DNA of 64,000 nucleotides, from NCBI RefSeq assembly GCF_002443295.1, contig NZ_BAOS01000028.1, positions 310,001-374,000 on the forward strand, read 5' to 3'. The DNA is from Candidatus Scalindua japonica. Lineage in GTDB: Bacteria; Planctomycetota; Brocadiia; Brocadiales; Scalinduaceae. The position numbers were made by a program, and so were the translations under genes. Under the pieces are notes generated by a model. It saw nothing but the letters and a program-made list of their open reading frames with translations. It was not told where the DNA came from and ran no database searches. Positions within the stretch are counted from its first letter, which is position 1. Each line of letters begins with the position of its first letter. Of this stretch, positions 1 to 64,000 are shown piece after piece.

Positions 1-1
1 T

Positions 2-379
2 GCTGCGGATGAGTACTGGATGGCAGTGGAAATTGACCCCAAGATGTCAGAGGCCCACTATAATCTTGGTTTGTCCTATTTCAGACAGGGTATGTTCGAT
101 AAGGCTATTAAGGAATACCAGACAACGTTAAATCTTCTTCCCGAGAGGCATAAGAAAAAGAGGGCCGGTGTCCATTACAAACTTGGAATGGCTTATGAAG
201 GTAATAAGGTGTTTGATGATGCGATGCGCGAATTAAGAAAAGCGATTAAACTAATGCCTAAAGACGCCAGAATCCACTATCAGCTAAGCGTAGTATACAA
301 AAAAGCCGGTTTATTCGAAAAGGCGGAGAAGGAAGAAAAAATATATGATAAGTTGAGGAAAGGTAAGACGCACCACTGA
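2..379 (+). CDS. TPR-repeat protein, 3' end only
   Basis: The reading frame is open to the left edge (Ala-Ala-Asp-Glu-Tyr-Trp precede the first Met at 20), so the true start lies outside the window. The visible ~125 residues hold about three tetratricopeptide repeats, recognisable from AHYNLGLSYFRQGMFDKAI, VHYKLGMAYEGNKVFDDAM and IHYQLSVVYKKAGLFEKA, each with the usual small and large residue spacing. The protein ends in a short Lys-rich tail. TPRs are protein-binding scaffolds; no enzymatic domain is visible, so the specific partner and role cannot be named. Confidence 0.85.
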   Translation, partial: AADEYWMAVEIDPKMSEAHYNLGLSYFRQGMFDKAIKEYQTTLNLLPERHKKKRAGVHYKLGMAYEGNKVFDDAMRELRKAIKLMPKDARIHYQLSVVYKKAGLFEKAEKEEKIYDKLRKGKTHH

Positions 380-720
380 TATCCAGGTAAAGACAATGTA
401 GTAGGTATTATTTGGTACGGTAGATTTAAAAATTTGGTGGAGCAATATATAAAACTTAAATAGCGAATACTCCAAATGACACGAAGGTAAAAAATTTAAA
501 AGTCGTACTATTTTTTGTTGCATTGTAACTGGCTTTTTATAGAATTCAAACAATATTAACTATTTCGACATATGTATCTTGAGTTTTAAATAATTCTGAA
601 AAAGGATTTTGTTTTTTTCAGATTCTCATAACGTTTTTGCTATTTCTTCCTTTTCTTGGCTGTGGCTAGTTGTTGTAAGGTAATAATTATATTACGATTT
701 GAATGGTAATTAATTGCTGA
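380..720. other. AT-rich intergenic stretch
   Basis: No convincing gene is seen here. An AT-rich inverted repeat, CTGAAAAA at 596-603 and TTTTTCAG at 614-621, could be a weak bidirectional terminator between the TPR gene and the acyltransferase gene. The open frame on the minus strand has unlikely amino-acid composition and no family match. Confidence 0.35.
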
Positions 721-810
721 CATTTTTGTTGGGTACAAACTATCATAATCTCGGTCTTAAAAAATGATTTTAAAGGGTTTTTTAAAAGAGTTAAATTTTC
801 TGTAGTCGGA

Positions 811-1425
811 TTGCTCGGTTCTAATCTGGCCAGGATCTTATTTAGTACGGTTACGATTGATGAAAAACCAAGAGGATATCCTGAACAACTTAAACGTGAG
901 GGCAAAAATGTAATATACGCTTTTTGGCACTCCTTTATGCTTATTCCTGGATATGTTGTCAGAGGTTTGGGGGTTAAGGTATTGATAAGCCGCCACACAG
1001 ATGGAGAATACATTGCACATATTTCCCAACAGTTGGGTTTTGAAATAGTAAGAGGTTCTACAACAAGGGGGGGGGTGGAGGCGCTGTTGAAAATGATTAA
1101 AGAAGTGAAGGATACATCATTCATTATTACTCCGGATGGCCCAAAAGGTCCGAGGTTTGTAGTTAAACCAGGAGTGATTTTTTTGGGGCAGAAAACAGGC
1201 TTGCCAATTGTCCCTGTTTCTCTGGGGTTATCAAGCTACTGGGAATTGCCGAGCTGGGACAAATTTCGAATTCCAAAACCGTTTTCAAAAGCTACGATCA
1301 TATATGGTAAACCAATACATATACCATTAAAGCTTAACAGGTCTGAGATTGAAGAATGCCGAGTACAATTAGAAAAAAAGTTGAATGAAATAACTGCTGA
1401 ATCAAGACAACTTGTCAAAAATTAA
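811..1425 (+). CDS. DUF374 family lysophospholipid acyltransferase-like protein
   Basis: Residues 25-130 carry the DUF374/LPLAT pattern: FWHSFMLIPG, SRHTDGEYIA, RGSTTRGGVEALLKM and TPDGPKGP. The family is related to PlsC and is thought to acylate membrane lipids or lipid A precursors at the inner membrane. The start is uncertain. TTG 811 is the first recognised start, but the frame is open back to 721 and codes a good N-terminal membrane helix (KGFFKRVKFSVVGLLGSN) that family members normally have. An ATG at 764 is in another frame and stops after 13 codons, so the real N-terminus either uses a rare start or is hidden by a small indel. A single gene is likely; neighbours give no further clue. 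Confidence 0.8.
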   Translation: MLGSNLARILFSTVTIDEKPRGYPEQLKREGKNVIYAFWHSFMLIPGYVVRGLGVKVLISRHTDGEYIAHISQQLGFEIVRGSTTRGGVEALLKMIKEVKDTSFIITPDGPKGPRFVVKPGVIFLGQKTGLPIVPVSLGLSSYWELPSWDKFRIPKPFSKATIIYGKPIHIPLKLNRSEIEECRVQLEKKLNEITAESRQLVKN

Positions 1426-1486
1426 ATTTCCATATAATACTATTCTTTGTAAAATTAGGGCATTGCCAGGAAATTAAAATTTTCAT

Positions 1487-2091
1487 TTAGACAATCACAA
1501 AGTCAACTTCTCTTTTCAACAGGTCAATTTTTGTGATCTTTACGTTAACAACATCTCCGAAGCTATAAACTTTACCTCTCCTTGTGCCTATCAGTGAGAG
1601 TTTTTTTTTGTCAAGTTCGTAAAAATCATCTGTGAGTGTACGGATATGTACAAGACCGTCCAGTTGGAACTCGTCTATTTGTACAAAGAGGCCGTATTCC
1701 TGGATGCCGGTAATAACACCCTCCATTACCTTATCAGCATGTTCTTCCATGTGCCTGAGCAGTTTTAGTTTTATTATTTCACGTTCGGCATCTTCGGCTC
1801 TTTTTTCAGTGGTTGAACAATGCTTTGCCCAACCGGTAATTTTTTCGTCCCATGCAGCTTTTACTCTCCCGGATTTCAGTTCTCCTTTAAAGAACAAGTC
1901 TAAAAGCCTGTGTAAGATCAGATCAGGATAACGGCGTATGGGGGATGTAAAGTGTGCATAGTGTTCCAGCCCGAGTGCAAAGTGAGATGACTGGGTGGTA
2001 GAGTACTCGGCTTTCCTCATTGATCTGAGCAGCATGAGGTTGATTATGTAGCTTTCAGGTTGGCCGGATATTTCATTCAGGAAGGCCTGTA
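1487..2091 (-). CDS. rnr: Ribonuclease R, C-terminal part (after frameshift)
   Basis: This piece carries the end of the RNB catalytic domain (HYAHFTSPIRRYPDLILHR, the RNB signature near the end of the domain) followed by a C-terminal S1 RNA-binding domain (GVITGIQEYGLFVQIDEFQLDGLVHI). It continues directly from the middle fragment if a single -1 shift occurs at the run of eight A residues (complement of 2093-2100). The first in-frame Met is at 2035, but the protein homology continues upstream of it (Leu-Gln-Ala-Phe-Leu-Asn-Glu), showing this is not an independent gene start. RNase R is a processive 3'-5' exoribonuclease that degrades structured RNA. Confidence 0.85.
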
Positions 2092-3230
2092 GTTTTTTTT
2101 GTTAAAAGGGTCTACTCTCTTGTTTTTAAAATTGAAAATAAATTCAGCAAAATCGTGCATCTCATCTTCTTCAGGCTCAGGGTGACTTCGGTTTACTGAT
2201 GGAAGATTTTTTTGATGCATAAACATTGCTGTAGCCTGATTTGCCGCAATCATAAACTCTTCAATTATTATGTGTGAAATATCCCGTGTAGTTTTTTCTA
2301 TCGTATCAATCTTACCGTCTTCGCCAACTTTTATGTTAATCTCCGGCAGGTTTAGTTCAAGTGCGCCCTCCTCCATACGGATTTTATAGAGTAGCTTTGC
2401 AAGTTTGCCTGCTTCAAGTAACAGGGTTGTTATAGGGTCTGTATCATCCTCGTCGCTTTCCATTAATATCTTAGTCGCAAGATTGTAGGTAAATCTTTTT
2501 TTTACATTTATAACGGTATGTTTGATCTCGGAGTTTACCAGTCTGCCATCTTCAGAATAGGTAAAAAATATACTTTTTGTCAGCCTCTCTTCACCCTCTT
2601 TCAGGCTGCAAATGCCATTTGATAATACCTCGGGAAGCATTGGTATGACTGTGCCGGGAAGATATACACTGGTGCCTCTCTTTCGCGCTTCCTTATCGAT
2701 CGAAGAATCCTCATTTACATAATAAGAGACATCTGCGATATGAACACCAAGAAGCCAATTCCCTTTTTTATCTTTCTTCAGGGAGATTGCGTCGTCAAAG
2801 TCCTTTGCGCCTTCAGGGTCTATTGTTATGATCAATTCATCACGGAGGTCTACTCTTGTGCCGATTTCGGCAGGGCTGATAGGCTCTTGAAAATCGCGTG
2901 CTTCAGCAATGGTGTTTTTGTTGAATTCAAAAGGCAGCTTAAACTGGTGTATGATGGACTTGATATCAACCGCCGGTTCGCCGTCTTTACCCAAAATCTC
3001 TACTATTGTGCCTTCTGCATTAAGGTGGCGAGTCGGCCATTGATCGATCCTGGCGATAACCTTGTCACCATGTTCAACGTCTTTTGTCTCTTCCATTGAG
3101 ACATAAATATCTCTGGGTAATTTTGAGTTATCCGGCGCTACATAATTGAAATGTCTGCTTTTCTTGAGTGTTCCGACAACCGTTTCGTTTTCACGGTGTA
3201 AAACACGTACTATCTTGCCGACATTTCTCT
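2077..3230 (-). CDS. rnr: Ribonuclease R, central part with RNB catalytic domain
   Basis: This fragment holds the second cold-shock domain and most of the RNB nuclease domain, including the metal-binding signature TIDPEGAKDFDDAISL and HIADVSYYV with its conserved acidic residues. Homology starts upstream of the first Met (3096), at the segment Asn-Val-Gly-Lys-Ile-Val-Arg-Val-Leu around 3223, where it joins the N-terminal piece by a -1 shift in an A-rich Lys/Glu stretch. It ends in a spurious tail (Tyr-Arg-Pro-Ser-stop) after the second A run. All three pieces together match the usual length of RNase R, roughly 700 residues. Confidence 0.88.
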
Positions 3231-3614
3231 CTTTTTTTCTTTGTCTTCTTCCTTTTTTTTCTTTTTTGTAGAAGGTAACCTGACAACAACTATGTCGCCG
3301 TGCATGGCGCTTCCCAAGCCTTCTGAATCTACATAAATATCATCAGAAATACCTTCCTTTGCGGGAACAACAAATCCATAACCTTTCTGATTACCATCCA
3401 GAATGCCTATTAACAAGTTTGCTTTTTTAGGGTTTGCGTATTGTTCCTTTTTAATCCGAACAATTTCCCCTTTTAGTTCAAGCTCTTTTAAGAGGTTACA
3501 AAATTGTTGATATTGCGAATCGTCTATTTTGAAGTGCCCGGCAAGTGCTGATGCGTCCATAGGGCTGTATTTTCTACTGTATATGAACTGTATAATTTTT
3601 TTTGCGTCAACCAT
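3210..3614 (-). CDS. rnr: Ribonuclease R, N-terminal part
   Basis: The N-terminal 134 residues comprise a winged-helix domain (residues ~1-65) and the first cold-shock/OB domain (GYGFVVPAKEG, DIYVDSEGLGSAMHGDIVVV), the standard RNase R N-terminus. The frame then enters a Lys/Glu stretch coded by A runs and stops at 3210. The -1 frame is open through the same stretch and continues into the central fragment. The start ATG at 3614 fits the expected N-terminus of the winged-helix domain. Whether the gene is really broken depends on the two homopolymer sites discussed in the findings. Confidence 0.85.
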   Translation of the reverse strand: MVDAKKIIQFIYSRKYSPMDASALAGHFKIDDSQYQQFCNLLKELELKGEIVRIKKEQYANPKKANLLIGILDGNQKGYGFVVPAKEGISDDIYVDSEGLGSAMHGDIVVVRLPSTKKKKKEEDKEKKREMSAR

Positions 3615-3851
3615 TATTAACTAATCCTTGATAAAAGAAAATTTCTGAATATAATCCATATTACAATTCAACTTACCGTAAAGGCGTTGAGGACGCAAAG
3701 AAAAAAGTGAATAAGAAATTATCTTTCGCAACAAAATTCCGAAGTTTTATAAAAACTTCCACCATTTCCTTTCTTAAAAAACAGTACTTTGCGAGCCTTG
3801 CACCTGGTGCGGTGAATTACTACTAATTCAGTGTTTATAGAAAGGGAGTAT

Positions 3852-4025
3852 ATGGAAGAAATTTTAGAAATAGCGTCAAAATTAGGCGCTGCCATTGTAA
3901 GCCATAATAGATATAAAACGTTTAAGGACGCCGAAGAACAGTTAAAAAACGACGATGAAGCAAAGGAAATTTCAGAAGAATTGGAAAAACAGAGTAAAAA
4001 GGTCTCTGCGCTTGACACCGATTAA
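3852..4025 (+). pseudogene. YlbF/YmcA-family protein, 5' fragment interrupted by IS66
   Basis: The start at ATG 3852 is preceded by a good ribosome site (AAGGGAG, 3842-3848). The ORF begins EEILEIASKLGAAIVSH and runs through FKDAEEQLKNDDEAKEI, the typical first helices of the small all-helical YlbF/Com_YlbF family (about 115-150 residues, RNA-decay and competence regulators in Firmicutes). After SKKVSAL it loses the family frame and stops at 4025. The missing second half is found about 1.6 kb downstream, fused behind a transposase fragment. The gene was therefore most likely split by an insertion sequence. Confidence 0.7.
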
Positions 4026-4043
4026 GTTCTGTTGAGGTTGAGG
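3978..4043 (+). repeat. Left copy of imperfect direct repeat flanking IS66 relic
   Basis: This 66-bp segment of the YlbF-like gene is repeated at 5652-5718 with about eight substitutions and one missing base, by hand alignment. Both copies end with CTGTTGAGGTTGAGG; the right copy then continues as YlbF coding sequence while the left copy runs into GTAATAATTGCG, which looks like an IS66-type GTAA end. Confidence 0.7.
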
Positions 4044-4097
4044 TAATAATTGCGCTACAACCTATCGAAGGAAACGAAATATGGTATGATTTAAGTC

Positions 4098-4853
4098 ATG
4101 GAAGCGGTGGTTGAATTAACAAATTTGAATATTGGAAATGTGCTTGCGCATAACGATGAGCTGCGTTGACATCTCAAATCTGTAGAACAGCAGATCATGC
4201 TACTCGAAGAAAAGATTTTCTACCTCCTTTATCTTCCTTTCACTTGTTGGTCTGAGCGTTTTGATAAGCGCCAGCAATTGCTGTTCGGTAACGAGGATGC
4301 TGCTTGTGAGGTTGAACCTGCAACCGAAACTAAGGTACCTGAGCACACCAGAAAGACTGGTGGTCGACGTGTCCCTCCCCAGCATCTTCCGCGTGTTCGC
4401 GTGGAGCATGATCTGCTGGAAGAAGAGAAACAGTGTTCCTGTGGTTCTTGCCTGAATCGAATAGGAGAAGAGGTTTCATTTCAGTACGACGTGATTCCCG
4501 CCAGGTTTCAAGTAATAGAGAACATTAAGTTCAAGTACAGTTGCTCTAACTCCAAGTGCAAGCAACCGCCAATAACTGCACAACAAAGTCCACCGGCTCC
4601 TTTGCCTCGAACCCAAGCATCACCAGGTGTTCTTGCCTGGGTTGGTTCGAGCAAATTTGCTGATGGTCTTCCGCTAAACCGTATAGCTTCTATTGCTGGA
4701 AAACGTTTTGGCGTACCGTTCACCAGTACCACATTGGCAGACTGGATGATCAAAGGTGCAGAGCAAATTATTTCTCCTCTGGTAGCTACCATGGAAAATG
4801 CGCTTGATGGACATGACTATCTTCACATTGATGAAACCACCCTTCAGTTCTGA
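4098..4853 (+). pseudogene. IS66 transposase, N-terminal part, broken
   Basis: Translation from ATG 4098 (MEAVVELTNLNIG) meets a TGA at 4167-4169, then continues in the same frame as a leucine-zipper-like segment (HLKSVEQQIMLLEEKI), SERFDKRQQLLFG, the zinc-finger-like CSCGSCL and CSNSKCKQP region, the IS66 core KFADGLPLNRI, and the first catalytic Asp in HIDETTLQ. It stops at 4851-4853. The shifted frame across 4846-4880 reads Val-Leu-Ser-Glu-Glu, as expected after DETTLQ, so a frameshift rather than a natural end is responsible. Confidence 0.85.
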
Positions 4854-5154
4854 GCGAAGAAGACGAACTGCTAAACAGAAGTCCTATATCTGGTGTCGTG
4901 TTACTGGCGGTAACGATACCCCGATTGTACTTATGCACTACAGTCCCAGCCGTGCAGGAGCTGTAGCCAGCAAACTGTGGGAAGGGTTCAGTGGTTTTTT
5001 GCAAACCGATGGTTACGCTGGTTATGGGGCATCAGCCTCGCGTCCTAATGTATCCAGTTGGGATGCTGGGCACATGTTCGTCGTAAGTTTGATGTTGCAA
5101 GAAAAGCCAGTTCGCCAGGCGCTGCCAATATTGCCCGGCAAGGCATGGAGTTGA
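4798..5154 (+). pseudogene. IS66 transposase, central part, broken
   Basis: From about 4862 on this frame matches the IS66 core: RTAKQKSYIWCRVTGGN, MHYSPSRAGAVA and the second catalytic Asp in LQTDGYAGYGA. The first ~20 residues of the open frame (before 4860) are out-of-frame overlap with the previous fragment, and the last ~35 (after about 5045) overlap the next fragment out of frame, so the fragment is bounded by frameshifts on both sides. Confidence 0.8.
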
Positions 5155-5873
5155 TCAGAGAACTCTACTACCTTGACAATCAAGAAAAAGAGAAACCACC
5201 GGATCAACGAAAGAGATATAGACAAGAGGTAGTTAAGTCTTGCTTGGATAAGATCCGTTCCTGGATTAATAGAAATCAGGTGCAGGCGTTTAGCTATGGA
5301 GGTTTGCTGTCGAATGCATTTACCTACATTAACAACCAATGGTCAAAACTAACAGTTTTCGTGGAAGACGGACGCCTGCAACTGGACAACAACAATGCGG
5401 AACGTCATATCCGGCCTATTGCGACGGGTAGAAAGGTGTGGTTGTTTGCACAAAGCGAGGCCGGTGCAAGGGCAACTGCAACTTGGTATTCGCTGGTTGA
5501 AACTGCAAGGGCTAATGGATTAGAGCCTTACTGGTATCTTCGAAAGGTTTTCGAAGAGATGCCAATGTATTTACGAGATCGAAAACCAGTAAATGATGAG
5601 GACCCCGGGAAACAGGATTACAAGGAAGAGGAGCCAATCGAAAGATCTGATGAATTGGAAAAACACAGTAAAAAGGTCTATGCGCTTGAGAAGGAGTTAA
5701 AGCCTGTTGAGGTTGAGGATAAAAAGAGGCTCCAGCAATTAAAGGAAAAAGCAGCATCTAATCAATCCATACAAAATTTTTTAAAAGTTCAAGTTGATTA
5801 CGTTGAATTAATGACAAAGGTCAATAAGTGTATAGAAGCGGAACTGACATCTAAAAAAAGTCAGAATGAATAA
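5058..5873 (+). pseudogene. IS66 transposase C-terminal part fused to YlbF-family C-terminal part
   Basis: Residues 1 to ~175 are the IS66 C-terminal region: GCWAHVRRKF, DNNNAERHIRP with the third catalytic residue (Glu), GRKVWLFAQSEAGARA and the usual YLRKVFEEMP near the end. From roughly residue 185 the frame runs into a YlbF-like sequence (DELEKHSKKVYALEKEL, then NFLKVQVDYVELM) and stops at 5873. This tail is the missing second half of the gene begun at 3852. The fusion is in frame but is probably an accident of insertion, since the transposase part lacks its own normal end. Confidence 0.75.
5652..5718 (+). repeat. Right copy of imperfect direct repeat flanking IS66 relic
   Basis: This is the partner of 3978-4043. 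Unlike the left copy it keeps the YlbF reading frame (KVYALEKELKPVEVE). Looser similarity at the protein level can be followed a further ~20 codons upstream in both copies. The length (67 bp or more) is far beyond the 8-bp target duplication known for IS66. Confidence 0.7.
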
Positions 5874-5875
5874 TA

Positions 5876-6835
5876 TTAAATATAATTATGAGATTTTTTA
5901 AATAATTTTCTTTCCAGCATCCTGTTGTAATTAGTCCAATTATCATTGGGATCCTTATCATTTAAAATTGCCTTGTTAAAAGCGTGTATTTTTGCGTCTA
6001 TATTGTCCAGGTAATGGAGTGCAAGGGCCTCTAATGTCATCGGAAGTTTTGGCGAGCCCCATTCGTATTCTCCGTGGTGACTCAAGATCAAATGCCTTAA
6101 TAGATCTAACAAAGTTTTGGGAAAACCGTCTATCTGCTTCGCTCTCTCTTCGACCATGAGTACGCCTGATATCAGGTGTCCTATGAGTTGGCCTTCGTCT
6201 GAATAATGAAAGTTTCTTTCATAACAGAGTTCACTGATCTTGCCTATGTCGTGAAGTATTATCCCGCAGATTAACAAATCTCTGTTTAAACCGGGATATA
6301 GTGGAGCGATAATATCTCCCAACTTTGCAACCGATAAAGTATGCTCTAGTAAACCACCAAGGAAAGCGTGGTGGTATTGTACTGCTGCCGGCGCTGAGCA
6401 GAAACGCTTGCAAAAGTCCTTGTCGCTAAAGAAAAGAGCGAGAAGGTCTTTTAAATGAGGCTGTTTGATTGAGCTGACAATTTGTTTTAACTCAGAAAAC
6501 ATTTTGTTTACATCCTGTTCTGTACTTGGTAGATAATCTTCAAGTTGTATATCTTCCTGGCTGGTCTTTAAAATCTGTTTTATGATTAACTGAATTTTAT
6601 TCTGGTAGATCTCTGTTCTGCCCTTAATTCTTAAGAATGTGTCATCACCAAGAGATTCAAAAAATGGTGTGCTTGCGTCCCACATCCTCGCATCAATCGT
6701 TCCTGTACGATCAGATAACTGGGCCTGGATATATAAGCTACCGTTCTTTGTGGTCCTTAAATCTTTGTTCTGAACTAAAAAGATATCGTCAATTGTAGTC
6801 CCGCCATTAAGTTGTGAAATAAACTTTCTTATCAT
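5876..6835 (-). CDS. YhaM-like 3'-5' exoribonuclease (OB fold plus HD domain)
   Basis: The protein has an N-terminal OB-fold nucleic-acid-binding domain (VQNKDLRTTKNGSLYIQAQL, RTGTIDARMWD; first ~95 residues) and an HD metal-dependent phosphohydrolase domain (LLEHTLSVAKL and HDIGK, plus later His residues in LILSHHGEYEWG). This combination is that of YhaM, a 3'-5' exonuclease acting on RNA and single-stranded DNA. The start is placed at ATG 6835, with GGAG six bases upstream and the typical MIRKFISQL N-terminus; the longer frame to 6934 adds 33 residues without homology or ribosome site. The length, 319 residues, agrees with the family. It lies immediately downstream of the YlbF relic in convergent orientation. 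Confidence 0.85.
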   Translation of the reverse strand: MIRKFISQLNGGTTIDDIFLVQNKDLRTTKNGSLYIQAQLSDRTGTIDARMWDASTPFFESLGDDTFLRIKGRTEIYQNKIQLIIKQILKTSQEDIQLEDYLPSTEQDVNKMFSELKQIVSSIKQPHLKDLLALFFSDKDFCKRFCSAPAAVQYHHAFLGGLLEHTLSVAKLGDIIAPLYPGLNRDLLICGIILHDIGKISELCYERNFHYSDEGQLIGHLISGVLMVEERAKQIDGFPKTLLDLLRHLILSHHGEYEWGSPKLPMTLEALALHYLDNIDAKIHAFNKAILNDKDPNDNWTNYNRMLERKLFKKSHNYI

Positions 6836-7048
6836 TCTGTACTCCAGTATGTATTGTTGTGATGAGGGTAACCGCTCTTGTTGTGTATAGTCTGCCTTAA
6901 GCATTGTTAGTAAAAAGTGTAGAACAGTTTTCATGTAATATTACACTTTTTGTGATTTTACGTGCCTTTTTCTTAAAGTCAAGACAATATGCATTTTGGT
7001 AAAATTATCATTGTATTTTACTTTGCAAAATGGGATATTTTGTGTGTG

Positions 7049-7450
7049 ATGGTTGAAGAGTCGATACAAAAAGGGGGGATTTATAAATTGGTTATTGAGC
7101 TTTCTAAGAATAAGGAAATCAAGATTGGCAAGCTTGGTACATTTGTTTTTCCTAAAGGTTATTATGTTTATACGGGGAGTGCTCAAAATGGTCTTGAGAA
7201 AAGGATAAACAGGCACCTTTCTAGTGATAAGAAATTTCATTGGCACATTGATTATCTTTTGGCTTATGCGAAGGTTATAAATGTGCTCACATATGTTGGT
7301 AAAAAGGATGAGTGTAGAATAAATAGTATGACAGGGCAAAAAAAAAGTGCGACCCGGATTGTGAAGAAGTTTGGATCTTCAGACTGTGATTGTGTAACAC
7401 ATCTCTATTACTTTAAAAATATTCCAACAGATTTTACTGATTCATGTTGA
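7049..7450 (+). CDS. DUF123 GIY-YIG-fold nuclease-like protein (Uri family)
   Basis: The sequence has the pattern of the DUF123/COG1833 family: [48 protein letters not shown] and [14 protein letters not shown]. The family is a divergent GIY-YIG fold often found fused to or beside endonuclease III in archaea and bacteria; its substrate is unproven. The start at ATG 7049 puts GGIYK near the N-terminus as in relatives. An earlier in-frame ATG (6989) would add 20 hydrophobic residues without homology. The protein is predicted to be cytoplasmic, about 133 residues. Confidence 0.75.
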
Positions 7451-7614
7451 ATAAATATCATTAGTTGAAAATAAAGTATATAGTCAAGGAAATAAATCAG
7501 GTTGATAGTATCGATGGATTATTACAAAAACCTTGAATGTAATAGGTGTTTTTGATACCATTTTCCATAATTATGTCAAATAAACAGATAAGCGTAGTCT
7601 TCAAATGGGGTTAA

Positions 7615-8352
7615 ATGAAGATAATTATTAAGGTGTTTTATACCATATATGCGTGGATTATAAATGTTACATTATGGTCTGCCGGTTATTCTGTTTCATT
7701 AATTTCTACACTAGGCATTAAAGAAAAAGAGGCTAAATATAACTCTATAGAACGCATATTTACGCAGATTTCATTCAGGCTTTTAGGAATAAATTTTGAT
7801 GTTAAAGGTGTTGAAAATATTCCGGATGATGAGCCTGTAATATTTGTTTCGAATCATCAGAGCTTTATGGACATTAAGCTGTCAATAGCCGCTATTCCCA
7901 GAAATTTCAGCTTTATTTCTAAGGACATTCTTTTCAAAATACCGATACTTGGAAAATACATGAAAACTTCAGGCCATATTGGTATTCGTAGAGACGAAGA
8001 GAGAAATGCTTACGGGACCTTGAATGAAGTCATAAAAAAACTTGATGGTGGTAAGTCAATAATTTTTTTTCCCGAGGGTACAAGAAGTGAAAATGGAGAG
8101 CTTGGAAAGTTTAAGAGAGGTATTTCGTTGATTATCCTGAAGTCGGGCAGGAGGGTAATACCAACGGCTATTATAGGGAGTCGAGGGTATTTGCCGAAAA
8201 GCAGTATTCTCAGTAATCCTGAACACCGGGATATTGGGTTTAGATTTGGTAAACCGCTTAAGTTCCCGAAGGTAGAGAAAGAAGACAGGGCGCTTTCGAA
8301 GGATGTAGTGGCAAAAGTAAGATCCGAAGTTTCAAAACTTCTTTATAATTAA
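7615..8352 (+). CDS. plsC: 1-acyl-sn-glycerol-3-phosphate acyltransferase (PlsC)
   Basis: The protein transfers a second acyl chain to lysophosphatidic acid to form phosphatidic acid at the inner membrane. The catalytic H-X4-D motif is present as NHQSFMD at about residues 80-86, followed by KDILFKIPILGKYMKTSG and the substrate-binding FPEGTRS motif near residue 144. An N-terminal hydrophobic segment (YAWIINVTLWSAGYSVSLI) anchors it. The length of 245 residues is typical. A small zinc-ribbon membrane gene follows 11 bases downstream, suggesting co-transcription. Confidence 0.93.
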   Translation: MKIIIKVFYTIYAWIINVTLWSAGYSVSLISTLGIKEKEAKYNSIERIFTQISFRLLGINFDVKGVENIPDDEPVIFVSNHQSFMDIKLSIAAIPRNFSFISKDILFKIPILGKYMKTSGHIGIRRDEERNAYGTLNEVIKKLDGGKSIIFFPEGTRSENGELGKFKRGISLIILKSGRRVIPTAIIGSRGYLPKSSILSNPEHRDIGFRFGKPLKFPKVEKEDRALSKDVVAKVRSEVSKLLYN

Positions 8353-8363
8353 ATTGAAATAAA

Positions 8364-8639
8364 ATGAGTCCTCAACAAATAGCACTATTTATTGCGGCGG
8401 CAGTATCTATATGGGTGTATATGGATGCAAAGAAAAACAACTATAGTACGCAAATGTCTATAGGATGGATGTTGGGTGTTTTTATGCTTATGATAGTGTT
8501 CTTGCCTTTTTACTTGATTGTAAGAGCAAAACGTGCAAGACGTCCTGTAGTGTCAACATCCTGTGTATATTGCAGTAAGGACTATTTCGGCAATCCAAAC
8601 TATTGTCCGCACTGTGGGCACCTGGTTCGCAAGGTATAG
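8364..8639 (+). CDS. Small membrane protein with C-terminal zinc ribbon
   Basis: The 91-residue protein has two predicted transmembrane helices (IALFIAAAVSIWVYM and the segment around GWMLGVFMLMIVFLPFYLIV) joined by a short charged loop, then a basic linker and a zinc ribbon of form C-X2-C ... C-X2-C (SCVYCSKDY, NYCPHCGHLV). The ribbon should face the cytoplasm. No specific family function is recognised. The gene follows plsC closely and probably shares its transcript. Confidence 0.75.
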   Translation: MSPQQIALFIAAAVSIWVYMDAKKNNYSTQMSIGWMLGVFMLMIVFLPFYLIVRAKRARRPVVSTSCVYCSKDYFGNPNYCPHCGHLVRKV

Positions 8640-9217
8640 CGAATAAGGTGTTTATTATGGGTAGGTATAAGGACTTTGCTGATGGTAAAAAGGTTCAAGC
8701 ATTGACAAAAAAATTGTTTTAAAAAAATAGTGCTAAATCCGTAAAAAATTTATAATCAGATTAACCCACCCGTTAGTATGGATGGCCATAATTATTGTTG
8801 CAAAATTTCTACTTCTCCATATCACATTGTGTAGTGTCCTGGAAAGAGGTTGTTCTTTTTGATACTGCATTGCCTTTGCGTTTTTACAAAACGTCTTTTT
8901 TCAGCCTTAGGAAACTCTCGGCCTGGTGGTTACATTGGGTTGATCTTTAAAAACTATACATTGCCTGAAATAATTTTCTATATTCCTGATGACTACGGTG
9001 TTGTGCGTGTCGCTATCAACAGGTATGCGGGGTTAAATAAGTCTTCTCTATTTATTTTTTTAATTGTTTTCTATCTGCTGTTTTTTTGTTTGGAGGAATT
9101 GTTTTAAATGGACTTCCTTTGTCTATATTTTACTGGTGGAGGTCAAGAAAGTATCGTTTTGTTACACAAGATATGAGACGGCTTTTTTAAAAATATACAA
9201 AATATAGTGTTTTTTGC
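8640..9217. other. Long intergenic gap with one doubtful ORF
   Basis: The gap is AT-rich. A TTG-started frame (8850-9107) would give an 85-residue protein with a hydrophobic C-terminus and an upstream AAAGAGG, but no homology is recognised and its amino-acid composition looks like translated non-coding DNA; it is not called as a gene. No tRNA or obvious RNA element is seen. Confidence 0.3.
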
Positions 9218-9245
9218 TTGACAATATATTGTGATTTGTTAAATT
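9218..9245 (+). promoter_or_regulatory. Candidate sigma-70 promoter for the KPAAKK-protein gene
   Basis: TTGACA at 9218-9223 is a perfect -35 box, followed after 16 bases by TAAATT at 9240-9245, a four-of-six -10 match. It lies about 140 bases upstream of the small basic protein gene at 9384, leaving a leader that contains a strong hairpin. Confidence 0.5.
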
Positions 9246-9285
9246 ACGCACGCAGGTGACTGCTTGTCGGAATTAAATATTTAGT

Positions 9286-9313
9286 TTTGCTGACAGGTTA
9301 AAGTGTCAGCAAA
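9286..9313 (+). promoter_or_regulatory. Perfect 10-bp-arm hairpin in the leader of the small basic protein
   Basis: TTTGCTGACA at 9286-9295 pairs perfectly with TGTCAGCAAA at 9304-9313 across an 8-base loop. The hairpin lies between the candidate promoter and the ATG at 9384. It is followed by a mixed AT sequence rather than a clean T run, so it may be a protein-binding palindrome, a stabilising RNA element or a weak terminator. Confidence 0.5.
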
Positions 9314-9383
9314 TCAATAGTAACTTTTAATTACGTAATTTTTTTAAATTAATCATAATTGGGAATGTGAGAGAAGGTGAAAA

Positions 9384-9488
9384 ATGGTAGTAAAAAAAGC
9401 AGTGGCCAAGAGGAAACCTGCAGCTAAGAAAAAGTGTGCAACAAGAAAACCGGCGGCTAAGAAAAAAATAGCAGCTAAGAAAAGATAA
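9384..9488 (+). CDS. Tiny histone-H1-like Lys/Ala-rich protein
   Basis: ATG 9384 is preceded by GAGAAGGTG at good distance and opens a 34-codon frame made almost entirely of Lys, Ala, Arg and Pro, with the repeated unit KPAAKKK (MVVKKAVAKRKPAAKK at the start, RKPAAKKKIAAKKR at the end). Such AAKK/KPAAKK repeats are the hallmark of bacterial histone-H1-like DNA-binding tails. Function by analogy would be nucleoid or nucleic-acid binding by charge. One Cys is present. The gene lies 37 bases upstream of a glutaredoxin-like gene and is probably co-transcribed. Confidence 0.75.
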   Translation: MVVKKAVAKRKPAAKKKCATRKPAAKKKIAAKKR

Positions 9489-9525
9489 GCATTGCGAAAA
9501 ATATTTAAATTTATCAGGAGATATT

Positions 9526-9726
9526 GTGAAGTATATTTACACGGCACCAGATTGTCCGAAGTGCGAATCATTAAAGGAAAGTTATAAGATGCAAAGCATT
9601 GAATTTGTCGAGAGAGATGCGGAAAGACTTAAAAACCCAGCGCACGATCGAGATGATATAGATATTGAAGCGTTTGTTCAGCTTTCGATGCAAAACATGG
9701 TCTTACCTGTAGAAATCGATAAATAG
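9526..9726 (+). CDS. Small glutaredoxin-like protein with CPKC motif
   Basis: The start is GTG 9526 with CAGGAG six bases upstream. The 66-residue product begins MKYIYTAPDCPKCESLKESY, a beta strand followed by a C-X2-C redox motif at the start of a helix, as in glutaredoxins and NrdH-like thioredoxins. The rest is shorter than a full thioredoxin fold (~75-85 residues) and lacks an obvious cis-Pro region apart from MVLPVEIDK near the end, which resembles the TVPVI-type loop. A small disulfide oxidoreductase or metal-binding protein is the likeliest role. Confidence 0.65.
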   Translation: MKYIYTAPDCPKCESLKESYKMQSIEFVERDAERLKNPAHDRDDIDIEAFVQLSMQNMVLPVEIDK

Positions 9727-9791
9727 AAATAAAAAACCTATTCCCGTTAAGAAATTTTTTCTGTGTCTGCTTTTGGGAACTGATAAGCGCT

Positions 9792-10844
9792 CTATAGTAT
9801 TAGCATGCAATCTCCATAGCTGTAGAACCTATAGCTGTGGCTTATAGCTTCTTCGTAAGAAGTAGCGATGTTTTCCCGTCCTGCAAAGGCAGACACAAGT
9901 AGAAGTAACGTTGACCTCTGCAGGTGGAAGTTCGTTATCAATGAGTCTGTAAGTTTAAACTTGTATGGTGGATATATAAACAAATTGGTCCATCCTGAAT
10001 TTTTTCCTGTTGTTTGATTTTTTGCTATTGTTTCCAGAGCTCTACACGTTGTTGTTCCAGTTGCAATAATTCTTTTGCCATGTGACTTTGCTTTATTTAT
10101 GGTATCTATTGCTTCTTCAGGAATATTATAAAACTCTTTGTGTATAGTATGTTGTCTGAAATCTTCTTTATGTATGGGTTTGAATGTTCCTAAACCAACA
10201 TGTAAAGTTATGTAAACTATGTTTATTCCTTTGCAAGTTATTTCTTCCAGTAGTTTTGATGTGAAGTGAAGGCCAGCGGTGGGCGCAGCAATTGCTCCTG
10301 TTGTTTTTGCATAAATTGTTTGATAGCGTTCTTCGTCATGTATTCCATGCGATTTGTTATTTGAATCTCTCTTTATATATGGTGGTAGTGGCATGCGGCC
10401 GGAACTTTCGATCATTTTTATAAATTTTTCTCTGTCCTCAGATCTAATTATCCAACTCCCTGTCTCATTTCGCCATAAAATCTGTCCTTTTACGCCGTTA
10501 TCAAAATTGAGGACTTCATTTTCTTTTAGTCTATGATTTGATTGTAAAAGAACTTCCCATGTATTCTCTTCAAGCTCTTTTATAATAAGACCCTCTACTT
10601 TGCCACCTGTTGTTCTGGTGCCATGAATCCTTGCGGGGGACACTTTAGTGTCATTCAGGACTAAAACATCTCCACAATTTAAATATTCAATAATTTCATG
10701 AAATTTTCTGTGCTCAATTCTAGAGCTTTTCTTATGAAGTACAAGCAGGCGTGATTCATCTCTTTTTGTTATTGGGTATTGAGCGATAAGATTCTTTGGA
10801 AGATCATAATCGTAGTTGCTGGTTTTGTAGGGAGTCGTATTCAT
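9792..10844 (-). CDS. queA: S-adenosylmethionine:tRNA ribosyltransferase-isomerase (QueA)
   Basis: QueA transfers and isomerises the ribose of SAM to 7-aminomethyl-7-deazaguanine in tRNA, forming epoxyqueuosine at the wobble position. Characteristic segments are YDLPKNLIAQYP at the N-terminus, GRMPLPPYIKR, ERYQTIYAKTTGAIAAPTAGLHFT, HVGLGTFKPI and ATGTTTCRALE. The length of 350 residues is typical. The gene stands alone and points away from the mraZ cluster. A queuosine-glycosylase-type gene occurs elsewhere in the window at 39816. Confidence 0.95.
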   Translation of the reverse strand: MNTTPYKTSNYDYDLPKNLIAQYPITKRDESRLLVLHKKSSRIEHRKFHEIIEYLNCGDVLVLNDTKVSPARIHGTRTTGGKVEGLIIKELEENTWEVLLQSNHRLKENEVLNFDNGVKGQILWRNETGSWIIRSEDREKFIKMIESSGRMPLPPYIKRDSNNKSHGIHDEERYQTIYAKTTGAIAAPTAGLHFTSKLLEEITCKGINIVYITLHVGLGTFKPIHKEDFRQHTIHKEFYNIPEEAIDTINKAKSHGKRIIATGTTTCRALETIAKNQTTGKNSGWTNLFIYPPYKFKLTDSLITNFHLQRSTLLLLVSAFAGRENIATSYEEAISHSYRFYSYGDCMLIL

Positions 10845-11095
10845 AATTTAATATTTAGAAATTTCAAAGTTGATAATCTTTCGATTCCTCCTTCCATGCC
10901 AGATCGAACGGGGAGGCGAAGGATAATTCTTGTCGTAATAGCGACCTGACTTATTACTTAAAAATGGTTATTTTTAGCAAAAAAAATATTATGTATTGTT
11001 ATACAATATGTTGTTGCCTTTTTCAAATAAACATTATATATGGCAAGAAGGGTGGGAATTTAAAAACTAAATGTAAAGATTTTCAAAATAAAGAC
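10845..11095. other. Divergent intergenic region between queA and mraZ
   Basis: The region is AT-rich and has no gene. It contains the start regions of two divergent transcripts; the only sites identifiable by eye are the promoter and MraZ boxes described separately at its right side. Confidence 0.4.
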
Positions 11096-11123
11096 TTGAC
11101 AAAGGTGAAAAATGGTGTATTTT
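11096..11123 (+). promoter_or_regulatory. Candidate sigma-70 promoter of the dcw cluster (Pmra)
   Basis: TTGACA at 11096-11101 is a perfect -35 element; TATTTT at 11118-11123 after a 16-base spacer is a four-of-six -10 element. It is placed immediately upstream of the MraZ boxes and mraZ, just as the mra promoter is arranged in other bacteria. Confidence 0.6.
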
Positions 11124-11132
11124 CCACATAAA

Positions 11133-11157
11133 TGGTGAGAGGTGGGTAAGAGTGGGG
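11133..11157 (+). promoter_or_regulatory. Three MraZ boxes (TGGNN repeats at 10-bp period)
   Basis: TGGTG (11133-11137), TGGGT (11143-11147) and TGGGG (11153-11157) lie exactly ten bases apart, matching the known MraZ operator of TGGGN direct repeats separated by five bases. The first box deviates at its fourth base. The boxes sit between the promoter and the mraZ start, so MraZ most likely represses its own cluster; the last box overlaps the ribosome-binding region. Confidence 0.8.
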
Positions 11158-11166
11158 AATTAATAA

Positions 11167-11631
11167 ATGGCCATATTTACTGGAAAACATCTACATACTA
11201 TTGACGATAAAAACCGATTAGCCATACCTTCTTCGATACGAAAATGTATTGATGAAGAATCAGAGGGTAGTGGGTTTTTCGTAACACCAGGTCTGGATAA
11301 ATGCCTTGCGCTTTATTCGCCGCTTCATTTCAAAGAAATTTCAGAAAAATACCATGCACAAGTGTCTACAAATAGAAAAGCCCGGAATTTTCAGCGCCAT
11401 TTTTTTTCAAACTCAAAAAAAGTTGATTGTGACAAACAGGGAAGAATTATCATTCCTCCAATGCACATGAACTATGCCGGTCTTAATAAGGACGTCATTA
11501 TTGTCGGAGTAATGGACAAGATAGAGATATGGGACTCAAAATGTTGGGATGAAGTTGAAGCAGAAAACAGCGAGAGCTTTGAACAAGACGCAGAGGATCT
11601 CTTTTGTCTGGGGTCTCTCCCAAGCTTATAA
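11167..11631 (+). CDS. mraZ: Transcriptional regulator MraZ
   Basis: MraZ is a ring-forming DNA-binding protein with two AbrB-like SpoVT domains, repressing the division/cell-wall cluster. The first repeat shows HTIDDKNRLAIPSSIRK, the second KKVDCDKQGRIIIPPMH, both with the conserved D-x-(K/Q)-x-R-(L/I)-x-(I/L)-P core. The length of 154 residues is typical. It is the first gene of the cluster and is followed 49 bases later by rsmH, the classic order. Its probable operator lies just upstream. Confidence 0.95.
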   Translation: MAIFTGKHLHTIDDKNRLAIPSSIRKCIDEESEGSGFFVTPGLDKCLALYSPLHFKEISEKYHAQVSTNRKARNFQRHFFSNSKKVDCDKQGRIIIPPMHMNYAGLNKDVIIVGVMDKIEIWDSKCWDEVEAENSESFEQDAEDLFCLGSLPSL

Positions 11632-11680
11632 CAAGAAAACCGTTTTGTAGGATTTTAAGTAATGGAAAAAATTGGAATTA

Positions 11681-12601
11681 ATGATTTCTCTTGATGCTGA
11701 CCTTTCGCCGCATAGACCTGTTATGCTTGATGAGGCTATAAGTTTTATTAAGCCGGGTAATGGCGACATTATAGTTGATGCTACAATTGGTGCAGGAGGG
11801 CATAGTTGTGAAATATTAAAGAAAATCAAACCTGATGGGCGTCTTATTGGAATAGATAAAGATGCTGAGATACTGAAGATATCAGGTAAATTTCTATCAA
11901 AGATAAGTGATTGTTACGAACTGTATCAAGCTGATTTCGATGATTTAGGCTGTGTGCTTGAAAAATTAAGGATTAGTAAGGTCAATGGTATTCTGCTTGA
12001 CCTGGGAGTTTCTTCATTGCAATTGGATTCTCCGGATCGTGGTTTTAGCTTTAGCAAAGAAGGACCTTTAGATATGAGAATGGATAGAACACAGGGTATA
12101 ACTGCTGAAGATTTGCTAAAAAGACTTTCTGAAAGAGAAATGGCAGATATTTTCTGGAGATATGGTGAGGAGAGAAGATCCAGGCGTATTGCAAGGGCAA
12201 TTATGCAGGAGAAGAAACGTGGTGTTGGTATAAAGACAACGACACAATTAGCAAAAATCGTTGAAAAAGCTCTGTACATTCCCGGAAAATATCAAAAGCA
12301 AAGAAGGATTCATCCTGCCACTCGTGTATTTCAGGCATTACGAATAGTTGTTAATGAGGAGCTAAAAAGCCTGGAGCATTTTCTAAATAATATCTATGAG
12401 TTTCTAACCAGTGGGTCGAGAATTGTTGTAATATCGTTTCATTCTCTTGAGGATCGGCTAGTAAAAATGGCTTTTCGTAAAGAGCAAAATATATCGCGCC
12501 TGGAAATTCTGACAAAAAAACCTCTTGTTCCTCTCGATTCTGAGATCAGAGAAAACCCCAGATCCAGAAGCGCTAAACTTCGAGCAGCAGAAAGGACATA
12601 A
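11681..12601 (+). CDS. rsmH: 16S rRNA (cytosine(1402)-N4)-methyltransferase RsmH
   Basis: RsmH (MraW) uses SAM to methylate C1402 in the 16S rRNA decoding centre. Recognisable parts are HRPVMLDEAISFI, the SAM-binding DATIGAGGHS, GILLDLGVSSLQLD, RGFSFSKEGPLDMRMD, HPATRVFQALRI and ISFHSLEDRLVK. The start is placed at ATG 11681, giving the usual short segment before HRPVML; a TTG three codons earlier (11672) is also possible. The gene precedes the FtsL-like gene by three bases, supporting one transcript. Confidence 0.95.
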   Translation: MISLDADLSPHRPVMLDEAISFIKPGNGDIIVDATIGAGGHSCEILKKIKPDGRLIGIDKDAEILKISGKFLSKISDCYELYQADFDDLGCVLEKLRISKVNGILLDLGVSSLQLDSPDRGFSFSKEGPLDMRMDRTQGITAEDLLKRLSEREMADIFWRYGEERRSRRIARAIMQEKKRGVGIKTTTQLAKIVEKALYIPGKYQKQRRIHPATRVFQALRIVVNEELKSLEHFLNNIYEFLTSGSRIVVISFHSLEDRLVKMAFRKEQNISRLEILTKKPLVPLDSEIRENPRSRSAKLRAAERT

Positions 12602-12604
12602 CCT

Positions 12605-12916
12605 ATGAAAGTTTGCAGATACGGTTGTATACTCGTCGTTATTTTAATTATGGCAATCTTTACTATGTCGGAAGGTTCGAGAAAAATACAGATTGGATAC
12701 GATATTACCAGAATGGAATATGAGCTGGCGAGATTGTCAGAAGAGAGCAAAAAGTTGAAATTCAAATCAAATGAATTAAAAAAACCAGAGAAGATATCTA
12801 TGAAGGTGAAAAATATGAAACTTGATCTGAGTGTTCAACAGGATGAGGATATTGCCGTAGCAAAAGAATCTCATAAGCATTTAGATAAGAAGCTGGAACA
12901 CAAGATAGAGGCTTAA
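12605..12916 (+). CDS. ftsL: FtsL-like division protein
   Basis: The call rests on position (between rsmH and the FtsI-type transpeptidase) and architecture: 103 residues, a single N-terminal membrane segment (YGCILVVILIMAIFTMS), then a charged heptad-like coiled coil (YDITRMEYELARLSEESKKL and following), as expected of FtsL. Sequence identity to known FtsL proteins is not evident by eye, but the family is notoriously divergent. It would be bitopic with the coiled coil in the periplasm, scaffolding FtsW-FtsI with FtsQ. It starts three bases after rsmH. Confidence 0.7.
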   Translation: MKVCRYGCILVVILIMAIFTMSEGSRKIQIGYDITRMEYELARLSEESKKLKFKSNELKKPEKISMKVKNMKLDLSVQQDEDIAVAKESHKHLDKKLEHKIEA

Positions 12917-12959
12917 ATTTTTCAAATTTCTAACTCATATAGTTGTTAAGTTAAATAAA

Positions 12960-14714
12960 ATGCAAAAATCAGAAACGATTCCAAAGAGTTTTAAAATAAG
13001 GGCAAATATCTTGTGTATCTGTATATTTGTAATTTTTGCAGCCCTTCTCTATCAACTGATTCGTATACAGCTTTTTGATCATAAAAAATATTCTACTTTA
13101 GCGTTTTCACAGCAATTTAAAAAACAGGGTATTCCTACAAGAAGGGGGAATGTTTTTGACAGAAGAGGAAAGCCTCTGGCAAAATCAATTCAAGTAAGCT
13201 CTGTTTTTGCGGATCCTTTGTCGATAGAGGATACAGGTAAAACTGCTAAGGTTTTATCAAATGTGTTGGGCCTCAAGAAGGCAGATGTTGTTAATTTGTT
13301 AAACAAGAAGAAAAGGTTTGTCTGGATAAAAAGAAGAATATCGGATGAACAGGCGGATGTGGTAAGTCAGTTTAATCTTAAAGGTATTGGCTTAAGGCAA
13401 GAACACAAAAGGGTCTATCCATATGAAACACTCTGTTCTCAGGTCTTAGGTTTTACCGATGTAGATGAAAATGGAATTGAAGGTATAGAAAAATCCCTTA
13501 ATCATATTTTTTCCGGAAGTAAAGGTTCAAAGGTAGTAGAAAAAGATGGTTTCCAGCATCAATTTGCCACTTTAAAGGAAAAAACGGTCTCCGCAAAATA
13601 TGGAAATAGTGTCTATCTAACTATTGATTGTGAGGTTCAGAAAATAGTTGAGGAGGAGCTTGAGAAAGCATGTCAACAGTGGAACCCGAACTCCGCTATT
13701 GCTATTGCAATGGACCCTTCTACAGGAGAGGTGTTAGCAATGGCTAATTACCCTACATTTGATCCAAATTTTGTTTGTGATTCAAAAGCGGAAGAGAGGC
13801 GTAACAGGGCAATAACTGATTGCTTTGAACCGGGCTCATTGATTAAACCCTTAATTGTAAGTGCCGCACTGGATAGTGGTCTGGTGAAAGAGGATGAAAT
13901 ACTTTTCTGTTATAACGGTGCATATCCAGTAAATGGTGGAAGGAGAGTAATTAGAGACTCTCATTCTTACGGTAATTTAAGTGTAGCTGAGATCATAGTT
14001 CATTCGAGCAATATAGGGATGGCACAATTAGGGCAGAGAATAAAGAAGGATAAATTACATAGATATTTGGATGATTTTGCTTTTGGTAAAAAAACAGGAA
14101 TATCATTACCAGGTGAAGCCAAAGGTATTGTGTGGCCGGTTAAACGATGGTCAGTTGATTCAGAAATGTCTATTTCCTACGGGTATGAGACAACCGTAAC
14201 TCCAATACAGATGGTGACCGCCTTCTGTTCCATTGCTAATGGTGGAACGTTATTGAAACCGCGAATAATCAGTAAGATAACTGACTATTCAGGTAAAAGG
14301 GTGAAAAAAAAATATGATACTCCTCGACGAATCAGGAGAGTAATCTCTCCGGAGATTGCGAGGAAAGTAATGTCTCCAATCCTTGAGGATGTTGTAAATG
14401 AAGGTACCGGTAAAAAAGCAAATCTTTCTATGTATAGGGTCGCCGGTAAGACAGGAACGGCTCAGAAATTAATAATGGTTGGTGATGAAATGGAATATTC
14501 TAAAAAACACCACATTGGTTCATTTGTAGGGTTTGCGCCTGCGGAGGAACCAAAAATCTGTGTTTTGGTGTCATTAAATGAACCCAAAAAGAAAGATGAT
14601 AAATATATATACTATGGTGGTTCTGTAGCCGCGCCTGCAGTAAGTAAAATTATAGAAAAAACTCTTAATTATATGGAATTTGGTCCGCAATATGTGCAGT
14701 TAGCTCAAAAATAA
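12960..14714 (+). CDS. ftsI: Peptidoglycan transpeptidase FtsI (class B penicillin-binding protein)
   Basis: FtsI crosslinks septal peptidoglycan. Residues ~17-36 form a membrane anchor; the pedimer domain begins at IPTRRGNVFDRRGKPLA. The penicillin-binding domain has all three motifs: S-X-X-K as SLIK (Ser293, Lys296), S-X-N as SSN (349-351) and KTG (497-499). At 584 residues it is the usual FtsI/SpoVD size and lacks a C-terminal PASTA pair. It follows the FtsL-like gene and is followed by a strong terminator hairpin, so it is the last gene of the first transcription segment. Confidence 0.95.
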   Translation: MQKSETIPKSFKIRANILCICIFVIFAALLYQLIRIQLFDHKKYSTLAFSQQFKKQGIPTRRGNVFDRRGKPLAKSIQVSSVFADPLSIEDTGKTAKVLSNVLGLKKADVVNLLNKKKRFVWIKRRISDEQADVVSQFNLKGIGLRQEHKRVYPYETLCSQVLGFTDVDENGIEGIEKSLNHIFSGSKGSKVVEKDGFQHQFATLKEKTVSAKYGNSVYLTIDCEVQKIVEEELEKACQQWNPNSAIAIAMDPSTGEVLAMANYPTFDPNFVCDSKAEERRNRAITDCFEPGSLIKPLIVSAALDSGLVKEDEILFCYNGAYPVNGGRRVIRDSHSYGNLSVAEIIVHSSNIGMAQLGQRIKKDKLHRYLDDFAFGKKTGISLPGEAKGIVWPVKRWSVDSEMSISYGYETTVTPIQMVTAFCSIANGGTLLKPRIISKITDYSGKRVKKKYDTPRRIRRVISPEIARKVMSPILEDVVNEGTGKKANLSMYRVAGKTGTAQKLIMVGDEMEYSKKHHIGSFVGFAPAEEPKICVLVSLNEPKKKDDKYIYYGGSVAAPAVSKIIEKTLNYMEFGPQYVQLAQK

Positions 14715-14754
14715 TTTTAGTGGGGAGTAACCTTATTACGAAGGGAGGTGGTAT

Positions 14755-14778
14755 ATGGTCAAAAATGCTGGAAGGTAG
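14755..14778 (+). CDS. Possible 7-codon leader peptide
   Basis: A very strong ribosome site (AAGGGAGGTG, 14741-14750) stands four bases before an ATG that opens Met-Val-Lys-Asn-Ala-Gly-Arg-stop. It is followed immediately by two hairpins, the second a terminator. Such an arrangement resembles a translated leader that controls read-through; the codons do not contain an obvious run of one amino acid. It could also be a relic of a larger gene whose ribosome site survives. Confidence 0.4.
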   Translation: MVKNAGR

Positions 14779-14779
14779 G

Positions 14780-14798
14780 TACATCAGTGGGTGATGTA
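14780..14798 (+). promoter_or_regulatory. Small hairpin in the ftsI-murE leader
   Basis: TACATCA (14780-14786) pairs with TGATGTA (14792-14798) around a GTGGG loop. It lies directly after the mini-ORF stop codon and just before the terminator hairpin, where a translating ribosome could cover or expose it. Confidence 0.5.
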
Positions 14799-14800
14799 TT

Positions 14801-14850
14801 GATACCCTATGCTGCTCCAATTTTTTGGGGACAGTATAGGGTATCGTTTT
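14801..14850 (+). terminator. Strong Rho-independent terminator between ftsI and murE
   Basis: GATACCCTAT (14801-14810) pairs perfectly with ATAGGGTATC (14836-14845). The stem continues inward four more pairs including one G-U (GCTG with CAGT) and then loosely by TCC/GGG. The hairpin is followed by GTTTTTAATTTTTA, a T-rich tail. It would end the mraZ-rsmH-ftsL-ftsI transcript, or act as an attenuator for the downstream mur genes. Confidence 0.8.
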
Positions 14851-14885
14851 TAATTTTTATACTATTATTTTAAAAGGAGAATCCC

Positions 14886-15116
14886 ATGACAACTAAAGAA
14901 TTAGAGAAACGTAATTTTCTCACTTGGTATAAATATTCTGATAAAAAAGAGTTGGGAAATTCAAAAGAGAAAAACCATGAAGTATGGGAAAGATTGTATA
15001 GTGAATGTTCAAATGAAATAGAAGTGATAAACAGAACAAAACAGATGTATGAATCCGTCTCACAACATGAATTAGGTATACAGAAATTTGATCTCTCTTT
15101 AAAAATTTCAATATAG
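14886..15116 (+). CDS. Hypothetical 76-residue acidic/charged protein in the dcw cluster
   Basis: The ATG is preceded by AAAAGGAG at ideal spacing, so translation is credible. The product (MTTKELEKRNFLTWYKYSD, then a long charged helix with EVWERLYSECSNEIEVINRTK) has no signal peptide or membrane segment and no family I recognise. It lies between ftsI and murE, 16 bases before murE, just behind the leader/terminator. A helical cytoplasmic protein translated with the wall-synthesis enzymes is all that can be inferred. Confidence 0.65.
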   Translation: MTTKELEKRNFLTWYKYSDKKELGNSKEKNHEVWERLYSECSNEIEVINRTKQMYESVSQHELGIQKFDLSLKISI

Positions 15117-15132
15117 TAACTATGGTTTTTTA

Positions 15133-16605
15133 ATGAAATTAAGTACGTTGGTTCACCATTTGAACTCTGTGGAAACATACAACTTTTGTAATACAGATAT
15201 TACAGGCATTGCCAATGATTCCAGAAAAATAAGGCCTGGTTATCTCTATGTCGCAATTAAGGGATATAAGACGGACGGGCATAATTTCATTAAAGAATCT
15301 ATTGAATGCGGCGCGCAGGCAATCGTTAGTGAGGAAGTCTTTCCTCTTAATGCAAAGATTCCTCATATAATTGTACGTAACGCTAGAAAAGCGCTCTCCT
15401 CTTTGAGTTGTTGTTTCTATAACAACCCATCTCAAAAAATTAATGTTGTTGGTGTAACGGGAACAAATGGTAAAACTACTACTACATTTCTAACAAAATC
15501 TATAATTGAAAAAGCAGGATACGAGACAGGATTAATCGGTACTATTAATTATCAAATAGGAAGAAATGTAGTACCTGCGCAGGAGACAACTCCTGAATCA
15601 GTTGAGCTACAAAGGCTCATCGCGGAAATGGCAGCAGCAAAGATGAGATTTGCAGTCATGGAAGTATCTTCCCACTCTGCTATGCAGTATAGAATTGAGA
15701 ATGTTAATTTTAAAACTGCTGTTTTTACCAATATAAGTGCAGAACACATGGATTATCATAAAACAATCTCAAATTATTTAAATGCCAAGGTAGAGTTGTT
15801 TAAGAATTTAAAAAAAGACTCTTTTGCTGTACTAAATGCAGATGACAAGTATAGTGAATATTTTGCCGATAGAACAAGAGCTAAAATCTTATGGTATGGA
15901 ATTAAGAATAATGCTGACATTAAAGCGGATATAGGTAAAGAATCTACAAGTAATATTATGATTATGTTAAATTATGCGGGAAGAGAAATGGATGTGAAAA
16001 TACCCTTTGTGGGTTTACACAATGTTTACAATGTACTTGCCTCGGCTGCAAGTGCAGTTTCTCTTGGATTTGAACTTGATGCCATAAAATCCGGTATCGA
16101 AACCGCCCCTGTTATCCCAGGGAGGTTAGAGAACGTACCTTGTGACCTTGGTTTCAGGGTTGTTGTTGACTATGCCCATACTCCTCATGCTCTGGAAACA
16201 GTACTGCACGCATTAAGGAATCTGGTAAAAGGTAGAGTGCTTCTTGTTTTTGGTTGTGGAGGTGATAGGGATAAAGAAAAACGTCCGGAGATGGGAAGAA
16301 TAGCTGATGAAAACTCTGATATTTTCTGGATCACAAATGATAACCCTCGTTCAGAGGACCCTGTAAATATTATAGATGATATCACTGTGGGAATAAAGTC
16401 AGGCCGAGCGTTACATATTCAAACAGATAGATATAAAGCAATAGAAGAAGCTCTTTCTGAGGCAAAAGATGATGATCTGCTGCTTATTGCCGGAAAGGGA
16501 CATGAAAAATATCAAATAATCAAAGATACCATAATCCCTTTCGATGACAGAGTGGTGGCGATGAAGATACTTTCTGAGAAATCTGATAAAAAGAGTTGTA
16601 AATAA
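15133..16605 (+). CDS. murE: UDP-MurNAc-tripeptide synthetase MurE (meso-DAP adding)
   Basis: MurE adds the third residue to UDP-MurNAc-Ala-Glu. The Mur ligase domains are clear: substrate domain (GIANDSRKIRPGYLYVAIKG), ATP site GVTGTNGKTTTT at about residue 110, central domain with the carbamylated-Lys region, and the C-terminal VDYAHTPHALE and DNPRSEDP. The DNPR motif is the known marker for meso-diaminopimelate specificity. The length of 490 residues is normal. It is the first wall-precursor enzyme after the terminator. Confidence 0.96.
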   Translation: MKLSTLVHHLNSVETYNFCNTDITGIANDSRKIRPGYLYVAIKGYKTDGHNFIKESIECGAQAIVSEEVFPLNAKIPHIIVRNARKALSSLSCCFYNNPSQKINVVGVTGTNGKTTTTFLTKSIIEKAGYETGLIGTINYQIGRNVVPAQETTPESVELQRLIAEMAAAKMRFAVMEVSSHSAMQYRIENVNFKTAVFTNISAEHMDYHKTISNYLNAKVELFKNLKKDSFAVLNADDKYSEYFADRTRAKILWYGIKNNADIKADIGKESTSNIMIMLNYAGREMDVKIPFVGLHNVYNVLASAASAVSLGFELDAIKSGIETAPVIPGRLENVPCDLGFRVVVDYAHTPHALETVLHALRNLVKGRVLLVFGCGGDRDKEKRPEMGRIADENSDIFWITNDNPRSEDPVNIIDDITVGIKSGRALHIQTDRYKAIEEALSEAKDDDLLLIAGKGHEKYQIIKDTIIPFDDRVVAMKILSEKSDKKSCK

Positions 16606-16666
16606 CAATATTGTTGTACTCTGGTTCCTGTGCCTTTTTTAATGTTCTTATTTGAGAGATAAGTAA

Positions 16667-17707
16667 ATGATGACAAAAAGGCTGAAGATAATTACTATTC
16701 TAAATTGCATCTACATAATGCTGAGTTTGTTTTATCCATCATTGACGTTTGGTAATGACCGACCAGGCCAATCATCACCTCTGCCAACTCTTTCTGAGGA
16801 GCCTGAACGAGCAGGTAGGAATATTTTGCCTGGAATACCGGATACAACGGAATATTTCTGTTCAGATACATTTTCAAAACCTGCGTATAAACCAGTACCT
16901 GATGAGTATCCATATCCTGATAATAATGGTAACTTACTTGACAACTTCATGTATAAGGATTGGTGTGAAAAAACGTTTGACAATGGAAAAGATATATATG
17001 AAGCATACAAGGATATAGCTTTCAATATAAAATATACTCCGGAACAGGTAAAGACTGATATCTGGCAGACTCCATGCGAAACCGGTAACTCAAAAAAAGG
17101 TGATTGTGAGGATGCCGTATTTCTTTTTTTATCACATTTTTCCTCAATACATAATAACGCCAGAGTTCAATGGGGGTGGGTAATCGACAAAGGCAGTAGG
17201 TTTGGGAGGGCACATGTATGGTCTGAACTCACTGGTAAAGCGGGGCGGCAATATATTGTAGAAGGTTTCTCTAAAGGCTGGGATGGAATAATACCGTTGG
17301 AAATAGTTGAACAAACCGAATTTAGAAAAACAATATTTACAATTACACACTCAGAGTTCTGTAGATTGTCCCGTCTGGTTTCCAAACCTGATAGTTGGCA
17401 GGCATACCAATCTATAATAGATTTATGTACGTCAGCTAATTTTATAGAATCTTATTCCAGAAATTTAAATATTTCGCAAGTCATGGATTCGTGCTTAAAT
17501 CCGGATTATGGGTTAATTGAATACCTTCTGGATATACAAATAAAGTCATATAAAGATACGATTTCCAATAGATATTCAACCAGACCCAACGTGTCACCCG
17601 CTAAAGAAAAAGAAATATCTAACATTTTCAGAAAACTTCACGAGCTTTTTCTAAGATGTCAAAAACAAAAGGAAGAATTTGACCCAAACTTGCAAACTAC
17701 CTGGTAG
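16667..17707 (+). CDS. Exported transglutaminase-like cysteine protein
   Basis: An N-terminal signal sequence (hydrophobic core IITILNCIYIMLSLFYPSLTF, likely cut near residue 29) is followed by a Pro/Tyr-rich linker and a transglutaminase-like core. The Cys of KKGDCEDAVFLFLSHF (Cys147), the His of RAHVWSEL (His183) and an acidic residue in VEGFSKGWDG (Glu199 or Asp206) match the Cys-His-Asp order of that fold. Bacterial members are usually proteases or amidases rather than crosslinkers. It sits between murE and murF, 61 bases after murE, so a periplasmic wall-related role is suggested, but its substrate is unknown. Confidence 0.65.
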   Translation: MMTKRLKIITILNCIYIMLSLFYPSLTFGNDRPGQSSPLPTLSEEPERAGRNILPGIPDTTEYFCSDTFSKPAYKPVPDEYPYPDNNGNLLDNFMYKDWCEKTFDNGKDIYEAYKDIAFNIKYTPEQVKTDIWQTPCETGNSKKGDCEDAVFLFLSHFSSIHNNARVQWGWVIDKGSRFGRAHVWSELTGKAGRQYIVEGFSKGWDGIIPLEIVEQTEFRKTIFTITHSEFCRLSRLVSKPDSWQAYQSIIDLCTSANFIESYSRNLNISQVMDSCLNPDYGLIEYLLDIQIKSYKDTISNRYSTRPNVSPAKEKEISNIFRKLHELFLRCQKQKEEFDPNLQTTW

Positions 17708-17758
17708 AAGTTTAATTAATACCGGCTTAAAAAATCTAAATTGTAGACAATAAGAAAA

Positions 17759-19189
17759 GTGAATAATATAGAAGTTTCTGATATCTTACAATCAACCTGT
17801 GGGAAGTTATTACTGGGTATTCCGGAATCACGCATAACAGGAGTATCAACTGACTCAAGGGGTACAAAAAATGGAGAAATATTTTTTGCCCTCAAGGGTG
17901 ATAATTATGATGGCCACAAATTTATCAAGCAGGCTATTTCTAATGGTGCTATCGGTGCAGTGATATCAAGTAACCAAGAAGCCATTTATTTATTACTTCA
18001 AGAATGTAATGAATGTATTTTAATAGAAGTTGAAGATACATTAAAAGCCTTAGGCGACTTTGCAAAGTTATATCGTAATAGATTGAGGACAAATTTTATT
18101 GCTGTGACAGGCAGTAATGGCAAAACAACTACAAAAGATATGATTTATCATGTTCTTAGAAATTTTAACAGCGTTACCAGATCCAGGAAAAGTTTCAATA
18201 ATTTTATTGGTGTACCGTTAACAATTTTTGAGACGGATATTACCCATGAATTTTGTGTTGTCGAGATGGGTACAAATGCTCCTGGCGAAATTAGAAGGTT
18301 ATCTGAAATCATATTTCCTGATTTTACTGTCCTAACCAATATATCACACTCGCATCTTGAAGGTCTTGGCAGTATTGAAGGAGTTACAAATGAGAAAGCA
18401 GAATTTATCGGAAATATGGCTGAAAATGGGATTTTAATTGCGAATGCAGATGATCACAGGTGTAAACAGATTGCAAACCGTTTTAACGGAAAGGTTATCA
18501 GCTTTGGTTTTAATCAAAGCGCTGATATAAAAGCGTCGAACGTTAAACGTAATAATTCAGGTTTTGTTTTTAAGGTAAACAGCGCTAATATTGTCAAATT
18601 GCCTGTTTTAGGCAGGCACAATGTCTATAATGCCCTGGCTGTCATGGCTATGTGTAATGCCGTTGGTATTAGTTTGGAAGATATATGTGACAAATTCATT
18701 GATTTCGAACCTCCTCCTATGCGGATGGAGAAAAGGATTTACGGTAATATAGTGGTAATAAATGATGGATATAATTCAAACCCTTCGTCCATGTCTGCGG
18801 CATTAGAAGAATTCTCTCAATTAACTGTACCGGGAAGAAGGGTACTTGTTTGTGGGGATATGCTGGAGCTGGGTGATTTTGCGGAAAGTCTGCATAGAGA
18901 AATTGGTGCGATGATTGTCAGCGCTGATATTGATGTCCTGTTTACAGTCGGCTCTTTTTCCCGCTTTGTAGCAGAAGAAGCAATTGCCAATGGTATGCCG
19001 GAAGAGAGAATTCAAAGTCATGAGACCTCGGAAGATGCATCTTCTTACGTTACTTCACAATTAAGAAAAAATGATACCGTACTGATAAAAGGTTCAAGAG
19101 GAATGAAGCTTGAGAATGTTGCGCGTAAGATCGAGAGCTATTTCTCAAAGAAAAATGAAAAAAGTTCAGCGTTGTTGAACCTGGTCTGA
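17759..19189 (+). CDS. murF: UDP-MurNAc-tripeptide-D-Ala-D-Ala ligase MurF
   Basis: MurF adds the D-Ala-D-Ala dipeptide to finish UDP-MurNAc-pentapeptide. Visible features are GVSTDSRGTKNGEIFFALKG, the ATP loop VTGSNGKTTTKDM, the family-specific EMGTNAPGEIRRLSEI, NDGYNSNPSSM and VCGDMLELGDFAESLH. The start is GTG 17759. The length of 476 residues is normal. It follows the transglutaminase-like gene and precedes mraY. Confidence 0.96.
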   Translation: MNNIEVSDILQSTCGKLLLGIPESRITGVSTDSRGTKNGEIFFALKGDNYDGHKFIKQAISNGAIGAVISSNQEAIYLLLQECNECILIEVEDTLKALGDFAKLYRNRLRTNFIAVTGSNGKTTTKDMIYHVLRNFNSVTRSRKSFNNFIGVPLTIFETDITHEFCVVEMGTNAPGEIRRLSEIIFPDFTVLTNISHSHLEGLGSIEGVTNEKAEFIGNMAENGILIANADDHRCKQIANRFNGKVISFGFNQSADIKASNVKRNNSGFVFKVNSANIVKLPVLGRHNVYNALAVMAMCNAVGISLEDICDKFIDFEPPPMRMEKRIYGNIVVINDGYNSNPSSMSAALEEFSQLTVPGRRVLVCGDMLELGDFAESLHREIGAMIVSADIDVLFTVGSFSRFVAEEAIANGMPEERIQSHETSEDASSYVTSQLRKNDTVLIKGSRGMKLENVARKIESYFSKKNEKSSALLNLV

Positions 19190-19246
19190 GACCATAGAAT
19201 TATCAAGTAGGTTTTCTTAGTATAACATGTGTTTTGGAGAAAAATA

Positions 19247-20341
19247 TTGTTCTATAATCTGATTTATCCTCTTCATGATTATTTTCAGGGTCTTGAGATA
19301 ATAAGATTTATATCATTTAGAGCTGGTCTTGCTGCTTTAACTGCGTTTTTAGTAAGTTTGCTGGTAGGATCACAAGTTATAAAAATGCTTAAAAGAGGTA
19401 AAGTTTCGGAGGATACTTCTAAAACAGATTCTGAAATCTTAAAAGACCTTCATAGTGAGAAAAAAGATGTTCCCACCATGGGCGGCATTATCATATTGAT
19501 TGCAATAATTATTTCGACCTTACTCTGGTGTAATATTTTTAATATATATGTTTTGTTGGTCCTGTTTACGGCTGTCTGGCTTGGCATTCTTGGTTTTTTT
19601 GATGATTATATAAAACTGACACAAAAGCATGCTCCCGGTTTAACCAGTGCATCCAAACTCTTCTTTCAATGTGGATTGGGGCTGATAATTGGTTTAATAT
19701 TATATTTTCATTTCAAGAATATTGATGAAGGTACAAAACTTGTAATACCATTCTTCAAAGAAGTCAGACCTGATCTTGGAGCGTTTTATGTTTTGATGGT
19801 AATGTTTTTCGTAGTAGGTATGTCAAATGCTGTCAATATTGCTGATGGCCTTGACGGATTGGCAATTGGATGTACGGTAATCGCTGGCCTTGCCTTAACT
19901 TTAATTACCTACATTGTAGGGAGGATTGACTTTAGTAGCTATTTACAGGTCCCTTATATTGCGGGCGCCGGTGAATTAAGTATTTTCTGCTCTGCATTGG
20001 TGGGTGCTGGACTGGGCTTTATGTGGTTTAATTGCTTTCCGGCTCAGGCATTTATGGGCGATGTAGGTTCATTGCCGCTGGGTGGTATACTTGGAGTCGT
20101 GGCTATTATTGTGAAGCAGGAGCTTCTTATCTTTTTCATAGGAAGTATATTTATCATCGAATCTGTTTCAGTCTTATTACAGGTATGTGTCTATAAAATC
20201 TCAGGTAAGAGACTGTTTCTGTGCGCGCCAATACATCACCACTTTCAATTTAAAGGTTGGGAGGAGACCAAAGTCACAATGAGATTTTTTATAATTGCCG
20301 CAATAATGGCGCTGTTTAGTTTGATAACATTAAAATTATGA
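19247..20341 (+). CDS. mraY: Phospho-MurNAc-pentapeptide transferase MraY
   Basis: MraY is the multi-pass membrane enzyme that attaches phospho-MurNAc-pentapeptide to undecaprenyl phosphate (lipid I). It has about ten membrane segments, the Asp-rich FFDDYIKL, NIADGLDGLAIG, and the His-rich loop PIHHHFQFKGWEETK. The start is set at TTG 19247 with GGAG eight bases before, giving the standard N-terminus FYNLIYPLHDY; a GTG at 19229 would add six residues. It overlaps ftsW by four bases (ATGA). The usual next gene murD is absent. Confidence 0.95.
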   Translation: MFYNLIYPLHDYFQGLEIIRFISFRAGLAALTAFLVSLLVGSQVIKMLKRGKVSEDTSKTDSEILKDLHSEKKDVPTMGGIIILIAIIISTLLWCNIFNIYVLLVLFTAVWLGILGFFDDYIKLTQKHAPGLTSASKLFFQCGLGLIIGLILYFHFKNIDEGTKLVIPFFKEVRPDLGAFYVLMVMFFVVGMSNAVNIADGLDGLAIGCTVIAGLALTLITYIVGRIDFSSYLQVPYIAGAGELSIFCSALVGAGLGFMWFNCFPAQAFMGDVGSLPLGGILGVVAIIVKQELLIFFIGSIFIIESVSVLLQVCVYKISGKRLFLCAPIHHHFQFKGWEETKVTMRFFIIAAIMALFSLITLKL

Positions 20342-21564
20342 ATGTATTTAGAAATCAACACGCATACGGAAGAGAGATGCAACCTGCGCAGGCTGCGGGT
20401 TTCAGCTTTGATGCTATACGTCGTTTAGATCCGGCAAATGTCATAATGTACCTTGTTACGACCTTACTTGTAATAGGAATAATTATGATATACAGTACAA
20501 GTTCTGCAAAAATTGTTGATAGCGCTCATTCAATGAATACCACTTTTCTGAGGCATGTTATGTGGGTAGCTATTGCAGTAATAGGTATGCTGATCACGAT
20601 GAGGCTTGATTATCATTATCTACAAAAATACGGTATGGTGATTTTTGCAATCGCCTTTATTGGGCTGATTGTTGTGCTTATTCCAAAATTCGGCACAGTA
20701 ACTTATGGTGCCCGCAGGTGGATCAGGTTTGGAAGCTATTTTGGTTATCAACCATCAGAATTTGCTAAACTTGCGATGATAATTTTTATGTCTGGGTATA
20801 TTACGAAAAACCGGGAAAAAATGTCTACTTTTGCAAGAGGCTTTGTGGTCCCGATTGTATTGATAGGTGTTGTTTCCCTGCTTATTCTAAAAGAGCCGGA
20901 TTTTGGTACGGCTATGTTTATATCAATGATCTCATTCGTTTTGATAATGGCGGGAGGTACTAGAATAATTTATGTAATCTTTACAATGATTGCTTCAATT
21001 CCTCATCTTTATCAGATTATGCACAACATCCCAAAGTATCGACACAACAGACTGTTGGCGTTTCTTGATCCCTGGCAAGACCCTGCAGGAATTGGTTATC
21101 AAATTATTCAATCCTGGATTGCGCTTGGTTCCGGGGGGGTGGCTGGACTGGGGTTGGGAGAGAGTCGGCAGAAACTGTTTTTCCTGCCGATGAGTGATAA
21201 TGATTTTGTCTTTTCGATAATAGGTGAGGAATTCGGATTTATAGGAACAGCATGTGTTGTTATTATGTTTGCAGTATTAACGTGGCAGGGTATAAGGATT
21301 TGTAAATCTACACTGGACCCATTTGGCTTTTTCCTTTCATTAGGCATAACTGTTTCACTTGCCTTACAGGCAGCTATAAATATAGCGGTTGTTACCGGAT
21401 CAATACCGACAAAGGGACTTCCATTACCGTTTATCAGTACGGGAGGCTCATCAATACTATTGTCTATGTTAGGTATAGGAATACTTTTAAATATTGCCAA
21501 ACAATCAGGAAGATCTGATGCTTCGGCAAGTAACGGTGGGAGTAATAGGAGTATTGATATTTGA
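20338..21564 (+). CDS. ftsW: Septal peptidoglycan glycosyltransferase FtsW
   Basis: This SEDS-family polymerase pairs with FtsI to build septal glycan. Ten or so membrane helices are visible; conserved segments include the strand ARRWIRFG, FQPSEFAKL-like YQPSEFAKLAMI, LKEPDFGTAMF, GIGYQIIQSWIALGSGG, GEEFGFIGT, and the C-terminal KGLPLPFISTGGSS. A cytoplasmic N-terminal extension of ~35 residues precedes the first helix. It overlaps mraY at its start and murG at its stop, so the three are translationally coupled. Confidence 0.96.
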   Translation: MNVFRNQHAYGREMQPAQAAGFSFDAIRRLDPANVIMYLVTTLLVIGIIMIYSTSSAKIVDSAHSMNTTFLRHVMWVAIAVIGMLITMRLDYHYLQKYGMVIFAIAFIGLIVVLIPKFGTVTYGARRWIRFGSYFGYQPSEFAKLAMIIFMSGYITKNREKMSTFARGFVVPIVLIGVVSLLILKEPDFGTAMFISMISFVLIMAGGTRIIYVIFTMIASIPHLYQIMHNIPKYRHNRLLAFLDPWQDPAGIGYQIIQSWIALGSGGVAGLGLGESRQKLFFLPMSDNDFVFSIIGEEFGFIGTACVVIMFAVLTWQGIRICKSTLDPFGFFLSLGITVSLALQAAINIAVVTGSIPTKGLPLPFISTGGSSILLSMLGIGILLNIAKQSGRSDASASNGGSNRSIDI

Positions 21565-22691
21565 ATGTTGTCTTTGCTGGCGGAGGTACGGGTGGGCATT
21601 TAATGGCAGGCCTCAGTATAGCACAGGAAATTTCATCCAGGCTTCCCGGTGCGCAAATAATTTTCTTTGGTACAAATAAAAAAACCGAGGCAGGATATAT
21701 AGGAAAGAGTGGCTATGAGTTTAAGCAGATTACGGCATGTAAGCTAACATCGTTTATTCGTTTGCCACTCTTTTTCTTTGTCTCTCTAATCGGGATAATA
21801 CACTCGTTAGTTAATCTATTAAGAATCAGGCCTGACATAATCATTGGTTTGGGTGGTTACGGTTCCGTATTACCTGTGGTTGCAGCGTATATCACTGGTG
21901 TTCCAATTGTTTTGATTGAACAAAATGTTATACCGGGAAGGGCCAATATAAAAATGGCAAGGTGGGCGGATGCAGTTTTGTGCCACTGGGAAAGTTCAAA
22001 AAAACGGTTTAAAAGGGGACGCGTCATAGTTACCGGTGTGCCAATAAGGAACGATATTATAGAGCACAAGATGCAGGGGGAAGACAATCCGTTTGGGCTT
22101 GGTTTTCAAAAAAAGACGTTATTGATAATGGGTGGCAGCCAGGGTGCTCAGGCTATAAACAAAGTAATGTTACAAAGTATTCCAAGACTTCAGGAATTAG
22201 TTCCGGGTTTACAAGTTATACATTTGACCGGAAAATATGGGTGTCAGGAAACAAAGGAAGCTTATAATGGTATGGGGATAAGTTCCTTTGTTTCTGAGTT
22301 TTATAATGATATAGGTGCTGCCTATAGATTGTCAGACCTGGTTATCAGCCGTTCAGGTGCAAATACGATTGCAGAGATTACAGCCGTAGGCGTTCCGGTA
22401 ATCCTGATACCTTATCCGTATGCTACAGACAATCATCAATACTGGAATGCTTATGAATTGTCCAGTGCCGGAGGGGCTATAATTATTAAACAGGAGGAAT
22501 TAACCTCTGAAAGAGTAATCAAGCTAGTGTCTGATTTGTTAATAAACGATGAAAAGCTGAATAATATGAAGAAAATAAATAAAGGTTTAAGGAAACTTTT
22601 TGCTGCAGAAAGGGTTGTTGATCAGATTTATCATGTGATTGAAGAGAAAAAGGCAAAGAAGAAATTGTTTAGCTTTGTCCATCATGTTTAG
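21561..22691 (+). CDS. murG: UDP-GlcNAc:lipid I GlcNAc transferase MurG
   Basis: MurG makes lipid II from lipid I on the cytoplasmic membrane face. The GT-B glycosyltransferase shows the N-terminal glycine loop FAGGGTGGHLMAGLSIA, then GLGGYGSVLPV, IEQNVIPGRAN, LLIMGGSQGAQAIN and VISRSGANTIAEI and PYPYATDNHQ. The start is TTG 21561, overlapping the ftsW stop; the nearby ATG 21565 is out of frame. The length of 376 residues is normal. Confidence 0.96.
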   Translation: MNVVFAGGGTGGHLMAGLSIAQEISSRLPGAQIIFFGTNKKTEAGYIGKSGYEFKQITACKLTSFIRLPLFFFVSLIGIIHSLVNLLRIRPDIIIGLGGYGSVLPVVAAYITGVPIVLIEQNVIPGRANIKMARWADAVLCHWESSKKRFKRGRVIVTGVPIRNDIIEHKMQGEDNPFGLGFQKKTLLIMGGSQGAQAINKVMLQSIPRLQELVPGLQVIHLTGKYGCQETKEAYNGMGISSFVSEFYNDIGAAYRLSDLVISRSGANTIAEITAVGVPVILIPYPYATDNHQYWNAYELSSAGGAIIIKQEELTSERVIKLVSDLLINDEKLNNMKKINKGLRKLFAAERVVDQIYHVIEEKKAKKKLFSFVHHV

Positions 22692-22729
22692 TGGTTAGAA
22701 AAAAATAAGCACGTTTTTTAAAGAAAAGA

Positions 22730-24274
22730 GTGAAACTTATTTCAAAAGAATATTTTCAGGAAACAGATAGCCATAATAATAATTTCGATCTTATTGATTA
22801 TGGTAGTGATAATGGAAAATCTGTTTACTTCATTGGTATTGGTGGCGCGGGGATGAGCGCCATAGCAAAGATATTAATAAATGAGGGCTATATTGTCTCT
22901 GGATCAGATATGGAGTGTTCTCCTGCAACATATGAGCTTGGGGAATTAGGTGTCAGGATTAATACAAAACAGAATGGAGAAGGCCTTGGTCAAGATACAA
23001 ATCTGGTGATAACTTCAGCAGCTATCCACGAAAACAATCCGGATCTTAAAAAAGCAAGATCGCTGGGTTTGAGGGTTGTTAAATATTCTGAATTCCTGGG
23101 CTCTTTAATGAAGAGAAAATATGGGATTGCTATTAGCGGTACCCATGGTAAAACAACAACAACTGCAATGATTTCCACAATATTAAAAAAGACCGGGCAT
23201 GAACCTTCTTTTGTAATCGGTGGTAATGTGACAGATATCGGGGGTAATTCTTCTAATGGCAAAGGAGGTTATTTTGTAGCTGAGGCATGTGAATATGATA
23301 GGACGTTTCTAAATCTGACACCACAGATAGGTGTAATCACTAATATTGAAGAAGATCATCTGGATTATTATAAAGATATTGATGGGATTACAGACGCTTT
23401 TACAGAGTTTGTCTCTCTGGTTCCGGAAGACGGGTTGCTCGTTATAAGCCATGATGATATAAATGTAAGGAAAGTTGTAAAGGATGCGAGGTGCAAGGTT
23501 GAAAGTTACTCAATTACTACAGTATCTGATTTTTTCAATAAGGTTACTATTGCCGGGAAGAGAGATTTAAAGACTTATTCCAGTGGTGAAAGAATTAATT
23601 GTGAGCCAGGTGCAACATGGCTTGCCGTAGTGACTTATTCTGATAAGGTAGTAAATCATTTCATTGTTTTTAAGAAATCGGAATATTTTGGTGACTTTTG
23701 CCTTAAAACACCAGGATTACACAATGTTTCAAATGCGCTTGCTGCAATCTCGGTATGTAATTACTTAGGTTTAAACGGAAAAACCATAAAAAGAGCGTTG
23801 GCATCATTTAATGGTGTAAATCGACGTTTTCAAACCAGCAGTAGTAAAAACGGCATTACAATTATTGATGATTTTGCTCATCACCCGACAGCAATCAAAA
23901 CAACGTTGGCAACTGCAAGGGAGATCTATCCTTTACAACGTATTTGGTGCGTGTTCCAGCCGCATCAACATAATCGTACAAAACTTCTTTTGAGAGACTT
24001 TGCCACCGCTCTCACACTCGCCGACAAGGTAATCATTGCTGATATTTATGCTGCAAGAGATTCGGGTATAGCAAGAGAGACCGTCAGCTCACAGGATCTT
24101 AAACATGAATTGCAGGCAATGGGCGGTGATGTGGTGTGTATAAAAAATATTTCTGAGATTATCGATAGTTTACGTTTAAGTGTGAAAAGAGATGATATTA
24201 TCATGGTCCTTGGTGCTGGTGATATCTGGAAAGTTACCAATAGTTTGAAAAATACTCCTGAGTGTAAAATATGA
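22730..24274 (+). CDS. murC: UDP-MurNAc-L-alanine ligase MurC
   Basis: MurC adds L-Ala to UDP-MurNAc, the first ligase step. Motifs: GIGGAGMSAIAKILINEG (UDP-binding), GTHGKTTTTAMI (ATP), EACEYDRTFLNL, NIEEDHLDYY, LHNVSNALAAI and DDFAHHPTAIKTTL, plus PHQHNRTK. The start is GTG 22730 behind AAAGAG. It is somewhat long at 514 residues because of an N-terminal extension of ~30 residues. It overlaps murB by four bases. Confidence 0.96.
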   Translation: MKLISKEYFQETDSHNNNFDLIDYGSDNGKSVYFIGIGGAGMSAIAKILINEGYIVSGSDMECSPATYELGELGVRINTKQNGEGLGQDTNLVITSAAIHENNPDLKKARSLGLRVVKYSEFLGSLMKRKYGIAISGTHGKTTTTAMISTILKKTGHEPSFVIGGNVTDIGGNSSNGKGGYFVAEACEYDRTFLNLTPQIGVITNIEEDHLDYYKDIDGITDAFTEFVSLVPEDGLLVISHDDINVRKVVKDARCKVESYSITTVSDFFNKVTIAGKRDLKTYSSGERINCEPGATWLAVVTYSDKVVNHFIVFKKSEYFGDFCLKTPGLHNVSNALAAISVCNYLGLNGKTIKRALASFNGVNRRFQTSSSKNGITIIDDFAHHPTAIKTTLATAREIYPLQRIWCVFQPHQHNRTKLLLRDFATALTLADKVIIADIYAARDSGIARETVSSQDLKHELQAMGGDVVCIKNISEIIDSLRLSVKRDDIIMVLGAGDIWKVTNSLKNTPECKI

Positions 24275-25152
24275 TTAGCAGCCCTGACATTATTAACGAA
24301 ATATTCAGATACGATGTTCCTCTCCGAAAATATACTTCCTTCAAGACTGGGGGAACGGCTGAGATATTTGTAGAACCGTTAGGCACTTCAGAGCTTAAGA
24401 AGGTACTCCAGTTCTGTAAAGATGAGCAGAAAAAGGTATATATCTTTGGGAAAGGTACCAACCTCCTTATTAACGATAATGGTGTAAAAGGTGTAGTGAT
24501 ACATTTAGGAGGCATAAATTTTAAAAATGTAGAAAGAGACGGTAGATATGTGCTGTCCGGGGCAGGTGTAAACCTTCCTAAACTTATTCGCACGGTGGCC
24601 TTAAGTGGATTTGGAGGGCTGGAGGTGCTGGCGGGAATCCCCGGTACTGTTGGAGGCGCTGTAATGATGAATGCGGGAGGGAAACACGGTAACATAAGTG
24701 ATACTGTTAGCGCATTGACTACAATGACCCTTGACGGCGATATAATAAAGTATAAGCGTAAAGATGTAGGGTTTGAATATCGTAGGTGTAATCTAAAAAA
24801 ACAAATAGTAGTTGAAGTGGAATTTCTGTTAAATGAATCTAAGATAGAAGCAGTTCTTGAGAGAATGGATGAGATTTATCATGAAAAACAGGAAACACAA
24901 CCTTTGGGAACGTTTAATGCTGGAAGTATATTTAAAAATACATCGGAATATAAGGCGGCAGAACTTATTGATATGGCAAATCTCAAAGGTATGAAGGTGG
25001 GAAACGCTATTGTTTCTGAAAAACATGCAAATTTCATTGTTAACACCGGGAATGCTACCAGTAGTGATGTGATTGAACTTATAAGGATTATTAAAGAAAC
25101 CGTCAAGAATAAATATAAGGTTTCTCTGGAAGAAGAAATACATATTTGGTAA
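24271..25152 (+). CDS. murB: UDP-N-acetylenolpyruvoylglucosamine reductase MurB
   Basis: MurB is the FAD/NADPH enzyme that reduces enolpyruvyl-UDP-GlcNAc to UDP-MurNAc. Typical elements are TSFKTGGTAEIFVEP, the FAD site FGKGTNLLINDNGVKG, LAGIPGTVGGAVMMNAGG, FEYRRC, the catalytic Ser region GTFNAGSIFKN and HANFIVNTGNAT. The length of 293 residues fits the shorter type II-like MurB. It is coupled to murC by an ATGA overlap and ends the uninterrupted mur block. Confidence 0.95.
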   Translation: MISSPDIINEIFRYDVPLRKYTSFKTGGTAEIFVEPLGTSELKKVLQFCKDEQKKVYIFGKGTNLLINDNGVKGVVIHLGGINFKNVERDGRYVLSGAGVNLPKLIRTVALSGFGGLEVLAGIPGTVGGAVMMNAGGKHGNISDTVSALTTMTLDGDIIKYKRKDVGFEYRRCNLKKQIVVEVEFLLNESKIEAVLERMDEIYHEKQETQPLGTFNAGSIFKNTSEYKAAELIDMANLKGMKVGNAIVSEKHANFIVNTGNATSSDVIELIRIIKETVKNKYKVSLEEEIHIW

Positions 25153-25543
25153 TTATCTAAATGTTATAATAATTAATTGAGAGACGCAGTAAATCTAAGA
25201 ATTTAGTTAAAGATACAAGGAAGATATATCATCCTTGTTGACTGAAAATTTTAAAATAATTAGTTCGAAAACCTGAAAATAGTGAATTTTTGTGAACAAC
25301 TACCGATAATTTCTTATATACAAGCTGGTTCTCTTACATTTACTGTTTTCTAATGGGAATTTCACTGAAATGTATGGATATGCGGCATATTAGTGAATAC
25401 TTACGAATTTAGTATTGAACTTAAGTTTATTGGATTTTCCTGATGAATAAAAAAAATTAGAGAAAACTGAAAAAACTTGGAAAAACTATTAGGCGGTAAT
25501 TTATCATTCTCTTCACATAAAAAATAAGGAGGTTTTTTACATA
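25153..25543. other. Gap between murB and the signalling genes
   Basis: The 391-base AT-rich gap holds no gene. A strong ribosome site (AAGGAGG) precedes the kinase start at 25544. The gap length suggests an own promoter for the three signalling genes, but none with convincing -35 and -10 boxes was picked out. Confidence 0.35.
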
Positions 25544-26536
25544 ATGTTTGAGACTGAAAATATATTGGGGATTGTTGTGGCAGACAAGTATGGAATTATA
25601 AAGTCTGTCAGTCCTGGCAATGGAAACTTACCTTCCAGCTTGATTGGTATGAAGTGGTATGATGCTTTTCCGATACCGGATAAAGAAATCAATATTGTAG
25701 AAAAAAGAAGTCCTGAGGTTTTCAGATTATGCGAATCCGGGAAAAAGTTGTCGGTATTTCCTTCTTATGATAAAGAAGGAAGTTTTTTTGGATTTCATAT
25801 TTTAGTAGAAAAAAACTGTGAAGGAGAGCGCTACTCACAGTTTTTGAATAAAGTATTGTGTTTGGGAAAGATTGTTCCGGGGATTGCCCATGAGATTAAT
25901 AATCCGCTGTCGTATGTATCAGGATGGTTACAGATGTTTCTTGATAAAGCACAAGATACTGATCCCCAAAAAAAAACCTATGAGACTCTTATCTGTGAGT
26001 TTGAACGTATTGCAAACTTGGCGAATAGCTTACTGGATTTTACAAGGCAAACAGCAAGGCCAAAGAAAATTTTTGATATAAACGATGTAATTGAAGATGT
26101 AATTACTATGGTTGGATACACAATGAAAAATGAAAATGTTGAGATAATAAAAAATTTGGCATCTTCTGAGATAGAAGTCTATGGAGAAAGTGACAAACTG
26201 AAACAGGTTTTTATAAATGTAATACAAAATGCAAGGGACGCTATGCCTGATGGAGGAACTATATGTATAAATACAAATATTTTTCAGGATGATTTATACA
26301 TGGTACAGTTTAGTGATACAGGATGTGGTATAATCAAAGATCAATTAAACGAGATATTTTGTTCATCTTATACGTCTAAAGCCGATGGTAATGGGTCCGG
26401 ATTAGGGCTTCCAGTGTGTAAAACTATTATTGAAGAATTTGGTGGGGCAATCGATCTTGAAAGCAAAATAGGCGAAGGGACGGTTGTTTCAATTAAGTTG
26501 CCAAATTGTTCTGCTAAACAAAATGAACATTACTGA
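25544..26536 (+). CDS. Sensor histidine kinase, PAS-like N-terminus
   Basis: About 100 N-terminal residues look like a PAS-type sensory domain (NILGIVVADKYGIIKSVSPG, SYDKEGSFFGFHILVE). A HisKA domain follows with an intact phospho-acceptor in GIAHEINNPLSYVSGWLQ, then a HATPase domain: N box VFINVIQNARDAM, G1 FSDTGCGI and G2 GSGLGLPVCKTIIEEFGG. No membrane segment is visible, so it is a soluble kinase. It overlaps the next gene and is the first of three signalling genes between murB and ddl. Its likely partner is the response regulator at 27643. Confidence 0.88.
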   Translation: MFETENILGIVVADKYGIIKSVSPGNGNLPSSLIGMKWYDAFPIPDKEINIVEKRSPEVFRLCESGKKLSVFPSYDKEGSFFGFHILVEKNCEGERYSQFLNKVLCLGKIVPGIAHEINNPLSYVSGWLQMFLDKAQDTDPQKKTYETLICEFERIANLANSLLDFTRQTARPKKIFDINDVIEDVITMVGYTMKNENVEIIKNLASSEIEVYGESDKLKQVFINVIQNARDAMPDGGTICINTNIFQDDLYMVQFSDTGCGIIKDQLNEIFCSSYTSKADGNGSGLGLPVCKTIIEEFGGAIDLESKIGEGTVVSIKLPNCSAKQNEHY

Positions 26537-27611
26537 AACGTCGATCAATTATAAAATTTTAGCTGTATTCAGAGATGATGAAAATTTAAGGGCAGCTATC
26601 AAACTCTTTGAAAATCAAGGATACGATTTTTCTTCGGAAACATGCATCTTTCAAGCGATTGCGGCAGTTACAGAAAGGAAAGTCGATGCCATTATCCTTG
26701 ATATAGATGATTTAAGTTTAAAAGATTTGGAGTTTCTTGATGTTGTAAAAAAGATTAATCCAAATCTATATATTTTGATTTCTTTTTGTAATTCTAATAG
26801 GGAAAAGGCTCTTAAATATCTAGAACGAGGTGCTGATTGTTATATTCTGAAACCTTTTTATATAAGTGAATTATGTGCCATTGTACATAAATTTTCAGAA
26901 AGGGTTAGTCAAAACGGAAACTGTTTACAGGAATCATCAGAAACAGACAAATCAATAGAGCATCTTGCTTTGAGAATTGCGCAGGAAATCAATAACCCAC
27001 TAACTACTATCAGTGGTCAGCTGCAATTACGTTTATCAAAAATGGAAAATAGTAATCCTGATTATCATATTTTTGAAACCCTAGAAGAAGAAGCCCAGCG
27101 AATTGCTGAAACGGTAAAATCTTTAATAACCTTTGCCCAACTGGGAGAGCCTGATAAGGAAGTTTTAAATATTAACGATATAATTGAAGATATAATATGT
27201 TCTATTAAGGATACGTGGCAGGAGAGGGATATCCGGATAGTTGAATCACTTGACAAAAATTTGCCTGCGATTAAGGCAGATAAAGATCAAATGACTTTGG
27301 CTTGCAAAAACATAATTAGTAATTCAAGGAAGGCAATTCATGGAAAAGGTTATTTGAAAATTGTTACAAATATGGGAATTGATAATAACATTAATATTAC
27401 TTTTTATGATTCGGGCAGAGGAATTCCATCCGGCTCAGTTGAAAGGGTTTTTGATCCCTTCTTCGTTATTAACGAGGAGGAAAGGGGAATGGGTCTGGGG
27501 CTTTGCGTCGCTTATGACATTGTTAAAAGACATGGAGGCTCCTTGACGGTAAAAAGTGAGAAGGAGGAGCTCACCGTATTTCAGATTACCATTCCAATAG
27601 ATACAGCTTGA
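26523..27611 (+). CDS. Receiver-histidine kinase hybrid lacking the phospho-acceptor His
   Basis: An N-terminal receiver-like domain (Asp18-Asp19, phospho-acceptor Asp60 in IILDIDD, Lys110 in LKPF) is followed by a HisKA-like helix whose motif reads IAQEINNPLTTISGQ, with Gln154 where the histidine should be, and a HATPase domain with NIISNSRKAI, DSGRGIPSG and GMGLGLCVAYDIVKRHGG. The kinase can therefore probably bind ATP but not autophosphorylate, suggesting a partner or regulatory role. The start is ATG 26523, overlapping the preceding kinase stop. A longer frame from TTG 26484 is just overlap. Confidence 0.82.
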   Translation: MNITETSINYKILAVFRDDENLRAAIKLFENQGYDFSSETCIFQAIAAVTERKVDAIILDIDDLSLKDLEFLDVVKKINPNLYILISFCNSNREKALKYLERGADCYILKPFYISELCAIVHKFSERVSQNGNCLQESSETDKSIEHLALRIAQEINNPLTTISGQLQLRLSKMENSNPDYHIFETLEEEAQRIAETVKSLITFAQLGEPDKEVLNINDIIEDIICSIKDTWQERDIRIVESLDKNLPAIKADKDQMTLACKNIISNSRKAIHGKGYLKIVTNMGIDNNINITFYDSGRGIPSGSVERVFDPFFVINEEERGMGLGLCVAYDIVKRHGGSLTVKSEKEELTVFQITIPIDTA

Positions 27612-27642
27612 ATGTCAGGGTGTATCAGGGAGAAAATAGCAT

Positions 27643-29244
27643 ATGGACAAACAAATTAGAATATTAGTGGTAGATGATGAGCCGAGGATATGTCACCTGG
27701 TTGAAGAGTTACTCAAGCTGGAAGGATATCAGATTGATGTAAGTTTTTCAGGAACTGATGCTCTGGAGAAGATAAAAGAAAACGATTATCAAATGTTGAT
27801 AACCGATCTGAAAATGCCAGGTATAGACGGTCTGGGGTTAATACAAAAGGCCAAAGAACATAATCCGGAAATCAGGGCCATAATGGTTACCGGTTTTACA
27901 ACTGTTGACACTGCTGTCCAATCGTTGAGGCATGGAGTAGATGACTACATAACAAAACCATTTAATATTACTGAGTTGAAAGAGACGGTTAAACAAGTCT
28001 TGCATGTTCATCAGGTAGCACATGAGAATATGCTGCTTTTAAAAGATTTAGAGAAGACAAGTACTGACTTAAAAAGTCATAAGCAAAAGCTATCCGATAA
28101 AGTTTATAATACAAGCGAACAATTCGAAGCAATTAATAAAAAACTTGTACAAAGAGTTAATGAACTGGACACGATAAATGAGATTAGTAAAGTGATAACA
28201 TCTGTTCTCGATATGGATGAACTATTAAATTTATGTTTGAATGAAATCAACGGCAAATTAAAAGTAAAGCATAGTTCGATTATGTTAGTTGATGAGGAAA
28301 GGGGTGAGTTGGTAGTAAGGGCTAGTCAAGGCTACAGGAGAATGCAGGTTTTAGGTAAAATACAAAAGATGGATGAGGGCGTAGCTGGGCGTGTTGTACA
28401 GGAGAAGAAACCAATCCTGGTTAAAGATATCCAAAATGATAACAGGTTCAATAGATACGAAAGGCTGGACTACAATACTAAATCATTTGTTTCGGCTCCT
28501 CTTTTTCTGGGGCAGAAAGTTCTCGGGGTAATAAATATTATAGACAAGATATCAGGTGAAAACTTCTGCGAGACAGATGTTAATTTGCTTAGTACCATTG
28601 CTGGTCAAGTAAGTGTAGCCGTAGAAAATTCAAGGCTTTATAAGGCTCTTGAAGAAAATTGTTTCAATATGGTCAAGTTTCTGGCTGATAGCCTTGAGGC
28701 AAAAGACCGTTATTTATGCGGTCATTCTCAAAGGGTCTCGGATTATTCATCTTCTATTGCAAGTGTTATGGGGGTTTCCGCTAAGGAAAAAAACACATTG
28801 TTACATGCTTCATTGTTACATGACATTGGTAAAATAGGTATTTCAGAATTAATATTCAACAAGCCTGATAAATTAAATGACGTTGAATACGATACAATAA
28901 AGTCTCATCCTTCCAGAGGTGAAAAAATAATAAAACCACTAAGTTTTCTTGGAGAGTCAATACGCCATATAAGAGGCCATCATGAAAGTTTTGATGGTAG
29001 TGGCTACCCGGACAGGTTAGGTGGTGAAGATTTGCCTCTGTTGACTAAAATTATGACGGTGGCCGACTCTTTTGATGCAATGACATCAGAAAGGACTTAT
29101 CGGCAGCCATGGAACACAAATAAGGCAATGTTAGAGCTCAAAAGAATGTCAGGAAAGCAATTCGACCCGAATGTAGTAGATGCTTTTGCTTCCAGTGAAA
29201 TAATTAAAATGAAATCAGAACTGGAAAATTTGGCTGATTGCTAA
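27643..29244 (+). CDS. Response regulator with GAF and HD-GYP domains
   Basis: Domains in order: receiver (residues ~6-120; VVDDEP, phospho-acceptor Asp55 in LITDLKMPG, TKPF); a coiled-coil linker; a GAF domain (~180-330; ASQGYRRMQVLGKIQKMDEG); and an HD-GYP domain (GHSQRVSDYSS, LLHASLLHDIGKIG, GHHESFDGSGYPDRLGG, VADSFDAMTSERTYR). HD-GYP domains usually hydrolyse cyclic di-GMP. Output is thus likely local c-di-GMP turnover controlled by the two kinases upstream. It starts 31 bases after the hybrid kinase and precedes ddl. Confidence 0.93.
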   Translation: MDKQIRILVVDDEPRICHLVEELLKLEGYQIDVSFSGTDALEKIKENDYQMLITDLKMPGIDGLGLIQKAKEHNPEIRAIMVTGFTTVDTAVQSLRHGVDDYITKPFNITELKETVKQVLHVHQVAHENMLLLKDLEKTSTDLKSHKQKLSDKVYNTSEQFEAINKKLVQRVNELDTINEISKVITSVLDMDELLNLCLNEINGKLKVKHSSIMLVDEERGELVVRASQGYRRMQVLGKIQKMDEGVAGRVVQEKKPILVKDIQNDNRFNRYERLDYNTKSFVSAPLFLGQKVLGVINIIDKISGENFCETDVNLLSTIAGQVSVAVENSRLYKALEENCFNMVKFLADSLEAKDRYLCGHSQRVSDYSSSIASVMGVSAKEKNTLLHASLLHDIGKIGISELIFNKPDKLNDVEYDTIKSHPSRGEKIIKPLSFLGESIRHIRGHHESFDGSGYPDRLGGEDLPLLTKIMTVADSFDAMTSERTYRQPWNTNKAMLELKRMSGKQFDPNVVDAFASSEIIKMKSELENLADC

Positions 29245-29428
29245 CATATGAATGCACCAGTAATACAGAAAAAACTATCAGTGTATATTCTGTAATTTTC
29301 GTGCATAGAAAAAAATAAGAAAACAAACCTCATGTACCCGTGCAGATTGTACTGGAGAATATGTGCTTTCTGCAGGTTCTCAGGATTTTAAATAAAATCA
29401 GTTCTCTATCTCTTAATTAAAATTAGCC

Positions 29429-30430
29429 GTGTCTGAAGAAATATATATTGTAGTGTTAATGGGTGGTATATCTCCGGAAAGGGAGATATCGTTACAGTCA
29501 GGTAAAGCGGTTGCTAATGCCCTGTCTAAGGATAATAACAACAACGTTATCAAGATAATTGTTAATGATGATATGGTGAATGAACTTGATAATTATAAAA
29601 TTGATGTGGCTTTTATTGCGCTTCATGGATATTTCGGAGAAGATGGCGGTATTCAGGGAATTCTGGAATCCAAGGGTATACCGTATACCGGTTCCGGGGT
29701 TTTCGCAAGCAGACTTGCAATGAACAAATCAGAGTCTAAAAATGTTTTCAGAAGAAACAATATCCCCACTCCCGAGTATTTTAACGCCTCTATGGTACAA
29801 AGCATGTCGGTAATTACCGATAGTGTTAAAAAACTGAAATTGCCCGTGATAACCAAACCGGTAAGTAATGGCTCCAGTATCGGGATATCTATAATTAAAG
29901 AATATGCCGGAATAAAAGACGCAATCAAACATACGGGTAGTTATAGTAAAGAAATCCTTGTTGAAGAGTGTATCGAGGGTAGAGAATTGGCTGTTAGTGT
30001 TCTGGGTGATAAAGCCCTCCCCGTGATAGAAATAAAAACTGCAACCGGGGTTTATGACTATGATGCAAAGTACAAGAGTGATAACACGCAGTACATAATT
30101 CTTGAACCTGGTGATAAAACATCAGAATGTACGCTGTCCCACGCTATTTATGACAGAGTACAGGATCTGGCAGTTCGAGCACACAAACACCTTGGTTGCC
30201 GCACATTTTCCAGGGCAGATATGATATTAGATAAAAATGGCAATATATACGTTCTTGAAGTAAATACGATTCCCGGGTTTACTGAAAGAAGCTTGTTGCC
30301 AAAAGCAGCAGCAGCGGCAAATATCAGTTTTGCTGAACTATGCAACTCTATTGTTAATGCGGATTGTAAGTATGAACGGTCTGTTCAGGCATGTATTCAT
30401 GACAACAACGTAGTTAACGCTAAAATATAG
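29429..30430 (+). CDS. ddl: D-alanine-D-alanine ligase
   Basis: Ddl makes the D-Ala-D-Ala dipeptide used by MurF. The ATP-grasp enzyme shows LMGGISPEREISLQSGKAV, ALHGYFGEDGGIQGILE, GIPYTGSGVFASRLAMNK, PVSNGSSIGISI, VEECIEGRELAVSVLG, YDYDAKY and the metal-binding VLEVNTIPGFTERSLLP. The start is GTG 29429. The length of 333 residues is normal. It lies 184 bases after the HD-GYP gene and before the FtsQ gene, resuming the dcw order. Confidence 0.95.
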   Translation: MSEEIYIVVLMGGISPEREISLQSGKAVANALSKDNNNNVIKIIVNDDMVNELDNYKIDVAFIALHGYFGEDGGIQGILESKGIPYTGSGVFASRLAMNKSESKNVFRRNNIPTPEYFNASMVQSMSVITDSVKKLKLPVITKPVSNGSSIGISIIKEYAGIKDAIKHTGSYSKEILVEECIEGRELAVSVLGDKALPVIEIKTATGVYDYDAKYKSDNTQYIILEPGDKTSECTLSHAIYDRVQDLAVRAHKHLGCRTFSRADMILDKNGNIYVLEVNTIPGFTERSLLPKAAAAANISFAELCNSIVNADCKYERSVQACIHDNNVVNAKI

Positions 30431-30508
30431 AACCGGGTACATGTGTTTTTCGCTTGTAGTGAATGTTATTAGGAATATACAGGCAGCTTTTAATGTAATA
30501 ACAGTAAA

Positions 30509-31432
30509 ATGAAAAAAATATTCAAGTCCCAATACGATAAAGTAATAGATAAGATCAGGGCAAATATTGTAATGGTAAAACCACGTTTTGAAAGAATACG
30601 TAAGGTATTCATATCACTTTCACTTAAATCTGTTCTGGCTATTATCGTGGTTCTTTCAGTTATATGGTTAGGTAAATTTGTATGGAAGCGTATGACATAT
30701 CAAGATATTTTCTTAGTAAGTCCATCAACATTTTCATTTGAAACTCCTGATTGGGTGACAGAAGAATTTGTTTATGAGATAAGCCATGTCAGAGGATTGA
30801 AAAGTAAATATAACATCTTTAAAAAAGGTTTGACAAAAGAAATTGCGAAGGTGTATGAAAGTAGCCCGCTTATTTCCAGGGTTAACTATGTGGAAAGAGA
30901 ACTGCCTGACAGGCTTAACGTGAAATTCGAACTGCGTAGACCCGTAGCAATTGTTAAAAGGAAACGAAAAAAATATCTGTTAGATAAAGATTGTGTCAGG
31001 CTACCGGAAAAGTATTACAAATATCCTGAAGATGGTAATGATCCAGTTTATATAATATGTAGAAAATCTGTAAAGGTACCTGATTATGGTGAAAAATGGA
31101 AAGATAGATCAATTGAGGATGGTATAGACCTTTTGAACTATCTGAAACAGAACAAAATAGACAAACTTTTAAAGATTGCGGCTATAGATGTTTCAAAGGT
31201 AGGGGGTAGACGTAAAGATGGTAAAATTAGCGTAGAGTTGTGGACAAAAGACGGGGCCAAAATAAAATGGGGTTTTTCGGCATCAAGTGGGCAGGTTAAC
31301 GAACTCTCAAATTATGAAAAACTCCAGAATCTATTGAGTGTTGCAATGGAAGAAGGAGCAGGTCTTGAAAATATGGAATATGTTGACGTAAGATGGAAAA
31401 CACCTCTGGCTAAACGTTTAAGTGTTCGTTAG
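30509..31432 (+). CDS. ftsQ: FtsQ-like division protein
   Basis: One membrane helix at residues ~43-58 (VLAIIVVLSVIWLG) after a basic cytoplasmic stretch is followed by a POTRA-like domain (KEIAKVYESSPLISRVNYVE, RELPDRLNVKFELRRPVAIV) and a beta-type C-terminal region (LLDKDCVRLP, ELWTKDGAKIKWG), the layout of FtsQ/DivIB. Primary sequence is divergent. Its place after ddl agrees with the order ddl-ftsQ in other bacteria. The next genes would be ftsA-ftsZ but unrelated sequence follows. Confidence 0.8.
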   Translation: MKKIFKSQYDKVIDKIRANIVMVKPRFERIRKVFISLSLKSVLAIIVVLSVIWLGKFVWKRMTYQDIFLVSPSTFSFETPDWVTEEFVYEISHVRGLKSKYNIFKKGLTKEIAKVYESSPLISRVNYVERELPDRLNVKFELRRPVAIVKRKRKKYLLDKDCVRLPEKYYKYPEDGNDPVYIICRKSVKVPDYGEKWKDRSIEDGIDLLNYLKQNKIDKLLKIAAIDVSKVGGRRKDGKISVELWTKDGAKIKWGFSASSGQVNELSNYEKLQNLLSVAMEEGAGLENMEYVDVRWKTPLAKRLSVR

Positions 31433-31461
31433 CGGCACTCTTTTTTTATAGTTAGATCCAG

Positions 31462-31635
31462 AAGAGTCCGGTTAGATTTTTTCATATTACAAAATAATGC
31501 TCCAAAACTGGCATTCCCACATTCTCCCCGGTTAAAGTATGCCAGGACAAGCTTAAGTGGGAATCCAGTATGGGGTACAAGATTAAGAATTCTGGTATAA
31601 CAAAAGCGGTATCTGCAAAAACCTAACCGGACTTT
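31462..31635. repeat. Inverted-repeat-bounded element, possible MITE
   Basis: The ends are near-perfect inverted copies: AAGAGTCCGGTTAGATTTTT at 31462-31481 and the reverse complement of AAAAGTCCGGTTAGGTTTTT ending at about 31636. Inside is a second inverted pair (TTCCCACATT and AGTGGGAA). A related sequence is found near 55500-55617 with a shared right arm (GCAAAAACCTGACCGG versus GCAAAAACCTAACCGG). No coding capacity. The rest of the gap to 31922 is AT-rich without a feature. Confidence 0.6.
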
Positions 31636-31922
31636 TCTGTGTCAGGTCAACATTTCACTCATTTATTTTAATCATATGTATTAATCATAAATCATTCACA
31701 TTATTAATCCCTGGGTCATAATTGGGGATTATCACCTATAGCAGATCATATTTCATCCAGTTATATTTTTTTCAAAAAATAAATTAAATCTATAACATGT
31801 TTTAAATTAAATACTTAAAAACTATTCAATAAGATACTGTTTGCGGCAGATGTTTTTGGCATGCTTTGTGCGAGCTTAATAGTTAGTATTAGAAGGTTAA
31901 TTTAAATTGATGGAGAGTGAGT

Positions 31923-32057
31923 GTGTTTAGTAAAAATACAGGTTGTATAAGCAGCAAGCAGGGGAAAAGTTATGTAATGGTGCAGAGATATGGCATCCAG
32001 GTGTTTAAAACAATGGATGCAATAGAAAGGCGTCCGGAGAGAGGGGGCTGCAGATGA
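31923..32057 (+). CDS. Possible 44-residue protein coupled to the next gene
   Basis: GTG 31923 is preceded by GGAG at suitable spacing and opens a 44-codon frame (ending ERRPERGGCR) whose TGA overlaps the ATG of the following gene as ATGA, the typical sign of translational coupling. The product is basic with no recognised family. The coupling is the main support; a chance ORF cannot be excluded. Confidence 0.4.
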   Translation: MFSKNTGCISSKQGKSYVMVQRYGIQVFKTMDAIERRPERGGCR

Positions 32058-32299
32058 TTAAGGAACAAGATATTCTCAAACTTTTTATTGAATTTATTGA
32101 ACAACAAATAGAGACCTTAGAGGATACAGAGCATGATAAGGATGTTCTTGACGGCCTTAAACTGCTTCTATCAGATAATGTGACAGAGAACGGTGAGATT
32201 AATGTCAGGTCTTCTTTGATGAATAAACACTTTCATGTCTCATTTACAAGCTACAAAGATCATATGCGAAGGTTTGTAAAAGAGCATTTAAATAATTAG
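32054..32299 (+). CDS. Hypothetical 81-residue acidic helical protein
   Basis: The start ATG 32054 has a purine-rich ribosome site (GGAGAGAGGGGG). The product (EQDILKLFIEFIEQQIETLE, then DKDVLDGLKLLLSD) is predicted helical, acidic in the first half and basic at the C-terminus, with no signal or membrane segment. I do not recognise a family. It appears to be translationally coupled to the small ORF before it. Confidence 0.55.
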   Translation: MIKEQDILKLFIEFIEQQIETLEDTEHDKDVLDGLKLLLSDNVTENGEINVRSSLMNKHFHVSFTSYKDHMRRFVKEHLNN

Positions 32300-32669
32300 A
32301 ACATCTTCCCGACTTTCTCAATTCGAGGTGTTTTGGCGAGTTAAGTCCTTATTAATCAACAAAGATACCCTGAAAGTCCATACTACCACTACAAATTGTA
32401 ATCTCTTTACGTTGTGATATCCTCTAAAATAAGAGGTATACCGGTTTTCTCAAAATCACTGGTGAAATGCAAAAGTCTGGTTAATTTGGGTTACGATAAC
32501 TCTTCTGTAATGCCAGGCATTGTTAGTGGGTAATTCCGGACTGAATGTTTATATAATATCAAATAATTAAAGTTATGTTTAAAATATGCGATAAATAATA
32601 AAGTGTGATATATATGTGTTATTTTTGAATATAAACTCTGTAATAATTGATAATTGGGAAGGTGGAGCT
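32300..32669. other. Gap before the PEP-CTERM gene
   Basis: No gene is seen. Two small palindromes are present (TATCCTCT with AGAGGTATA around 32420-32440; AATGCC-A-GGCATT around 32512) with no identified function. The open frame on the minus strand here is AT-rich noise. Confidence 0.3.
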
Positions 32670-33614
32670 GTGAAAAGACATTTAACAATATTGTGTATAA
32701 CATTGATTAGTCTACTCAATTTTATTATTGTTTCATCGATATATGCTTTGCCGATAATTGATGGTAAGTTTGATACATCAGAAGGCTATACTACCGGTTA
32801 CACGCTTAAGTTGAATGTTGAAAGTGGGAAAGGAAAAAAAAGAGGAAAAGGAAAAAGTAAAACTACTGTTAGCGGAGGAGAGGGAGATTTGTGGATAAAT
32901 CAAGATACCACATCCGGTGATATATCTCTCGCTTTCATTCAACCACTTTCTCTTGTAGATAACAGCTACGGTGATAATTCGATAGGTTGGGGGTCAGATG
33001 CTCCGAGTGGTAAAAATCACAATTACGAAGATCTGACAGAGAGTGACAAAGCACAGTTTGTTTTTACTGATGGGAATGACAATACGGTCCTTGATATCGT
33101 TTTGGATTATGCGCATGAATTTAGTGGCGGTGCAGTTGCGTCTAGTGTTACAGAGGGTGATGGTAAAGTTAATACGGGTTTGTCATCCGATGTTATGGCG
33201 ACTGCTTCATCACTGGAGTATAATTATAATATTTATGGCTCTTCAAATACTGAACTCTTTGGTGACGGTTCGTCATCTCCGTTAACTGGCAGCGACACTA
33301 CTTATGATGTTGAAGACGCTGATTTGGCAGATTGGGTGTTTGCATCAGTATATGAGCTCCGGGTAGATGGTAGAGTGTTCAGCGAAAACGGTTTCGGAGA
33401 TGTGGAAATTGCGGTAGTGCATAATTCACCAAACAAGATAGCAAAAAACAAGGTGTATACGCAAATCAGTGGAGAAATTGAAGTATATGTGGATATGAAT
33501 GAAGAAAGCGACGCTTCTAGCCCTGTGCCCGAGCCAACAACCATAGCGCTTCTGGGAATCGGCTTTGCCTGGGCGGTAGTAAGGCGAAGACAAAAGCAAA
33601 AAAAGATGAACTGA
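32670..33614 (+). CDS. PEP-CTERM sorted surface protein
   Basis: The start is set at GTG 32670 behind GGTGGAG, giving a classic signal peptide (MKRHLTILCITLISLLNFII, cut near ALP). The mature part is Gly/Ser/Asp-rich and predicted beta-rich. The C-terminus is a PEP-CTERM sorting tail: PEPTTIALLGIGFAWAV followed by the basic RRRQKQKK. Such proteins are exported, cut by exosortase (EpsH) and displayed outside the outer membrane with exopolysaccharide. A basic GKGKKRGKGKSK stretch near residue 55 is unusual. The earlier ATG frame (from 32616) is not needed. Confidence 0.9.
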   Translation: MKRHLTILCITLISLLNFIIVSSIYALPIIDGKFDTSEGYTTGYTLKLNVESGKGKKRGKGKSKTTVSGGEGDLWINQDTTSGDISLAFIQPLSLVDNSYGDNSIGWGSDAPSGKNHNYEDLTESDKAQFVFTDGNDNTVLDIVLDYAHEFSGGAVASSVTEGDGKVNTGLSSDVMATASSLEYNYNIYGSSNTELFGDGSSSPLTGSDTTYDVEDADLADWVFASVYELRVDGRVFSENGFGDVEIAVVHNSPNKIAKNKVYTQISGEIEVYVDMNEESDASSPVPEPTTIALLGIGFAWAVVRRRQKQKKMN

Positions 33615-33790
33615 CAATCAAGCCTGCCTATCGTTTCATCTTACTTAGTTTAATTCCAGGACGCATTTCACCTGCCGATCTGTTCATACCGAACTAACTT
33701 CACCGTCCAAATGATGATAATCGCAGGAAAGATGATCAGATAAATGAATATTGCGTATCTGTGTCGTTACTTTGTTTAACAAAGTAAATA

Positions 33791-33865
33791 TACCCCCAAG
33801 GGGATTTGAACCCCTGTCTCATGGCTGAGAACCATGTATCCTGGGCCAGGCTAGACGATGGGGGC
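33791..33865 (-). tRNA. tRNA-Glu (CTC)
   Basis: On the minus strand the sequence folds as a cloverleaf: acceptor GCCCCCA with TGGGGGT (one G-U), D arm around GTCTAGCCTGGCCCAGGAT, anticodon stem CATGG/CCATG with loop TTCTCAG, giving anticodon CTC, and T arm AGGGG-TTCAAAT-CCCCT. The CCA end is not encoded. CTC reads GAG (glutamate). Confidence 0.9.
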
Positions 33866-33940
33866 GTAAATTACTTTAGTTTTATTAAAAGAATATAGAA
33901 TAGAAATTTAACAGAATTAAATTATAATTTCAATCTAAAT

Positions 33941-35575
33941 TTATCCTTCAGACATAAATGGATATCTGTAGTCTGTTGTGGGTAAGAATGTCTCTTTAAT
34001 GGTTCGTGGGGATATCCAGCGAAGCAGATTAAGATAACTTCCGGCTTTATCGTTTGTACCACTTGCTCGGCTACCTCCAAAAGGCTGCTGACCGACGGCT
34101 GCACCTGTCGGTTTGTCGTTAATATAGAAATTACCTGCCGCATTTACAAGAATTTTTTCTGCCATTATGATAGCGTTCCTGTCTCGTGAGAAAACTGCTC
34201 CTGTCAAGCCGTAAGGGGAAGTCTCATCACACAAGTGAAGAGTTTCCTGATATTTATCGTCTTCATATACATATAGTGTTATAACAGGCCCAAAAATTTC
34301 CTCTTCCATTGTACGAAAGTGAGGGTTTGTGGTGACGGCAATCGTTGGCTCGATAAAGTAGCCTTTGCTTTTGTAACAATTTCCTCCACATATGATATCT
34401 GCCTCAGTGCTGTCCTTAATGAATTCAATATATCTGGAGATTTTGGTAAATGCGGGCTCATCAATCACCGCATTAATAAAATTACTGAAGTTCTCTACAT
34501 CTCCCATATTCACCGTTTTCATCTCTTCAAGTATGTATTCCTTTAAATCTCTCCAAAGGCTGCGGGGAATATAAGCACGGGATGCCGCAGAACATTTCTG
34601 TCCCTGGTATTCAAATGCACCACGTATCAGGGCGGTACCCACTTCCTCAATTCCGGTGTCCTTGTGAACAAAAACAAAATCCTTACCTCCTGTCTCGCCT
34701 ACAATGCGTGGATAGTTTTTGTAATTCTTGATATTGTTGCCTATCGTCTGCCACATATTCCTGAATGTAGCGGAGCTTCCTGTAAAGTGAATTCCGGTAA
34801 GCTCCGGAGAGTTCATAATGACCGGGCCAATCTCGCTGCCGGTTCCCGGGATAAAATTGATTACTCCATCCGGGACACCCGCTTCCTGGAAAAGCTTCAT
34901 TACGAAATAAGATGAATATATTGAGTTTGATGATGGTTTCCACAACGCTACATTTCCCATTATTGCCGGTGCAGATGCGAGGTTTGCGGCAATTGATGTA
35001 AAATTAAATGGAGTTACGGCAAAAACAAAACCTTCAAGTGGACGGTATTCCAGTCTGTTCCAGGAACCAATGGGTGAGATCGGTGGTTGTTTTTCATAGA
35101 TACTCTTCGCGTAGAAAGCATTAAAACGAAGAAAATCAATAAGTTCACAAGCGGCATCTCCTTCTGCCTGGAGGACGTTTTTGCTCTGGCATAACATCGT
35201 GGAAGCGTTTAACAATGAACGCCATGGTCCGGCAAGGATATTCGCCGCTTTGAGAAAGATCGATGCGCGCTCCTGCCAATCCATTTCCACCCATTGTCTA
35301 CGCGCTTTAAGGGCAGCTTCAATGGCCATTTGAACTTCATTCTCGCCAGCTTTGTGGTATGTGCCTACAACAACGCTGTGGTCATGAGGAAGCACACATT
35401 TTCCCAGATTTCCTGTATTTACCTCCTTGCCACCAATAATAAGAGGTATTTCCACATGCCGATTTTTTAGTTCCTGCAGTTTAGCCTTAATGTCATTACG
35501 TTCCTGTGTTCCGGCGGCATAACTATTAATTGGTTCATTAGAGGGTAAGTTCAGGTCGAATTTTGCATTTGTCAT
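33941..35575 (-). CDS. pruA: Delta-1-pyrroline-5-carboxylate (glutamate semialdehyde) dehydrogenase
   Basis: The aldehyde dehydrogenase oxidises glutamate-gamma-semialdehyde to glutamate with NAD+. The catalytic Cys is in EYQGQKCSAASRAYIP and the general base Glu in IVGETGGKDFVFVHKD; FTGSSATFRNMW and GAVGQQPFGGSRASGTNDK are typical of the stand-alone P5CDH1 type. 544 residues is the usual size for that type. A clear AAGGAGG lies six bases before ATG 35575. No proline dehydrogenase gene is adjacent, so the source of the semialdehyde is not shown here. Confidence 0.9.
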   Translation of the reverse strand: MTNAKFDLNLPSNEPINSYAAGTQERNDIKAKLQELKNRHVEIPLIIGGKEVNTGNLGKCVLPHDHSVVVGTYHKAGENEVQMAIEAALKARRQWVEMDWQERASIFLKAANILAGPWRSLLNASTMLCQSKNVLQAEGDAACELIDFLRFNAFYAKSIYEKQPPISPIGSWNRLEYRPLEGFVFAVTPFNFTSIAANLASAPAIMGNVALWKPSSNSIYSSYFVMKLFQEAGVPDGVINFIPGTGSEIGPVIMNSPELTGIHFTGSSATFRNMWQTIGNNIKNYKNYPRIVGETGGKDFVFVHKDTGIEEVGTALIRGAFEYQGQKCSAASRAYIPRSLWRDLKEYILEEMKTVNMGDVENFSNFINAVIDEPAFTKISRYIEFIKDSTEADIICGGNCYKSKGYFIEPTIAVTTNPHFRTMEEEIFGPVITLYVYEDDKYQETLHLCDETSPYGLTGAVFSRDRNAIIMAEKILVNAAGNFYINDKPTGAAVGQQPFGGSRASGTNDKAGSYLNLLRWISPRTIKETFLPTTDYRYPFMSEG

Positions 35576-35636
35576 ATCAACCTCCTTAAGATAAGTTAAT
35601 TTTACTATATTGACAGGGCCTGATAAGAACTTAAAT

Positions 35637-35664
35637 TTGACAGTTTAACAAAAATAAATATTAT
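35637..35664 (+). promoter_or_regulatory. Candidate promoter for the carbamoylputrescine amidase gene
   Basis: TTGACA at 35637-35642 and TATTAT at 35659-35664 (five of six -10 match) are separated by 16 bases in the divergent gap between pruA and the amidase gene, 48 bases before the amidase ATG. Confidence 0.55.
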
Positions 35665-35711
35665 AGTATATTGTAACAAAACTGTTAGATAGATTAAGTA
35701 TAATTTTAGAA

Positions 35712-36593
35712 ATGATGCAGAAGGAAGAACCATACACAATAGCGCTTATACAGATGTTATGTTGCGGATCAAGAGAAGAAAATATGCAGCGTGCCAGGCA
35801 GCGAGTCGTTGAGGCGGCGGAGCAGGGAGCGCGTTTGATTTGCCTCCCGGAACTCTTTTGTTCAATCTATTTTTGCCAGCAGGAGGATACCCGTTATTTC
35901 GAGTTGGCTGAACCGATTCCAGGCTATACTACAGATTTTTTTTCACGGTTGGCAAAAACTGCTAATAGTGTACTGGTGGTTCCGGTCTTTGAGAGAAGCG
36001 AGACGGGTATATATTACAACAGCCTGGTTGTGATTAACCGGGATGGGGCTATAGCAGGGATGTACAGAAAAATGCATATTCCGAATGATCCACAATTCCA
36101 GGAAAAATATTATTTTACTCCCGGAGATCTTGGTTTTCAGGCTATTCAAACTCCTTTTGGAAAAATCGGTCCTATGATCTGCTGGGACCAATGGTTTCCG
36201 GAAGCGGCCCGCTTGTGCGCACTGGACGGAGCAAATGTATTGATATATCCAACTGCAATCGGCTGGCTTCCGGGAGAAAAGGAGGGGGAAAGCAAGGTAT
36301 ATCTGGATTCGTGGAAGACGGTTCAGCGAGGTCATGCGATTGCCAATGGAGTATATACGGCTACGGTAAATCGAGTTGGTGTAGAGCCTGACCAGTCCGG
36401 GAATTCCGAGATTGAGTTCTGGGGACACTCATTTATAGCTGATCCCAGAGGACGCATCATCTCCGAAGCATCAGGAGAAGAGGAGGAAATTATTTACGGA
36501 AGGATAGAACCTGAGCTTATTTTTGCAACACGCCAGACGTGGCCTTTCTTCAGGGATCGGCGCGTTGACGCATATCATAAAATTGTTGAGTGA
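35712..36593 (+). CDS. aguB: N-carbamoylputrescine amidase (nitrilase superfamily)
   Basis: Carbon-nitrogen hydrolase with the catalytic triad: Glu in ICLPELFC, Lys in YRKMHIP, Cys in MICWDQWFPEAARL. The sequence around PNDPQFQEKYYFTPGDLGF and IGWLPGEKE follows N-carbamoylputrescine amidases, which release putrescine, CO2 and ammonia in the agmatine route of polyamine synthesis. The length of 293 residues is typical. The usual partner, agmatine deiminase aguA, is not adjacent; a DUF364 gene follows 28 bases later. Confidence 0.88.
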   Translation: MMQKEEPYTIALIQMLCCGSREENMQRARQRVVEAAEQGARLICLPELFCSIYFCQQEDTRYFELAEPIPGYTTDFFSRLAKTANSVLVVPVFERSETGIYYNSLVVINRDGAIAGMYRKMHIPNDPQFQEKYYFTPGDLGFQAIQTPFGKIGPMICWDQWFPEAARLCALDGANVLIYPTAIGWLPGEKEGESKVYLDSWKTVQRGHAIANGVYTATVNRVGVEPDQSGNSEIEFWGHSFIADPRGRIISEASGEEEEIIYGRIEPELIFATRQTWPFFRDRRVDAYHKIVE

Positions 36594-36621
36594 TAACCTG
36601 ATTATAAAGGAGTAAATAAAG

Positions 36622-37476
36622 ATGCAGGATATAAAAAAAAGAAAAGATATTACGAGAGAATTGATAGGTTTTATTCAGGATTCCAACGTAATAAATCAAT
36701 TTAATATCAGACCATATAAAATCAGTATCGGCGTATTTTATACAGGCGTTGTTTTAAGCAGTGGTCACGCCGGAATGTCGTACACGCCGGTTCAGGAAAT
36801 ACCGGAGGCCGTATGTTGTCCGCGATCACACGCAAAGATGCCGGCGGCAGGGGAACTGCTTAACAAGGAAATAAGTGAGCTCATGGATTATGCGCTCGAT
36901 GACAATGCCCTTAAAGCAGCCGTTGGTATGGCAACTTTAAACGCACTCTCCGCAGTCCTGCTTGCAGATGATGATTGCAGGTATAAGACTTCCTCTTTTG
37001 GTAATGCTCTGGATCTCATTGAGATTACCAGTGAAGATACCGTTGCCATGGTGGGGGCTTTTCCTCCATTTATTAAAAGAATACAGGAGATTACAAATAA
37101 CCTTTATGTCATTGATAAAAATCCGAAGGTTGCCGTTAAGGGTGATACGGTTAAGATTGAATCGGCAGACCGACTGGAAGAGATAATACCTCAGGCAGAT
37201 ATTTTAGTTATTACGGGCGTCACGCTTGTAAATCACACCCTCGGCCCTATTCTGGACCTGGCTGAAAAAGCGAGTGAAATTGTTGTAGTAGGTCCCACCG
37301 CCAGCATTTACCCTGAACCTCTCTTTAAAAGAGGTGTGACAGTTATGGGTGGTGTAAGAATTACTGATGGAGCCAGGATGATACACCTCATCGGAGAGGC
37401 CGGTTCCGGATATGACTTTTTTTCAAATTGTGCTGATAAGATAATATTACGTAACGAAGCAGTTTCTGTAAGATAG
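36622..37476 (+). CDS. DUF364/DUF4213 putative heavy-metal-chelation protein
   Basis: The protein shows both parts of the family: an N-terminal DUF4213-like enolase-N fold (FYTGVVLSSGHAGMSYTPV, VGMATLNALSAVLL) and a C-terminal Rossmann-like DUF364 domain (MVGAFPPFIKRIQE, ILVITGVTLVNHTL, VVGPTASIYPEPLFKRGV). Family members are proposed, without firm proof, to bind metal or cofactor chelates. A good AAAGGAG lies 10 bases before ATG 36622. It follows the amidase closely, so co-transcription is likely. Confidence 0.82.
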   Translation: MQDIKKRKDITRELIGFIQDSNVINQFNIRPYKISIGVFYTGVVLSSGHAGMSYTPVQEIPEAVCCPRSHAKMPAAGELLNKEISELMDYALDDNALKAAVGMATLNALSAVLLADDDCRYKTSSFGNALDLIEITSEDTVAMVGAFPPFIKRIQEITNNLYVIDKNPKVAVKGDTVKIESADRLEEIIPQADILVITGVTLVNHTLGPILDLAEKASEIVVVGPTASIYPEPLFKRGVTVMGGVRITDGARMIHLIGEAGSGYDFFSNCADKIILRNEAVSVR

Positions 37477-37966
37477 TGCGTCAATATTTACATGAAGAAA
37501 TAAGATTTGACAGGAATAACATGATAATCAGATATTTACATACAGGTTGGGGGCCTTTCAAGTAGCCCGTATTTATCTTGAAAATCGGCAGGTTTTTAGA
37601 GTTTACGGTGTAGGAGAAATTACTCATGGCTTTAATCTGTTTTCACGACGGTTCAATATTAATTGTGGAGAACTGGGAGAACTCTGTTATTCCGGGAATG
37701 GAATGCTACAATACATCGCTAATGAAGGTGATTTGCCCGGACTTCATGCTCTTGGATTCGGAAAATAATAAGAAAAACACTTTCTTCCACCTATTGTAAA
37801 AAAGGTGGCATGGACAACATTGCTTATCCGTGTTCTTTACCTGCTCTCTTAAACAAAAGCACTAAAATCACAAATGTTATGGTATGTACCCCCTCCTAAC
37901 AAACGAGGGGCAAGGGGTGGTGGTTCTAAATTGATAAATTTTTCTAAACTAATTGGTCAATTACCT
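37477..37966. other. Intergenic gap with small hairpins
   Basis: A TTG-started frame (37547-37768) has no recognised relative and is not called. The inverted pair CCACCT/AGGTGG around 37788-37808 and CCCCTC/GAGGGG around 37892-37912 may act as terminators for the convergent transcripts on both sides. Nothing else is seen. Confidence 0.35.
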
Positions 37967-38626
37967 TCAGTCCAGTAGATCAAGTGCTTCTAACGGTCTA
38001 TTAAGTAACACCTTTGCTCCATTCTCTCGTAACTCTTTAGCTGATCGAAAACCCCAAAGTACTCCTACAGGAAACATCCCTGCTGATATAGACGTCTTCA
38101 TGTCAACTTCCGTATCACCAAGATAGAGAAAGTCTGAGGGGGGAATACCCAGTTTTTCTGCTATTTCCATGGCGCCTTTCGGATCAGGCTTTCTGGGTAC
38201 GTCATCACGCTGACCAAATACAACATCAAAGTTCCAATCAGGCAGGAAACCATCCATGCACTGTTTTGTATGTCTATGCGGTTTATTAGAAAGCACGGTA
38301 ATCTTTATTCCGCGGGTAGTAAGTGAATCCAAAAGCTCCGGTACTCCGTCATAGGCCCTGGTCTTCACATTCCAGTTCTGGCTATAGTCCTCCTGAAATG
38401 CTTTCAGGCACGGGTTGATAATCGTATCTATTCGTTTATCTTCAGGCAGTGCACCGATAATAGTGTTAATGGCCCCATTGCCCACAAGCTGGCGGTATAT
38501 ATCCATGTTGTGTATGGGAAACCCGTTTAGCTCTAATACACGGTTTATGGAATCGCCTATATCATCTATTGTATTAAGTAAAGTTCCATCAAGGTCAAAG
38601 AGTACTGCTTTATATGCCATTGCCAA
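37967..38626 (-). CDS. gph: Phosphoglycolate phosphatase-like HAD hydrolase
   Basis: HAD-superfamily phosphatase with motif I DLDGTLLNT, motif II TVLSNKPH, motif III Lys in RKPDPKG and motif IV LGDTEVDMKTSISAGM. The cap domain insertion between motif I and II and the total length of 219 residues are of the Gph type, which clears 2-phosphoglycolate; pyrophosphatase PpaX-like activity is also possible. It is a single minus-strand gene between convergent and divergent neighbours. Confidence 0.82.
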   Translation of the reverse strand: MAMAYKAVLFDLDGTLLNTIDDIGDSINRVLELNGFPIHNMDIYRQLVGNGAINTIIGALPEDKRIDTIINPCLKAFQEDYSQNWNVKTRAYDGVPELLDSLTTRGIKITVLSNKPHRHTKQCMDGFLPDWNFDVVFGQRDDVPRKPDPKGAMEIAEKLGIPPSDFLYLGDTEVDMKTSISAGMFPVGVLWGFRSAKELRENGAKVLLNRPLEALDLLD

Positions 38627-38856
38627 TCCTTCAATAAATCACAAATTTACTTTTGTTATGATGTTAGATTGTAATATATTTTTTGTGAGTTGTAAATTCT
38701 TTCAACTTATTTTATGTCAGATTAATATATTATTGTGTATCTTTTTAGATAAGCGTTTAAAAATATGTGAGGGAGTTATAGTAATTTGACTGTTTTTGAT
38801 GCTCACGCTACAATTTATAGGTCAGCGAGCTGAAATCTATAAACTTAACTCTGTAC

Positions 38857-38917
38857 TAATCAAAAGTTTTTTATTACTATGCAAAATAATCAGTTTTGCA
38901 TAGAATAATTTTGATTA
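38857..38917. repeat. Nested palindrome upstream of the DUF4126 gene
   Basis: Outer arms TAATCAAAA (38857-38865) and TTTTGATTA (38909-38917) enclose inner arms CTATGCAAAA (38877-38886) and TTTTGCATAG (38894-38903) around a seven-base loop. Both pairs are perfect. It lies about 70 bases upstream of the DUF4126 start, in a 361-base gap that is otherwise featureless. Confidence 0.7.
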
Positions 38918-38987
38918 AAGATGTCTGTTGTGTTACAAAAAAATTATTATGAATGCTTTAATTTATTAATAGAGGAGCAGGGACAAA

Positions 38988-39620
38988 ATGGAAATATTCA
39001 ATTCAATTGGGCTCTTGTTAGGAGGGTCGTGGGCTTCCGGGGTTAACCTGTATATGAGTATGGCCGGCTTAGGGATTGCCGGCAGGATGGAGTGGATTAA
39101 ACTTCCGGACAACCTGGATATTTTATCTAATCCAGCAGTTATTATTGTGTCCTTAACTCTTTTCGGAATTGAATTTATCGCGGACAAGGTCCCGTATATT
39201 GATTCGTTATGGGACTCCGTTCATACTTTTATTCGTCCTCTTGCAACATCCGCATTAGGATATACAGCCATGGCAGACTCTGGAATGATAATGCAGCTCC
39301 TCATTGCTTTCCTGACGGGTACCATCTCTCTGGAATCTCACCTGACAAAAGCCACAACCCGGGCGGTAATAAACGCATCTCCGGAACCCATTACCAATTC
39401 AGTTGCAAGTGTTACTGAGGACTTAACTGTAGCAGGGACATTATATCTAATTATATGCCATCCTGTAGTAGCTACAGTTTTAGTAACCATTTTCATCATA
39501 GTTGCCTTCTGGTTTTTAAAGAAAATGATAAAATATCTCAGAAAAGTTTTCAATTTTTCCGGCAGAAAGAAATTTCACGAAACAGAACTTGAAACAGGAA
39601 ATATGTTGTCTGGCAAATAG
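38988..39620 (+). CDS. DUF4126 multi-pass membrane protein
   Basis: GAGGAG precedes ATG 38988 at good distance. The 210-residue protein starts with a Gly-rich membrane segment (SIGLLLGGSWASGVNLYMSM), followed by further hydrophobic stretches (PAVIIVSLTLFGIEFIADKV, MIMQLLIAFLTGTISL, YLIICHPVVATVLVTIFIIV) and a basic cytoplasmic tail. The SWASGVNLY and FADKVPYIDSLWDSVHTFIRP-like segment (here IADKVPYIDSLWDSVHTF) are typical of DUF4126. The role of the family is unknown. Confidence 0.82.
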   Translation: MEIFNSIGLLLGGSWASGVNLYMSMAGLGIAGRMEWIKLPDNLDILSNPAVIIVSLTLFGIEFIADKVPYIDSLWDSVHTFIRPLATSALGYTAMADSGMIMQLLIAFLTGTISLESHLTKATTRAVINASPEPITNSVASVTEDLTVAGTLYLIICHPVVATVLVTIFIIVAFWFLKKMIKYLRKVFNFSGRKKFHETELETGNMLSGK

Positions 39621-39815
39621 CCTTAAGGTCTGGCATCTATTGATCATAGATTTCCATGGTAAAAAACTAACCCTAAATTCAAGTAATAGCCGAACCAGTA
39701 ATAATTAGCTTTTTATTATCCATGCAGGGTATGACAATATTTTCAAATTTTACCATTTCATTCAATAGTGTCGGCAAATTCCCTTTCTTTTTCATTCGAA
39801 CAATTATTTTTCCAG

Positions 39816-40952
39816 ATGAATAAATCACTGAACATATTGACACTGGAACCCTATTATGGTGGCAGCCACAAGGCGTTCCTGGATGGTTGGGGTCAATACA
39901 GCCGTCACGAATGGACAATACTAAGTCTGCCTCCCTGGAAATGGAAATGGCGTATGCGTCATTCAGCCATAACCCTGGCCAGCGAAACAGAGGAGCAAAT
40001 ACGAGGAGGAGGAGAATGGGACATCATATTCTGCTCAGATATGCTTAATCTTGCAGAGTATTTAGGCCTGATACCACAGGCTATACAAAAACTTCCATCC
40101 GTTGTCTATTTTCATGAGAATCAACTGACATATCCGGTTGCACATCCACAGGAATTTGATTTTCATTATGTGCTGACGAATCTAATAACGGCCCTGGCTG
40201 CCACAGAGGTGTGGTTCAATTCCCTATATCATCAGAATATTTTCCTGGAAGAACTCAAAGACTTCCTTAAGCGTATGCCCGATTTTCAACCAATCGAAAG
40301 CGTTGAGGATATTCGAAACAAATCTCTTGTCTGCCATCCGGGAATCCATCAGCTTCCAAAGAGAGGGAAAAGAGCACCTGGCCCTATGCGCATTGTGTGG
40401 GCGGCAAGGTGGGAACACGACAAAAATCCAGAACTCTTTTTTGATGCACTTCGGATTCTGAAAACGAAGAAAATTGAATTCAGGATCAGCGTTATGGGAG
40501 AACAGTTCAGGCAGTTTCCCGATGTCTTTACCACTGCCAGGCAGGAGTTTTCTGACCATATTGATCGTTGGGGATATCAGAAGGCGCGACAGGACTATGA
40601 TGATGCACTTTTAGAGGCAGACGTTTTCGTGTCTACCGCAGATCACGAATTCTTTGGATTCAGTGTGCTTGAGGGAGCAGCGGCAGGGGCATTCCCCCTG
40701 GTTCCTGAAAAGCTTTCATATCCCGAAACACTTGAACGTGATGCAGGTAATGAAGACTTCTACTTTAAAGGTGACGCAGATCAATTGGCTAAACGATTGG
40801 TATACTTGTCAGAGAAAATTGGAAATAATAACCTGTGGGATGGCGAACCTGACCGTGCAGTTCGAATTGTAGAAAAATTATTCTGGAAGACAAAAACTAA
40901 CTTGATGGACAATGAATTGGTTAGAATAATAAAGGAAAAAGAGAAAGGTTAA
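39816..40952 (+). CDS. DUF3524 glycosyltransferase, tRNA-queuosine mannosyltransferase (QTMAN)-like
   Basis: The N-terminal ~170 residues match the DUF3524 domain of the GTDC1/QTMAN family: LEPYYGGSHKAFLDGW, LPPWKWKWRMRHSAI, IIFCSDMLNLAEYLGL, YFHENQLTYPV and NSLYHQNIFLEEL. The C-terminal half is a GT4-type glycosyltransferase (RIVWAARWEHDKNPELFF, STADHEFFGFSVLEGAAAG). The eukaryotic member mannosylates queuosine in tRNA-Asp. The start ATG 39816 gives the conserved LNILTLEPYYGG N-terminus; an earlier GTG (39768) adds only non-homologous residues. QueA is encoded in the same window. Confidence 0.83.
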   Translation: MNKSLNILTLEPYYGGSHKAFLDGWGQYSRHEWTILSLPPWKWKWRMRHSAITLASETEEQIRGGGEWDIIFCSDMLNLAEYLGLIPQAIQKLPSVVYFHENQLTYPVAHPQEFDFHYVLTNLITALAATEVWFNSLYHQNIFLEELKDFLKRMPDFQPIESVEDIRNKSLVCHPGIHQLPKRGKRAPGPMRIVWAARWEHDKNPELFFDALRILKTKKIEFRISVMGEQFRQFPDVFTTARQEFSDHIDRWGYQKARQDYDDALLEADVFVSTADHEFFGFSVLEGAAAGAFPLVPEKLSYPETLERDAGNEDFYFKGDADQLAKRLVYLSEKIGNNNLWDGEPDRAVRIVEKLFWKTKTNLMDNELVRIIKEKEKG

Positions 40953-41195
40953 TCACCAGAATACTCAAAGGAACACAAACAGGTAAGCAAAAGCAGTTAA
41001 AGGTTTGACAGGCTCTATTCTTTTACTCCAATATTCAACTTTTGTCTGTTACACGATAACAAATAACGGCTGCTGCTTGTCTGGATGAATCTGTTTGCCA
41101 GCCTGACAATGTGTTCTGGCGGGGACAGGGGAAATAACCCCTTGCCCCTTCTGAACAAGAATTATTCCGTTTAAGTTTAACAGAAGTATGGTTTT
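40953..41195. other. Convergent intergenic gap
   Basis: The gap contains a GC-richer patch with short inverted pairs (AGGGGAAATAACCCCT around 41127-41142) that could terminate the convergent glycosyltransferase and rluA transcripts. No gene is seen. Confidence 0.35.
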
Positions 41196-41870
41196 TTAAA
41201 AGGAGTTGTTTGTGCTGGAAAAGGTCATACGACTGTTTTCTGCCGGATGGTTGATAATCAGTTCTTTTGCGTGGAGACACAGACGTTCTGCCATTGAGTG
41301 CGCAGCCTCATGCGCGTAAAGTTCATCTCCAAGGATAGGGTGTCCCATGGCCTGCATATGTACGCGTAGCTGGTGTGTACGTCCTGTAACAGGAGACAGC
41401 TCTAGAAGAGAACTGTCTTCAAACCGTTCTTGAATTTTCCACCGGGTAACTGCCTTCTTCCCCAATTGGTGATCAACTATCTGAAGGGGCCTTCGTTCCC
41501 AATCACAGCGTATTGGCAGGTCGATCATTCCTGATGTATTATCAGGCTGGCAAAATATCTTTGCGATATAGGTTTTTTCCGTTTCACGGTTTTCAAACTG
41601 ACGGCCCAGTTTCCGCTGTGATTCATGGTTTTGTGCAATAACCATAATGCCTGAAGTGGAGAAATCCAACCTGTGAACAATACGTGCTTCAGGTGAAAAT
41701 TTCTGAATGCGGTGAATGAGACAGTCCTGTTTATCAGGAGTTTTTCCCGGTACTGACAGCATATTTGCCGGTTTGTCCACAACGATGATGTGTTCATCGC
41801 TATAGATATATTCAATATCACCTATTGGTGGTGGCAAATCTGCGTGTGTTATATTAAATATATAAGGCAT
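41196..41870 (-). CDS. rluA: RluA-family pseudouridine synthase
   Basis: The catalytic Asp is in the signature IVHRLDFSTSGIMVIA. Other family segments are DEHIIVVDKPANMLSVPG, ARIVHRL and PVTGRTHQLRVHMQAMGHPILGD. The absence of an S4 domain and the length of 224 residues place it with RluA itself, which modifies 23S rRNA U746 and tRNA U32, rather than RluC/RluD. Confidence 0.88.
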   Translation of the reverse strand: MPYIFNITHADLPPPIGDIEYIYSDEHIIVVDKPANMLSVPGKTPDKQDCLIHRIQKFSPEARIVHRLDFSTSGIMVIAQNHESQRKLGRQFENRETEKTYIAKIFCQPDNTSGMIDLPIRCDWERRPLQIVDHQLGKKAVTRWKIQERFEDSSLLELSPVTGRTHQLRVHMQAMGHPILGDELYAHEAAHSMAERLCLHAKELIINHPAENSRMTFSSTNNSF

Positions 41871-41984
41871 TGTTTTTCTCGAACCCTAAGTTCATAAAAT
41901 ATATAATCAATTTCTTTTGCGAGGGGTTTCTGTATTGGAGGTCTCTCGAAAGAGAGATCTGTCGTTAAGCAGGAGAGTCATGGT

Positions 41985-42797
41985 CTAGTCAGGATTATAC
42001 GCCCATGCCGGTACATTAAAATTGCCTTTTGTATTTATTACTTTGTCAAACTCTCCATCACCATCATCATCAATGATCACATAATCGACCGGCCTCTCTC
42101 TGTCACTGTCAATACCATAAGAATATATCTTGTCCTTAACGGACAGTTCCTGGATACGTCCGCCGTCTTGTGTTAAATATATTCTGAGCCTCGATTCCCT
42201 GTCAGGCTTTTTCCTGTTGACACTTATTTTCCGGTTAACAACTATTTCCAATTTACTTGTATCAGGGACCTCATATATATTCAACTTGCCGGCAAGGTGC
42301 TTAATCCATTTTTTTGTACCCGCGTGGTCTGGTCTCTTTTCAGCGCTTTTTAATAAGTGTTTAAATGATTCAGGTAATTCTTTATTATGATAATAAGCAA
42401 TGCCTAAATTATATTGAATTGGCGGTAAAGGTACGTTTTGTGCTAATTCTATTGCACGCTTGTATGTCTTAATCGCATCCTTAAACCTCCCTTTGCATTT
42501 ATAAGCTAATCCAAGGCTGCTAAAGAATAAGATACTATTATTGCCCTGGTTGTTTTTATACGGTTCAAGCATGTTTATGACTTCGTCCGGAAAGTCATTT
42601 GGATTTAGCTTTACCGAACGAAGCCCAAGAGCCTTATAATCAATAGTCCCTGCCTTTATTACATCCACATTATCCGGATCTGTATTCTTTTTATACGAAT
42701 GTTCCTGTTCGGGCCCTGTTTTCGTGGTCATTTCTGCCCATACAGACGGGTTAGAGAGTAGCAGGATTAATGTAAGAACGAAGATTGTTTTTTTCAT
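41985..42797 (-). CDS. Exported TPR protein
   Basis: A signal peptide (FVLTLILLLSNPSVWA) leads a 270-residue periplasmic protein. Residues ~70-165 hold TPR-like repeats (SILFFSSLGLAYKCKGRFKD, PPIQYNLGIAYYHNKELPES), and the C-terminal part contains an acidic EF-hand-like loop (DYVIIDDDGDGEFDKVI) that may bind calcium. It is two bases downstream of the M48 protease gene, so the two are likely co-translated and act together in the envelope. Confidence 0.78.
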   Translation of the reverse strand: MKKTIFVLTLILLLSNPSVWAEMTTKTGPEQEHSYKKNTDPDNVDVIKAGTIDYKALGLRSVKLNPNDFPDEVINMLEPYKNNQGNNSILFFSSLGLAYKCKGRFKDAIKTYKRAIELAQNVPLPPIQYNLGIAYYHNKELPESFKHLLKSAEKRPDHAGTKKWIKHLAGKLNIYEVPDTSKLEIVVNRKISVNRKKPDRESRLRIYLTQDGGRIQELSVKDKIYSYGIDSDRERPVDYVIIDDDGDGEFDKVINTKGNFNVPAWAYNPD

Positions 42798-42799
42798 GA

Positions 42800-44353
42800 T
42801 TATTCTGTCACATCAGCTCTTATCACATTTACTCTCATATACCTTAATATATTAGTGTTCTCAACAGGCCCAAGTCCGGTTTCAATAATAGTTGATTTAC
42901 CGGGAGAGAGAATATTGCTCACATCTTTAACTATTTCCATTACTTTGCCCTGTGTGTCCGGGTACAGTATCTTCACTTTCACGTTTTGAACCGCTATTGG
43001 AGTTGGATTGGCAACCATGATAACGACATATCGTTTCTGAGTAAGGTTGATACGTGTCTTTATGTAGTTGTTCGGTTGCTGACGCATGTCCAGTCTTATA
43101 AATGACTGCTCTGCCTGTCTGCCCACTTCTGAATTGGATGAGGAAGCGATTTTAAAATATTGCAACGCCTCCTGCTGATTTCCCTGTGCCAGAGACATGT
43201 TTCCCAGGGCATTCATAGCTGTAGCAGTGGGAAGCAGTTTTGTGCTTTTTTCCAGGTCAGTGCGTGCTCCATGCTGGTCCCCCAGTTTCTGCTTACTTAA
43301 CCCGCGTTGTACAAAGAAATAGAAGAATTCATTGTTAAGCTCTACTGCCTTGTTGTAGCTTTTCAAGGCATTCTGGTATTGCTGCTGTTTCATGTTTATA
43401 TCTCCCACCAATGCGTGGAATTGACCCTCTTTTGGTTCACCGCTGATTGCCTTTTTAGCAAGAGCCAGAGCTTCTCCGGTTTTCCCTTTGCTGAGCGCTT
43501 TAATACCATTGTCGTATGCCTCGTATGCGTTCCTGGTTTTCATAATGTAAGCAATTTTTTTCTGGAAACGCTGAACTCCCAGTTCACCACCCTCCGGCAG
43601 GGTTTTGGCAGTTACGCGATTTACATCGATACGTTCCTGAGACGGTGGGTGGCTGGAAAACAGGCCTGACAACCAGTCGGTCTCTCTTCCCGCTTCTTCA
43701 GATAATCGTAAAAATGTTTCCTGCACACTTATAGCAGCTTTTGGGTCATAACCTGCACGTGACATATATTTCATGCCGTATAGATCTGATTCCAGTTCCG
43801 CGTTTCGTCCGTATTTCTGGTTAATAAGACCGGCTGCAATTTGAGATCCCTGAACAGCAAGGTTTGCATAACCGCTTCCCTGTGAAGCTATACCGGCTAA
43901 TGCGACTGCACCCTGCAGAAAGATTCCTCGTTCCATACCCTTTGCTCCGTGTCGAGCTGCTGCGTGTACTATTTCGTGTCCCAAGACCGCTGCCAGTTCA
44001 GCTTCATTTTTTAACTCTGTTAATAATCCCCGATTTATTGCTATTTTTCCTCCCGGCAATGCCCAGGCATTTGGTATAGAATTATTAAGGACTGCAAATT
44101 CATACGGAAGCTTGCGGTCACTGACTGCAGCCAGTCTTTGCCCCACTCCACTTACATATTCAGTTAACTCCTTATCGATTGTATAGTCTCCTCCTTCCAT
44201 TTGGCGGCTGGGTATGTATTGTTGTTTACCTATCTCAAGCTCAGAAGATGTTGGTACCAATCCCAGTTCACGTTTACCGGTAACAGGATTAGTAGCGCAT
44301 CCATACAATGTAACTGAACACAATGTTACTATGATAAATAGTTTTCGCATCAT
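42800..44353 (-). CDS. M48-family metalloprotease lipoprotein with TPR tail (BepA-like)
   Basis: The N-terminus is a lipoprotein signal with lipobox LYGC (Cys19). The zinc site HEIVHAAARHG at about residue 125 and the downstream third ligand Glu in AELESDLYGMKYM define an M48 peptidase. From about residue 300 there are TPR repeats (FHALVGDINMKQQQYQNALK, AMNALGNMSLAQGNQQEALQ). This architecture is that of periplasmic BepA/LoiP-type proteases that act in outer-membrane protein assembly. 517 residues, followed by the TPR gene in one operon. Confidence 0.9.
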   Translation of the reverse strand: MMRKLFIIVTLCSVTLYGCATNPVTGKRELGLVPTSSELEIGKQQYIPSRQMEGGDYTIDKELTEYVSGVGQRLAAVSDRKLPYEFAVLNNSIPNAWALPGGKIAINRGLLTELKNEAELAAVLGHEIVHAAARHGAKGMERGIFLQGAVALAGIASQGSGYANLAVQGSQIAAGLINQKYGRNAELESDLYGMKYMSRAGYDPKAAISVQETFLRLSEEAGRETDWLSGLFSSHPPSQERIDVNRVTAKTLPEGGELGVQRFQKKIAYIMKTRNAYEAYDNGIKALSKGKTGEALALAKKAISGEPKEGQFHALVGDINMKQQQYQNALKSYNKAVELNNEFFYFFVQRGLSKQKLGDQHGARTDLEKSTKLLPTATAMNALGNMSLAQGNQQEALQYFKIASSSNSEVGRQAEQSFIRLDMRQQPNNYIKTRINLTQKRYVVIMVANPTPIAVQNVKVKILYPDTQGKVMEIVKDVSNILSPGKSTIIETGLGPVENTNILRYMRVNVIRADVTE

Positions 44354-44493
44354 GGTTTTACACCTCCATTAATGTAATGATCAGGATAGTTGCGTTTATT
44401 TGCTCTGCAACACAAATGGACAATTGAAAACAAACTGTTTTATTGTTGCAGCCTTTCAGCTCTGGTATTTAAAAAAATTCTTTTAGATTGTCA

Positions 44494-44547
44494 AAGGCAA
44501 AGTAATGGGTACAGAAAATGTTATTAATTTGGTTGCGGCTTTGCCTT
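44494..44547. repeat. Inverted repeat in the divergent M48 / mltA gap
   Basis: AAGGCAAAG (44494-44502) and CTTTGCCTT (44539-44547) are perfect inverted arms 36 bases apart, in the 227-base divergent region. This could be an operator for either gene or a hairpin in the mltA leader. Confidence 0.4.
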
Positions 44548-44646
44548 ACTATGGTAATATACTAATTACATTATGACATTTTGTCCAATATCAAACAAGG
44601 AGAGATTTTAGTCCTTACATTTTTCAGGAAAGTGAGCAATTGGTTT

Positions 44647-45795
44647 ATGAAATCAAGAAATAATTATCTTGACCGCTTTTTGGTATTTGCAGTGCTTTTT
44701 GTGATATTGCAGACAGGTTGTTCCACTGCCGTGAAAAGACCGCTTCTATTACCTGCAAAAGCGGGCTTAGGTTTGTCTGAAATTTTAAATCCAAACCAAT
44801 TTCCAGATTTCAGGGATGATTATGACAAAGAACTTTTACTACAGTGCATAAGCAACAGTATAGAATATTTTAAAAAGATAAAATATTATCCAGATTCCTT
44901 CAGTTCAATAGGCTTTACTCCTGAGAACCAGATAGAAACATTAGAGTTTTTCCGGGATGGATACAATAGATATAATAATTCTCAGGAGTTAAATGAATTT
45001 GTTTCAAATAACTTCAGGGTTTTTCAGGCTGTTGGAAAAAGTTATAAAGGGCAAGTCCATTTTACCGGTTACGGGACACCTATTTATGATGGAAGCTTAA
45101 CACCTACAGATACATTTCGTTACCCACTTTATGGGAAACCAGCTGATTTCAGAAAACCATACTTTACCCGCAGTGAAATAGAGGAGCGTGATCTGCTGAG
45201 AGGTACTGAAATAGCTTATCTCAAGACAAAACTCGAAGCCTATCTCATCCATGTTCAGGGTTCCGGGCAGATCAGGCTTGCATCAGGAGAGAAAGTTTAT
45301 GTTGGATATGCCGGAAATTCAGGACACTCATATACGAGCATTGGTCAGTTGTTAGTTAATGACGGCAAGGTCAGGGCAGAAGAACTGACCCTTCCCGTGT
45401 TAATAGAATATTTTGACCGGCATCCTGATGAATTGGACTATTATCTAAAGCAGAACGATCGGTATATCTTTTTCAAAAAAGTACCTCACGCGGTTCCCCA
45501 CGGTTCTATAGGTGTGCCTGTAACACCTATGCGGAGTATTGCAACTGATAAAAAAGTCTTTCCTCCTGGAGGATTGGCTTTTGTCGCAATCGGAACAGAA
45601 AGGCCGGGAGGGGCCGGCAGATCAGGGGATAAGTGGCATGTGGAAAAATCATTCTTTGTTCTCGATCAAGATACAGGGAGCGCCATAAAAACATCTGCCA
45701 GAGCGGACGTTTTTTTTGGAATAGGTGATGATGCCATGTATAAAGCGGGAAATTTAAATACCTATGGTAAGCTTTATTATCTATTAAAAAAGTAA
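44647..45795 (+). CDS. mltA: Membrane-bound lytic murein transglycosylase MltA
   Basis: MltA cleaves peptidoglycan glycan strands to 1,6-anhydro ends. The start at ATG 44647 gives a lipoprotein signal (FLVFAVLFVILQTGC, Cys about residue 25). The MltA barrel domain spans the middle (GYGTPIYDGSLTPT, PLYGKPADFRKPYFTRSEI, AYLIHVQGSGQIRLASGEKV), and the 3D domain with the catalytic Asp region is at the end (DQDTGSAIKTSARADVFFG). The frame extends to TTG 44581, which would bury the signal and is less likely. The enzyme complements the wall-synthesis cluster. Confidence 0.92.
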   Translation: MKSRNNYLDRFLVFAVLFVILQTGCSTAVKRPLLLPAKAGLGLSEILNPNQFPDFRDDYDKELLLQCISNSIEYFKKIKYYPDSFSSIGFTPENQIETLEFFRDGYNRYNNSQELNEFVSNNFRVFQAVGKSYKGQVHFTGYGTPIYDGSLTPTDTFRYPLYGKPADFRKPYFTRSEIEERDLLRGTEIAYLKTKLEAYLIHVQGSGQIRLASGEKVYVGYAGNSGHSYTSIGQLLVNDGKVRAEELTLPVLIEYFDRHPDELDYYLKQNDRYIFFKKVPHAVPHGSIGVPVTPMRSIATDKKVFPPGGLAFVAIGTERPGGAGRSGDKWHVEKSFFVLDQDTGSAIKTSARADVFFGIGDDAMYKAGNLNTYGKLYYLLKK

Positions 45796-45892
45796 AGAAG
45801 GAAAATCAGTTAGTTCTTTAAAAATTGAGGAAGGCTCATGAAATATTCACCTCCTCTTAACTTAATTTATAGAGATCTGGCTCAACTGGAAA

Positions 45893-46660
45893 ATGAAAAA
45901 AACAGCTTTAAACGCGGCTAATGAGGCAGGGAAAATAATACTGCGTTATTACTCAAAAAATGTAAATGCCATTAGTAAAAAAAACACTTACGACCTGGTT
46001 ACAAAGGCGGACATTGATTCTGAGAAGAAAATTATCAGTACAATAAAAAACAAGTACCCCGGGCACTCTATATTAACAGAAGAGTCTGGTGAAGAGATAA
46101 CCAATTCTGAATATTGCTGGGTTATAGATCCGCTGGATGGAACAAATAATTTCTATCATAAATTCCCAATGTTTTGTGTATCAATCGCCTTGTATAAAAA
46201 AGGGAAACCTCTGATAGGTGTAGTTTTTGATCCGATTAAGGATGAGTTGTTTTGTGCCGAAAAGAACAAGGGTGCGTCTCTTAATAATAAAAAAATCAAA
46301 GTTTCAACTGTTAATAAACTAAATAAATCATTGCTGGCCCTGGGGTTTTATTATGAGAGGGGCTTATTGATGAGAAAAAGCCTTGGTCAGATGAAAAAGT
46401 TTTTTTACGAAAATGTCCATGGCATCAGAAGAACGGGTTCGGCAGCTTTGGATCTTTGTTATACTGCATGCGGGAGATTTGACGGATACTGGGAATTAAA
46501 GTTGAATCCATGGGACTACGCAGCAGGCAGTTTGATTTTGATGGAAGCCGGAGGAAGGATTACAGATGTGCAAGGTAAAAAATATAACCTGATGATTGGA
46601 AACGTTGCTGCTTCAAATGGAAAAATCCACAAATATATGTTAGAGATCTTAACGCAATAG
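45893..46660 (+). CDS. suhB: Inositol-1-monophosphatase family protein (SuhB-like)
   Basis: Metal-binding motifs of the family are present: LTEESGEE near residue 65, DPLDGTNNFYHKFPMF near 83-98 and WDYAAGSLILMEAGG near 208. This family hydrolyses inositol phosphate or, in some members, 3'-phosphoadenosine phosphates or fructose bisphosphate. The length of 255 residues is typical. The gene stands 97 bases behind mltA on the same strand. Confidence 0.88.
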   Translation: MKKTALNAANEAGKIILRYYSKNVNAISKKNTYDLVTKADIDSEKKIISTIKNKYPGHSILTEESGEEITNSEYCWVIDPLDGTNNFYHKFPMFCVSIALYKKGKPLIGVVFDPIKDELFCAEKNKGASLNNKKIKVSTVNKLNKSLLALGFYYERGLLMRKSLGQMKKFFYENVHGIRRTGSAALDLCYTACGRFDGYWELKLNPWDYAAGSLILMEAGGRITDVQGKKYNLMIGNVAASNGKIHKYMLEILTQ

Positions 46661-46769
46661 ACTGACAGAATTTCTTTCAGGATTTAATCCTCATTAAATA
46701 TTTTTTTATAATGTAGAGAAATCTGAAATATTAAGCTTTTCGTTAAATTGTAATGTAACACCCAATTCC

Positions 46770-47864
46770 TCACCTGAATTTTAGTGTGGCATCATTGTCT
46801 TCCTTGCTGCCATGACAGTAAGCCAGTGTTTCTGCTGCACTACCCCCTGCATATTCTTCTGCATTTTTGCTTGTCAACAGGTGGTGTTTTCCCAGTTTTA
46901 TAATTCTCTGGTCTCTGACCTGATGAAACTCTAACCTTGCTTCATTTTTATTAATGGTTATCGTCCTGAAGGCGTGCGGGTATTGGACGGTTGCCGGAGA
47001 TGCAATATAGTGAAGCCCTGCTATTGTCTGGACCTTTGAGACGTGATGGTGTCCCATCAGACATGCTTTTACCTGAGGGGAGTTTTCAAGAATAGTATTG
47101 ACTTTCTGGTGGTCCTTCAAGAGATATTTCTTTTCCCATTTTTGAATGTCTCTGTTCCCCCATGTAGGAAGGAGGAGATGATGACTGAGAGTAACGATTA
47201 TATCATTTGGATATTTTGCGATCTCTTTCTTAAGCCATTTGAGTCCGTCCTCAGGGATTTCACCGTTATCATGACCTTCTATAGTAGTGTCCAGACCCAA
47301 GATTCTCAAGCCTGGTACAGGTGATATGCTCCATGAATACTTTGCTAAGTCAAGTCCGTGTCCCTTCATCTTTTCGGCATACTGTTTCTTTGACAGTGCG
47401 ATACCGGGAGGAATGGGAGATACCTCGCGATTACCGAATTGGGCGAAATAAGGCACCTTTACACTTGACATAATATTCATAAACTCGTCAAATCCTTTTG
47501 TACCGGGGTCTGTATTGTTTATATTGTCCCCACCGAATAGGATACAGTCTATGTCAGGCATATCGTTGACCTGGGCAATTACATCCCTGAATATGTTGAA
47601 GCTTTCTTCCTTCAGGGCGGTGCCATTCTTTCCTGTAAATGTAACATGAGTATCAGTAATGTGGGCAAGCTTAATGTCCTTCTTTCTTCCTGACTTTGTG
47701 TCTCGGCTTTTCTTAGATACAGTTGTACAACCAGTAAAATTTCCTACCAGCAGGCCCCCAATAAAGACCGCTTTACCAACGCCTAAACCGTACTTCACAA
47801 AACTCCTTCTATTTAACCCCTCTTCCAAATCGGATGTCAGATTATGCGCTGTTTTATCAGCCAT
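46770..47864 (-). CDS. Tat-exported metallophosphoesterase lipoprotein
   Basis: The start ATG 47864 has AAGGAAGG nine bases upstream; the 17-residue longer frame is unnecessary. A twin-arginine signal (NRRSFVKYGLGVGKAVFIGG) ends near a lipobox-like FTGC. The calcineurin-type phosphoesterase motifs follow in order: HITDTHV, FGGDNINN, FGNRE, LSHHLLLP and MGHHHVSK. Export by Tat fits a metal cofactor loaded in the cytoplasm. The substrate is unknown. Confidence 0.88.
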   Translation of the reverse strand: MADKTAHNLTSDLEEGLNRRSFVKYGLGVGKAVFIGGLLVGNFTGCTTVSKKSRDTKSGRKKDIKLAHITDTHVTFTGKNGTALKEESFNIFRDVIAQVNDMPDIDCILFGGDNINNTDPGTKGFDEFMNIMSSVKVPYFAQFGNREVSPIPPGIALSKKQYAEKMKGHGLDLAKYSWSISPVPGLRILGLDTTIEGHDNGEIPEDGLKWLKKEIAKYPNDIIVTLSHHLLLPTWGNRDIQKWEKKYLLKDHQKVNTILENSPQVKACLMGHHHVSKVQTIAGLHYIASPATVQYPHAFRTITINKNEARLEFHQVRDQRIIKLGKHHLLTSKNAEEYAGGSAAETLAYCHGSKEDNDATLKFR

Positions 47865-48051
47865 TTTTTTGTCCTTCCTTGAACTGATTCTTTTGATGTA
47901 TTGAAATCTCAAAGCTAAGATTCTTCGGTCGTTTCTCCATCAGAATGAAAACCTTGCATGTCACTCTGAATGTGGCGAAGCATAATGAATAATGTAAATC
48001 ATTGATGAAATTCAAAAGGCAACTTTCGTGATATTTCGTGGGAAAAAGTTT

Positions 48052-48210
48052 TTATGGCTCTCTCGTTTCTCTCAGCCTTCCCAAATAAGCTTTTATCTTG
48101 TCCTCCTCTTCTATTACCACTGTTCTTGTGGCTAGAGCAAATGGGTCTTGCCTGTCATGTGTTAAATAAATCATAGCTATGGCAAGTTCTTCCTGCAAAT
48201 AAGAATACCG
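48052..48210 (-). pseudogene. Relic of an ABC-transporter ATPase (C-terminal piece)
   Basis: Reading the minus strand gives Glu-Glu-Leu, then AIAMIYLTHDRQDPFALATR and TVVIEEEDKI, closely resembling the H-loop region of sugar/polyamine-type ABC ATPases (consensus IYVTHDQxEAxxLADRIVVM, xGKI). The frame ends at TAA 48052 and is cut off upstream by TAA near 48213. Walker A, signature motif and the rest are missing, so only a 50-codon remnant survives between the phosphoesterase and rhomboid genes. Confidence 0.6.
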
Positions 48211-48257
48211 TTATATATAGAGTAAGTCTTTTCACCATTTGTCAGATCATGATTTCT

Positions 48258-48806
48258 CTATTTTTTTGTTTTTTCCAGACGAGCGGCAAGGGCTCCGGCA
48301 AGTAGACCAAAGAGATGGCCTTCCCAGGAAACTTGTGAAAATGATGGCAACAGGCCCCATATAATACCTCCATAAAGAAAGACGGTAACAACCGCAATAA
48401 TAACCGATTTCAAACTGCGATTATACCAGGCATACATTACCAGATAACTAAAATATCCAAAGATCAAAGCACTGGCACCTACATGACAAGAGGGGCGAGC
48501 AAATAGCCATAGAGCTAGGCCGCTGACAAAAATAATGATAATAGATATTTTTAAAAATGTTTGTTTGCCGTACAGCATAACAAATCCTCCGAGGATAGCC
48601 AATGGTATGGTATTCATCATCGTGTGGATTAAGCCTGCATGCAGAAAAGGACTTAAGGGGATTCCTATAAGCCCTTTTAATGTTCGTGGAAGGATGCCCC
48701 AATCGGAAAGATGGCGGCCTGTTGAAAAATTAATTAATTCAATGATCCAGATTAATACTACAAATCCGATAATCCAGTATAAATTCTTTTTTACCGAGGC
48801 GTTCAT
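48258..48806 (-). CDS. Rhomboid-family membrane protein
   Basis: Six hydrophobic segments in 182 residues, with the rhomboid signatures SPFLHAGLIHTMMN (loop and Asn), the nucleophile Ser in HVGASALIFGY and the catalytic His in VSWEGHLFGLLAGALAA. The serine-histidine dyad is intact, so it is probably an active intramembrane protease; substrates are unknown. The minimal six-helix form is typical of bacterial GlpG-like proteins without a cytoplasmic domain. Confidence 0.88.
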   Translation of the reverse strand: MNASVKKNLYWIIGFVVLIWIIELINFSTGRHLSDWGILPRTLKGLIGIPLSPFLHAGLIHTMMNTIPLAILGGFVMLYGKQTFLKISIIIIFVSGLALWLFARPSCHVGASALIFGYFSYLVMYAWYNRSLKSVIIAVVTVFLYGGIIWGLLPSFSQVSWEGHLFGLLAGALAARLEKTKK

Positions 48807-48966
48807 TTTGCTGTATTAATGATAAGTGACCTTTGAAGTTGCTGAAATTTTTGAGGAAATAGTTGCGGGAGGGTGAGCGATATTGCCTGTGACAGCATTT
48901 CCTGATCAATCGTAATAAATGGGTAACAACCTCATAGCCAAAGCCGAAGGCAGCCTGACTTTCGTA

Positions 48967-49239
48967 TTAGTGTGACTTCTGAGGCATACTTTCTTGTTCT
49001 TCCGAAATCAGGTTCTTAATTTCACCGGATTTGATTTTAGTAACAACCTGCTTTGTAACATTCGGCTTTAGAATATAACCTATACCAAGGGCGCCAATAA
49101 CGACTAATGATATCCAGAATATCAATGATATACTTTGTCGCAGGATCTTATAAATCCCAAAGAGGGCAAGTAGGCCACAGGAAAAAATAATTGCCCATGA
49201 TTTCAAATCCAAATCCGATATGTTTATGGTTTCATTCAT
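48967..49239 (-). CDS. Small hypothetical membrane protein
   Basis: The 90-residue product has two hydrophobic segments (SWAIIFSCGLLALFGIYKIL and SLIFWISLVVIGALGIGYIL) and a basic-then-acidic C-terminal tail ending in EEQESMPQKSH. No family is recognised. It is on the same strand as the rhomboid gene, 160 bases upstream of it. A real gene is likely from the regular membrane pattern, but there is no functional clue. Confidence 0.6.
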   Translation of the reverse strand: MNETINISDLDLKSWAIIFSCGLLALFGIYKILRQSISLIFWISLVVIGALGIGYILKPNVTKQVVTKIKSGEIKNLISEEQESMPQKSH

Positions 49240-49368
49240 GATATTAAAAGTGTTGTATCTTTTTTTTTAAAATATAATAAGCTTTGTTAGTGTAAGTTTC
49301 ACAATAAGGCAAGTCAAGAACAAATTCTGTACAGAAAAGTTAGCATATCAAGGTTGAAGATTTCAATG

Positions 49369-50532
49369 CTATCCGGAAGCGTCCGGATAGTACCCTTCAA
49401 TTTCACTAACAAGTCCCGGTTCAGACATACTCCTTAGCCCAATCAGTTCAGGTTTATCAACCCCTTTGTGCTGAATCAAGACCTTAAACGTATCACCCAT
49501 CCCGCCCGGCAGGAAGAGATTTTTCATTGTCAGGAGTTTGTTGAAATCTCCCTGGCTCTCATTCATCTTATTGAGGATACCAAGTGCAATTAAAAAGTTT
49601 GACTGTCTGGTAAAACCGGTTGTACTTAGTTCTAATCTATTCCCCTCATGCATCAGACTGCTGAAATTTACATGAGATGTTATGTCCTGATTGCCAACTC
49701 TTTCGTACGGGTTCTCATTTGTTGTGTGCTTGTAATAACACATTAACGCTCCCGTGTGCCTCTCTTCAGAATAGAGCTCTTCGGCCAGATGACCATAATC
49801 TATTGTGATAATAAAGCCACGGTTCAGGTAATGTGATAAATTTTTTACCCAGACGATAGCTTTTAAGTTCACCTCTGCCCGTTGTCCCTCTTTCAGATCT
49901 ATTTTTAATGCACTAAAATAATCCAGTAGTTCCTGACATGACAGTTCTTCTACTGTCTCACAAAATAGATCGTCTTTAATTGTTACATAAATTTCCTTTA
50001 AGCAGTTATTTTCTACTACCACCTGATGAACAGGAAGCGAATCAACAAACTCGTTTGATAAAAAACACCCTTCAATCGGATCAAATGAAAAACCGTCTTC
50101 AGAAAAAAACTCCCACGATACTTTCTCTTCCAAGCCTTTTAAGGTGTTAGATTGCCTTCCAATCAGATCCTTGCTTATCTCAACTATCCTGTAAGTAATC
50201 ATCTGAAAGAATTCGGGATATTCATTCCTTATACAATTAAGTAAATCATAACAGAGCCAGCCTTTACCGGCGCCTATCTCAACAATCGTAAACCGTCCAC
50301 TCCCCATGAGCCGCCACATCTGTTCCATCTGTTTCGCAATAAGCTCGCCAAATACGGGATGAACATCTGAACTGGTATAATAGTCACCTTTTTTACCGAT
50401 CTTCTCCTTATTGGCAGTGTAGTATCCGTATTCAGGATGATAAAGTACTGATTCCATAAAATCAGCAAATGTTATCTTTCCTCTCCTGTTTATCAAATCT
50501 ATAATCTCTTTCCTTAAATCCTGATTATCCAT
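49369..50532 (-). CDS. MidA/NDUFAF7-family SAM-dependent methyltransferase
   Basis: Family signatures are ITFADFMESVLYHPEYGYYT, KKGDYYTSSDVHPVFGELIA, the SAM loop VEIGAGKGWLCYDLL, SNEFVDSLPVHQV and TIDYGHLAEELY. The mitochondrial member NDUFAF7 methylates an Arg of a complex I subunit; bacterial targets are not known. The length of 387 residues is normal. Confidence 0.88.
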   Translation of the reverse strand: MDNQDLRKEIIDLINRRGKITFADFMESVLYHPEYGYYTANKEKIGKKGDYYTSSDVHPVFGELIAKQMEQMWRLMGSGRFTIVEIGAGKGWLCYDLLNCIRNEYPEFFQMITYRIVEISKDLIGRQSNTLKGLEEKVSWEFFSEDGFSFDPIEGCFLSNEFVDSLPVHQVVVENNCLKEIYVTIKDDLFCETVEELSCQELLDYFSALKIDLKEGQRAEVNLKAIVWVKNLSHYLNRGFIITIDYGHLAEELYSEERHTGALMCYYKHTTNENPYERVGNQDITSHVNFSSLMHEGNRLELSTTGFTRQSNFLIALGILNKMNESQGDFNKLLTMKNLFLPGGMGDTFKVLIQHKGVDKPELIGLRSMSEPGLVSEIEGYYPDASG

Positions 50533-50872
50533 GAAGAGATGATATCAGAAACCGTATATATTTTCTAAGATTTAATGTGGATGAGTAGGGAATCAAAAAA
50601 TAACCAGACACGAATTACACGAAAAGAGATGAAAGAAGTAATACCTCTTAAGAAAGCAGGAATTAGAGGAAAAGTTTAGAATCCCGGGTTTTGTTTTGAA
50701 TATTTCTTCCTGAATTTCCTGCATTCCTTAGCGGATAAATTTTCTGTATGTTTTGTGCGTTTCTTGATGATAGAAATATGTTAATATGATATTCAAAATC
50801 AGTTTTCCCGCCTGAATGAAGAAGTCGGGCAGGTATCTGAGTGAATCTGTGTCCTGGTTTAATCTGATCATT

Positions 50873-51625
50873 ATGAAACTTACCATTCTCGGTTCAGGAA
50901 CCGCTATTGTTACGGCAAGGAGAGGCCCTTCAGGCTATCTCATCAAGATAGAGGACAAGACACTGCTGCTTGACGGCGGCTCCGGCACCCTGAGAAAGAT
51001 TGCTGAAGCATCGTCAAGCTTCAAAGAGATTGATTATGCAATTTATACACACCTCCATCCGGACCATGTTACAGACCTTATCTCACTCCTGTTTGCACTG
51101 ATGATACCTAGTAACTATAAAAGTAAAGATCTTACCGTAGTCGGTCCTGCCGGAATGAAAGAGTTTTACCGGAACCTGTCGAAAACATTCAATAATGTTA
51201 TTGAACCAAGGGGATATGAACTCACGATTAATGAATTATCCGGAGGCTATCTGGACTTCGAAAACTTCAGAATTACTTCAAGCCTCATTAAGCACCACGA
51301 AGGAAGTCTCGCGTATCGCATTGAATCAAAAGAGGGAAAGAGCATAGTATACTCCGGAGATACTGATTATTGTGAAAATATTGTTGATCTGGCACGTGAC
51401 GTAGACGTGTTGTTGCTGGAGTGTTCATACCCGGGACACATAAAGGTGGAAGGTCACCTTAACTCCACGCTTGCGGGCAAGGTAGCAAGGGAGTCAAACT
51501 GTAAGAAGCTTGTCCTGACACACTTCTATCCAATATGTGATGAATACGATATACTGGGAGAATGCAGAGAGGAATTCAGCGGGGAGGTAGTATTGGCCGA
51601 GGACTTAATGACTATTGAAGTTTAA
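50873..51625 (+). CDS. Metallo-beta-lactamase-fold hydrolase, RNase Z-like
   Basis: The start ATG 50873 gives the normal N-terminus KLTILGSGTAIVTARRGPSG; the longer frame to 50816 is not needed. Zinc ligands are in YTHLHPDHVTDLI (HxHxDH), LIKHHEGSLAYRI, YSGDTDYCENI and LTHFYPICDEY. This short ELAC/RNase Z-like form of 250 residues lacks the exosite of true tRNase Z, so phosphodiesterase or other hydrolase activity is equally possible. Confidence 0.83.
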   Translation: MKLTILGSGTAIVTARRGPSGYLIKIEDKTLLLDGGSGTLRKIAEASSSFKEIDYAIYTHLHPDHVTDLISLLFALMIPSNYKSKDLTVVGPAGMKEFYRNLSKTFNNVIEPRGYELTINELSGGYLDFENFRITSSLIKHHEGSLAYRIESKEGKSIVYSGDTDYCENIVDLARDVDVLLLECSYPGHIKVEGHLNSTLAGKVARESNCKKLVLTHFYPICDEYDILGECREEFSGEVVLAEDLMTIEV

Positions 51626-51930
51626 CCATAAGTTACAAATACCTCCATTCCAGGAAGTGGTTCTTCCCTACCAAATTTTTTATCGTCACACCCAGCAACA
51701 AGGTTACATATTGCATGTTATGCGCGGAGAGAGGCAACTACGTAAATATGTGCTTAATGAACGATTGGAAGAAAATAGCTGACAAATCAGATGGAAAAAC
51801 AACAGGTCCGGACCATGTTAATGCAATAAGAATAGTTATACCTTCAAGTAACATTTCCCATTCTCGGTTTATCTCTTCCTGTATTTCTTTACGGTTATAT
51901 AAATAGGCACCTGATCAATTCAGGTAATAA
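51626..51930. other. Intergenic gap
   Basis: A 63-codon frame at 51715-51906 has no recognisable relative or ribosome site and is not called. The region otherwise holds nothing identifiable up to the terminator at 51936. Confidence 0.3.
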
Positions 51931-51935
51931 ACAAA

Positions 51936-51975
51936 AAAGGCGTTCCTGCATATTGTTTAACACAGGTACGCCTTT
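51936..51975 (-). terminator. Terminator of the Cys-rich protein gene
   Basis: AAAGGCGTTCCTG (51936-51948) and CAGGTACGCCTTT (51963-51975) form a 13-bp stem with one mismatch. Read on the minus strand, the stem is followed by a TTTTTTGTTT tail, the correct polarity to stop the gene at 52015-52416. Confidence 0.75.
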
Positions 51976-52014
51976 AGTAATGATACCTTTTAGTATTATA
52001 TTATATAAAGTATT

Positions 52015-52416
52015 TTAATAATACCCTTCTCCACGTTGCTTTCTTTTTGGAGGTTCTGCCTTGTGAGTCTCCCTTTTTCTTTTCACTTTTGAATATTTGT
52101 CAGGGTTTTTATTGTATGCGTTTAAACAACCCTGGCAGCATAAATGCATAGTTTCTCCAGCGTGCCTTGTCTCTACCTGCTGTCCCTTACTGTCTGCCGG
52201 TTGTCCACAAACAGCGCATGGATTATCGGTGGCAGATGTTTGTTTAATACAACCCTTTTCAGCGCACTCTTCATTACATTTATGGGCCTCTTGCTGGTTA
52301 CACTCTTTCGTTTCTTTCTTAACTCCGCAACAACTCTCAGCAAATATCGTAGTATTAGCAGTTGCCATCACAAACGCGAGAACGACCGCACCTGTAAAAA
52401 ATCCAATTCTCTTCAT
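52015..52416 (-). CDS. Exported Cys-rich metal-binding protein with TRASH/YHS-like domain
   Basis: A signal peptide (TGAVVLAFVMATANTTIFA) is followed by a Cys-rich stretch (ESCCGVKKETKECNQQ, CNEECAEKGC) and then a TRASH/YHS-type motif: NPCAVCGQPAD and MHLCCQGCLNAYNKNPDKY. Such domains bind copper, zinc or other soft metals. The C-terminus is Lys/Arg-rich. A periplasmic metal-sensing or sequestering role is likely, but no transporter or regulator is adjacent. Confidence 0.75.
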   Translation of the reverse strand: MKRIGFFTGAVVLAFVMATANTTIFAESCCGVKKETKECNQQEAHKCNEECAEKGCIKQTSATDNPCAVCGQPADSKGQQVETRHAGETMHLCCQGCLNAYNKNPDKYSKVKRKRETHKAEPPKRKQRGEGYY

Positions 52417-52726
52417 TAGTTTTCTCCTTTAAATTTAAATATTAAATATAAAATGGTAACTTAAAATGAATTCTAAACTGTTACTATTGTTTAACATTTA
52501 ATATGACCAATTAGTTCCTTAATTTCAAGTAAATAAATCGGTAATTACCTCTATGTTCTTATGTTTAATTAACTTGTAACATTCCATCGACTAAATACTA
52601 AAACATCATTACAGATCTCAAAGGTTTTGTTTGCATTCTTTATTTCTTTATGTAAAATTAAATCTCATTTTTACATATTTCTTACATAATACGCAGATAA
52701 CAATAATATCTATATAATAATACAAA
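52417..52726. other. AT-rich divergent intergenic region
   Basis: The 310-base gap separates the Cys-rich protein gene from the formate dehydrogenase gene and must contain both promoters. It is extremely AT-rich, with many TATA-like words, and no single promoter can be chosen with confidence. No gene is seen. Confidence 0.35.
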
Positions 52727-55435
52727 ATGGAAAAAGTTAAATTAACTATTAATGATAAAACTTATGAAGTAGAGCAAGGTAAAACTGTACTTGAAGTGGC
52801 CAGGGCAAATGACATCTGGATTCCAACCCTTTGCCATGATAATCGCCTTGAACCTTACGGTGGGTGCAGGATATGCCTTGTAGAAATAGAAGGGGCAAGA
52901 CAATTGATGCCTTCATGCATATCCAGGGTTAATGAAGGTATGGTCGTCAGGACAGAAACAGAAAATGTTCGCAGGACGAGGAAAGGTGTCCTGGAATACA
53001 TCTTGTCTGACCATCCTCTTGACTGCATGACATGCGAGGCGACCGGCTGTTGCGAGCTCCAGGATGTTGCATATGCTACAGGCATCAAAGGTGACAGGTT
53101 CAGGAGTAAGGAGAGTAGAGGCGGTGTTATCCCTGATAAAAACGAATTGATTTATAGAGAAACTCCTAAGTGTATCAGGTGTGGTCGTTGTGTAAGAATA
53201 TGTGAAGAAGTGGCCCAGGAGAATGCAATAGCGTTTGGAGGCAGAGGGTTTCAGATGTGGGTCGCTACGCCTTTTGGTGAAACGCTGTTGGACGGCCCAT
53301 GTGTACTGTGTGGGCAATGTGTGTCCGCGTGTCCGGTAGGGGCGATACGGGAAAAACAGCCGGCAGGTAAAGGGCGTTCTTACCAGACCGGGAAAGTCAG
53401 ATCAACGTGCGGCTATTGCAGTATCGGTTGTCAGATCGATATCCATACCAATCATCAGGAAATAAATAAGATAACCTCGGAAACAGGGTCTACTCCAAAT
53501 AACGGCAATCTTTGCATGAAGGGCAGATTCGCTTATGATTTTATAAATCATCAGGATAGGCTTGATTCCCCCATGGTGAGAAGAAATGGTAATCTTGAGA
53601 AGGCAAGCTGGGAAGATGCTTATAATGTCATAGCCGAAAAACTGAAAGGTATAAAGCAGGAACACGGAGCAGATGCGATTTCCTTTATCAGTTCAGGGCG
53701 GTGTACGAATGAAGAGAATTATCTCATGCAGAAATTCGCCCGGGCCGTTATCGGAACTAATAATATCGATCAAACAGAAACAGAATGTCACTCACCATCC
53801 ATACACGTATTGAGAGATACCCTTGGCCTGAGTGCCACAACAAATTCAATTGAGGAGATCTCAAAATCCGATGTTATATTTATCATTGGTGCTAATGTTA
53901 CAGAATCGCACCCTATAATAGGCCTTGAGGTAAAGAAGGCTCTCCGAAATGGTAAAACAGTCATTGTCGTGGATACACGTAAGATATGGCTGGCGAAGAA
54001 AGCCCATACTTTCTTAAACCCGCAACCCGGAACTGACACGGTTCTTATTAACGCCATTATTAACGTAATCATAAAAGAAAAACTCCATGATGAGAAGTTT
54101 ATAGAAAAAAGAACGGATAAATTTAATAGTTTTAAAAAGGCTGTTGCAAAAGATGATATTAAGAAAGCGGTGAAATTAACCGGCATCTCTCAGGATTCAA
54201 TTGAGGAAGCTGCCCGAATCTATGCTGATGCGGAAAGTGCCATAATTCTATACGGTAACGGTATAACTCAACACATATCAGGAGATGATAATGTAAAGAG
54301 TCTTGTCAATCTTGCCTTGCTGACGGGTAATATAGGTAAAGAGTGTTCCGGGATATATCCGCTTATAGGACAGAACAACGGCCAGGGGGCCTTCAATATG
54401 GGAGCTTTGCCTGATTTCTACACTGATTTCCAACCCGTTTCAGATATTACTGTTCGTAAGAAACTCGAAAAGGTTTATAGGGCTAAATTACCAAAAAACA
54501 GGGGACTGCAAATCAGAGAGATGTTTGATGGTGCATGCAAAGGCAAGGTAAAGGCCATGTACGTTATGGGCGCTGATCCGTTGATGAGTGGGCCTGATAC
54601 TACAAGGGTAAATAAGGCGCTTAGTAAACTGGACTTCCTGGTAGTACAGGATATCTTTATGTCCAATACGGCCCGGTATGCTGATGTAGTACTACCGGCA
54701 GCCTGTTTTGCCGAAAAGGACGGCACTTTCACAAATATTGAAAGGCGTGTTCAGAGAATAAGAAAGACAGTTGAACCGCCAGGTAAGTCAAAAGCAGACT
54801 GGAAAATATTATCTGAGCTTTCCGCCCGCATGGGAAAATCGGCGAATTATAGTTCACCGGAGGCCATCTGGGAAGAGATCAGAAAAGTTTCACCAAATTT
54901 TGCCGGAATAAATTATCAAAAGCTAGATAACGGAGGAGTACAGTGGCCGTGTCCGAAAGCAGGTCACCCCGGTACTAAATTTCTATACGAGAAGAAATTT
55001 CCTGAAGGAAAGGCAATTTTCTCCTCAACTAAGACGAAACTTTCTGCCGAAAAACCTGACAAGAGTTATCCGTTCATTCTCAGTACAGGACGCACCCTCT
55101 ACCATTTTAACAGTGGTACTATGACTCACAGGGCAAAGGGAAGTACACAGAAACAGCCTTATTCATTTGTAGAGATATCGCAGAAAGATGCTGATGCTGC
55201 CAGAATAAAAGATGGAGAATTGGTCAGTGTAACGACAAAACGAGGCCGAATATCTCTTGCAGCAAATATCTCAAACAGAGTTATGCCAAAACAAATCTGG
55301 ATTCCATTCCACTTCATAAATGCTCCGGTAAATCTACTCACAAAAGATCCTTGCAGCACCTCACGTTCAAACGGCGATTCAAATTTAATGCCTGAATACA
55401 AAGTTTGCGCTGCCAGAGTAGAAAAGGTGGAGTAA
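52727..55435 (+). CDS. fdhA: Formate dehydrogenase alpha subunit with NuoG-like iron-sulfur N-terminus
   Basis: Domains in order: a 2Fe-2S ferredoxin domain (CRICLVEIEGARQLMPSC), a His-Cys 4Fe-4S region (DHPLDCMTCEATGCCELQD), two 4Fe-4S clusters (CIRCGRCVRICEE, CVLCGQCVSACPVGA), then the molybdopterin oxidoreductase (STCGYCSIGC for its 4Fe-4S cluster, ETECHSPSIH, MGADPLMSG and a C-terminal dinucleotide-binding domain). The molybdenum ligand position in ETECHSPS is Cys, not selenocysteine. 902 residues is typical of cytoplasmic NAD-linked FdhA. No beta or gamma subunit or accessory gene is adjacent. Confidence 0.85.
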   Translation: MEKVKLTINDKTYEVEQGKTVLEVARANDIWIPTLCHDNRLEPYGGCRICLVEIEGARQLMPSCISRVNEGMVVRTETENVRRTRKGVLEYILSDHPLDCMTCEATGCCELQDVAYATGIKGDRFRSKESRGGVIPDKNELIYRETPKCIRCGRCVRICEEVAQENAIAFGGRGFQMWVATPFGETLLDGPCVLCGQCVSACPVGAIREKQPAGKGRSYQTGKVRSTCGYCSIGCQIDIHTNHQEINKITSETGSTPNNGNLCMKGRFAYDFINHQDRLDSPMVRRNGNLEKASWEDAYNVIAEKLKGIKQEHGADAISFISSGRCTNEENYLMQKFARAVIGTNNIDQTETECHSPSIHVLRDTLGLSATTNSIEEISKSDVIFIIGANVTESHPIIGLEVKKALRNGKTVIVVDTRKIWLAKKAHTFLNPQPGTDTVLINAIINVIIKEKLHDEKFIEKRTDKFNSFKKAVAKDDIKKAVKLTGISQDSIEEAARIYADAESAIILYGNGITQHISGDDNVKSLVNLALLTGNIGKECSGIYPLIGQNNGQGAFNMGALPDFYTDFQPVSDITVRKKLEKVYRAKLPKNRGLQIREMFDGACKGKVKAMYVMGADPLMSGPDTTRVNKALSKLDFLVVQDIFMSNTARYADVVLPAACFAEKDGTFTNIERRVQRIRKTVEPPGKSKADWKILSELSARMGKSANYSSPEAIWEEIRKVSPNFAGINYQKLDNGGVQWPCPKAGHPGTKFLYEKKFPEGKAIFSSTKTKLSAEKPDKSYPFILSTGRTLYHFNSGTMTHRAKGSTQKQPYSFVEISQKDADAARIKDGELVSVTTKRGRISLAANISNRVMPKQIWIPFHFINAPVNLLTKDPCSTSRSNGDSNLMPEYKVCAARVEKVE

Positions 55436-55795
55436 ATCTAGACCTGCCTGGTCGAACCGAAATCAAAAAGACGTTAGACGTAAATTATACTAATTGGCAC
55501 GGAAAAATAATGCCTCTTAAGAAAGCGTGAATCCAGATTGAACAAGCCTCCTGGATACCCGATAAAAGAATTCGGGTATGACAAAAGAGGTCTACGCAAA
55601 AACCTGACCGGGTGCGGCTGGTAAATGCTGATGTATTAAATAATATTGAAGGCGCCTTATATGATATTGTTGCAACCACTCCTCTTTCCTCCTTTTTGCC
55701 CGGATAAGCCGTTCGGACGGGCGTAAGGAGGGGATGAGTAAAATTGGTTCTTCTGTCCCCTCTGTCTAAAGGATGAAAAAGGGTAAAATTGTTTT
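55436..55795. repeat. Repeat-rich gap between fdhA and lpdA
   Basis: The stretch 55500-55617 resembles the element at 31462-31635: both contain GAATCCAG, a run ending in ACAAAAGxGGT and a right arm GCAAAAACCTxACCGG. The words CCTCTTAAGAAAGC (55511-55524) recur at 50645-50658. Further right, CTCCTTTTTGCCCG and CGGGCGTAAGGAG around 55690-55730 form an imperfect hairpin. No gene is seen. Confidence 0.5.
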
Positions 55796-57193
55796 ATGAA
55801 AAATTATGACTTATTAATTATTGGCGGCGGTCCGGGTGGGTATGTTGCGGCGATTAAAGGTGCACAGCTTGGCCTGAGTGTAGGTCTGATAGAAATGGAC
55901 AAAGTGGGAGGCGCCTGTCTGCACAAAGGTTGTATACCCACAAAGGCGTTAATCCAATCAACCCACTTATACGAACTCTTTAAAAGGAGTAAAGAGTTTG
56001 GCATTGCTACAGAAGGTGTCAGGGTCGACTTCAGAGCATTTCACAAGCGAAAAAGAACAGTCGTAACCAAACTGTTTGGTGGAATCAAGCACCTGCTCAA
56101 GAAAAACAATGTTGATCTTTTTGATGGTACCGGCCAGATATCATCTCCCGGTAAAGTCCTGCTCAAAGTAAACGACATAGTTATAGAGGAAATATTGGCA
56201 AAGAACATCGTTGTCTCCACCGGCTCTTCACCGATGGTTTTTAAAAACCTGCCACATGATAAAAAGAGCGTATTAACAAGTGATGATATCCTGGAGATGG
56301 AAGAGATACCCTCCTCACTCCTGATAATCGGAGGCGGCTCAGTGGGGATTGAATTCGCTTATGTTTTCAATGTACTAGGAAGCGAAGTAACCGTGGTTGA
56401 AGTGATGGACGAAATTCTTCCGACAAACGATAAAGATATAGGAAACGCTTTAAGAAAGAGTCTCTCGAAGAGAGGCATCAGGTTTCTTACTCATACTGAA
56501 CTTAATCAAATTGAAAAAATAGAAGATGCCGTTGAGACAACTGTTATGAAAAATGACGGAAATGCGGAAGTGCTTCAAAGCGAAAAAGTTCTTCTTGCCA
56601 TGGGCAGAAAACCTGAAACAGAAGATTTGGGACTGGAAACTCTCAATCTCGAATATAGTGGAAGGTTCATAGATGTAGATGAGAATATGCAGACAAATCA
56701 GCAGGGCATCTACGCTATTGGAGATGTTACTGGCCCACCGATGCTTGCCCATCTGGCATCCGCACAGGGTTTACTCGTCTCGCACAATATTGCGGGTGTT
56801 GATTACCCGCCTATAAACAGTAACACGATACCGAAAGTAACATATACAAATCCTCAGGTCGCGAGTGTCGGTATGACTCAGGAAGAGGCAGAACTGAAAG
56901 GCCATGATGTAAAGATTGGCAGTTTCCCTTTCATGGCTAATGCTAAAACCAGGATAACAGGAGAAGGAGAGGAAGGTTTCATAAAGATCATAACAGATGC
57001 TTCAAGCAGTGAAATCCTTGGCGTACACCTGATAGGCCACGAAGTTGGAGAGCTGATAGGAGGCATGTCCCTCGCCATGAATATTGAAGCGACAACCCTG
57101 GAAGTAAGTGCCAATATCTTCCCGCACCCAACCCTATCAGAAGTATTCTCCGAAGCCTTTTACATGATTGAAGGAAAGGCAATACATATCTGA
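55796..57193 (+). CDS. lpdA: Dihydrolipoyl dehydrogenase
   Basis: The FAD enzyme reoxidises dihydrolipoamide of 2-oxoacid dehydrogenase or glycine cleavage complexes with NAD+. FAD loop IIGGGPGGYVAAIKGAQLG, redox disulfide GGACLHKGCIPTKALI (two Cys five apart), NAD loop IIGGGSVGIEFAYVFNVLG, AIGDVTGPPMLAHLASAQG, and the C-terminal His-Glu pair in NIFPHPTLSEVFSEAF. 465 residues. No acyltransferase or lipoyl subunit is next to it, so its complex cannot be inferred here. Confidence 0.92.
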   Translation: MKNYDLLIIGGGPGGYVAAIKGAQLGLSVGLIEMDKVGGACLHKGCIPTKALIQSTHLYELFKRSKEFGIATEGVRVDFRAFHKRKRTVVTKLFGGIKHLLKKNNVDLFDGTGQISSPGKVLLKVNDIVIEEILAKNIVVSTGSSPMVFKNLPHDKKSVLTSDDILEMEEIPSSLLIIGGGSVGIEFAYVFNVLGSEVTVVEVMDEILPTNDKDIGNALRKSLSKRGIRFLTHTELNQIEKIEDAVETTVMKNDGNAEVLQSEKVLLAMGRKPETEDLGLETLNLEYSGRFIDVDENMQTNQQGIYAIGDVTGPPMLAHLASAQGLLVSHNIAGVDYPPINSNTIPKVTYTNPQVASVGMTQEEAELKGHDVKIGSFPFMANAKTRITGEGEEGFIKIITDASSSEILGVHLIGHEVGELIGGMSLAMNIEATTLEVSANIFPHPTLSEVFSEAFYMIEGKAIHI

Positions 57194-57229
57194 TAATAAG
57201 CCAGGTCGCTCTCACGACAAAAACCATCC

Positions 57230-57294
57230 TTCGGCTCCGCTCAGGATAACGTGACTCGAGTGCTCAGAACAACGTTACACTGAGCGGAGTCGAA
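57230..57294. repeat. Imperfect inverted repeat
   Basis: TTCGGCTCCGCTCAGGATAA (from 57230) and its near reverse complement TTACACTGAGCGGAGTCGAA (57275-57294) form a hairpin just after lpdA. The sequence type CTCCGCTCAG/CTGAGCGGAG is a common dispersed genomic palindrome and may serve as a terminator. Confidence 0.6.
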
Positions 57295-57629
57295 ATGTTA
57301 TCAGTATTAAATCAGGAAATAATCCTCTATTTACTTATGAACGGCCACAGCATTTTTTTCTTTTTCTTCCCGGCTCTTGTGCGCCGTGAATTATTTTGTC
57401 CTCAGTAAATTCCCTCATGTCTATAAACCTTTTTAAGTCATCATGCCTTCAGCCGCTTTTCCATTGCCAAATACCCCATAAACAGTGCATACGGATATTT
57501 GCCGTTTGATACGTGGTGTCAGCTACGCCCATGTCGTACTCAGCCCCATTCACATTCAGACCAGTATGGAACTGTTTTATTAATATCAAATTCCAATATG
57601 TTGGCATTGTATTCTTGTTTTATCATCAA

Positions 57630-57707
57630 ATCAAATATTTTAGTAGCTGCAGGCTGCCTCCCTGTACCTGTTCGGGCAGGAAGCCTGCAGCTACTAAAAT
57701 ATTTGAT
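57630..57707. repeat. Long palindrome with 26-bp perfect arms (REP-like)
   Basis: The arms 57630-57655 (ATCAAATATTTTAGTAGCTG and on to CAGGCT) and 57682-57707 are exact reverse complements; a partly paired centre of 26 bases lies between. The whole could form one hairpin of 78 bases. It is in the 699-base gap between lpdA and recQ, which holds no gene. A further GGATACCCGCTCG-type repeat sits near 57851-57880. Confidence 0.85.
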
Positions 57708-57892
57708 AACAAATTGATCATTTAAGATTGGAATCAACTATTATTTGTAATAAATTATCTATCACTATATAATGGTGCTGTTCAAAAGAAAAACACTACT
57801 TTCTAGCACTGTTTGTAAGTAGTTTAGAGACATAAAAAGTCGAAAGGACTAGATACCCGCTCGACTGACTGCGGGAATGACAGATTAACAAT

Positions 57893-60046
57893 ATGCTTAA
57901 CACACTAAAAAAAGTTTTCGGATTTGAATCATTTCGCCCTAATCAAGAGGCTATTATCAAGAACATCCTGGAGAAAAGAGATGTTTTTGCCGTGATGCCT
58001 ACGGGAGGCGGCAAATCGCTCTGTTATCAATTGCCTGCGAGGATTATGAAGGGGACTGCTGTTGTTATAAGCCCTCTGATCTCCCTTATGAAGGACCAGG
58101 TTGACGCGGCCATTGAGAATGGAATTTCAGCTGCCTTTTTAAACAGCTCTTTAAGCCCACAGGAGATGTCCGGTATATACCAACAACTGAAGAGCAACGA
58201 TTTGGAACTGCTATATATTGCACCGGAACGTTTTGCCATGCCGAGTTTCCTCGAAACTCTGAAAACGATTCCCATATCTCTTTTTGCCATAGACGAAGCA
58301 CATTGTGTTTCCGAATGGGGGCATGATTTTCGTCCTGATTACCTGAGCCTCTGTAATATTACCCAAACATTTCCACACATTCCGGTATCAGCTTTTACGG
58401 CAACTGCAACGCCAAATGTCCAGGAGGATATTATCACTAAGATTGGTTTGAGATCTCCATATATTATTCGTGCATCATTTAATCGTCAGAATCTCTTTTA
58501 CCAGGTAAAAAGTAAGACGGGTATAGAATCGCAAATAGTGGATTTTCTCAAAGAGCATGAAGATGAACCAGGTATTATATACCGCAGCACACGAGACTCG
58601 GTTTTCAGATTGACAGAATTTCTCGTAGATCAAGGTATCAGCGTGCTTCCTTATCACGCTGGATTGAGTCCAGAAGAACGCAAGAGAAACCAGGAAGCAT
58701 TCAGTAGAGACAGGGTTACCGTAATAGTAGCAACAATTGCCTTCGGGATGGGAATAGATAAATCAAACGTACGCTTTGTAATCCATGCTGATTTACCGAA
58801 AAACATAGAAGGATATTACCAGGAAACAGGGCGTGCGGGACGTGATGGAGAGAGGGCTGATTGCCTTCTCCTCTTTGGCAGACAGGATATTCCTAAAATA
58901 AGATTTTTTATAGACCAGATGCCCAATGAAAATGAACGGTCAATTTCAATGGAAAAGCTGTACAAGAGTGTTAAATACGCTTCACATAATGTATGCAGAC
59001 GCAGGCAGCTTCTGGAATACTTTGGTGAAACTTATACAGAGGAAAACTGTGGGGCGTGTGATATCTGTGCGGGTAATATAGAGAAGGTTGATATAACAGT
59101 TGATGCGCAGATAGTGATGTCGGCGATGTCAAGGACCGGTCAGTATTTTGGCATCAGACATATCATTGACATTGTGGTCGGTGCGGACACAAAGCGTATA
59201 CGCGAGCTCCAGCATAACGAGATCAAAACTTATGGTGCAGGTAAACACAAAGAGAAGAAGCACTGGCAATTTATTATTGATGAACTTCTGGCACAAGAGG
59301 CTATCGCTCAGGACGGCGGCCAGTACCCTGTGTTAATCATGACCAACAAGGGTACAGAGATACTCTATGGCAGAGAAAAAATAGAGGGATTAAAGAGGGA
59401 AGAGATAAAGAAGAAGCCGAAGGCATTCAAAGTAAGTGGTTTTCAACCTTACGATGAAGTCCTTTTTGATAAACTTCGTGTTCTTCGAAAGGGACTTGCG
59501 GAAGAGCATAAGGTCCCGCCGTACATAATTTTTTCAGACATGACACTTCATCAGATGTGTATTTATTATCCTTCAACATTGGATGAGATGATAACCATTA
59601 GCGGTGTCGGAGAGACTAAACTTGAGCGATACGGAACAGACTTTACAAAAGAGATAAGGGCACATCTTGACAAAAACCCTGACATTTCTATCCCGGAAAG
59701 ATCACCCTCTGATTTGACGGTGAATAGACCACAGCAAAAGGTGAAAGAAAGTACCATAGAGAAAACATATGAGTTTTTTAATGAAGGACTTTCGGTAAAG
59801 GAAATTGCAAAAGCCCGTAATCTTGCATCGTCTACTATCACAGGACACCTTGAAAGCCTGATAAGAGATGGCCGTGTTGCTGAAATAGACCGTCTTATTG
59901 ACCCGGCAAAGCGTAATACAATCGAAGAGATGTTTTTCGCTCTTAAGACTTGGAATACAGGACCAATTGTTGAATATTCCAAAGGTACTGTCAGTTATGA
60001 TGATGCAAGACTTGTACGGGCTTATATTCAACGTAAGACAATATAG
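57893..60046 (+). CDS. recQ: ATP-dependent DNA helicase RecQ
   Basis: RecQ unwinds DNA 3'-5' in recombination repair. It starts FGFESFRPNQEAIIKNIL, with Walker A MPTGGGKSLCYQLPA, DEAH box, SAFTATATPNVQ, HAGLSPEERKRNQEAF, and motif VI ETGRAGRDGERA. A zinc-binding RQC region (NVCRRRQLLEYFGE and CGACDIC) and an HRDC domain (PPYIIFSDMTLHQM, ISGVGETKLERYG) follow. After HRDC there is an extra ~100-residue part with a helix-turn-helix (VKEIAKARNLASSTITGHLE) as in some longer bacterial RecQ proteins. 717 residues. Confidence 0.95.
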   Translation: MLNTLKKVFGFESFRPNQEAIIKNILEKRDVFAVMPTGGGKSLCYQLPARIMKGTAVVISPLISLMKDQVDAAIENGISAAFLNSSLSPQEMSGIYQQLKSNDLELLYIAPERFAMPSFLETLKTIPISLFAIDEAHCVSEWGHDFRPDYLSLCNITQTFPHIPVSAFTATATPNVQEDIITKIGLRSPYIIRASFNRQNLFYQVKSKTGIESQIVDFLKEHEDEPGIIYRSTRDSVFRLTEFLVDQGISVLPYHAGLSPEERKRNQEAFSRDRVTVIVATIAFGMGIDKSNVRFVIHADLPKNIEGYYQETGRAGRDGERADCLLLFGRQDIPKIRFFIDQMPNENERSISMEKLYKSVKYASHNVCRRRQLLEYFGETYTEENCGACDICAGNIEKVDITVDAQIVMSAMSRTGQYFGIRHIIDIVVGADTKRIRELQHNEIKTYGAGKHKEKKHWQFIIDELLAQEAIAQDGGQYPVLIMTNKGTEILYGREKIEGLKREEIKKKPKAFKVSGFQPYDEVLFDKLRVLRKGLAEEHKVPPYIIFSDMTLHQMCIYYPSTLDEMITISGVGETKLERYGTDFTKEIRAHLDKNPDISIPERSPSDLTVNRPQQKVKESTIEKTYEFFNEGLSVKEIAKARNLASSTITGHLESLIRDGRVAEIDRLIDPAKRNTIEEMFFALKTWNTGPIVEYSKGTVSYDDARLVRAYIQRKTI

Positions 60047-60163
60047 ATAACTCTACGCTGCTATTAAGCCAATTATTCAAAGGTTCAATAGCGACACAGA
60101 ATATTTACTATACAACTTTCTCTTTTGATTCATAGTAATTATGTTTTTCGAAACATACTATTG

Positions 60164-62509
60164 CTAAAAGTCCTTATAACTGTCATCATGTTCTACAATC
60201 CTGTTTGTACCCATTGGAATTACGGCCTCAAGGTCTCTACTCTGAGTAGCATTATGACCATTGCCATCCGTTTTAACTTTACGAACCCGCTCCGCTTTAT
60301 TGACGCGTGGAACACCTTGAGAAGAGATTCTTCCCCTTGATTCCTTCTCGCCGGTACTCGATGCAACATTTCCTGTACTTCCAACCAGTGCTGCAAGGGT
60401 ATCAATCTGGTCCATCAGGTTCTCTGTCTGAGCTGTCATCTCTTCACTTGCAGAGGCAGTCTCCTCTGCATTGGCGGCGTTCTCCTGTGTTACCTGGTCC
60501 ATCTGATGTATTGCATTATTCACCTGACTTATTCCTTCTGACTGCTCAACCGAGGCATTCTTTATCTCCTTCGTCAGGTCTGTCGCCTTTTTGACGTTCC
60601 TCACAATATCCTGTAAGGCATCTCCGCACTTAACCGCAAGTTTGGCTCCGTTATCTGCTTTGGTTACACTCTCATCTATCAATGCTGTAGTGTCTTTTGC
60701 CGCCGCCGCACTCCTCTGCGCCAGGTTTCTCACCTCTTCCGCAACAACAGCAAAACCCTTACCGTGTTCTCCCGCTCTTGCCGCCTCTACAGCAGCGTTA
60801 AGTGCAAGAAGGTTAGTCTGAAACGCAATACCGTCTATCACCTTCGTTATCTCCGCTATCTTCTTGCTGCCTGTATTTATCTCGCCCATCGCTGTATTCA
60901 TCTCTTCTACCGTGCTATTGCCATTCTCTGCCGAGACACTGCACATATCTACTAATTTGGCCGCTTCCTCAGCATTGTCCGCATTCTGCTTTGTCACGGC
61001 AGCCATCTCTTCCATTGATGCGGAGGTCTCCTCTAATGAGGACGCCTGTTCTGAAGAACCCTCTGCAAGGCTCTGGCTGGATGACGAAACCTGCCCGGAT
61101 GCAGATGCTATCTGTGATGAACAATCCGTCAGACTGTCAATCATATTCTTGATCACAGTAGTTACGTTACCAGTGATCCTGGTAACTAAATAGCCTATTC
61201 CTACAATGAGTACCAACATTCCTCCTGCCAGTTTCCACATACTTGCTCTTAATGAGGCAACTGCTTGAAGCGCCTCATCCTCGTCAATCTCTGACATAAT
61301 AGCCCAGTCCACATCTTCAATATCCACCGGTGCGTAAGCGCTGAGTACAGAAACATTGCGATAATCAGGAAAAATCTCTATATGAGTATTACCCGCAATA
61401 GCTGCCCTGGTCCCCTTCGTATCAACCTTCTGCAGCATTATAGTACTATCCTTTGCATTAATCTTGTCCAGCACGTCTTGATCTGTGCCCAACCTTTTCA
61501 TCAGTGTGTAATAACCATCTCTGTCTTCTATAAGGAAACGAGACTGACTCCTCATAGCCAGGTCCCTGCCGATAAGATACGTCTCTCCACTGCTGCCTAA
61601 GCCTACATTTTTCCAGTCACTGTCAGATGTCATGACAGCGTTAATTTTATCAATCGGCATCTGAAAAATCAAAATTCCTATCTTTTTCGTACCATTATAT
61701 ATCGGTGATGCTATAAAACTTGCCGCGTTTTCGTATGATGGCGCATAGGGTTCAAAGTCCACCAGCTTTACAAAGTCTGGTTCGTTGCTGTTATTTGCCT
61801 CATTGAAAACTCTTGCAAAATTAGTGTCAGCATAAGGTCCGTTTTTAAGAGAGGTGGCAAAGTCCAGCTCTTTAAAAACAGAATAGACTATATTTCCGCT
61901 ATCCGGATCAACAATAAAGATATCATAATATCCAAATTGTTCCAGATATTCTCTTATTACGGGATGATAAACTGTATGTGCTTTATTATATGATGACTTC
62001 CCATCTGCGATATCCACGGTATCCAGCTGATGTTTTTCTCCCAGTTTATTTGGGTTCGCAGCTATAAGATGATATTGTAACGCTATTGAATTGTCATCAA
62101 GCTGATTAAGATAGCGGACTACATTTGACTGTTTCCCATTGTTTAGTTGTTTATACTCATTTTCAAAATCGCCGGTATAGTAATTTTTTAAAGCGGATTT
62201 ATATTCATCTATTTGAGAATCAGATATATCATTTTCCGTTCGGAATTCTGAAAAAGCGTCTTTAAAGTACTTTGTTGCATCCACAATCATTCTATCTTCA
62301 GAAAATGTTTGTACCTGTTTTCTGATAGTAGAGAAATAGTCCTCTATCTGTTTCTTTTTCGTCTCCCTTACTGAAACCAGTTGATTAAATGACTGCTGTT
62401 TTAATGCCTTGCTGGATGAATTATTGCTGAGAATTCCCATTATCGCAAGAGGCACTAAACCTGCTATCAAAAACAGGATAATTACCTTTGTTCCCATTCC
62501 AATCCTCAT
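60164..62509 (-). CDS. Methyl-accepting chemotaxis protein
   Basis: N-terminal membrane helix ([19 protein letters not shown]), a large periplasmic sensor region of ~390 residues of double Cache type ([39 protein letters not shown]), a second membrane helix ([16 protein letters not shown]), then directly the cytoplasmic methylation and signalling helices with no clear HAMP. The signalling tip [20 protein letters not shown] and [19 protein letters not shown] are canonical. A flexible tail ends [10 protein letters not shown]. 781 residues; no che genes are adjacent. Confidence 0.93.
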
Positions 62510-63005
62510 TTTTTTCTTTCTCCTTTCTTAATTTAAGTCTGCTATATTCAAAAACCCTTAAGTTTTTAATTAGCAGATAAGATATTATAGTTTGATAAAT
62601 TCTTTAAGATATTTGACATTCCATTGGAAATGGAAGACTTAACTTGTTTTTGTTTACAATTAATATTTTGATTATTCTCTCTAAATTCTTCACCCCAAAA
62701 AGCTAATAACATTTTTTTACCATTCTTTACAAAAATGAAAATAACATAGATGTGAGATAAAATACTTTTCGGGATAATATGAAAAATGTTTAGAGAAAAA
62801 ATTACAGATGCTGTCTTTATCTGAAATACAGAAAAGGAATTTTTTATTGAATGTATTAATATAACGACAGAAGTGGCGTCTCTTTTGTGTTAGTAGACTG
62901 GCAGGTATTTCAATAGGGGCTTCTTATTTGCATTCGGATAAGTGATGAGTTTAATAAGTCAATCCGATATAAATATCTAAAGATTTTGTAATTAAATAAA
63001 GCTGT
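62510..63005. other. AT-rich gap between cysC and the chemoreceptor
   Basis: The 496-base gap contains the chemoreceptor promoter region on the minus strand and the 3' end region of cysC. No gene, RNA or clear hairpin is seen. Confidence 0.3.
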
Positions 63006-63626
63006 TTATTGTTTATAGAACGTTACGTATCCTTTTGCTTCAAGATAGTTTAATATCTCCCTTGTTGACTCTTCTATCGACAATATTGATGTATCAATTG
63101 TTATCTCAGGGTTCAGAGGTTCTTCATAAGGAGCTGAGATACCCGTAAAGTCCTTAACTTTGCCTGCACGTGCCTCTTTATATAAGCCTTTTGTGTCACG
63201 TGTTTCACAAACTTCAAGAGAGCACTTAACATAGATCTCTATAAATTCGCCGTGGGCCAGGAGCTTTCTGACATTATCCCTGTCTTCTCTGTATGGAGAT
63301 ACAAAAGCGGCAATTGTTATTATATTTGCTTCTGTAAACAACTTTGTTACTTCACCAATTCGGCGAATATTCTCAGTGCGGTCTTCGGGCGAGAAGCCAA
63401 GGTTTTTGTTCAGGCCATGACGAATATTATCACCATCAAGTATGTATGCCTGGTGTTTGTTCTCAATGAGGGCATGTTCGAGTTCAACAGCTATTGTTGA
63501 TTTTCCTGAACCGGAAAAACCTGTAAGCCATATGGTAACACCTTTCTGATTCAGTAATTTTGCCCTGTCCTCTTTTGTTATCTTTCCATGATGCCATTTG
63601 ATATTTGTTGCTTTTATTTTCGCCAT
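63006..63626 (-). CDS. cysC: Adenylylsulfate kinase CysC
   Basis: CysC phosphorylates adenosine 5'-phosphosulfate to PAPS. Walker A GFSGSGKST near residue 37, then ILDGDNIRHGLNKNLGFSPE, RTENIRRIGEVTKLF, AAFVSPYREDR, and the typical KGLYKEARAGKVKDFTGISA and APYEEP. 206 residues is the stand-alone form. The protein starts with WHHGKITKEDRAKL, typical of the family. No sulfate adenylyltransferase is adjacent. Confidence 0.95.
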   Translation of the reverse strand: MAKIKATNIKWHHGKITKEDRAKLLNQKGVTIWLTGFSGSGKSTIAVELEHALIENKHQAYILDGDNIRHGLNKNLGFSPEDRTENIRRIGEVTKLFTEANIITIAAFVSPYREDRDNVRKLLAHGEFIEIYVKCSLEVCETRDTKGLYKEARAGKVKDFTGISAPYEEPLNPEITIDTSILSIEESTREILNYLEAKGYVTFYKQ

Positions 63627-63668
63627 TTCAGCTCCTCTCTAAAGGCCCGGGAATTAATCAATTTCTGC

Positions 63669-63719
63669 TTTCACCTCTTTTTGGTCCCTTGAACATCAAG
63701 TGTTCAAAGAGAGGTGAAA
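63669..63719. repeat. Two-tier hairpin in the divergent gap upstream of cysC
   Basis: Outer arms TTTCACCTCT (63669-63678) and AGAGGTGAAA (63710-63719) enclose inner arms TTGAACA (63689-63695) and TGTTCAA (63701-63707) with loop TCAAG, leaving a one-sided bulge. It may be an operator or a leader hairpin; the rest of the 336-base gap shows nothing else. Confidence 0.6.
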
Positions 63720-63962
63720 TGCGGAGAAAATATACTATGAATAATCGAAACATTATACCGCCATATATTTGTGTTAAAAAAACGCATGGAAAATGACCAG
63801 TATGTAGAGATTGTCTCCGGCAGTTGAAACAATTGTATTCCTTATGAGGAATCAAGGCAAGTCGATTTTGAAAAAGCACAGAAATCCGAACTGATTTCTG
63901 TTGAAATTTGTTTTATACTGTAGTAGTTTTTAATAATAAATTTTGAATAGGAGAGAAACAAT

Positions 63963-64000
63963 ATGAAAAAAAGAAAAACTCTGATAATGGGTGCTGCGGG
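63963..64000 (+). CDS. Start of a nucleotide-binding protein (truncated by window end)
   Basis: ATG 63963 follows GGAGAG at good distance. The twelve visible codons read MKKRKTLIMGAAG, a beta strand leading into a glycine-rich loop. The sequence resembles the start of predicted GTPase / cyclic 2,3-diphosphoglycerate synthetase-like proteins (COG2403), which begin in this way, but an NAD-binding epimerase is also possible. Too little is visible to decide. Confidence 0.55.
   Translation, partial: MKKRKTLIMGAA

Follow-up and report, generated by a model that had tools for sequence, protein, structure and literature searches.

Why would an extended Shine-Dalgarno (SD) sequence be conserved behind a stop codon, with no normal gene to serve? 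This general question is raised by an element of about 100 nt (positions 14741-14845, plus strand) in the 64,000-nucleotide stretch of Candidatus Scalindua japonica DNA that we analysed, hereafter the window. The element lies 3' of ftsI and consists of an extended SD, an AUG, a seven-codon frame and two hairpins, P1 and P2. The initial annotation of the window had read it as a possible translation-coupled attenuator between ftsI and the murE segment, in which an unusually strong ribosome site, a short frame, a 7-bp hairpin directly after its stop codon and a strong terminator with a 14-bp stem and a T tail together form a gate on the mur genes.

Position and distribution of the element

The 5' neighbour of the element, ftsI (12960-14714, plus strand), encodes a penicillin-binding protein with transpeptidase function (Pfam Transpeptidase, 3.7e-73; PBP_dimer, 2.3e-16). 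As annotated, the element lies inside the dcw cluster, and its position there is fixed; the gene that follows, however, is not murE. A 76-aa ORF (14886-15116, plus strand) with no Pfam or NCBIfam match is the next gene in all 17 Scalinduaceae genomes, and murE, the first mur gene 3' of the element, starts only at 15133 (15133-16605, plus strand; NF001126, 2.8e-176). The order ftsI, leader, small ORF, murE recurs in every member of the family, with ftsI of G002 falling beyond the end of its contig. In the 3' end of ftsI, just 5' of the element, conservation drops to the coding background and no conserved promoter-like block was seen, which suggests that the genes downstream of the element probably depend on read-through.

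In a DNA search, each of the 17 Scalinduaceae genomes returned the leader, with 84-95% identity over its 102 nt, as a single copy per genome and always at this site. Sixteen full copies were analysed, the seventeenth (G002) being cut by the contig end, and the SD, the AUG, P1 and P2 are present in every one of the 16, so that the stems and the start of the short frame proposed in the initial annotation are conserved features. A covariance model detected no second copy in the 17 Scalinduaceae genomes; it found nothing in 45 further genomes of the order, and over 392 genomes of the phylum it matched only the Scalinduaceae copies. A repeat or mobile element was considered and rejected, the genome holding a single copy and no paralogue. 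The remark that no attenuator had been described at this point agrees with our searches of Rfam, which at gathering and permissive thresholds gave no match to the leader and only chance matches far under threshold; likewise, a search of the available literature turned up no anammox study of an element like this one. We conclude that the element is real, conserved and undescribed in Rfam, and its recurrence among these genomes marks it as far more than chance.

Several other features of the cluster may be recorded in their own right. Between murE and murF lies a gene for a 346-aa protein (16667-17707) with a weak transglutaminase-like match just under the Pfam cut-off. Just before mraZ, at 11140-11160, the sequence GTGGGT-AAGA-GTGGGG holds two GTGGG repeats at 10 bp spacing, which resemble MraZ binding boxes. 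In G015, ftsI (L061, G015:C1:377116-378830) is found in two overlapping frame pieces, 377116-378234 and 378219-378830, reflecting either a frameshift or an assembly error.

Ribosome site, short frame and core

The extended SD (AAGGGAGGTGGT, 14741-14752, plus strand) is predicted to form a duplex of -18.3 kcal/mol with the 3' end of 16S rRNA. This site is indeed unusually strong, the strongest in the window: it exceeds the best SD of the 49 window ORFs of at least 150 aa (best -13.9, median -5.3 kcal/mol), and its strength is reached at 0.02% of background positions. Across all 16 full-length Scalinduaceae copies the predicted duplex ranges from -16.9 to -21.3 kcal/mol. The mini-ORF that follows, ATG GTC AAA AAT GCT GGA AGG TAG (MVKNAGR*, 14755-14778, plus strand), is the seven-codon frame Met-Val-Lys-Asn-Ala-Gly-Arg noted initially. 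SD and AUG are found in 16/16 copies, each with an in-frame stop within 3-8 codons. SD and AUG are invariant while the two to three bases separating them vary, the pattern that true initiation would give, and on this comparison initiation at the mini-ORF appears to be conserved.

The leader peptide of the mini-ORF, judged from its codons, does not appear to be conserved. The frame is intact in 14 of the 16 copies, and in two separate genomes, G001 and G011, codon 3 is TAA, leaving Met-Val-stop. Codon 2 occurs as GTC, GTA, GTT or ACC, codon 3 as AAA, GAA, CAA or TAA, and the stop codon TAG is replaced by TAA in G013. No control codons and no repeated codon were found in the mini-ORF in the 16 copies. 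A leader peptide in the sense implied by the initial annotation is difficult to reconcile with MV* in G001 and G011 and with the changes in codons 2 and 3 of other genomes. A second, overlapping frame (MLEGRYISG*, 14765-14794, plus strand) is open in all copies; we rejected it as a real peptide, as it has no well-spaced SD and its openness is probably explained by nucleotide conservation.

From within the mini-ORF to just past P1 runs a near-invariant core (AATGCTGGAAGGTAGGTACATCAGTGGGTGATGTATTG, 14764-14800, plus strand). These 37 nt are about 99% identical (mean pairwise identity 0.98-0.99 over 14767-14796), compared with a mean pairwise identity of about 0.75 in flanking coding DNA; the 4-fold sites of ftsI are 31-61% identical to the window, and the spacer just 3' of P2 has a mean pairwise identity of 0.50. 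Identity this high, set against the flanks and the ftsI 4-fold sites, reflects strong purifying selection on a non-coding stretch. Hairpin P1 (TACATCA-GTGGG-TGATGTA, 14780-14798, plus strand) is the 7-bp hairpin that had been noted after the stop: it begins one base past the UAG, and its seven Watson-Crick pairs close an invariant 5-nt loop, GTGGG. No core pair of P1 is broken in 16 sequences, the only changes are one-sided (C-G to U-G, U-A to U-G), and no double compensatory change occurs among them; covariation in P1 is limited because the core is near-invariant. A small UGCU/GGUA helix shows no variation across copies. Sequence changes appear to back P1 and this helix less than P2, or not at all.

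Hairpin P2 and candidate mechanisms

P2 (14801-14845, plus strand) comprises 14 outer pairs, one bulge (A, 14831), six inner pairs and a TTTT loop. The 14-bp stem of the initial annotation is present, though it extends six pairs past the bulge, to 20 in total, and the T tail starts only after one G. The fold has a predicted energy of -32.4 kcal/mol (z = -8.7 against shuffles, with z = -5.7 for the whole leader), and RNAalifold recovers both P1 and P2 without guidance. Over the 20 pairs, 99.4% of cells are paired and three pairs are changed on both sides, and on the model alignment the paired share of cells is 99.2%, falling to 33-48% when partners are slid by 1-3 columns. These pair counts lean towards the fold, the alignment having been fitted to the structure, but the changes in P2 can also be seen in the unaligned sequences themselves. 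The changes on both sides occur in G007, G015 and G016, other P2 changes pass via G-U, and in G013 the bulge has shifted to the opposite arm with pairing maintained. The comparison of relatives for compensatory changes that the initial annotation had suggested thus finds P2 changes that preserve pairing. Since P2 uses G-U pairs, it functions as RNA, read along the operon strand, and this pattern of substitution shows that P2 folds as RNA on that strand.

One G past P2 lies a tail (TTTTTAATTTTT, 14847-14858, plus strand) that is T-rich only in the window's genus and G014. The first ten bases after P2 hold seven T in the window, five to six in the other members of the genus and G014, and two to three in the deep relatives G013, G015 and G016. 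A stable hairpin with a U tract directly behind it is present in the window; across most of the genus this feature is weak, and those three genomes lack it. Of the strong terminator of the initial annotation, the layout is seen in the window, where a strong hairpin precedes a T-rich tail, but the tail is not conserved. Terminator usage was sampled over 464 kb of this genome and in two relatives, genes being called crudely. Within the 464 kb, convergent gene ends carried strong hairpins no more often (8 of 72) than coding controls did (74 of 744), and one of those eight ends had at least five T in eight. With the T tail lost in three genomes and hairpins not enriched at gene ends, P2 seems therefore to be kept for a purpose other than, or in addition to, intrinsic termination; within the genus of the window, P2 and the T-rich tail could together double as a leaky terminator.

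We consider the element very probably a cis-acting regulatory RNA, and probably one that sets the amount of wall-gene message. Our best explanation, to which we assign a probability of about one half, is a ribosome-linked cis-acting RNA at a transcription-unit junction in the Scalinduaceae dcw operon, with P2 as its output into the mur genes. Ribosomes would load onto read-through ftsI mRNA at the extended SD, as the presence of SD and AUG suggests, initiate at the AUG and terminate 2-7 codons further on. The invariant core, together with P1, may then sense ribosome occupancy or a bound factor. P2 would serve as the output, acting either as a partial stop or as a processing and stabilising hairpin, and would adjust the share of message that passes into the small ORF, murE and later mur genes. 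Several points tell against this explanation. By general ribosome geometry, a ribosome terminating on a two-codon mini-ORF would stand clear of P1. The two hairpins can form side by side and no strong competing fold is kept, so that a switch would be hypothetical, and P1 has no double compensatory change. Of the gate on the mur genes proposed initially, the conserved translation-linked element is retained, and the classical attenuator is one candidate among several.

Such an attenuator would have a ribosome on the mini-ORF melt P1, so that GGGUG (14789-14793) could base-pair with UACCC (14803-14807), blocking the base of the terminator P2; without a ribosome, P1 would form, P2 would fold fully and transcription would stop. 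The four-segment layout for this is present, with TTTTT one base past the strong P2 stem in the window, and a ribosome at the UAG would presumably end near 14788, just 5' of GGGUG. The element also resembles trp-type attenuators in its short frame with a strong SD, its two successive hairpins, the T residues after the second (in the window) and its place 5' of a biosynthetic block. It differs from them in standing mid-operon, in the unconserved peptide and frame length, reduced to MV* in G001 and G011, in the absence of control codons and of a strong competing fold, and in the loss of the T tail in related genera, including G013, G015 and G016; hairpins with T tracts are, moreover, rare at convergent gene ends of the genome. 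The GGGUG:UACCC pairing is possible in 16/16 copies and is the sole conserved competitor; its predicted energy is about -4.7 kcal/mol, that of P2 -32.4 kcal/mol. As transcription proceeds, this pairing could hold back formation of the base of P2, though it is thermodynamically minor. The comparison gives no support for a conserved competing antiterminator of useful strength. We regard this reading as doubtful. An intercistronic processing or stability element, which we hold possible if on the unlikely side, would dispense with regulation by ribosome stalling: 30S subunits on the extended SD, together with the long duplex of P2, would fix the cut site of the ftsI-mur transcript, protect the fragments and separate the decay of ftsI and mur mRNAs. 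It would accommodate the conservation of P2 even without the T tail, and in the sister family described below an orphan extended SD is kept although no well-spaced AUG follows, much like the STAB-SD of Bacillus thuringiensis cry3A, a 30S-binding site that does not direct initiation (PMC4113751). The SD of our element and STAB-SD are alike in being extended, complementary to the 16S 3' end and not the start of a normal gene. In Scalinduaceae, by contrast, an invariant AUG and hairpins follow the SD, and this explanation accounts for neither the AUG nor the 37-nt core. STAB-SD acts, moreover, against the 5' exonuclease RNase J1, whereas this genome gave no RNase J above the family cut-off, its matches to TIGR00649 being weak and partial.

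Three further explanations were weighed. The invariance of unpaired positions (GCUGGAAGGU and the loop GUGGG) goes beyond the needs of pairing or of a short peptide, as might be expected of an aptamer core for a small molecule or protein, a riboswitch or autoregulatory site that senses, for example, wall precursors, with the mini-ORF incidental. This is unlikely in our estimation: a single locus in a single family is unlike most riboswitches, Rfam offers no match, and the model has no need of an exceptional SD followed by an AUG. A small RNA acting in trans, transcribed from a promoter of its own and ending at P2, would fit the compact, highly conserved form and the strong terminal hairpin, yet upstream conservation is at coding background with no promoter-like block, and such an RNA would have no need of the strict synteny seen with murE and the small ORF; we think this very improbable. 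Least credible is a feature of the DNA itself, whether operator palindrome, promoter or mobile-element remnant. Although the arms of P2 form an inverted repeat in the DNA as well, many of the substitutions in P2 retain G-U pairs, and these count as matches in RNA alone. The loop also differs in length and the bulge in side, and the genome has one copy; a DNA operator in particular was rejected on the G-U pairs and the variable loop length.

Two described systems invite comparison with the element. The regulatory upstream ORF toiL of Escherichia coli topAI exposes a downstream ribosome-binding site (PMC12121999), and like our element it places a short ORF before regulated genes and would tie RNA structure to occupancy by ribosomes; this genome also encodes Rho. 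Unlike toiL, the leader has no conserved pairing over the SD of the small ORF, and its mini-ORF is not at the operon 5' end. The mraW RNA motif (RF01746, listed in PMC2864571) of Actinomycetales is a candidate cis-regulatory RNA named for a dcw-cluster gene, but it belongs to other bacteria, and the leader is without an Rfam match.

The ftsI/mur junction in related families

In the 32 genomes read from a sister family, f5, probably Brocadiaceae, the spacer between ftsI and the small ORF is without P1 and P2. An orphan extended SD of -12 kcal/mol or lower is nevertheless present there in 23 of the 32, with 15 of the 32 at or below the 1% level of the control (-16.7 kcal/mol), and no well-spaced AUG follows it. 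Downstream of the orphan SD, for example in L171 and L173, is a conserved promoter-like block, TTGAAA-N16-TGTGATAAAGT. With an orphan SD and a promoter-like block at the same place, the spot has the appearance, across the order, of a regulatory junction that separates expression of ftsI from that of mur. Outside the SD, homology of the f1 leader with that of f5 (ATGG-TTGAAAATGC) is no more than suggestive: 2 of 200 shuffles scored equally well, and most single pairs are not significant.

A recurrent SD-minigene family of the form GGAGGTG...ATGGCTTGA was considered and set aside, with only the f5 dcw copies and two isolated matches found. Two isolated strong SDs followed by a minigene ATG GCT TGA were observed, L175 (G000:C13:74267) and L174 (G015:C1:202489-202511). 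The 76-aa ORF is a member of a small protein family with dcw copies in Scalinduaceae and f5 (and, by eye, f4). Its paralogues (L176:2700-2939 and 6331-6540; L177:2257-2496, minus strand) lie between flagellin-like, fliD-like and fliS-like genes in the window's genome and adjoin gas-vesicle-like genes in G034, the neighbours being named by eye from their translations.

More tentatively, the element may represent a new, Scalinduaceae-specific class of structured RNA in which an extended SD feeds a frame of 2-7 codons and gates transcription or mRNA processing from division into peptidoglycan-precursor genes, derived from an older orphan-SD junction that the sister anammox family has kept. Control of the dcw cluster in planctomycetes is hardly known, their division and wall synthesis are unusual, and genetic tools for them are few. 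A hyperconserved RNA at the ftsI/mur boundary offers a concrete and testable point of control between septum synthesis and the supply of wall precursors in anammox bacteria.
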